From positions 1 through 26,859 of the IMG/VR virus record IMGVR_UViG_3300037189_005553: DNA of 26,859 bases. One strand, given 5' to 3'. The stretch comes from a virus. The notes beneath the pieces were generated by a model that had not been told where the DNA came from, made no database searches, and worked only from the letters and a program-made list of their open reading frames with translations. Shown piece after piece: positions 1-26,859 of the stretch (within the stretch, counting starts at the first letter, position 1; each line of letters opens with the position of its first letter). The position numbers were made by a program, and so were the translations under genes.

Positions 1-248
1 CTGAAGTTCCTGGTATCATCGATTGGATCTTGTCTAACTGGGATACTTACGTTGGTGTCTCGTTCCTCTTTAGGAATGACCCTACGAAAACTGCTGAGGA
101 CTTAGGCTACGCTTATCTCCCTCAGGAGGTAGTCACTAAGGAGGCTTATGAGGACTATGTGTCCAAGTTGAAGCCTCTGAAGCTGGTAGATAGCCTGGAG
201 GAGCTACAGGATGAGGGTTGCTCCACTGGAGCTTGTCCAATTAGGTAG
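1..248 (+). CDS. nrdJ: Class II (B12-dependent) ribonucleotide reductase, C-terminal fragment
   Basis: This is the 3' end of a gene running in from the left edge; the open frame begins at base 3, and no real start is visible, so the TTG at base 30 should not be taken as one. The reductase makes deoxyribonucleotides for phage DNA synthesis. The segment WDTYVGVSFLFRNDP followed by a short helical stretch and the terminal GCSTGACPIR matches the C-terminus of monomeric adenosylcobalamin-dependent ribonucleoside-triphosphate reductases, where the C-terminal Cys pair (CxxxxC) shuttles electrons to the active site. Class I NrdA has a similar Cys tail, but the VGVSFL region favours class II. It is the last gene of a rightward arm and is followed by a terminator. 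Family identification is good; assignment to class II rests on remembered family features. Confidence 0.8.
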   Translation, partial: EVPGIIDWILSNWDTYVGVSFLFRNDPTKTAEDLGYAYLPQEVVTKEAYEDYVSKLKPLKLVDSLEELQDEGCSTGACPIR

Positions 249-311
249 AAAAAGTTCCCATAAATGACTCAGGAGTGGCCTGTAGTGACCCTAGAGCTAC
301 CCTAGTACCTG

Positions 312-340
312 AGAGACTCCAGACTCACCAGCGAGTCTCT
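312..340. repeat. Inverted repeat (hairpin) in convergent intergenic gap
   Basis: AGAGACTC at 312-319 pairs perfectly with GAGTCTCT at 333-340 around a 13-nt loop. It is followed by a 10-bp palindrome AAACGCGTTT (341-350). There is no T run directly after it on either strand, so it is not a classic intrinsic terminator by itself; it may help stop readthrough between the converging arms. Confidence 0.55.
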
Positions 341-363
341 AAACGCGTTTAAACCGAAAATAC

Positions 364-405
364 CGATAGACCCTAAGATTAACTCAAAGGGTCTATCGAT
401 TTTTT
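364..405 (+). terminator. Rho-independent terminator ending the rightward arm
   Basis: An 11-bp perfect stem (CGATAGACCCT at 364-374 with AGGGTCTATCG at 388-398) is followed by ATTTTTTC on the plus strand. It lies 116 bases after the reductase stop and just before the converging end of the leftward arm. On the minus strand the stem is followed by a weaker GGTATTTTC, so it may work in both directions. Confidence 0.9.
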
Positions 406-407
406 CA

Positions 408-752
408 TTAAAGAAGTATTTCGTGAGCATGAACCATACGATGACAGTTAGCACACAAAACTACACATTTCCTAAGTTCAGCAAAAAGCTTTTTAAGCTT
501 TCCTGTATGTAAATTAGTTATATGAGCTTCTTTTTCCTGCATATTAATGTGATGCCAATCAAGAGCATTTACACTTTTATTGAAACCACAAACATGACAT
601 CCTTTGTTTTGCTTATACTTACCTAACCAATATCTGCGCCGTTGTTTTCGTATATTTACATAATCAGAACAACAATTTTTACAGTAGCTAGAATTATAGT
701 GATAAAATTCTTCATCAGGTTTGTCATGTCCGCAGCGCGAACATAATTTCAT
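408..752 (-). CDS. Free-standing HNH endonuclease (114 aa)
   Basis: Likely a homing-type nuclease that nicks or cuts DNA at a specific site and promotes spread of its own gene. An N-terminal zinc-ribbon-like part carries C4-x2-C7 and C24-x2-C27. The HNH core shows C52-x2-C55, then D65-W-H67-H68, and C100-x2-C103-H104, the usual beta-beta-alpha-metal fold with structural zinc. It is the last gene of the leftward arm, after the lysis cassette and before the convergent terminator, a position where an inserted selfish gene does no harm. Its DNA looks more AT-rich than the neighbouring structural genes, suggesting separate acquisition (estimated by eye). Target site is unknown. Confidence 0.85.
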   Translation of the reverse strand: MKLCSRCGHDKPDEEFYHYNSSYCKNCCSDYVNIRKQRRRYWLGKYKQNKGCHVCGFNKSVNALDWHHINMQEKEAHITNLHTGKLKKLFAELRKCVVLCANCHRMVHAHEILL

Positions 753-777
753 TCAACAAATTTCTTTTACAAAAAGG

Positions 778-1020
778 TTAGTGCTTAGGTGGATGAAAGA
801 GAGCTATCAGCGCATCCCAGTTTAGCCAACTAAGGATACCAGTAGAGATACCTAAGATCCATTTGCCAGCGTTATAAGCAATCTTAGCTGTCACATCTAT
901 TTGGAGTTGCTTCTCAGCTATCTCTTCTAGTTTCTCTACTATCTGCTCTTGGCCTTCTTTAAGACCATCAAGCTTACTTTCAAGCACCGCAATTCTTGCA
1001 TCGTGACTGTCTATACTCAT
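778..1020 (-). CDS. XhlA-like small coiled-coil membrane protein, possible holin or lysis helper
   Basis: An 80-residue protein with a charged heptad-like helix (about residues 5-45) followed by one C-terminal transmembrane segment (about 51-74, GKWILGISTGILSWLNWDAL). This architecture resembles the haemolysin XhlA group that acts with holins and endolysins. The ATG at 1020 is chosen because it overlaps the stop of the Rz1-like gene as ATGA; an upstream in-frame ATG at 1038 would add six residues and cannot be excluded. It is the last gene of the lysis group. The function is inferred from shape and neighbours only. Confidence 0.65.
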   Translation of the reverse strand: MSIDSHDARIAVLESKLDGLKEGQEQIVEKLEEIAEKQLQIDVTAKIAYNAGKWILGISTGILSWLNWDALIALFHPPKH

Positions 1021-1250
1021 TTCATAGGTATCCCACATTTAAGAGCTACCCATGTAGCGTTATGTTCTCGTATCTGAGCTATGGTCTGTTTTGTGTCGTG
1101 TCGGCTGTAGTAGATAGCTCTAGCTGCTTTACAGAAGGAGACACTATCAGTCCCTAAGGAAGGGGTCGTGCTCTGGCACGATGCTACCAGGAGACTTAGC
1201 GATAGCAGCCCTAACAGCCTCACGAGCAGCCACGGCAACTTCTGCTTCAT
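1017..1250 (-). CDS. Rz1-like outer-membrane spanin lipoprotein
   Basis: A 77-residue protein with a lipoprotein signal: positive start (MKQK), a hydrophobic core (PWLLVRLLGLLSLSLL) and lipobox VASC with the lipidated Cys at residue 25. The gene begins inside the preceding Rz-like gene in another frame, overlapping by 104 bases, which is the classical nested Rz/Rz1 arrangement. The mature part carries two more Cys residues and a conserved-looking IAQIREHN stretch seen in similar small phage proteins. Together with the inner-membrane partner it would fuse inner and outer membranes at the final lysis step in a Gram-negative host. Confidence 0.8.
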   Translation of the reverse strand: MKQKLPWLLVRLLGLLSLSLLVASCQSTTPSLGTDSVSFCKAARAIYYSRHDTKQTIAQIREHNATWVALKCGIPMK

Positions 1251-1386
1251 GGACTTGGTTCCTTAGTGCTTCTAGTTGGCTCTGAGTTCTACCAGCGTCA
1301 ACTAATTGTTTTGCATAGAGCCACTCAAAGAGTTTACCAGCAGCCCAAAAGAGACTGCTGATTACACTCAGTAATACTGATGTCAT
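1147..1386 (-). CDS. Rz-like inner-membrane spanin
   Basis: A 79-residue protein with an N-terminal membrane anchor (about residues 3-22) followed by a long periplasmic helix rich in Ala, Glu, Gln and Arg (about 28-64). This is the usual shape of an i-spanin. It overlaps the end of the upstream small membrane protein gene by 4 bases (1383-1386) and contains the start of the Rz1-like gene. It is short for the Rz family, and identity rests on topology and on the nested lipoprotein gene rather than on sequence motifs. Confidence 0.7.
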   Translation of the reverse strand: MTSVLLSVISSLFWAAGKLFEWLYAKQLVDAGRTQSQLEALRNQVHEAEVAVAAREAVRAAIAKSPGSIVPEHDPFLRD

Positions 1387-1565
1387 TGCTCTACGTTACC
1401 GCCAGCAACATTAATGTCTTTAGATGCTACGAGACCAAAGGCTCCAAGCAATGCAATAACATCATCGACATTGAAGGTGCGCTCGAAGTACCACTTAGCT
1501 GCAATAGTAATCAGCATGGAAACACCAGCAGCCGTAGTCTTCCAATTTGTCTTAAGGTAATTCAT
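1383..1565 (-). CDS. Small membrane protein, putative holin
   Basis: A 60-residue protein, MNYLKTNWKTTAAGV onward, with two hydrophobic segments (about 11-27 and 36-48) and a polar SKDINVAGG tail. Proteins of this pattern (KTNWKTT... ending in ASKDxN) are common next to phage endolysins and are often called holins, without proof. The start at 1565 is preferred because a GTGAG ribosome-binding site lies just upstream; the longer 85-codon frame would run into the endolysin gene with non-membrane, unrelated sequence. Two other small lysis-cassette membrane proteins exist, so which one is the holin is not settled. Confidence 0.65.
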   Translation of the reverse strand: MNYLKTNWKTTAAGVSMLITIAAKWYFERTFNVDDVIALLGAFGLVASKDINVAGGNVEQ

Positions 1566-1572
1566 GTAAATC

Positions 1573-1983
1573 TCACTTTGGGTATTTCTTGAAGGGAAGT
1601 TGATAGTGAGGGCCATCTTTAAATGAACGCCAGTCGCCACCCCATTCTATGGTGACACCAACTGCTTGAGCAGCAGCCTTCACAATCTTTGATAACTTTG
1701 CATATAAAGGCCAGTCCCAACGGATTTCTCCATTATCGACTACACCATCTCCATCAGTGTCTACCCACACAGCAAGGTCAACAGCGTGACCAGTGATGTG
1801 TCTAGAGTTCATCGTTTTAGATGCTCCAGCCTTTACCAACTGTCTCTGTCGTTCAACGGAGCGTAAACCCTCAGTCACGATAAATTTCATGTCTGAGAGT
1901 TCCGCTGCTTTGTTAATTACTTTCTGTAAATCTGGATGAACACCGACGAGTCTCTTCTTTGAGTTCTCATTCAGTATAATCAA
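1573..1983 (-). CDS. Endolysin: M15-family L-alanyl-D-glutamate-type peptidase
   Basis: A 136-residue zinc peptidase that would cut the peptide part of peptidoglycan at lysis. The M15 zinc-site signature SRHITGHAVD gives ligands H62 and D69; the C-terminal DGPH motif gives D123 as likely catalytic acid/base and H126 as third ligand. The length matches compact single-domain phage endolysins such as that of T5. Between the two zinc motifs lies DTDGDGVVDNGE (75-86), a good match to a 12-residue EF-hand calcium loop with D, D, D, D and E at positions 1, 3, 5, 9 and 12. No signal peptide is seen, so it would need a holin. It begins the lysis cassette. Confidence 0.92.
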   Translation of the reverse strand: MIILNENSKKRLVGVHPDLQKVINKAAELSDMKFIVTEGLRSVERQRQLVKAGASKTMNSRHITGHAVDLAVWVDTDGDGVVDNGEIRWDWPLYAKLSKIVKAAAQAVGVTIEWGGDWRSFKDGPHYQLPFKKYPK

Positions 1984-1984
1984 T

Positions 1985-3142
1985 TTAACTCCTAAATAAC
2001 ATAAAGAACTGAGCTTGCTGTGCCTTAGAGATAACTATGTTAGCTTGTAGCAACATTTGATCTGATGGTTCACTAGCGTTTAAAGCAACACTAGAACCAG
2101 TTAAGAAAGTAGCAGTATCTTGGGCTTCAGTTGCAGCAAGACTTAATGTGTGTCTTGCAGTAAGACTAGCTGAGAAACTATCAGCAGCTTCTGTAACTAC
2201 AATGTTAGACAGAAGTCCTGGTAACAGTGTAGCTAGAAGTGTATCTGATGTTTCACTAGCAGCAACCTGAGATAACAATCCTGGCAGCAAGTTTGCCGAT
2301 AGACTATCAGTTGCTTCAGTTGCACCATACTGAGCTAATAGTCCTGGCAGTATACTTGCGGAGATACTATCGGTATCTTCAGTTACACCATACTGAGCTA
2401 ATAGTCCTGGCAGTATATTAATCGCTAGGCTATCAGCAGCTTCTGTAGCAGCAACAAAAGTAATGATAGTGTCGCCAGCAGCCACAAGAGCATCTAGCGT
2501 ATCAGTAGCTTCAGTAGACTGAAGGTCTGCAAGATGTCCTCTGATTGCACTTGCAGTTAGGCTGTCAGTTGCTTCAGTTACATCAAGTGACGCAGAGTCA
2601 CTAATGCCTAGACTTACAGAGAGACTATCAGTTGCTTCAGTTACACTTAAAGCACTCGTATGTGTAGCTGATAGTGAACCTGAGAGACTGTCAGTTGCTT
2701 CAGTTACCTCTAGCGCCGCTATCTCATTCTTGGTAGCGGTAGCAGCAAGAGTATCTATAGCTTCTGAGGCACCTAAGGTTGTAAAGATGACACCATAGGT
2801 AAAGGTATTCGGTATGTCACCTGAGATTGCTGTAGCGGCAATAGGCACACCAGCAATACCCATGTAGTTCTCAGGGTTATTGCGTAGCTCAATGCTTGCT
2901 GCGTCCTTAGCTTCTGTGGACGCTAAGTCAACAAAAGATATAACGTCAGTAGCGAAGGAGGACGTATCACTACCCTCAGTTGCTTCAAGGGTAGCGTACT
3001 TTGGTATCTCTACGGAAAACGTAGAGTTATCTTGAGTTTCACTAGCAGCTATCGTTACTTTATTCTGAAAGCCATCATATTCACCTGAGATAGCTGTAGA
3101 AGCTATTGGTGAACTAGAGATGCCTAGTGTTCCGTTTGCCAT
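1985..3142 (-). CDS. Virion-associated-type protein with 21-residue [ST]ExxD repeats
   Basis: A 385-residue protein of unknown function. Most of it is an array of units with the invariant core [ST]ExxD (for example VTEATDSLS), usually 21 residues apart; about fifteen cores can be counted. Between cores are alternating small and hydrophobic residues, including a repeated ILPGLLAQYG block. The sequence is acidic, rich in Ala, Ser and Thr, and has no Cys. Such low-complexity beta-type repeats are common in phage fibre-associated and surface proteins. It lies between the fibre genes and the endolysin, so a surface or fibre role is likely but inferred. The N-terminal third is more degenerate, and the last 30 residues (ISKAQQAQFFMLFRS end) are non-repetitive. 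Confidence 0.8.
   Translation of the reverse strand: MANGTLGISSSPIASTAISGEYDGFQNKVTIAASETQDNSTFSVEIPKYATLEATEGSDTSSFATDVISFVDLASTEAKDAASIELRNNPENYMGIAGVPIAATAISGDIPNTFTYGVIFTTLGASEAIDTLAATATKNEIAALEVTEATDSLSGSLSATHTSALSVTEATDSLSVSLGISDSASLDVTEATDSLTASAIRGHLADLQSTEATDTLDALVAAGDTIITFVAATEAADSLAINILPGLLAQYGVTEDTDSISASILPGLLAQYGATEATDSLSANLLPGLLSQVAASETSDTLLATLLPGLLSNIVVTEAADSFSASLTARHTLSLAATEAQDTATFLTGSSVALNASEPSDQMLLQANIVISKAQQAQFFMLFRS
2323..2417 (-). repeat. Near-identical tandem DNA repeat of 63 bp inside the repeat-protein gene
   Basis: A 32-base stretch at 2323-2354 recurs identically at 2386-2417, exactly 63 bases (21 codons) apart, encoding the ILPGLLAQYG unit. This is a recent duplication compared with the other, more diverged units, and shows how the array can grow by unequal exchange. 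Confidence 0.85.
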
Positions 3143-3150
3143 AATTTACC

Positions 3151-3660
3151 TCAGGCTTGAACGGAAGCTGCTTCCTTGAATAAGGTATCTACTTGCTCAT
3201 CCGTTAGGTTAAGACTTGTTGCTAGAGTAACAATCATGGGAGACAATCGCTTCCACTCAAGCGCATATTCCCAGGCAACTTTAGTTTTCTCATCAGCAGC
3301 AGCTATAGCAGTCTCTACGTTAGCTAATAGTCCTGCATCCGAAAGTGCTACGCGACCTTGGAACGGTGTGCAGCTTGCGCTTGAGCGCCATTGCTCAACT
3401 TTAGCCGCTATCTCTTCAGCCGTGTAATCAACAGCTACATAAGATGTCATCCAGTTGCCGTTGCTATCTTGAATAACGCCATCGTAGACTGCGTATTGGT
3501 CGGCTGTCAGTGTAGGCTGTGGGCCTTCAAGAACTGGATCAGCGCCGAAGTCATTCAGCAGTTCTACAGATAACACAGCGGGGAAGCTGGTGTTAGGGTG
3601 CATAGCGCGGAACTCGTTATCATAAACGACCGCGCTGGTTTCTCGTATTCGTAAGCGCAT
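3151..3660 (-). CDS. Fibre-associated conserved protein, possible tail fibre assembly factor
   Basis: A 169-residue protein. The N-terminal half (EFRAMHPNTSFPAVL, then GADPVLEGPQP) resembles the short domain found beside phage fibre genes. The C-terminal half (about 90-169) is a predicted helical domain with SCTPFQGRVAL, ALEWKRLSP and LNLTDEQVDTLF, a pattern I recognise from many small proteins next to phage and prophage fibres. It lies directly downstream of the large fibre-like gene in the same direction. A chaperone or fibre-assembly role is inferred from context; the exact function is unknown. Confidence 0.65.
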   Translation of the reverse strand: MRLRIRETSAVVYDNEFRAMHPNTSFPAVLSVELLNDFGADPVLEGPQPTLTADQYAVYDGVIQDSNGNWMTSYVAVDYTAEEIAAKVEQWRSSASCTPFQGRVALSDAGLLANVETAIAAADEKTKVAWEYALEWKRLSPMIVTLATSLNLTDEQVDTLFKEAASVQA

Positions 3661-3670
3661 TTGAGTTCCT

Positions 3671-5638
3671 TTACGCTATTGCAAGGTAGATAAATGTTCC
3701 ACCAGACGCATTGATTGCAGCAGGTGCGCTTGAGCTTATCTCAAAGCCAGCAGAATAAGGATCAATGTAGTCGGTGTTAGTTACTTCGGCTGCTTTGGCG
3801 TTCAGCAAGAGATACGGGTCATTGCCAGAAACTATACCTCTAGCGGTATCCCATACATACCAATCGCCAGTGCCATCTGTTCGCTTAATGAGAACGAAAC
3901 GTGCGCCAGCAGCAAACCCGCAGTCTATTTGTTTCGTTGTGCCGCTGCCTGTATATGAGCCTACTTTTGATACGCCAGGGCATGAGGCGAAGAGGTAGGC
4001 GACGTAATTATTGGTAGACCAATTTGCGCTTGTACCAACTGTAAATACGGTTGAAGTAGGAGTGACTACGCTGCTTCCATTACCAAAAGCAGCAGCACCG
4101 TTATATCCGCTTGTACCTCCTGCATCATTAAGCGCAACTATACCGATTGGTGTATATACAAACCAGGTTCCAGAAGCCGTTCGATCTTTTACAATCATTA
4201 GTTCTGGTGTAACACCAAGATTATGATTTATCTGCCTATTGGATACGCCTGTAGCTTGGTAACACACGACATCAAAGAAACCTGGGGCGCGTTTTAAGAA
4301 CCAGATACTATATGCAATTCCTGAGAAGTTTACTGATCCATAAGTTCCGTCACTGCCAACATTAAAGCCGTCCATAGTTATAGCTGAAATACCGTTAGCA
4401 GTATTATTATTTTCTTGACCAACTTGTTGTGGGCTTATGATATATCCAGCACCACGAAGCCTATCAACTACGGCGTTGTAATCAAATAATGATCGACTTT
4501 CAGACATAATAAAATCTGGTGAAAAGCCAACTCCAGTGACTGTAGCAGAAGAACCAGTTCCCGTTCTTGCAAGCGAGGAAAACACCTTCGTCGCATCAGT
4601 CGGTGTTTTCATTGGGCCGCGTCTGATGGCGAGGTAGATGAAGTTTGCGTTAATTGCATCATCAGATGTAACAATAAACCCAGTAGACGTTGGGTATCCG
4701 TATCCACTAGAGGCTTGTTCAGCGTTAGACAAATTTGAATATAATAATTGTTGCCCGGAAGATGCTTGAACTGAATTGCCTCGCATCGTATCAAGCATTC
4801 GCCAATTACCAGCACCATCAGAACGTTTCATTAATAAAAACTGAGGTTCCCAACCAAGATTAACAGACGCATAGGCTGACCCATTTGTGGTATAACTCCC
4901 GCAACTCACAACGCTATCAGTGCCCGCAGCGCCAAAGCCGCCAGCATCGTGTGCGAAGAGATAGGCGACGTAGGTTGCACCATTTTTGTTGACCAAATCG
5001 TTGCTACTTACCGTAAACACGGTTGAAGTTGGGTTTGTGTTGTACCACCCTGCACTCGCTGTGTTGGCGGCGCCGGTTGTATTTAAGAAAAGATATTTAG
5101 TCCCACCAAGTGAACGGTGATATACAATCCAATTTTCCGTAGATAGCGATGTAGATTTTATGATTATCATACCTGGGGTTGACCCCAGCGCATGAGGTAT
5201 CTGTCTGCCAGCTACGCCATTACCAGTGTAGGTTACAATGTCGAAGAACTTTGGCTGCTTGCGGAATGTCCAGCTTGCGTAAGTATTTCCACCACTATTA
5301 CCATTATCTGAAACTCTGCCTAAGCTAAAACCTGTTGTGTTAAACGAAGTTACGTCTGAATAATTACTTTGTGCGTCGGTTGTATTCGAACTTAATGAAT
5401 ATGCATAACCATTTGGTGAGAAACCTCTAACAGTATCAGTAATTTCATGAGGTAAAGCTGTTGACCTTGCCTTAGTCCAAACCATCCCCCCTTTGGTAGC
5501 TAAGTCAATACCGTTGGTAATTGTTTGGCTAACACTTTTCCCATCGTAGACATAAGTAGAAAACACATCTTCCACATAAACGCTATCAGTAGCCGCAGCA
5601 GCGCCAGCAGCAGCCGTTATGATGTCACGGACTGACAT
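3671..5638 (-). CDS. Large tail fibre-like / receptor-binding candidate with duplicated modules
   Basis: A 655-residue, Gly-, Ser-, Thr- and Asn-rich protein without Cys-rich or enzymatic motifs. It starts with VYVEDVFSTYVYDG then SQTITNGIDLATKGGMVW, a pattern common in marine phage fibre proteins. A module beginning FDIVTYTGNGVAGRQIPH (about 133) recurs as FDVVCYQATGVSNRQINH (about 458). Each is followed by PTSTVFTV, a VAYLFA segment, a cysteine-containing beta stretch, MKRSDGAGNW or IKRTDGTGDW, and FIYLAI. The end of the first copy is followed by a third related insert. These look like beta-sandwich or SPRY/lectin-like units. Position after other structural genes supports a host-binding role, which is inference. 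It overlaps its upstream neighbour by one base. Confidence 0.75.
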   Translation of the reverse strand: MSVRDIITAAAGAAAATDSVYVEDVFSTYVYDGKSVSQTITNGIDLATKGGMVWTKARSTALPHEITDTVRGFSPNGYAYSLSSNTTDAQSNYSDVTSFNTTGFSLGRVSDNGNSGGNTYASWTFRKQPKFFDIVTYTGNGVAGRQIPHALGSTPGMIIIKSTSLSTENWIVYHRSLGGTKYLFLNTTGAANTASAGWYNTNPTSTVFTVSSNDLVNKNGATYVAYLFAHDAGGFGAAGTDSVVSCGSYTTNGSAYASVNLGWEPQFLLMKRSDGAGNWRMLDTMRGNSVQASSGQQLLYSNLSNAEQASSGYGYPTSTGFIVTSDDAINANFIYLAIRRGPMKTPTDATKVFSSLARTGTGSSATVTGVGFSPDFIMSESRSLFDYNAVVDRLRGAGYIISPQQVGQENNNTANGISAITMDGFNVGSDGTYGSVNFSGIAYSIWFLKRAPGFFDVVCYQATGVSNRQINHNLGVTPELMIVKDRTASGTWFVYTPIGIVALNDAGGTSGYNGAAAFGNGSSVVTPTSTVFTVGTSANWSTNNYVAYLFASCPGVSKVGSYTGSGTTKQIDCGFAAGARFVLIKRTDGTGDWYVWDTARGIVSGNDPYLLLNAKAAEVTNTDYIDPYSAGFEISSSAPAAINASGGTFIYLAIA

Positions 5639-6426
5639 TATTTACTGTCCTTTCCGACTGCAAAGGCTCTCCAAGTAGTGCCGCCGTCAATCGTATAGAA
5701 TGCAAGAATGTCTGTGCCAGTAACCGTCCAAGTTGGCTGAGTGCCACTTACCCACTTAACGCCTGACCACCAAGTTACAGCAGTGCCAGGATTAGTTAGC
5801 TCAAGGATAAATGCGCCAACAGTTCCAGAAGCAGGAACATTAGACACTGTGAATGTAGTAGAGGCACTGATTGTCTTTGTGAAATAGTTGCCAGTAGCTA
5901 GATCAATGTTACTTGCCGCTACAGCAACTCTAGTCTCTCTATGACCTGTAGAAACAGCAGTGGTCAAAGTCTTACCAGAGAGCGTCTGAGTATCACTAGT
6001 GCCAACTACAGTTCCACTTGGCGCAGTCTTAGTCGCCCAGGTGTCTAAGTCAGCGTCCCAGGCTTGAACATTAGTGCCAATAGCAAGACCCGTAATGTTA
6101 CCAGCGTTATCCATTTGCACAGTTCTGGATGCAGCAAGTGTAATGAAGATGTCCTTGGTTCCCGCACTGAAGTTAACAGCGGAACCTGAGTTAGACGAAG
6201 AGTAAATAGTAGTTCTGGTTATCGTGTTTGCAGAACTATAAGTACCCAAGCCAACTTCCCATTCAGAAGCGGCTTGGTGTTGTATTGCGTAATAGAAGGT
6301 GTCGCTAGTTGACGCTACGTTACTAAACGTATTGTAACCAGAGGGCGCACTACCGCTCACGGTAAACGCGCCAGTTCCTGTTGAAGTTGTGGTATCCCTT
6401 ACGCGGTCAGCGGTAATATGAGCCAT
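5638..6426 (-). CDS. Tail fibre-like structural protein (262 aa)
   Basis: The N-terminal MAHITADRVRDTTTSTGTGAF and the following beta-rich region with YYAIQH, WEVGLGTY and TITRTTIYSSSNSG form a domain often found at the virion-proximal end of phage tail fibres. It continues with AWDADLDTWATKTAPSG and SGKTLTTA, also typical of fibre stalks, and ends with a compact beta-rich domain rich in Trp (TWWSGVKW, TPTWTVTGTD-like). It probably forms part of the fibre set with the 655-residue protein, which begins immediately afterwards (one-base overlap). No enzymatic motif is seen. Confidence 0.72.
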   Translation of the reverse strand: MAHITADRVRDTTTSTGTGAFTVSGSAPSGYNTFSNVASTSDTFYYAIQHQAASEWEVGLGTYSSANTITRTTIYSSSNSGSAVNFSAGTKDIFITLAASRTVQMDNAGNITGLAIGTNVQAWDADLDTWATKTAPSGTVVGTSDTQTLSGKTLTTAVSTGHRETRVAVAASNIDLATGNYFTKTISASTTFTVSNVPASGTVGAFILELTNPGTAVTWWSGVKWVSGTQPTWTVTGTDILAFYTIDGGTTWRAFAVGKDSK

Positions 6427-6440
6427 ACGTATCCCCTAAA

Positions 6441-6821
6441 TTAGCCGTGAGTAATCGATCCGCTAGTCAGGGTTACAGTTTGACCCGAAGTAACAGCAGT
6501 AGAGCTAATGATGATGTCGGCGCTCGATGTGCCTACAGTTAAACCTGAGGCAACTACAGTTCCTGAGCTATCCTCAAGGCGCGCACTGTTGGCGGTCCCT
6601 GTAGCATCAGCAACGTCAGAGAGTGGAAGACCTGAGAACGTAAGGACACCAGTCGATACAGTTCCTACTGGATTATTGAGAACGATTGTTGCTAGGGCAG
6701 TCGTAATAGAACCACCAGCAGAACCAGAAGAACCAATAACTAATTTTGCGCCATTACCAAGTGCGGTAACAACAGCGGAAAGACGGGTGTTTTTTACAGT
6801 CGTGGAGTATGTAACAGCCAT
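6441..6821 (-). CDS. Small beta-rich structural protein (126 aa)
   Basis: A Ser/Thr/Gly/Val-rich protein without Cys or Trp. It begins MAVTYSTTVKNTRLSAVV, followed by an apparently all-beta domain with VIGSSGSAGGSITTAL and VTSGQTVTLTSGSI. This type of sequence is frequent among phage virion decoration and fibre-accessory proteins. Position between the 142-residue protein and the fibre gene supports a virion role; the function is not recognised. Confidence 0.6.
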   Translation of the reverse strand: MAVTYSTTVKNTRLSAVVTALGNGAKLVIGSSGSAGGSITTALATIVLNNPVGTVSTGVLTFSGLPLSDVADATGTANSARLEDSSGTVVASGLTVGTSSADIIISSTAVTSGQTVTLTSGSITHG

Positions 6822-6835
6822 AAATAAAATTCCTA

Positions 6836-7264
6836 TTAGAAACCATATGCCACAGCTACAAGGTCGTACTTGTCAGCCGCAGAGTCATAAATAAATCCAA
6901 GTTTATCGGTTTTGTTTGCTGAAGTAGACGGGTCAATATTTGGAATATATGTGCCGTAACGTACTTTAGCAGGGAGAGTGAAACTACGGTTACCTGTAGC
7001 GTCTTGCTTAATTTCTAGAACATACTTGGCCCCGTTACGTCCTCCAGTAAATGTAAAGGTCGTTGGTGTGCCAGTAAGTGTAATGCGATGGGTTAAGGCT
7101 AAGTTCCAGTTAATAGTTACTGAAGAAGCCCATGTGTTTGTTTGAACAGCATACTCATCTAATAGAGCGTTACTTGCTGTAGTAAGAGCTGTAATCTCTG
7201 CTGATAAACCAGGGACTACATCAGGAGTAGGATTTGTATAATAGAATGAAGAATTACCACCCAT
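6836..7264 (-). CDS. Structural protein, probable tail/fibre accessory (142 aa)
   Basis: The gene starts inside the end of the adaptor gene (11-base overlap), suggesting translational coupling. The N-terminal 45 residues look helical (GLSAEITALTTASNALLDEY). The rest is beta-rich, with WNLALTHRITLTGTPTTFTF, GRNGAKYVLEIKQDATGN and LGFIYDSAADKYDLVAVAYGF. The last part resembles small beta domains at the tips of phage fibres and appendages. I do not recognise a specific family. Confidence 0.6.
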   Translation of the reverse strand: MGGNSSFYYTNPTPDVVPGLSAEITALTTASNALLDEYAVQTNTWASSVTINWNLALTHRITLTGTPTTFTFTGGRNGAKYVLEIKQDATGNRSFTLPAKVRYGTYIPNIDPSTSANKTDKLGFIYDSAADKYDLVAVAYGF

Positions 7265-7889
7265 AGAAAGGTCCTATATAGTTTGGAGAACTATCGTATG
7301 CAGTGGAGATAGATGCGTTCTGGATTTCATCTTGAAGCGCCATCTGCTGTATTTGATCTGCAATTTGCTGATAGCTTGCTTCATAAAGCTGCTTACGGTC
7401 GTCTAGAAAGTAGTCACAAGCGTAAGATAATGCGGCATATATCAATAGAGTTGGTGCTATCTCAGTTATCCAATTAGTATCTGCATCTGCACTAAGAGCA
7501 TCTGCATTCACATAATAATGAAAATATATGAGTGTGTTATCTGGTGGGTAAGGGCCTACAGAAATAGTAGAGCCTTCTCTGTAGTAATACCTTGGTATCC
7601 CTGGTATCTGAGAGTAATCGAGAATTGTCTGTAAGTCTGCTCTTACTAACTTCTTGTGTTGCGTAACGTCATTAGTGTGCAGACTGATTACTTCAAGTAA
7701 ATCACCTGGGATCTGAAAGTTAGCTGTTCCATCAGTCTGTACAGCTATAAGCTTCTCCATAGCGGGGACACGTAGTTCACGTTGGATACGCTGGATAGCG
7801 AAACCCATAAACGTGTTAACGAGAGAGGAAGTAATGTCCCTACGATTTAAAAGTCCTAAGAATTGGTTTTTTACATCAACGTAAGCCAT
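7254..7889 (-). CDS. Head-to-tail connector / adaptor protein (gp4-like)
   Basis: A 211-residue mainly helical protein, MAYVDVKNQFLGLLNRRDITSSLVNTFMGFAIQRIQREL, followed by a beta insert (VQTDGTANFQIPGDLLEVISLH) and a C-terminal helical part with YAALSYACDYFLDDRKQLYEASYQQIADQI. This pattern matches the adaptor proteins that bind under the portal ring in podoviruses (P22 gp4 / T7 gp11 functional class). Its location just after capsid and the 101-residue gene fits head completion. Family assignment is from overall pattern rather than from a catalytic motif. Confidence 0.72.
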   Translation of the reverse strand: MAYVDVKNQFLGLLNRRDITSSLVNTFMGFAIQRIQRELRVPAMEKLIAVQTDGTANFQIPGDLLEVISLHTNDVTQHKKLVRADLQTILDYSQIPGIPRYYYREGSTISVGPYPPDNTLIYFHYYVNADALSADADTNWITEIAPTLLIYAALSYACDYFLDDRKQLYEASYQQIADQIQQMALQDEIQNASISTAYDSSPNYIGPFYGW

Positions 7890-7905
7890 TACGTCCTATA
7901 TCCTT

Positions 7906-8211
7906 TTAGATACGTTTAGTAGTCGTTAGGAAAGCATCTAGGTGTTCAGCTTTAAGCTTCGTTACAATCTCAGAAGCCTTGACGTTCTTGTCCCAGATGT
8001 TGAAACCTTCACGCATCCACTTTTCGACAACTACAGTTGGAATAGATGCTACTCGGTGGAAGTCACCCATACGGTTACCTTCAGTTGCATCTCTGCTTGA
8101 CTTAAGTCTGTCTAGGAATGACTGAGGTATCTTTTGCTGGTTCTTAATTACGAGAGCGTTATCGCTATCATTTTCAAATGTAATATCTGGATTAATTAAT
8201 TCTGATGTCAT
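7906..8211 (-). CDS. Conserved small post-capsid protein (101 aa)
   Basis: A soluble 101-residue protein with a charged N-terminal half and a helical C-terminal part containing DFHRVASIPTVVVEKW and a helix ending HLDAFLTTTKRI. Proteins of this pattern are often encoded right after the capsid gene in marine podoviruses, but their function is not known. It is separated from the capsid stop by a stable hairpin, so its level may differ from that of the capsid mRNA. Confidence 0.65.
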   Translation of the reverse strand: MTSELINPDITFENDSDNALVIKNQQKIPQSFLDRLKSSRDATEGNRMGDFHRVASIPTVVVEKWMREGFNIWDKNVKASEIVTKLKAEHLDAFLTTTKRI

Positions 8212-8226
8212 GTGTTTCTTGCGGTA

Positions 8227-8252
8227 AACGAGGGAACCGAAGTTCCCCCGCT
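8227..8252 (-). terminator. UUCG hairpin after the capsid gene, partial terminator or RNA-stability element
   Basis: On the minus strand GGGGGAAC-TTCG-GTTCCCTC forms an 8-bp stem with one G-U pair and a very stable C(UUCG)G tetraloop; three more pairs extend the base. Only a short TTT follows, so it is not a full intrinsic terminator. Its place, 15 bases after the capsid stop and before the next gene, parallels the partial terminator after gene 10 in T7-type phages; the role is inferred. Confidence 0.7.
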
Positions 8253-8266
8253 GTTATCAATACTTA

Positions 8267-9484
8267 CTAGGCAGCTTTACGGATGATGCCCGAAGCGCCC
8301 CAATGCTTGTGCTTGAGGGAGAACTCTCCGACAATCATTTGGCGTTCTGCGTCACCTACTGTCGCTAATGGTGTGCGCGTCCAAGGACGAAGCGTCATAA
8401 GCTTCCACATGTCTGGATCGAAGATCAGATGGTCAGCAGCAGCCTGGAAGCGATTAAGGATAATCTTCACTTCACCAAATGGTGACAGATAGAGATCCAC
8501 AACGTTCACAATGCGACGAGCAGCTTCTGCATCAGCATTATCGGCAAAGCGATAACGACCAGTAGCAGCAGCGAAACCAGCAATGTTCAATGCTTCAGCA
8601 GGAGGTATCATCACGAACTTAGGTTCTGCACCATTCGTGAAGAGTGTCTGAAGGACAGACGTAAGGTTTGCTTCAGACATAGCGGTAGACGTACCACCAG
8701 TCTTCGTTAGAAGAGCAGCGCCATACGTTGACGTGTCGAGCTGTGACTGGAATGCAGCAAGCTTACGTGGAACAGCAGCAGAACCAGAGCCACCAGACGT
8801 ATTACCAATGGAGGTCAAGAGATTGTTAGCAGCGTTCTGTCCACCAGTGCCAGCCTGAGAGTTCGTCAGGAAGTACTCTAGGTCGCGCTTTAATTCGGCT
8901 GCGGCCTTGGCGAGTTGGTCATTTTTTGTTCAGTAAGAGTCGTTAGTTCTTACCCGTCATAAGACAGCTTATAGTTTCCTATAAGATCAGACTATATCAT
9001 CACCCATTTCTGGGGCCATGCGCTTCCCTACACTTGTAGGTACGAGCTTTCGCTCTAGTCGTTGCACCTTGCTCTTTCGAGCCTTGGCTCAGGATTGTCC
9101 TCGACTTTACGTTAGGAGTTTCCCTGAGTTCACATGGTTTATACTGCGCTACCAAATTCTCAACGCAGTTTCCTTAGCTCGACCATAACGCTGAATGCGG
9201 TCAGTCGTGTTAGCAACTTTAATGTTCTTCTGGAGGATCTGCGTGTAGTTGGTACGCAGCGTCGTAGCAGTTAGCGTAGCATCAGAAGCATCGAAACCAT
9301 CGTACTGATAGTTCGTCGTGTTTACTGCTGCAAGCGCGTCTTCCTGCCACTGGAAGATTACGTTATTGACTGACTCTTTGCCAATCATTGATTGAAAAGG
9401 TGTCGTAGTAGGTGAAATCGTGGTAATAATATCGCTGACATCTTCAGCTTTACCTACGACTTCGTAGGCGGTATAAGTAGCCAT
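8267..9484 (-). CDS. Major capsid protein, two exons split by a group I intron
   Basis: Exon 1 is 9484-9163 (107 codons plus one base) and exon 2 is 8919-8267; joined they give 975 bases, 324 residues plus stop. Unspliced, the frame ends four codons into the intron with TAG. Splicing makes the junction GRAKETA-Y-QLAKAAAELKRDLEY, the Tyr codon being formed from T plus AC. The N-terminus (ITTISPTTTPFQSMIGK) and this junction resemble the SU10/DUF5309-type HK97-fold capsid proteins; the LAKxxxELKRDLE stretch would be the long spine helix. The scaffold gene is upstream and the head-completion genes follow, as expected. A TAGGAA ribosome-binding site precedes the ATG. The open frame from the TTG at 8818 is only the latter part of exon 2, not a gene. 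Confidence 0.92.
8920..9162 (-). ncRNA. Group I self-splicing intron (243 nt, no ORF) in the capsid gene
   Basis: The 5' exon end ACTGCGT (9169-9163) pairs with GCGCAGT (9149-9143), giving a 7-bp P1 with the obligatory U-G pair at the splice site. TTGGT (9155-9151) pairs with the 3' exon start ACCAA (8919-8915) as P10. The intron ends in G (8920). GTGCAACGACTA (9067-9056) and GATATAGTC (8998-8990) contain the P7 halves GACTA and TAGTC. Several GAAA-capped hairpins are seen, e.g. GAGC-GAAA-GCTC next to P7 and a TTATAG-GAAA-CTATAA stem afterwards. The last 35 bases, with a TAAGA...TCTTA stem, then CTGAAC and a terminal ATG, look like the 3' end of T4 td-type (subgroup IA2) introns. No nuclease is encoded inside. 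Confidence 0.95.
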
Positions 9485-9508
9485 TATAAATTAATTCCTA
9501 TAAAAAGA

Positions 9509-10573
9509 TTAAGAGTTTTCCCATCTGGACAGAAAAGCTTCAGCAGCATCATCGACATGTCCAGTTTCTCTTGCCCTCTTAAAGGCATCTGTCTTCTGAC
9601 TTGTCTTTGATTTCTTAATGGTCTCATCAGGTGTTCCCTTGATGATACGCTTAGGTGTCTTATCCACCTTCTTCGTCTTAGTAACTGCCGTCTTCCCTTT
9701 TTGATATTGCATAGCCATATGCAGTATCTTAAACGCCGTAGGGTCAACCATATCGTTGACTACCTGTTCATTCATTCCACTATCAACAGCAAAGCGACGA
9801 ATGTCGTTGTAGAGTTGTTCGTTCCAGCCGGGTATTCCGGTCTTAGGGTCTGTTAGGACCTTTATGGCTTCTTTTGCTGCAACCATTAGTTGCTGTTGTC
9901 GCTGTTCATTCGCCTGACGTAATACACCATCAAGTTCAGTCTCCAGATAGCGGACATTATCAAATGCTTTCTGTGCCGCGTCTGAGAGAGCTGCTAACTC
10001 ATCTGATGAAACATTAGGGTCTTTAGTTAGCGCAAGGAAATTTATGTTAGCGTAAGGGGCTGCTTGTTCCTGAGCACGTTTAAGTAGATTTTCGAGACCA
10101 GCCACATACTTCTGACCACTCTCTTCTGCTCGTTGCTTTATCTGTGCAGCTTCTTGGGATTTACGTGTTAGAGATGCTTCTTGTCCGTAGAGACGCTTAA
10201 GGTCTTTGATAGATGCGGTTACTTCCTGACCATCTACCTTTATTTTAACTAAGGCATCCTCTGACTCAATAACAGTAGGCTTCTTAGCTTTACTGTCAGT
10301 TGTGTCTTCAGCTTCCTCAGTTTCTCCCTCTTCATCGTCTTCATCAGTTTCTTCAGAAGTTTCCTCAGTGTCTTCCTCTGGACTTTCGTCGGATTGGTCG
10401 TCTTCAGTTTCTTCTTCAGTTTCAGTTGCATCTTCTTCTGTGTCTTCGCCCTCTTCTTCTTTATCGGATGGCTCTTCAGCGTCCTTCTTAGTGAGGTGGC
10501 GTAAAAAGTTGTCGGCAGCTAAATCACTGCCATCTAGTTCTATATCAGCGTCATTATTGATAGCTGTTTGCAT
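9509..10573 (-). CDS. Scaffolding protein
   Basis: A 354-residue highly charged protein acting as internal scaffold during procapsid assembly. Residues about 33-95 are almost wholly Glu, Asp, Ser and Thr. A short ordered part follows (VKIKVDGQEVTASIKDLKRLY), then a long helical region with many Gln, Ala and Glu residues (about 130-240), and a basic C-terminus (TKTKKVDKTPKRIIKG onward), typical for capsid-binding ends of scaffolds. It lies directly upstream of the capsid gene. The start ATG overlaps the stop of the preceding 82-residue gene as TGATG. No protease domain is visible. Confidence 0.85.
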   Translation of the reverse strand: MQTAINNDADIELDGSDLAADNFLRHLTKKDAEEPSDKEEEGEDTEEDATETEEETEDDQSDESPEEDTEETSEETDEDDEEGETEEAEDTTDSKAKKPTVIESEDALVKIKVDGQEVTASIKDLKRLYGQEASLTRKSQEAAQIKQRAEESGQKYVAGLENLLKRAQEQAAPYANINFLALTKDPNVSSDELAALSDAAQKAFDNVRYLETELDGVLRQANEQRQQQLMVAAKEAIKVLTDPKTGIPGWNEQLYNDIRRFAVDSGMNEQVVNDMVDPTAFKILHMAMQYQKGKTAVTKTKKVDKTPKRIIKGTPDETIKKSKTSQKTDAFKRARETGHVDDAAEAFLSRWENS

Positions 10574-10821
10574 CAGTTGCTTTCGTGATTTTCTTGGATA
10601 GCCTGTGCGGCGTCCCTATAAGAAGCCATAATCCCTAATAGGTCTTCTATGGCTCTGTGTTGAAAATAAAGTCGCTCTCTTTGAGCTGTTTCTTCAGTAT
10701 TAGTTTGAGAAATGCTTTCAAGTATAAGCGACTTTAAATGATTATAAAACCAAATATGGTCTTCATTTTGTAAGACAGTGGAAGCTATTGCTCCCCGTCT
10801 AACTATTTGTTCTTCGTTCAT
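10573..10821 (-). CDS. Small helical protein of the head module (82 aa)
   Basis: I do not recognise the family. The protein looks all-helical, with EDHIWFYNHLKSLILESI and RERLYFQHRAIEDLLGIM, no Cys and no membrane segment. It sits between the HNH gene and the scaffold; its start lies 23 bases inside the end of the HNH gene and its stop overlaps the scaffold start. This tight coupling suggests that it was originally adjacent to the genes now on the other side of the HNH insertion. A head-assembly accessory role is inferred from position only. Confidence 0.65.
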   Translation of the reverse strand: MNEEQIVRRGAIASTVLQNEDHIWFYNHLKSLILESISQTNTEETAQRERLYFQHRAIEDLLGIMASYRDAAQAIQENHESN

Positions 10822-11164
10822 GAGTTCTTATGCGGTGGCAATTAGAGCAAACAATTTCACATTTAGAAATTTCATTAAGTAACGTTTCAACTGTTCGGCC
10901 ATGTGCTTTTCGGGCAATAGTAAATTCCTTTTCCCCTCTTACATGGTCAAAATCCATAACATATGGTGGATATTTTATACCACAATCCATACAAGGAACG
11001 TTTTTAATAGCAGCAATCATTTCTCTCTTTGTTTGACGAGCATTTTTTGCGGCTTTTCTAGATGCTTCTCTTGTTTGCTCTAAGTTATTTTCACGATATT
11101 TTTGACTATATTTTTTGTCGTAATCTCGCTTTTGTGCCTTCCGCTCTTCAACGGTTAGAGGCAT
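10799..11164 (-). CDS. Free-standing HNH endonuclease (121 aa)
   Basis: A basic N-terminal helix (about 5-55, rich in Lys, Arg and Gln) probably contacts DNA. The HNH domain follows: C58-x2-C61, D71-F-D-H74 and C106-x2-C109-H110, with RIRTH after it. Likely a site-specific homing-type nuclease. It separates the portal-linked small genes from the scaffold/capsid genes, and is about 1.6 kb from the intron-bearing stretch of the capsid gene, making it the best candidate in this window for mobilising that intron in trans. That link is hypothesis. Its start is an ATG eight bases after the stop of the 53-residue gene. Confidence 0.87.
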   Translation of the reverse strand: MPLTVEERKAQKRDYDKKYSQKYRENNLEQTREASRKAAKNARQTKREMIAAIKNVPCMDCGIKYPPYVMDFDHVRGEKEFTIARKAHGRTVETLLNEISKCEIVCSNCHRIRTHERRTNS

Positions 11165-11171
11165 TATTCAA

Positions 11172-11333
11172 TTAGCAGCTCTTGCTACCACCCATTTTGC
11201 CCTTCTTGCCGAAGGTAGCTCCAGCTCCTACACCCATCTTCGAGTCTTTATTAGGAGCCTTACGAGCTTTACCTTTAGGCATAGAGCCATGCTTACCATC
11301 TGGATCTGGAGTAACAGAAAAACCTTTTTTCAT
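11172..11333 (-). CDS. Tiny Gly/Lys-rich basic protein (53 aa)
   Basis: A 53-codon frame, MKKGFSVTPDPDGKHGS onward, ending GGSKSC. It is strongly basic with many Gly and Lys residues and no hydrophobic core, so probably disordered and possibly nucleic-acid binding or virion-internal. It starts on the last base of the stop codon of the 37-residue gene (TAATG). The match in gene order to other short genes behind podovirus portals and this tight coupling support it being real. Function unknown. Confidence 0.7.
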   Translation of the reverse strand: MKKGFSVTPDPDGKHGSMPKGKARKAPNKDSKMGVGAGATFGKKGKMGGSKSC

Positions 11334-11446
11334 TACTTAGAAACCTCACTTGCTGGAGAACGAACGTCACCAGGGTAAACGTAATGCTTTGGTTCTGGTG
11401 TAACTTTTTCAGTAACAACAGGTGTAACTACTTTATTATCAGCCAT
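11333..11446 (-). CDS. Tiny protein gene overlapping the portal end (37 aa)
   Basis: A 37-codon frame, MADNKVVTPVVTEKVTPEP onward, ending VRSPASEVSK. It is rich in Val, Pro and Thr, with no membrane segment. The ATG at 11446 lies within the last eight bases of the portal gene and its stop overlaps the start of the 53-residue gene, indicating coupled translation. It is short, so confidence is moderate; function unknown. Confidence 0.6.
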   Translation of the reverse strand: MADNKVVTPVVTEKVTPEPKHYVYPGDVRSPASEVSK

Positions 11447-13478
11447 TCGGACTCACAATCATGTTCTGTTTAGTTTCAGTTACTGGCGCATCTTCAGCCA
11501 GTTTCATTTCACGTTGAGCAACATCCACCTTATTAGCGATGTCTACATCTTTACGTTGTTCTTCCATCAGCTTAACTTGATTATCAAACTCACGTTGCTG
11601 TGCGTTTAATTGCTCACGACTAGTCTCAATAGCTCCTTGCATCTCAATCTTTTGTTGACTGGATTGTGCAGCTATCATTGCAGCCTGAGCTTTCATTGTC
11701 TCATTCTGCATATTCTGGACGGCCATTGGATCTGGCTGTGGAGGTGGTATTTGGTCAGGAGGTGTCAAATAGTCATTGACCGCTGGCATACCTCGTAACT
11801 TCATGACATCAGATGCAAGCTTATAAGCATTAGGCATCTGGAACATGGGAGCAAAGGAAGGGTTCTGCGTCAGGAACATAGCCATCTGCAAACGCTTCTC
11901 AGCTTCATTGTCATGCTCTTTGTAACCTAAGTGTAAGGATACAGTGACAGTCTTACGGTCTCTCCAGCCTGACGGCTTTACCTTCACCCAGTTACCCGTA
12001 AGCTCTACTATCTTCTCCTTGTCCTCTTTCGCCGTGATAAGCGCGTAAACCTTAAGGTACAAAGGAATAAGGAAGTTATTAGCAAAGTTTCGAGCAATGA
12101 TTTTCTGCCGTGTCTGACTTAAAGATACTAACCGCTCAACCATAGCGTCAGAGTTCTGACTGCTGATGGCGTCTTTGTTCAAGCCTTGGCTAAGTGAACT
12201 AATGCCAGTAGTCTCTTCAGTCTGCGCTTTTATAAGCTCCAGGGTCTGGTAAACAAACGGATTAAGAGGCGCTTGTTCAAGCGGAGATACAGCATCAGGA
12301 CGCGTAACATTAACCAACCCACCAAGACGATTATCCAGTAGCTCTCTAGGATTGGTGAGACCGCCCTTGAGGACTTGGTATCTCGGATTGACCGTAATCG
12401 TCGCATGGTCAACAATCGCTCTCGTAAGGACCGTTCTCACGTTTTGCGAAGGGATAACCCTAGCGCCAAAACTGTTTCCGTAGAACGAATGACTGATTGG
12501 TAATGGTGTAAATACAACAAACGGTATGTCAGATACTTCATCTATCTCAAGTGTCTGGTCACCAGCCCTAACAATCTTATAGAGCTTTGCGTTCTTGTCT
12601 CCCTGTCGCTTCATCTTGAAGTAACATTCGTTAACGAGAATTGTCTCTAGTTCATCTTGGCTAGGATTGCTGTCTACTCTAAAACCAGCATCTAACTGCT
12701 GGAACCTAGCAAAAGACTCTGGTAATGCTTGGATAGATAGTTTGTCTTCTACACGACGTATTTTTGCTACTTTAGCCTTATCAAAACCCATTTTTATTAG
12801 ATCATCTTTTGTCTTAAGACTTCGATGAACACAAAAATAATCTGGACCTAAATGTTTTGCTTGAGGCTCAATAGAAAACTCTTCTGGATTAATTATCTCA
12901 ATCTTGACTTGACTAGTGTCAGATACTCTCGTTAGCTTACCAGAATAAAGACCAGTAACTTCATCAATTTCAGCAGATAGATCAGTGATGTCTTCTTCAG
13001 CCGTCAAAAGCATAATAGCTTCCTCAGGCAGATCGTCGAACTCTTCTTCTATCTCTTGTTCGTTCTCATCCCAGTAAACCTTAGCAACGCCTACTCTAGC
13101 TATCAGACCATCATGGATTGCATCTGAGAATATCTGATAACCGTCGTTTTGCCTAAATACTACATAATCACAATAAGCTGTAGCTATTCTTGCTTCTTCA
13201 GAGTCATCTGGTGATTGTGGATCAAACCTAACAATTTCTCTACCAGCAGCAAATGTTTCAAGCAGTTGTGCTTTCATACTTTCAACTGCATCGAACACTT
13301 CTGTACTTATAAATGATGAAGAGCCTGGGTTCTGCCTTAACGGTAACTCTCCGTTGTAATACTGCATAACCTTTTCGCGTTCCCGCGATAATTTTGAGTT
13401 ATACCATATTACAGCTTCTTTTATCTTTTGGTCTACGAGAACACCAACAGCTTCATCTGTTAGTTCTTTTGCTTTCAT
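11439..13478 (-). CDS. Portal protein
   Basis: A 679-residue protein forming the dodecameric ring through which DNA is packaged and ejected. The N-terminal region has SREREKVMQYYNGELPLRQNPGSSSFIS and DAVESMKAQLLETFAAG, characteristic of podovirus portals of the P22/HMO-2011-like broad class. A stretch with PFVVFTPLPISHSFYGNSF and SQNVRTVLTRAIVDHATI resembles the conserved stem/clip-adjacent region. The C-terminus (about 575-660) is a Gln/Met/Glu-rich long helix (barrel). Length fits large portals. It lies downstream of the terminase, split from it by an HNH-like gene whose stop overlaps the portal start by one base. Confidence 0.9.
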   Translation of the reverse strand: MKAKELTDEAVGVLVDQKIKEAVIWYNSKLSREREKVMQYYNGELPLRQNPGSSSFISTEVFDAVESMKAQLLETFAAGREIVRFDPQSPDDSEEARIATAYCDYVVFRQNDGYQIFSDAIHDGLIARVGVAKVYWDENEQEIEEEFDDLPEEAIMLLTAEEDITDLSAEIDEVTGLYSGKLTRVSDTSQVKIEIINPEEFSIEPQAKHLGPDYFCVHRSLKTKDDLIKMGFDKAKVAKIRRVEDKLSIQALPESFARFQQLDAGFRVDSNPSQDELETILVNECYFKMKRQGDKNAKLYKIVRAGDQTLEIDEVSDIPFVVFTPLPISHSFYGNSFGARVIPSQNVRTVLTRAIVDHATITVNPRYQVLKGGLTNPRELLDNRLGGLVNVTRPDAVSPLEQAPLNPFVYQTLELIKAQTEETTGISSLSQGLNKDAISSQNSDAMVERLVSLSQTRQKIIARNFANNFLIPLYLKVYALITAKEDKEKIVELTGNWVKVKPSGWRDRKTVTVSLHLGYKEHDNEAEKRLQMAMFLTQNPSFAPMFQMPNAYKLASDVMKLRGMPAVNDYLTPPDQIPPPQPDPMAVQNMQNETMKAQAAMIAAQSSQQKIEMQGAIETSREQLNAQQREFDNQVKLMEEQRKDVDIANKVDVAQREMKLAEDAPVTETKQNMIVSPNG

Positions 13479-13942
13479 TATGTCTTGCGCTCCAATTTTT
13501 CATAGAACGCAAGTAGCGTTCGTAACGTGTCCAAAGTATTTAGTGATTTTAGAGTGTTGGCATATCCAGAGATCCACATAACGTTACCTTTAACGTAACC
13601 CAATGCTGGATGAATGCGGTCAAGGGATGGGCTGGTGTTTTGCTCTCCACCAAATTCCATATCAATACCAAATACAGGACACTTACTGTCTTTTGGATAT
13701 ATTTCCATTAGATAATCAGTGTCTATATTGAAGGGCAACTTTTTCTTTTTGGATCTACTTCTTGCGCTATTTAAAGCAACGTTAAATCTTGCTCTTCTAT
13801 ATTGTTCTTGAGAAATCCAAACTTCACCACGAGATGTAGAGTCACAAAAGTAAACTTTACCGTCTTCTCTAATATCACCTAATTTAAATTGCTTTGAGGT
13901 ATTGCCAGTCTTCAATAGCGACTGGCTTAAACGATCCAACAT
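13478..13942 (-). CDS. HNH-like endonuclease inserted between terminase and portal
   Basis: The C-terminal half carries CPVFGIDMEF (from residue 88), SPSLDRI (106-110) and GYVKGNVMWIS (115-125), then ANTLKS. This C-P-x-F/C-G ... SLDRIxP..GYVxGNVxW pattern is common in phage proteins annotated as HNH-type endonucleases. The N-terminus (LGDIREDGKVYF, then SQEQYRRAR) is typical of that group. The ATG at 13942 lies inside the terminase gene (59-base overlap) and lacks an evident ribosome-binding site; an alternative start near TTG codons around 13915 would remove some residues of doubtful origin. Its insertion exactly between two core packaging genes suggests mobility. Classification is by motif memory; no classic Cys-zinc HNH is seen. 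Confidence 0.75.
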   Translation of the reverse strand: MLDRLSQSLLKTGNTSKQFKLGDIREDGKVYFCDSTSRGEVWISQEQYRRARFNVALNSARSRSKKKKLPFNIDTDYLMEIYPKDSKCPVFGIDMEFGGEQNTSPSLDRIHPALGYVKGNVMWISGYANTLKSLNTLDTLRTLLAFYEKLERKT

Positions 13943-15458
13943 GAATGTAGTTACAAATAGCTAGACTCATTACACAGTCATCAAATGAACCAGCTTCTGC
14001 TTCTAGTTTACCACCTTCGGTAACAATATAAGTAAGCATCTCGCCTAATGTGGTTCTGTCTGTAATTGTAATCTCTCCCAAACGGAGAGAAGCTCTGAGT
14101 CGATCAATAATAAGAGGCTTACTTTTGCTCGTTGTTCTAAAACCAATATTATAAGACTCGTTATCTGTTAGCTTACCCTCGCTAACTTCAGTCCAAACAT
14201 TAGGATATGAAAGTTCACGAGCAAGTCGAATACACGGTAAAATTCCGTGACTGTTAGACTCAATAGCAATAAGAGCTTCGTTATAATAATTTCCAAGAGC
14301 AAACAAAACGTCCGCGAAAGCATCTGGGTGTATATGTCCTCGCCAAGAGGCCACTAAATTCTTTTGACTGTCGAGTACTTGAGCAACGGAGTAGTCTCCA
14401 TTTTGAATACCCAAAGCAACGTCAGCGCCGATATAATAAGTATCGCCAATGTCCTTTTCCTTCCATACCTTCAGTTCACCTCTTGTATGCTTTTCAAACG
14501 TTTGTCCTTCCATAGACATACGATATAAAGGCTCTTCGGCACTTTTAAGCATATTGTGAACTATCTCAGGGTCAAACACAGGACGACCAGAAGCAATAAA
14601 AGCCTCATCAGCGTTGGCAGGATATTCCTGTGCAAACTTATCTCTACCGTTTTGTGCTATCTTAATACGACGGAACATTAATTGACCGTCTGACAGTCCG
14701 TATTGAGCTGCTAAGTCTTCCTCTTCGTACGTACGCTCAAATTTATCTGGTACATCCGCAGTATATTCGGGACTGTCATGCCAAGGTGAAAAGAAAGGTA
14801 TAAAACCGTTTTCACCTGAGACTGCTCCTTTCCACAAATCGTAAAACACACCACTCATACCGTTGGCTGTAGACTCAATGTAGATAGAAGTATCTTTTGT
14901 ATTAGGGATAGCTTGCAATAGAGCATTTAAGTTATCTAAAGCACTAGCAGTAGGATAGAAGGCTACTTCAGAAAGATGAGCATCAGTAAACGTCTCACCA
15001 CGGGCAATACCTTCGCCGCCAGCAGTCGCAATCTGAATAGCTGAGTCTAAGCCAGAGAACACAAGCTCCTTACGAGAGCTGTAAGAGGTAGCTGGCTTAA
15101 GTAACTCAGGCATTTCAGCGTGAGTTCTTCTATACATATCAAATAGTGTTCTAGAGCTATCTGCTTGGTGAGCAACAACAAGCCCCTTACGTGCTTTACG
15201 TTGACTAAGGGTCCAATACATACGACCAGAGGTATACGTAGAAAACCCTTGTTGTCTTGCTTTAAGAATAATTATTCTAACTTTACCAGTAGCTTTACGT
15301 TGCGCTTCTATAGCTTCGTGTAGTTTCTTTTGTGGACCATTAAGAACTAAAGGCTTTATATCAGCATCCTTAGTTCTAATCTTAATAGCGTTCTTAGAAT
15401 AAAACTCAAAGTCTTCGTAAAGCCGCTTTCTTATATCTTTAGTTTTCTGTGTCGTCAT
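13884..15458 (-). CDS. terL: Terminase large subunit
   Basis: A 524-residue packaging motor. The ATPase domain has the Walker A-like KARQQGFST (66-74), a Walker B region HLSEVAFY (161-168) with E164, and the coupling motif IYIESTANG (192-200). The nuclease domain has the RNase H-like metal ligands D346 (IGADVALG), E400 (IAIESN) and D493/D494 (SFDDCVMSL). It overlaps its small-subunit neighbour by 20 bases upstream and the HNH-like gene downstream. In the family it cuts concatemeric DNA and pumps it into the prohead through the portal. All motifs are intact. Confidence 0.95.
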   Translation of the reverse strand: MTTQKTKDIRKRLYEDFEFYSKNAIKIRTKDADIKPLVLNGPQKKLHEAIEAQRKATGKVRIIILKARQQGFSTYTSGRMYWTLSQRKARKGLVVAHQADSSRTLFDMYRRTHAEMPELLKPATSYSSRKELVFSGLDSAIQIATAGGEGIARGETFTDAHLSEVAFYPTASALDNLNALLQAIPNTKDTSIYIESTANGMSGVFYDLWKGAVSGENGFIPFFSPWHDSPEYTADVPDKFERTYEEEDLAAQYGLSDGQLMFRRIKIAQNGRDKFAQEYPANADEAFIASGRPVFDPEIVHNMLKSAEEPLYRMSMEGQTFEKHTRGELKVWKEKDIGDTYYIGADVALGIQNGDYSVAQVLDSQKNLVASWRGHIHPDAFADVLFALGNYYNEALIAIESNSHGILPCIRLARELSYPNVWTEVSEGKLTDNESYNIGFRTTSKSKPLIIDRLRASLRLGEITITDRTTLGEMLTYIVTEGGKLEAEAGSFDDCVMSLAICNYIHVGSFKPVAIEDWQYLKAI

Positions 15459-16008
15459 CTGCTAGGCTTGCTAACCATGCTTCGGCAGCATTGATGCTTA
15501 CCTCAGACTTTGCGACTGGTTTCGTTTTACTGAACTCCAGAAGCAATTTAGCAGCCGATAGTTTCGTCTGCTGTGAGTTTGGATTACGGAGAACAGTCAA
15601 AGCACCTGTAAGGGCTTCTTCTGCTACCTCATCTAACTCCAGTTTCTTCTTGATGTTTTCCATATCTTTTTGAACCTGTTTTGCTGCTTTCTTCTGGAGA
15701 CGCGCAAGCTTATTCTCTCGGATACCCCAAGGGTGTCCTACTTTCCGTCCATTGAAACCATATTTACAGCGTATCTCATGCCAGAATGCGCTAAACTCTT
15801 TGTATCCAGGGATTAGTGCTGCGTAGATAGCTTTATCGTTCTTCTTGTTTGGACGGGAGTGACTAGGGACTTTTTCAGGTTTAGCCCAACGTTCCTTGTT
15901 GTACTTGTAGGGCCTCCCTTTTCTTGGAGGAGGTGGAAGGGGTATGAAAACCCCCTCCTCTGTCTTATGGACGTAACGACCGTCACCAATGTGGATTATT
16001 TCAGTCAT
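15439..16008 (-). CDS. terS: Probable terminase small subunit
   Basis: A 189-residue protein directly upstream of, and overlapping, the large subunit gene. It has a proline-rich N-terminus (FIPLPPPPRKGRPYKYNKE), a central basic helical part (about 60-130, with KLARLQKKAAKQVQKDMENIKKK) and a C-terminal helical part with LTVLRNPNSQQTKLSAAKLLLEF, similar to a motif seen in several podovirus small terminases. It would recognise phage DNA and present it to the motor. Identification depends on position and this C-terminal pattern; no certain DNA-binding helix-turn-helix is seen. Confidence 0.75.
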   Translation of the reverse strand: MTEIIHIGDGRYVHKTEEGVFIPLPPPPRKGRPYKYNKERWAKPEKVPSHSRPNKKNDKAIYAALIPGYKEFSAFWHEIRCKYGFNGRKVGHPWGIRENKLARLQKKAAKQVQKDMENIKKKLELDEVAEEALTGALTVLRNPNSQQTKLSAAKLLLEFSKTKPVAKSEVSINAAEAWLASLADDDTEN

Positions 16009-16010
16009 TT

Positions 16011-18680
16011 CTAGAATGTATCCGTTATATTATGCTTGTCCCACAAAGACTTTAATTTAGATTGATCTTTTCCTGGTAGCTTATTGAGTAGTTCATTGAA
16101 GGCTTTTGTAGCTTTTTCAGAACTATTACCCATTTTTGCCCACCTTCTAAATAAACTATCTAAATCTTTGTGGCCGGATGAAATAGTATCTTTAGCTTCA
16201 TCAATAAAAGCTTTACGTGCATCCATTCGCTCATAAACACCATTTACCCAACCAGCATAATTTCCAATACTATCCTTAGGTTGACTGATTTCCACGCCAT
16301 GTACTTTAATTGTGTGAACTTCTGGTCGCGGAGTATCTGTTAACTTTGTAACCTTTTCTCCAGCTTCTTTAACTCTTTGAGCAGCTTTAGCTTGAGCTTG
16401 CACTTTTTCTTCTGATTGCTGCTTCTTTAGAGCTTTTACTTTTGATTGCTCTTGTTTAGCTGCGTTCTTTTGCTTTAAATTAGCTACCTTTAGAGCCATT
16501 CTAGCGTCAGAAGAAACTAGCTCTGGAAGCGGAACATTTTGACTTATACCCGTATCTACTATTTGAGCCTTACGAGCTGCCTGTGCTTCAACTATCTTTG
16601 CTTTTGCTTCTGCTTGAGCTTGTTTCTCAGCAGCCTTGGTATCTGCTTTATCTTGCCTTGCTTGCGCTTTATCAGCTTGTGCAGCTTCAGCTTCTCTTTG
16701 AGCCTCAGCTTGCTTGAGCATTCTAGCTACACGTAGATTGAGTGTGGCATCAGTTGCTGAAGCTTCCTCGCTTCTTTGCATCATTGCCAGCCTATCACCC
16801 TGAGCCTTAAGTAACTCACTTTGACGAGCTTGCTCTACTTTGTTGCTATTATTCATCAAATCAAGTTGACGACGAACAGCTTCAAGCTTTGCATCATTCT
16901 CTCTTTGTGAAGAGGTAGCTGCTTCTTGTTTTAGGCGCTCTACGCCTCTAGCTGTCCGAAGAGCTTCAGTTGCATCAGAAGCAACAGGCTCTTGAGAATT
17001 ACGCATAACACTTAACTTATAGCGTTCATTCCGTAACTGCTCATCTAAAGCTTTCTGTTTTGCTTTGTCTTCTGCTTCTTTAGCCTTTTGTTCTGCTTTA
17101 GCTTGTGCTTGAGTATCTTTCAGTTTTTGAGCGTCACTCTTAGCTGCTTCACTCTCTGCTTTGGCCTTAGCAAGAGCATCTTGTCTTTCTTGTAATCTCT
17201 TTGCTTCAAAGTCAGCTCTAGCAGCAGCCTTGGCCTGAGCTACCGTCTGCGCTGGTTCAGCAGTGCCACCAAATTTGTCAGTAATAACTTTAGCTGGGTT
17301 AGAAGCGCCTGTGAGTGCATCAATACCTTTAAGACCTAGTGATCCACCTAGTTGTGTTCCAAATACAGCAGCAGCCGTTGTAGGGTCATGCGCCCAGAAC
17401 ATATGTCCAAGGGATGCACCTTCCGCAAAGCGACCTAAAGCTGTAGGAGCATCTTTAGTTGCTCCACGTTGAAACGGATTTAACATACGACCTAAGGCTG
17501 AACCAGAGAGACCTCCGTTATCTAAAGACTGCATGACACCAAGGGTATCTAAGTTTCTTAAGACACGACCAGCTTCTGGATCTGCTTTACTTGCAGCTTC
17601 TATCTTTGCAGGATCTATGCGCTGACCATTATCATACTCAATCTTAGCTTTACTGAGGATGTCATGTGTGTCTGCGTCTAGTCCCTTCTTAGCTTCCGCT
17701 AAGTCGTCAACAAAGTGTTTCTGTGTAGCCTCGAAGCTACCTTTGTAGTGACCAAGGGTATCTGCAACTTCACCTCTGGACTGAGGATCTAAGTTGCCTA
17801 ATGATCTAAAGCGTGTAGCAACAGCAGCATCTCTAGCTGCACCAGGAGCACGAAAGGCTGTGCCTACAGCAGCTCCAGCTAGTCCAGGGAGAGCAAGGTC
17901 AGCTACAGTTGGCTCTTTACCTTCAAGCAAAGCTTTATCTACACCAGCTCCGTAAGCGCCCACAGCCGCATCAGTAGCAGCAGCTTTAGCTACGTTAGTT
18001 CCTGCTTGTTTTACTGCTTGCATCCCTACGCCTGTGACAGGCTTAGTGGCACCTAGTGTAGCGCGTCCACCAATCTCATTTAAGATAGACTGGATAGCAA
18101 CATCTCCACCAACTCTCAGTTTCTGAGATGGCGTTAGTTCAACATTAGGGTCTGTATTGTCTGCCTGACGAACAGCATTAACAGCTTCTCCACCGCGACT
18201 TAGCGCCGTAGAGCCAAGCATACCCAAAGGACCAGCAACAGTTGACGCAGCTATATGTTGCGCCATCTCTGGCGTTCCTTCAAGCAAAGCTCTAGGCAAA
18301 TATCCTATACGCTCTGTCCAAGGTTTACTTGAGTCAGCAAAGTGAGCACTAGCTGGGTCATAGTTTTGTATCCCAGTATACTGTTTAAGACGCTCAGTGT
18401 TTGCATCAATAGCATTAGGATCAATACCTAATGATCCAGTTTTTCGGAGTGTTTCAGCATCCTTAGTTCTTGTAGCCGCTGCACCGTAAGCTAATGCCTT
18501 AGCTGCTTTCGTATACCAAGGCATTGCTTCGGTTGACTGTTGGTTTTGCTCTGGCGTTGGTTCAGCTTTAGGAGTAGGAGAGCCGAAATGTTTCGCCATA
18601 GCCCCTTTGATGACTTCATTTGCTGTGCCATCTGGAAATTCAACTACGGACCCATCTGGCCCTTCTACTTCAATTGCCAT
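16011..18680 (-). CDS. Large internal virion/ejection protein with long coiled coil
   Basis: An 889-residue protein. The N-terminus (AIEVEGPDGSVVEFPDGTANEVI, then MAKHFG) is a small domain found at the start of many large phage proteins. Residues about 50-460 are Ala/Gly-rich and helical, with hydrophobic stretches (GLAGAAVGTAF). About 475-785 is a continuous Ala/Lys/Gln/Glu coiled coil containing three related units centred on SDATEALRTAR, TDATLNLRVAR and SDARMALKVAN. The C-terminal about 100 residues look globular. In podoviruses such proteins lie within the capsid and form the channel for DNA transfer. It is the third of three adjacent large genes of this class, directly upstream of the terminase. 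Confidence 0.8.
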   Translation of the reverse strand: MAIEVEGPDGSVVEFPDGTANEVIKGAMAKHFGSPTPKAEPTPEQNQQSTEAMPWYTKAAKALAYGAAATRTKDAETLRKTGSLGIDPNAIDANTERLKQYTGIQNYDPASAHFADSSKPWTERIGYLPRALLEGTPEMAQHIAASTVAGPLGMLGSTALSRGGEAVNAVRQADNTDPNVELTPSQKLRVGGDVAIQSILNEIGGRATLGATKPVTGVGMQAVKQAGTNVAKAAATDAAVGAYGAGVDKALLEGKEPTVADLALPGLAGAAVGTAFRAPGAARDAAVATRFRSLGNLDPQSRGEVADTLGHYKGSFEATQKHFVDDLAEAKKGLDADTHDILSKAKIEYDNGQRIDPAKIEAASKADPEAGRVLRNLDTLGVMQSLDNGGLSGSALGRMLNPFQRGATKDAPTALGRFAEGASLGHMFWAHDPTTAAAVFGTQLGGSLGLKGIDALTGASNPAKVITDKFGGTAEPAQTVAQAKAAARADFEAKRLQERQDALAKAKAESEAAKSDAQKLKDTQAQAKAEQKAKEAEDKAKQKALDEQLRNERYKLSVMRNSQEPVASDATEALRTARGVERLKQEAATSSQRENDAKLEAVRRQLDLMNNSNKVEQARQSELLKAQGDRLAMMQRSEEASATDATLNLRVARMLKQAEAQREAEAAQADKAQARQDKADTKAAEKQAQAEAKAKIVEAQAARKAQIVDTGISQNVPLPELVSSDARMALKVANLKQKNAAKQEQSKVKALKKQQSEEKVQAQAKAAQRVKEAGEKVTKLTDTPRPEVHTIKVHGVEISQPKDSIGNYAGWVNGVYERMDARKAFIDEAKDTISSGHKDLDSLFRRWAKMGNSSEKATKAFNELLNKLPGKDQSKLKSLWDKHNITDTF

Positions 18681-18683
18681 AAA

Positions 18684-20240
18684 TTATTCCAGTTCACCCG
18701 TTTGAGGGTTGTATTTCAGTCGTTTATTCTGATTAGTTGCAGGAGGATTATTTTCTCCTGTTTTGTCACTAGATCCAAACCATTGTTCATGTGTTCTACG
18801 TGCGTTTTGACGAATAGAACCTACTTCACGCTGAACAATATTAACCGCAGCCTCTAGAGACTCTTGGTTCATAGTTGTCAGTATTTTGTTTCTGGCGTTT
18901 CTTACGTCATCAACAGTAGGTGAAGTTTTCTGAGGGTTAAGTGCAGTAGCGTAATCAAGAGAGAATGCGTCAACAGCAGTCTTTAGTGCTTGAAGCTTAG
19001 GGTCGTTTGTTTGTTCATCCCACTTTTGCTTCAAACCCTCAATAAATCTAACATCACCACGCGGATACTGTTTAGAAGTTTCAATAAGGTTCGTAGCGGC
19101 AGCATCAATCTTGTTAGCAGCCGTCTCTGTATTAACATCAATCTGTGCAATACGGTCAGCAACTTTGTTGCGATAACGAACCTCTGTCTTAGACTTCATT
19201 ATGTCATCGACATTTAAGCCTAGTTCTTTAGCAACCTTAGTCTGCTCTTCGTCAATTGCTCGTTTATCTACAGCGCCTTGTTTGTCACCACCAATTTCTC
19301 GTGTCCATGTATTGTCACCCTTCATAGAGCGTAACGCATACATACGGCGGGTATCTTGAGATAATGAAGGTTCTAACTTATCCTTATTGTCCATATAATT
19401 GGCATAACCAGGATTTTTTTGTCGCTCGTTATATTCACGAACACTGTTAGGTAAATTATTGTCGTCTACCCCACCAAAACCTTGAGGAGTAGCAACAGAA
19501 TAAATTTGATTACCTTTACGCATCATCATCATTGTCTTGTCGGCATTAAAACCAACAAGCTGTGGTGTATCATCGCGCTGACGAGCGTTTTCTTGAGCTG
19601 TCAGGTTCTGAGCAACACGAGACGCATTCAGTGAAGCTATACCTGTTCCTCTGTTATCTAACGAGGCAATAGCTGCACCCATGTTAGCCAGAGTTGACCC
19701 AATGTTATTAAAGGGCTGTTGGTTCTCTTGGTCGCCTAAGGAGATTGATTGCGCGCCTGGGGGCTGCTCTGGAGTAGCTCCTGGGAGTTGCATAGGTGCG
19801 GCTGTAGCTTGCTGTGGTGTAGCTGAAGCTTGCCACGAGCGTGGATCTACAGGAGACATCCCGTTCTCAAAGCGACCCATAGCCATAGCCATGTTACGAC
19901 GCACATTCGGGTCGTTCATATCTAACGGTTGATTAGGGTCAACACCAATCTTTTTACCTACAAATGAAGCATAAGCGTTTGTGTTATTCCCATCACTTGA
20001 TGGTGCCCAACGGTTAATAATAGCGTTGAGTGTATTTAGACCTTTGTTGCCGTAGCCTTGAAGTAAAGATGACTGAGCATCAATTCCGTGGTCCATTGTG
20101 TCGAATTGAGCGAAACGCCCATCTGACCCTACGTATCCAGGCTGTGACCTAGCGAATGATCCATCTTGAATGTTACCTGGGTTGAAATTTCGGATACCTC
20201 TTGGAAATAGAGCATCAAGGGTAGGATTTTTCATAGGCAT
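18684..20240 (-). CDS. Internal virion protein with lysozyme/transglycosylase-like domain
   Basis: A 518-residue protein. The first about 130 residues (RGIRNFNPGNI, GRFAQFDTMDHGIDA, NAIINRWAPSSDGNNTNAYASFVGKKIGV, GRFENG) match the phage domain typified by RGIRNxNPGNI, associated with virion lytic transglycosylases that open peptidoglycan during DNA injection. The rest is a Gln/Asn-rich linker and a long helical region (about 330-500). This combination suits an ejection protein. A GGAGG ribosome-binding site lies upstream of the ATG. Enzyme activity is likely but the catalytic Glu could not be assigned with certainty. Confidence 0.8.
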   Translation of the reverse strand: MPMKNPTLDALFPRGIRNFNPGNIQDGSFARSQPGYVGSDGRFAQFDTMDHGIDAQSSLLQGYGNKGLNTLNAIINRWAPSSDGNNTNAYASFVGKKIGVDPNQPLDMNDPNVRRNMAMAMGRFENGMSPVDPRSWQASATPQQATAAPMQLPGATPEQPPGAQSISLGDQENQQPFNNIGSTLANMGAAIASLDNRGTGIASLNASRVAQNLTAQENARQRDDTPQLVGFNADKTMMMMRKGNQIYSVATPQGFGGVDDNNLPNSVREYNERQKNPGYANYMDNKDKLEPSLSQDTRRMYALRSMKGDNTWTREIGGDKQGAVDKRAIDEEQTKVAKELGLNVDDIMKSKTEVRYRNKVADRIAQIDVNTETAANKIDAAATNLIETSKQYPRGDVRFIEGLKQKWDEQTNDPKLQALKTAVDAFSLDYATALNPQKTSPTVDDVRNARNKILTTMNQESLEAAVNIVQREVGSIRQNARRTHEQWFGSSDKTGENNPPATNQNKRLKYNPQTGELE

Positions 20241-20252
20241 TGTAATCCTCCC

Positions 20253-21341
20253 TTAAGATGGTTTTCCGAATACTGATGGAGCCATAGATTTTGCTAATGC
20301 TCCACCGATTGTTCCACCAGCAGCAGCGCCAGCAGGACCACCCATTGACAATCCAGCGATTGAGCCAGCCATACCAAGACCTGCTCCAGCGATACCTAAT
20401 GCACCGGGAGAAGACGGTTGGTTAGCAACAGGGCTGTAGCCTATTGAGCTGTTGTTAGTCGTATTTGTTCCCCACCAGTTATTGTTTCCGGCGATACCGT
20501 AGTAATTATTAAGGTTCTGCCAGGGGAACTGATAGTTTGAATTATATTTAGCGTAGTCATTGGCTAGTGAACGGTCACCTACACCTTGGATACCAAGACC
20601 AGCAGACTCGTATAGCTTAGAGAGACTAGCAGCATCATTGATGCCCTGAGACATCATAGAGCTACCAGCGCCACCAAGGTTTGCACCAAGTGAACCAGCG
20701 TTAGCTAGAGCACCCATGTTTTGATTGTTGGTCGCAATGTTAGCATTCAGTCCAGTGTTCCAAGCGTTTTGACGCATGGATGCACCAATGTTCTGTGCGT
20801 TCTCCGCAAGTCCACGACCAATTACGCCTTGAGCTAACGCAGCTCTGTCAGAATTGATGTTTCCAGAAGCAGCAGCTCCACGATATAAGTTAGGAATATC
20901 GTTCTCAGCAGCAGACCTATTTGCGTTGTAAGTAGCTGCGTTTACTGCTTGGTCAATATAAGGGTTCTGAGCGTATTGGTTAGCTGCGTTAATGTTAGCT
21001 TGTGGTGTATTCTGATTAGCGAAATTATAGAGGCCATTGGCTGCATTAGTTGCAGTCCCGTAGTTAGCCATAAGGCCCTGACCAGTGTTTATCTGGTTGT
21101 TAGCTACGTTTGCTGCATTACCTTGAGCGAAGTTTCCAGCAAAATTGTAAGCGCCGTCTAAGAACGGATTACTGCCAGCATAGAAGTTTCCGCTATAGGG
21201 ACCCATAGCGTTTGACTTATTGTAGGCGTCAGATAGGCCAGAGTAAATTGTGTTTAAAGCACCAGCCTGTGGTCCACCTGGAGCACTGCTGGTCGTAGAA
21301 GTTGAGTTCTGAATTTGTGGTAGAAAATTATAAGATGCCAA
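20253..21341 (-). CDS. Asn/Ala/Gly-rich ejection protein
   Basis: A 362-residue protein with very high Asn, Ala and Gly content and almost no charged residues in long stretches. Residues about 310-352 (GALGIAGAGLGMAGSIAGLS onward) form glycine-zipper segments able to insert into membranes, a hallmark of DNA-transfer/ejection proteins. It starts with TTG at 21341; a GGGAG ribosome-binding site eight bases upstream supports this, and lies within a small GGGAG-CA-CTCCC inverted repeat that could hide it. It is the first of three adjacent large genes of ejection type. The exact role is inferred. Confidence 0.75.
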   Translation of the reverse strand: MASYNFLPQIQNSTSTTSSAPGGPQAGALNTIYSGLSDAYNKSNAMGPYSGNFYAGSNPFLDGAYNFAGNFAQGNAANVANNQINTGQGLMANYGTATNAANGLYNFANQNTPQANINAANQYAQNPYIDQAVNAATYNANRSAAENDIPNLYRGAAASGNINSDRAALAQGVIGRGLAENAQNIGASMRQNAWNTGLNANIATNNQNMGALANAGSLGANLGGAGSSMMSQGINDAASLSKLYESAGLGIQGVGDRSLANDYAKYNSNYQFPWQNLNNYYGIAGNNNWWGTNTTNNSSIGYSPVANQPSSPGALGIAGAGLGMAGSIAGLSMGGPAGAAAGGTIGGALAKSMAPSVFGKPS

Positions 21342-21381
21342 AGGGAGTGCTCCCGCTTAGGAGCTAGTAGCCCCGTATTAT

Positions 21382-21582
21382 TTATGTAGGATCAACAGAA
21401 AGCGAAGGTTTTTCTTCTATTTGTTTTGTTTCAAGGTTTATTTGCCACCCATCTCGTGTGATGTAACCTTGAAAAAACATAGTAGACTTACCGTCATCTA
21501 TCTCTTGTTGGATGAACACCTGTTCCATATATCCAATTTCTAATATCTGTCCTGTTGCAGGATCGAAGCGCAAAAAGTTCAT
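21382..21582 (-). CDS. Small hypothetical protein after the J-like fibre gene (66 aa)
   Basis: A 66-residue protein of unknown function. It begins MNFLRFDPATGQILEIGYMEQ and contains ITRDGWQINLETKQIEEKP; it appears beta-rich and soluble. The ATG overlaps the stop of the upstream fibre-type gene (ATGA), so translation is coupled. Its location suggests a fibre or tail-tip accessory function, without sequence proof. Confidence 0.7.
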   Translation of the reverse strand: MNFLRFDPATGQILEIGYMEQVFIQQEIDDGKSTMFFQGYITRDGWQINLETKQIEEKPSLSVDPT

Positions 21583-22937
21583 TTTGCAAGCTCCATGACC
21601 AACAGAGAAACGGTCTCATTCCAACCACCAGAGTCAGCAGTAAAGCTAATTGCACCGTCTGATGTTGCGTTGTAGATTGTAAGGAGTGTTGCTGGTGTTG
21701 AGGCATAGTTAGTTACTAAGCCAGTAACAACAAAAGTGTTACTTATGTAAGCTACGGTGGAAGCTGCGGTTACAAGTGCAACTGAAAAGATAGATGTTGT
21801 GTTATTGGGAAAGTCAGCGCCATTTGCTCTAACTCTTAAAATATTACCACCACCACCTGTTCCGTTACTTCTGTTACCAGCATAAGTAGCAAGAACACTA
21901 ACTCTAGCCCCTGCTCTAACTGTTATTGATGCAGATGCAGTTCCGGCACCTTGAGATGAGCCACTGTTAGACACCGCATTATTTTTAACGTTAGTAGTGT
22001 TGATTAGGTCGCCTGTACCAGTTACATCACTTAAGAACTTAGAGCCGGTAATAGTTCCATTTACAACTAGGTTACCTGATATTTTTGTGTTGGCACTTAT
22101 TTCAAGGTCATAAGTAGCGCCTGTACCATCAGCTTTTTTAACGCCACTTAAAACAAGCCCACCGGTTGTCCCATTAATATTTCCAACCACAGACCACGTT
22201 GCAGATAAAGCACCTGTTACGCTTGCAGTAGTTGACTGAAGAGTAGTTATGTTTGAACTATTCCCATTAACAGTACTTGTTAAACTGGTAATTGCACTAG
22301 CGTTTGTAGAGTCACCGTTAGCTCTAGCTGTCTGTTCTGTAATAATAGCTGAATTAAGCGTATTATAATTATTGTTAACTGTAGTTTCTAATGTTTGTCT
22401 AGCAGTCGCTTCAGCAGCATCAGCAGTAGCTCTAGCTGTTAGCTCTGTTTTTATTGATGCTGATAATTGCGTGTTATTGTAATCTACTGTTGACGATAAG
22501 CTTGATATTTTGTTGGCTAAGGCAGAGTCAGCGGTTGCTCTTGCTTTCTGTTCGTTACTGATAGCGGCGTTAGTTGACCCTAGATTGGTGTCAACCTTAG
22601 CTGTTAAAGTCTGTAACTGAGTTGCTGTCGCAGTCGAAGCGTCAGCAGCAGCAGTCTGTAAGTTTGTTATCTGTCCTTGTGTAGATGCATTGTTTACTTC
22701 TACAGTAGCAGAGAGTTGCTGAAGGCTGTAAGCTAAGGCGCTATCGGCTGTTGCCCTCACGCCTTGCTCTTCAGTTATAGAGGCAACATTGTTCTCATAG
22801 TTTTCTTCAATGGTATTGGTGTGCTTCTGTAACACCTTCTCTATTGAGCCTAACTGTTGCTCTAAGTAAGTTTCTTTAGATGCTGGATTAGATGGTGGTG
22901 GTGTTTTGATATAAGTGTCTAAAGGTTTACTAGCCAT
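21579..22937 (-). CDS. Tail tip/fibre protein with J-like DUF1983-type coiled repeats
   Basis: A 452-residue protein. Residues about 25-270 form a coiled-coil array with recurring units such as EEQGVRATADSALA, NEQKARATADSALA, TELTARATADAA and TEQTARANGDSTNA, separated by Ser/Thr/Asn-rich turns. Then SATWSVVGNINGTTGGLVLSG and NTKISGNLVVNGTITGSKF follow; these are familiar from the C-terminal part of phage lambda-J-type tail tip proteins and related fibres. The last about 120 residues are a beta-rich, Gly/Asn/Thr-rich domain that may contact the host. It lies between the tail nozzle-like gene and the ejection genes. The specific host receptor is unknown. Confidence 0.75.
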   Translation of the reverse strand: MASKPLDTYIKTPPPSNPASKETYLEQQLGSIEKVLQKHTNTIEENYENNVASITEEQGVRATADSALAYSLQQLSATVEVNNASTQGQITNLQTAAADASTATATQLQTLTAKVDTNLGSTNAAISNEQKARATADSALANKISSLSSTVDYNNTQLSASIKTELTARATADAAEATARQTLETTVNNNYNTLNSAIITEQTARANGDSTNASAITSLTSTVNGNSSNITTLQSTTASVTGALSATWSVVGNINGTTGGLVLSGVKKADGTGATYDLEISANTKISGNLVVNGTITGSKFLSDVTGTGDLINTTNVKNNAVSNSGSSQGAGTASASITVRAGARVSVLATYAGNRSNGTGGGGNILRVRANGADFPNNTTSIFSVALVTAASTVAYISNTFVVTGLVTNYASTPATLLTIYNATSDGAISFTADSGGWNETVSLLVMELAK

Positions 22938-24589
22938 TATCTATGTCCAAACACCTGATAATCTATGTCGAAGCCAGAGAAGCTAAAGGACTGAACACCA
23001 CTGTAAGTCATCTTAAGGCTCAGGTATTTACCAGGGGCATTGAAGTCTAACTTAGAGTACGTAGAGCCATCGAAAGTCATCGAGCTACCGTAAACAGGAA
23101 TAACATTCGAGGCATCTGAAGAACCCCATGTAAACGTCATGGCGGGTGCTCCTGCATCGAATGTACCTTCCGGCCACATCTGGTTTACAACTTTGTAGCC
23201 ACGTAGCTCCTTAGAGATGTCATCCATGTCCATCTGTTTATTCTCTAGGAATACGGGAGCTGTCGCTAAGGTATCGATAGTGCCTATAGCTGACGCTACG
23301 GAGGTATCCTCAAAGAGACGAATAGCGGGACTTAGGGTTCCCCCAGTTATTGTCTGTCCTACACCTACAGTCATCAAGTAACGAGCTGTCTCATCACACA
23401 GTGAGTTATAGGTGGCAGTCACTGGGTCGTAGGCTTGTGTCTCTTGTTCTGCGTAGGTGAGACCTGTGTAGACTGCACCTACGTATCCACCGACGACGTA
23501 GGGAACATCAAAGAATGTCCAGGTGTCGTAGATGTGGTTATAGACAGCAGCTCTATTGCAACCAGGGTATCCACGATTGCCTCCTACTGGGAAATGACAG
23601 TAAGGGTCATTGGATACGTAATAGAAGATAATCTCGCCTAGCTTAGGGTTATTAAGAGCGAAGAACTGATGTGACTCTGATCTAACTAAGTTTTGGAAGA
23701 TGAAGTCACGGACACGACCTACAGCAATCGACTTATGCTGATAGCCATCGTGAGACCAGATGTCATCATTACCAAATACATAGTGAACTGATTGATACTC
23801 AGCGACACAGTTCTGACCTATAAGACCTCTATCGTAGAAGAGACGCTTATAGTTGAACATGAGGTTATCACCTCGATACTCCATGACCCATGTCTCATTA
23901 GAGGCATAGAGGATGAAGCGGTCACGTAAGGTAACACCATCGACTAAGGGACTATTGAGGTCAGCTATAATGTTCTCTGTGGCGCTATTGGTCGTATCGG
24001 CTACCCAGGTGGTCGGTACAGTGCCATAGACACTGAACTCAGATGTCTTCACCATGTTGGGATACTTAATGCCACCCTTAGTAACGTTAAGAGCTACAAG
24101 CACTCCCTCAAAGGAACGTAGAGCGTCACACCGCCAATCTGAAGGCCAGTTCGCTAACGTCTGGAAGGTGCTATCGGCTGTACCCATAGCCCAAGGAACA
24201 CGGTCACCTCTGTTTACGTAAATGACTTCATTCATAAACTCTGAGGTATAAGGGATACGCTTTGTATCAGCAGTCCACCCTGTAGCACTGATGTTAGTCT
24301 CAGCGGGTGTTGCTGCTGGAGTAGAGGCTACCCACTTAACGATGGAACCATCTTGGTTAAGCAATAGGAACGCTAAGGTTCCATTAAGCAGCCTGTAGCT
24401 ATGGCAGAACCTTGGACTGGTGTTCGTCGTAATGTTACTAATCTTACTGAAGATAGGACCACGCTTGATGCGGTTGTCCATAAAGCGAACATTGGAACCA
24501 AAGGTCCATGCAGTTATTGGTAGGTCTAAGGGTGACCAGTCGGTGTTAACACCTAGTTTGCCTATGTCACGAATAGGAACGAGAGTCAT
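22937..24589 (-). CDS. Tail nozzle / tubular protein B-like
   Basis: A 550-residue, Trp- and Tyr-rich, largely beta protein. It begins TLVPIRDIGKLGVNTDWSPLDLP, with AWTFGSNVRFMDNRIKRGP and later DRFILYASNETWVMEYRGD, IWSHDGYQHKSIAVGRVRDFIF and VYNHIYDTWTFFDVPYV. This order matches beta-propeller-like short-tail nozzle proteins and the P22 gp10-type DNA-stabilisation class. It would close the tail channel and prevent loss of packaged DNA. An AGGAG lies 10 bases before the ATG; the stop overlaps the next gene start (TAATG). Confidence 0.75.
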   Translation of the reverse strand: MTLVPIRDIGKLGVNTDWSPLDLPITAWTFGSNVRFMDNRIKRGPIFSKISNITTNTSPRFCHSYRLLNGTLAFLLLNQDGSIVKWVASTPAATPAETNISATGWTADTKRIPYTSEFMNEVIYVNRGDRVPWAMGTADSTFQTLANWPSDWRCDALRSFEGVLVALNVTKGGIKYPNMVKTSEFSVYGTVPTTWVADTTNSATENIIADLNSPLVDGVTLRDRFILYASNETWVMEYRGDNLMFNYKRLFYDRGLIGQNCVAEYQSVHYVFGNDDIWSHDGYQHKSIAVGRVRDFIFQNLVRSESHQFFALNNPKLGEIIFYYVSNDPYCHFPVGGNRGYPGCNRAAVYNHIYDTWTFFDVPYVVGGYVGAVYTGLTYAEQETQAYDPVTATYNSLCDETARYLMTVGVGQTITGGTLSPAIRLFEDTSVASAIGTIDTLATAPVFLENKQMDMDDISKELRGYKVVNQMWPEGTFDAGAPAMTFTWGSSDASNVIPVYGSSMTFDGSTYSKLDFNAPGKYLSLKMTYSGVQSFSFSGFDIDYQVFGHR

Positions 24590-24599
24590 CTAATCGCTC

Positions 24600-25337
24600 C
24601 TATAGTTTATAGATGAAAGCCAATGTGTAGTAAGGTGGGACTGTAGATACGCTAGAGGACGTAGCGGTATTAGCGTGTGTATGCGCTGTGCCTGAGCCAC
24701 CAGAGGCTACAGTGATGCCTGTCGTTGCGGAGGCAATAGAGACGTTAGCGAAGCCTGTAGATGATGTCGCTGTCCCTACAAAATTAGTGAACGTGTAGCT
24801 ACTACCTGGTGCGCCACCTTGCTGATTGGACGTATTGGGAGCACTGTAGCTATGAGGATGTCCAGCATCCGTTGCCGTATGGACATGACCATTGTCGGTA
24901 ACAGTAAGGTTATAGGACGGTAGGTTAGCTTGAGTTAGCGTAGAGCCAACATTGGTAACGGTAATCGTCGGTGTGGAGCTAGAGGCACCACCAGTGGACC
25001 CTATGGCCTTAACGCCAGACGCTATGATGAACTTATCGGTGAGATTGGGTGTCTGAACGGAACCAGAGCCATCTGATTTACTGTAAGTCCCTCCATCACA
25101 TAACGCCCACCCTGAGGGAGCACTAGCGCCACTCCACATGATGATGGCACCCTGAGGTACAAAGTAACCATTGAGTTGCAGAGGGGTAGCGTTACAGGCA
25201 GCGTTAAGGTTCGGGAATGTGTTCTTGAGGACACCCTTAATGAGTCGGATGTGGTCGTCAGCTTGCCCTAGTGCATCAGTGCCAGGAGGATTAGCTGATA
25301 CGAGACCAGAGATAAATGTAGCAGTTTCGATAGCCAA
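24600..25337 (-). CDS. Phage tail-collar domain protein, first gene of the late arm
   Basis: A 245-residue protein. The N-terminal about 55 residues (FISGLVSANPPGTDALGQAD, then HIRLIKGVLKNTFPNL) are an attachment domain seen in phage fibres. The collar-domain core is GAIIMWSGASAPSGWALCDGG then TPNLTDKFIIASG (about 60-110). A Gly/Ser/Thr/His-rich shaft follows, with HVHTATDAGHPHS, possibly metal-coordinating as in short tail fibres, and it ends VPPYYTLAFIYKL as usual. The TTG start is supported by AGGAG seven bases upstream. Being first after the divergent control region, it is the most promoter-proximal late gene. Confidence 0.88.
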   Translation of the reverse strand: MAIETATFISGLVSANPPGTDALGQADDHIRLIKGVLKNTFPNLNAACNATPLQLNGYFVPQGAIIMWSGASAPSGWALCDGGTYSKSDGSGSVQTPNLTDKFIIASGVKAIGSTGGASSSTPTITVTNVGSTLTQANLPSYNLTVTDNGHVHTATDAGHPHSYSAPNTSNQQGGAPGSSYTFTNFVGTATSSTGFANVSIASATTGITVASGGSGTAHTHANTATSSSVSTVPPYYTLAFIYKL

Positions 25338-25344
25338 CTATAGG

Positions 25345-25349
25345 CTCCT
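25345..25349 (-). promoter_or_regulatory. Ribosome-binding site deciding a TTG start
   Basis: AGGAG on the minus strand, seven bases before the TTG at 25337, fixes the start of the tail-collar gene; the next in-frame ATG is deep inside the collar domain. Confidence 0.8.
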
Positions 25350-25423
25350 AATGTAACAATAGGGACTAGAAGCCCTTTGATAGGACCAGAGAAATATAGA
25401 TAAGTAAGGGATGACTTGAGTAA

Positions 25424-25660
25424 CTATGGTTTTACTTGAGTATACTTAAGTAACGAATAGTAGCTTTAGTTTTACTTAGATAAGACAGTGTAACTGTACT
25501 ATAGTTTAACTTATGTACAGCTTCGCTGTTTAACTAAAGTATACTTTAGTATCTATAGTTATATCTATTATAAATATATTATAAGTAAGCTATAGTTTAC
25601 TTTAGTTATACAGTGTAACTGGACTCTAGTTAGCAGTCTGTGAGCTTTGGTTACTTAGGG
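25424..25660 (-). repeat. Five leftward copies of a motif AAGTAAAAC(T/C)A(T/A)AG, possible late promoters
   Basis: Reading the minus strand, copies lie at 25440-25424 (CTCAAGTAAAACCATAG), 25480-25463 (TCTAAGTAAAACTAAAGC), 25515-25499 (CATAAGTTAAACTATAG), 25606-25589 (ACTAAAGTAAACTATAGC) and 25660-25644 (CCCTAAGTAACCAAAGC). A weaker one, ending in ATAACTATAG, is at 25568-25553. The ends resemble the ACTATAG and ACTAAAG start boxes of T7- and T3-type RNA polymerase promoters, and all point into the late arm. The upstream halves do not match known T7-class promoters, so the promoter reading is a hypothesis; the repeats themselves are clear. Confidence 0.6.
25434..25550. repeat. Two related 18-bp palindromes 99 bp apart
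   Basis: ACTAAAGTATACTTTAGT (25533-25550) is a perfect palindrome. ACTTGAGTATACTTAAGT (25434-25451) is the same palindrome with one unmatched pair, sharing the AGTATACTT centre. Paired dyads of this kind are typical of dimeric repressor, activator or replication-protein sites. No binding protein can be named. Confidence 0.65.
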
Positions 25661-25678
25661 TAACTAGCAGTCGGTGAG
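25485..25678. repeat. Short direct repeat pairs in the control region
   Basis: ACAGTGTAACTG occurs at 25485-25496 and 25610-25621. TAGCAGTCTGTGAG (25631-25644) recurs as TAGCAGTCGGTGAG (25665-25678). They are interleaved with the leftward motif copies, so the region may have grown by local duplication. Confidence 0.6.
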
Positions 25679-25981
25679 TTATCTGTGGTGGCGATAGTTA
25701 ACTGAGGTAGCTGGACCTCACGCCGAGACGACACTGGGTCTGTCTAAAACTACGCATTTGTAGCGTGTCTATTCTATAAGCGGTGTGAGATACAAAAAGT
25801 GGTCGTAACTTATTGATATTAGAGTCTCTCAGCGCAACTACGTAGTTTTCCAGAAAACATGGGGTTTGCGCCAGTTCGCGGGTCCCATAAGTTGAACAAA
25901 ACGTTCGTGAGACAAACAACAACGGGGGCGCTTTAGCGGTATTTTTGAAAAGCAATTTTAAATTAAATGCTGTTTTCACAT

Positions 25982-26001
25982 GCCTAGAGGGACCCTAGAG
26001 C
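25982..26001 (+). repeat. 20-bp motif shared with the convergent gap (278-297)
   Basis: GCCTAGAGGGACCCTAGAGC here matches 17 of 20 bases of GCCTGTAGTGACCCTAGAGC at 278-297, with 11 bases in a row identical. Both copies are on the plus strand in non-coding DNA outside the two ends of the late arm. The role is unknown. Confidence 0.4.
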
Positions 26002-26020
26002 GACTAGTGCAAGCTCTTGT

Positions 26021-26060
26021 ATCTCTCTCTATCTCTCTCTTGTTCTATCTATCTGTTATC
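26021..26060. repeat. Pyrimidine-rich simple repeat
   Basis: ATCTCTCTCT is directly duplicated at 26021-26040 and followed by more TCT/ATCT units to about 26060. It is a low-complexity tract in non-coding DNA with nearly all pyrimidines on the plus strand. Confidence 0.75.
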
Positions 26061-26133
26061 TAATCGTTCACGCTATGGGTTGCGGACTAACTATCCGCAT
26101 GTATATCAAATGGTAATACATGGGTTACAATTA

Positions 26134-26238
26134 TTGACATTTGTCAAGACATTTGGCCTAACACTGGGTGACATTGGCCTAGTGTTGTAAGTCATTGATA
26201 TTGCTTGATTTATATCTATTGTTCGTAAGTCATTGATA
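26134..26238. promoter_or_regulatory. Operator-like repeats before the early genes
   Basis: TTGACATTTGTCAA (26134-26147) is an inverted repeat containing a consensus -35-like TTGACA, but no good -10 follows at 16-18 bases. AACACT (26160-26165) pairs with AGTGTT (26181-26186). GTAAGTCATTGATA occurs twice, at 26187-26200 and 26225-26238, 38 bases apart, with degenerate CATTGAT copies further on. The group looks like protein-binding sites for early gene control; the binding factor is unknown. Confidence 0.5.
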
Positions 26239-26386
26239 ATAAAGGCTAAACTCATACTGCCGTATAGATAACGCGTTATGTTATAAAGCATTGATTTATA
26301 AAGGATTTCTCTGCTCGATTTGCACTAAAGCTACTTATAGTCACCCCAGCATAACCCATTGATTTCATTAGTCTTTATTTTTGTTG

Positions 26387-26414
26387 TTGCAATTGGTTAT
26401 ACATAGGTTATTAT
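26387..26414 (+). promoter_or_regulatory. Probable host sigma-70 early promoter
   Basis: TTGCAA (26387-26392) and TATTAT (26409-26414) are separated by 16 bases, placing the transcription start near 26421, 30 bases before the first early ATG. It is the best host-type promoter seen in the gap for the rightward arm; a shifted -10 reading is possible in this AT-rich sequence. Confidence 0.55.
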
Positions 26415-26450
26415 CACTTATCGGCAAACAAATCACTAGGAGATACTACT

Positions 26451-26660
26451 ATGGACATGCAGCAACTCAACAAAACATTAGGCCATGCTTTAGGCAACTA
26501 TCAGTTAGCTAAAGCGCAAGGTCAACGCCAGTCAGTTATCGATGCTTTCCGCTTTACAATTAAAATGCTTAACCGCGCTAAGAGTTCACTAAAATCAGGC
26601 CATACGGGATGGGCCACTTTTCATGTCAATCTAGCAGTTCATTCCCTTAAGTATCTCTAA
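26451..26660 (+). CDS. Small early protein (69 aa)
   Basis: The first gene of the rightward arm. The ATG has a good AGGAG ribosome-binding site at 26438-26442. The 69-residue protein (MDMQQLNKTLGHALGNYQLA onward) looks helical and basic, with RFTIKMLNRAKSSLKSG and FHVNLAVHSLKYL, no Cys and no membrane segment. I do not recognise a family. Small basic proteins at the front of early arms often act on host enzymes, but here this is only a contextual guess. Confidence 0.75.
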   Translation: MDMQQLNKTLGHALGNYQLAKAQGQRQSVIDAFRFTIKMLNRAKSSLKSGHTGWATFHVNLAVHSLKYL

Positions 26661-26702
26661 TTGGTTACTAATGACTAACTTGTTCAACTAGGAGTAACTA
26701 CC

Positions 26703-26810
26703 ATGCTTTACAATATCTCTTATATCATAACAGAGACCGCATATTTTCTTTTCTGTCTCTTATCCTTTGCAACACTAGGCGCAATGCCTTGGTTCTTGTT
26801 CGGCAATTAA
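26703..26810 (+). CDS. Tiny early membrane protein (35 aa)
   Basis: A 35-codon frame starting MLYNISYIITETAYFLFCLL and ending PWFLFGN. It is almost wholly hydrophobic, so one membrane segment is expected. It has an AGGAG at 26690-26694, eight bases before the ATG, exactly like the first early gene, which argues that it is translated. Function is unknown. Confidence 0.6.
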   Translation: MLYNISYIITETAYFLFCLLSFATLGAMPWFLFGN

Positions 26811-26851
26811 CGCCCTTATTGCGTCTTATTGGTTACGGAAGGATTACTAAC

Positions 26852-26859
26852 ATGGAAAA
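26852..26859 (+). CDS. Start of a third early gene, cut by the window edge
   Basis: ATG GAA AA follows an AAGGA ribosome-binding site at 26839-26843 and the same ATTGGTTAC element as the gene before it. Only two codons are visible, so nothing can be said about the product. Confidence 0.5.

Follow-up and report, generated by a model that had tools for sequence, protein, structure and literature searches.

Background

The group I introns of the T4 genes td, nrdB and nrdD lie in nucleotide-metabolism genes, contain ORFs and have been experimentally proven to self-splice. IA2 introns such as that of td have a layout without P2, with P7.1/P7.2 and with P9.1/P9.2. The intron described here resembles the three T4 introns in its IA2-like layout and in having an in-frame stop near the 5' splice site; unlike them, it contains no ORF, and its host gene encodes a major capsid protein. 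In a recent database, IA2 introns make up more than half of the viral group I introns (PMC11835236).

Introns in capsid genes have been described before. For that of the mycobacteriophage LittleE, whose type its authors left as most likely group I, spliced cDNA and the mature protein were reported, and Tuc2009 was also cited as a capsid case (PMC3706429). LittleE is comparable to our locus in that a probable group I intron is found in the major capsid gene and relatives have an empty allele, but its intron is 819 bp long and contains a putative homing endonuclease gene, the capsid is HK97-like and the host is of high GC (PMC3706429). Crass-like phages of the Delta and Zeta groups also have group I introns in their MCP genes, one MCP being in up to five pieces. 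These phages, however, are Crassvirales from the gut, and their capsid introns bear ORFs, as they were found via nuclease domains (PMC7886860).

Two other systems, the psbA intron of S-PM2, paired with F-CphI, and the terminase intron of ICP1, next to which lies a nuclease gene, share with our locus an essential host gene and a free-standing nuclease nearby; F-CphI has been established to cut the intron site, whereas the nucleases considered below co-occur with the intron in two genomes (PMC6083498, PMC10448857). Collaborative homing has been reviewed (PMC3984707) and discussed (PMC10448857). In the intron-rich Jug phages, metatranscriptomes supported roughly one in two of the tested introns (PMC12363816).

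A group I intron in an SU10-type major capsid gene

The window, that is, the whole stretch of DNA analyzed, is a 26,859-base record of an uncultured phage (IMG/VR virus record IMGVR_UViG_3300037189_005553). Its minus strand carries genes for terminase, an SU10-type portal, scaffold, capsid and the tail region. Unspliced, the capsid frame starts at 9484 and ends at a TAG at 9151-9149. When 9163 is joined to 8919, which removes the 243 nt from 9162 to 8920, a single open frame of 324 aa results, encoding a major capsid protein: each exon separately matches Pfam SU10_MCP (Table 1), and the whole spliced protein matches the PHROG major head protein (1.8e-75). Exon 2 lacks an early start codon: the first in the list is at 8818, 34 codons in. 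From the frame it follows that capsid output is predicted to depend on splicing.

The first-pass annotation, made from the letters alone, had proposed an ORF-less group I intron at this place and had named an Rfam covariance search as a check. This search gave a match to RF00028 of 76.3 bits (gathering score 50, E = 5.7e-18), the sole Rfam match within the window. The window ORF list contains no ORF of at least 60 aa within 8920-9162, hence no intron-encoded homing endonuclease, and the possibility of one hidden inside the intron was rejected.

Table 1. Features of the capsid gene, its intron and the neighboring nuclease genes, in window positions
Feature	Position	Strand	Description
Capsid exon 1	9163..9484	-	322 nt; codons 1-107 and first base of Tyr108; Pfam SU10_MCP, E 2.4e-26; aligns to L003-L008
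ORF-less group I intron	8920..9162	-	243 nt; RF00028; exact empty site in L003-L006; covariation over 19 introns
Capsid exon 2	8267..8919	-	653 nt including stop; Pfam SU10_MCP, E 2.1e-37; spliced frame open
P1 5' strand ACTGCGT, in exon 1	9163..9169	-	pairs with 9149-9143; U.G at splice site
Internal guide sequence GCGCAGT, P1 3' strand	9143..9149	-	pairing with exon 1
P10 5' strand TTGGT	9151..9155	-	pairs with exon 2 ACCAA, 8919-8915
In-frame TAG	9149..9151	-	ends exon 1 translation in unspliced message; upstream of P3
P3 5' strand	9131..9137	-	pairs with 9022-9016; 4/7 pairs change on both sides; 99.2% paired
P4 5' strand	9123..9128	-	pairs with 9093-9088; 99.1% paired; changes on both sides
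P6a hairpin, GAAA loop	9071..9082	-	3/4 pairs change on both sides
P7 5' strand GACTA	9056..9060	-	pairs with TAGTC, 8994-8990; 100% paired, invariant; Rfam core alignment
P7.1 hairpin, GAAA loop	9044..9055	-	4/4 pairs change on both sides; 89.5% paired
P7.2 hairpin	9027..9040	-	4/5 pairs change on both sides
P8 hairpin, GAAA loop	9003..9014	-	forms in window; poorly aligned in other introns
P9 hairpin, GAAA loop	8968..8985	-	100% paired; Rfam match ends here
P9.1 hairpin	8954..8967	-	80% paired
P9.2 hairpin	8933..8953	-	6/6 pairs change on both sides; 100% paired
Terminal guanosine (omega G)	8920..8920	-	sequence
Free-standing HNH endonuclease gene	10799..11164	-	PHROG HNH, E 1.5e-26; 1.3 kb upstream of capsid start; candidate trans-acting homing enzyme
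Free-standing endonuclease-VII/HNH-like gene	13478..13942	-	PHROG endonuclease, E 4.2e-26; between terL and portal; second candidate

Intron fold and covariation

Helices P1, P3-P7, P7.1, P7.2, P8, P9, P9.1 and P9.2 were placed on the window, and their pairs were counted over 19 capsid-gene introns. Across these introns, 92.8% of the base-pair cells were paired (100% for P6), against 27-43% when the partners were slid by one to three columns. Changes on both sides were observed in 32 of the 64 pairs, and the covariation score was 0.401, compared with a mean of 0.146 after shuffling and a maximum of 0.094 for slid partners. P8 and part of P9.1 are without alignment support, most likely as a result of gap placement. 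That the core helices change in a compensatory way shows selection for a folded RNA.

P1 is formed by 7 base pairs and places U.G at the 5' splice site; shuffling the first 50 intron bases 20,000 times gave a P1 at least as good in only 232 cases. Its six counted pairs are formed in 19/19 introns, two of them changing on both sides, and P1 covaries with the exon of each host gene (114/114 cells paired). The U.G was likewise found in 19/19 introns, but since the U and the G were imposed on the other introns when their splice sites were chosen, the independent support is that of the window, the empty sites and the P1 covariation. The signals listed by the first-pass annotation are all in the sequence, from P1 with its U.G, P10 and the P7 halves GACTA/TAGTC to the G at 8920 and the GAAA-capped stems, which are P6a, P7.1, P8 and P9. 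By inspection, the layout has no P2, P7.1/P7.2 lie between P7 and P3, and P9.1/P9.2 are present, all supported by covariation save P9.1, where support is partial. The IA2 assignment, made by layout alone, fits this arrangement and agrees with the prevalence of IA2 among viral group I introns (PMC11835236).

We regard the locus, almost certainly, as an SU10-type major capsid gene whose Tyr108 codon is interrupted by a compact, predicted self-splicing group I intron of IA2-like layout. In the proposed mechanism, the last bases of exon 1 would pair with the intron guide sequence, forming P1, with U.G where the cut falls; P7 would bind the guanosine that makes the first cut, at the 5' site; and P10 would align exon 2, so that the exons would be joined to read ...ETA-Y-QLAK.... 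A ribosome on the unspliced message would halt at the early in-frame TAG, before the catalytic core, leaving the core free to fold. Guanosine attack, exon joining, in vivo splicing and ribosome termination are steps that we infer from the behavior of the family. The intron itself would, on balance probably, have arrived by homing via an endonuclease encoded elsewhere.

Empty sites and same-site introns in relatives

A search of IMG/VR with the spliced capsid protein gave six loci. Four of them (L003, L004, L005 and L006) are continuous across the predicted junction, with exactly 243 nt absent. The splice sites of the first-pass annotation agree to the base with these empty sites, and also with the homologous introns at the same codon and with the covariation. 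L003 is 90% identical to the window at the nucleotide level over the coding sequence, yet it is empty. An independent contig (L007/L031) of the identical phage has the intron in the same arrangement, and the more distant L008, about 70-72% identical in nucleotides, has a 233-nt intron at the same base, whose stems have changed and are still paired. Comparison shows in this way the junction and the empty alleles, as it does the fold, the conserved U.G and the omega G.

Introns at the same site were found in L008, in phage C72C1 (OQ984150.1, locus L002), in L019/L059, L044, L206, L260 and others; a junction-pattern search matched only L019/L059. The intron of C72C1 interrupts the same Tyr codon in the same phase and with the same core, in a capsid whose first exon is about 42% identical to that of the window. 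Its exon and guide read TTGCGT/GCGCAA, versus CTGCGT/GCGCAG in the window, a joint change of exon and guide. It differs from the window intron in its length of 251 nt and in that short opposite-strand ORFs were called instead of an intron: the segment (L002 2994-3244; OQ984150.1 about 9151-9401) is without annotation, and the gene was deposited as two 'major head protein' genes with these ORFs between them. Another intron was observed in L006, a phage that is empty at the site of the window intron: 773 nt long (1216-1988) and of group I, it lies at capsid codon 46 and contains an HNH-like ORF.

Recurrent introns in SU10-type capsid genes

For a wider survey, contigs were drawn by DNA strings from the intron core alone and then checked for adjoining capsid sequence. 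Among the matches listed, 33/124, 5/71 and 3/14 were in SU10-type capsid genes, depending on the core string. Splice sites were resolved by maximizing the capsid profile score, with a U before the intron and a G at its end imposed. This yielded 56 intron gaps in 42 SU10-type capsid genes, which form 27 clusters at 90% identity; some of the 42 genes are repeat retrievals of the phage of the window, and a few come from the capsid search. Two positions predominate, Tyr108 in phase 1 with 17 gaps and residue 252 in phase 2 with 20; counted once per cluster, they represent 12 and 11 cases. Tyr108 gains an 18th gap if L188 is included, whose phase is uncertain, since the boundary behind its phase 0 at residue 108 may be misplaced. 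The remaining insertions are at about residues 23, 25, 46, 48, 51, 60, 76, 87, 114, 117, 250, 254 and 255. Conservation is higher in the stretches around insertion sites than around random positions (0.69 versus 0.56, P = 5e-5).

Rfam independently placed 35 introns above the cut-off in 20 of the surveyed loci. By this measure, one capsid gene (L167, IMGVR_UViG_3300035070_001968, minus strand 1763-148) contains four group I introns, the first after about 19 codons, and three introns each were found in L177 and in L059/L019. The latter are two contigs (L059 655-2019 and L019 2906-1542, minus strand) with three ORF-less introns, at residues 25, 108 and 254. Reading of the sequence confirmed the short first exons of L167, L177 and L222, and a 531-nt gap in L266 resolved into a pair of introns separated by a small exon. 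A contig binned as a bacterium (PAQG01000041.1, Acidimicrobiaceae MAG) has an SU10-type capsid gene that contains two group I introns (L286 1160-1885).

In each of the 56 resolved introns, the reading frame meets a stop no more than 42 nt from the 5' splice site. Since 81% of the alternative frames likewise end within 50 nt, the early stop is a modest signal and was rejected as a strong signature. In about 300 phage records, SU10-type capsids were almost all uninterrupted among the matches listed. An alignment-based capsid scan gave 80 uninterrupted genes, a number that yields no frequency because the ranking disfavors split genes. A plasmid search returned one partial core match.

Host genes of the intron lineage

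For introns outside SU10 capsids, the adjoining genes were clustered, and representatives of the clusters were scanned. Among the matches listed, these hosts were other major head protein families (14, 10, 8 and 4 cases), DNA polymerase (15, 6 and 4), tail sheath (9), ribonucleotide reductase (3, 2 and 2) and terminase (4). The tail sheath genes adjoined by the same lineage are in nine contigs (L013, L014, L016, L022, L034, L046, L055, L064 and L072). When the 38 SU10 cases are added, about 74 of the 195 introns among the matches listed (38%) fall in major capsid genes and 25 (13%) in DNA polymerase; these shares are rough, since the samples were exact-string, non-deduplicated and restricted to the matches listed. 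The one point on which the first-pass annotation needs revising is its treatment of a capsid gene as an unusual host: capsid introns were already known (PMC3706429, PMC7886860), and the major capsid is the commonest host among the matches listed.

Our tentative view, more a possibility than a probability, is that the compact ORF-less IA2-like introns of environmental phages have their main habitat in major capsid genes, particularly those of SU10 type. Introns of several lineages would return again and again to a handful of codons (Tyr108, residue 252), with as many as four introns in one gene, and, lacking endonucleases of their own, would be spread by nucleases in trans.

Possible mobility and the neighboring nuclease genes

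The distribution of the intron is patchy, absent as it is in the nearest relative and present in a distant one. Exon sequence around the site was compared between the window and L008. The 22 nt upstream and 8 nt downstream are identical, compared with 48% identity at third positions overall and 83% between the two introns, while in the close but empty L003 four positions of this stretch depart from the window sequence. The shared flank suggests, by its resemblance, exon co-conversion during homing; as a signal of mobility it is suggestive only, because it is short, its P1 and P10 strands are constrained by the intron, and the intronless L087 also has CGA and TAC at two of the informative codons. 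Since the intron has no endonuclease of its own, past mobility would need one acting in trans.

Two free-standing nuclease genes of the window are candidates (Table 1). The HNH gene has a homologue of about 55% identity at the same place in the intron-bearing G006 and is absent in the closer, intronless relatives G001, G003 and G008; the endonuclease-VII-like gene has a homologue of 51% in G006 and is absent in the intronless G003 and G008. The nucleases co-occur with the intron in 2/2 intron-bearing versus 0/3 intronless genomes (Fisher P = 0.1, uncorrected for ancestry), numbers too small for more than a lead; G004 (L006) was left out of this count because its contig stops short of the HNH position. 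The endonuclease-VII-like gene overlaps the end of terL (13884-15458) by about 60 nt. In L005 and L087, terL is followed almost at once by the portal gene, so that the gene map suggests a recent insertion of the endonuclease gene. Another small HNH gene, the third, lies at the end of the record (window 408-752, minus strand, PHROG E 1e-31).

Alternative explanations

How the intron came to its site can be read in two ways. It may be spliced but immobile, an old remnant inherited vertically whose endonuclease was lost and which relatives lost precisely, a reading to which we give a little less than an even chance. The absence of an ORF agrees with it, as does C72C1, whose complete circular record contains the intron at this site but neither an annotated homing endonuclease nor a match to the two window nucleases; the nucleases of the window and G006 are moreover diverged (50-56% in amino acids), which looks old rather than like fresh co-transfer. 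It would, however, require several precise losses in very close relatives such as L003 (90% in nucleotides), and it sits poorly with an exon flank closer to the distant intron-bearing L008 than to the close empty L003, and with an intron at the same base in 12 of the 27 gene clusters. Alternatively, the HNH enzyme or the endonuclease-VII-like enzyme would cut the empty capsid site and so spread the intron, by collaborative homing. An ORF-less intron with free-standing endonuclease genes nearby is what the window contains, both genes accompany the intron in the window and in G006 and are absent from the intronless G001, G003 and G008 where these regions are covered, and both nuclease types have precedents (PMC3984707, PMC10448857, PMC6083498). 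This specific assignment is nevertheless rather unlikely: the association concerns two against three genomes of uncorrected ancestry, the HNH gene is 1.3 kb from the intron site, free-standing nucleases usually home for themselves, and none of the other intron-bearing records tested, several being fragments, has a homologue of either.

Two further readings concern what the 243 nt do. If they stayed in the message, the capsid would be made as two separate polypeptides, or the gene would be broken or misassembled. We reject broken gene, assembly error and two-piece capsid alike, this reading being extremely improbable: the arrangement is identical in the independent contig L007/L031, a diverged phage has the same insertion, exon 2 is without a nearby start, and compensatory changes in all core helices indicate selection for a folded RNA. 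A spliced intron could also be kept as a timer or tuner of capsid production, at once regulator and selfish element. The recurrence of introns in this family's late structural genes and the constant early in-frame stop would suit such a role, but close relatives manage without the intron, and the 300 or so records of SU10-family phages are almost all uninterrupted among the matches listed; no regulatory feature was found, and we consider this role improbable.

Conclusions

A single capsid intron is of an already known kind; what this analysis adds is the scale of recurrent docking in capsid genes. Neither introns in SU10-type capsids nor such a concentration in capsid genes was reported in the open-licence literature searched, which is no proof of novelty. 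The finding has a practical side, as gene callers seem to miss capsid introns, C72C1 being annotated with two head proteins and spurious ORFs between them; split capsid genes score low and can be missed, which matters for annotation and for counts based on capsid markers. The survey suggests that this intron lineage resides most often in the capsid gene, ahead of DNA polymerase and ribonucleotide reductase. The recurrent docking is a more interesting result than the single intron, and it raises the questions of how an endonuclease-free intron arrives again and again at one codon, and of how splicing keeps pace with the most abundant late message.
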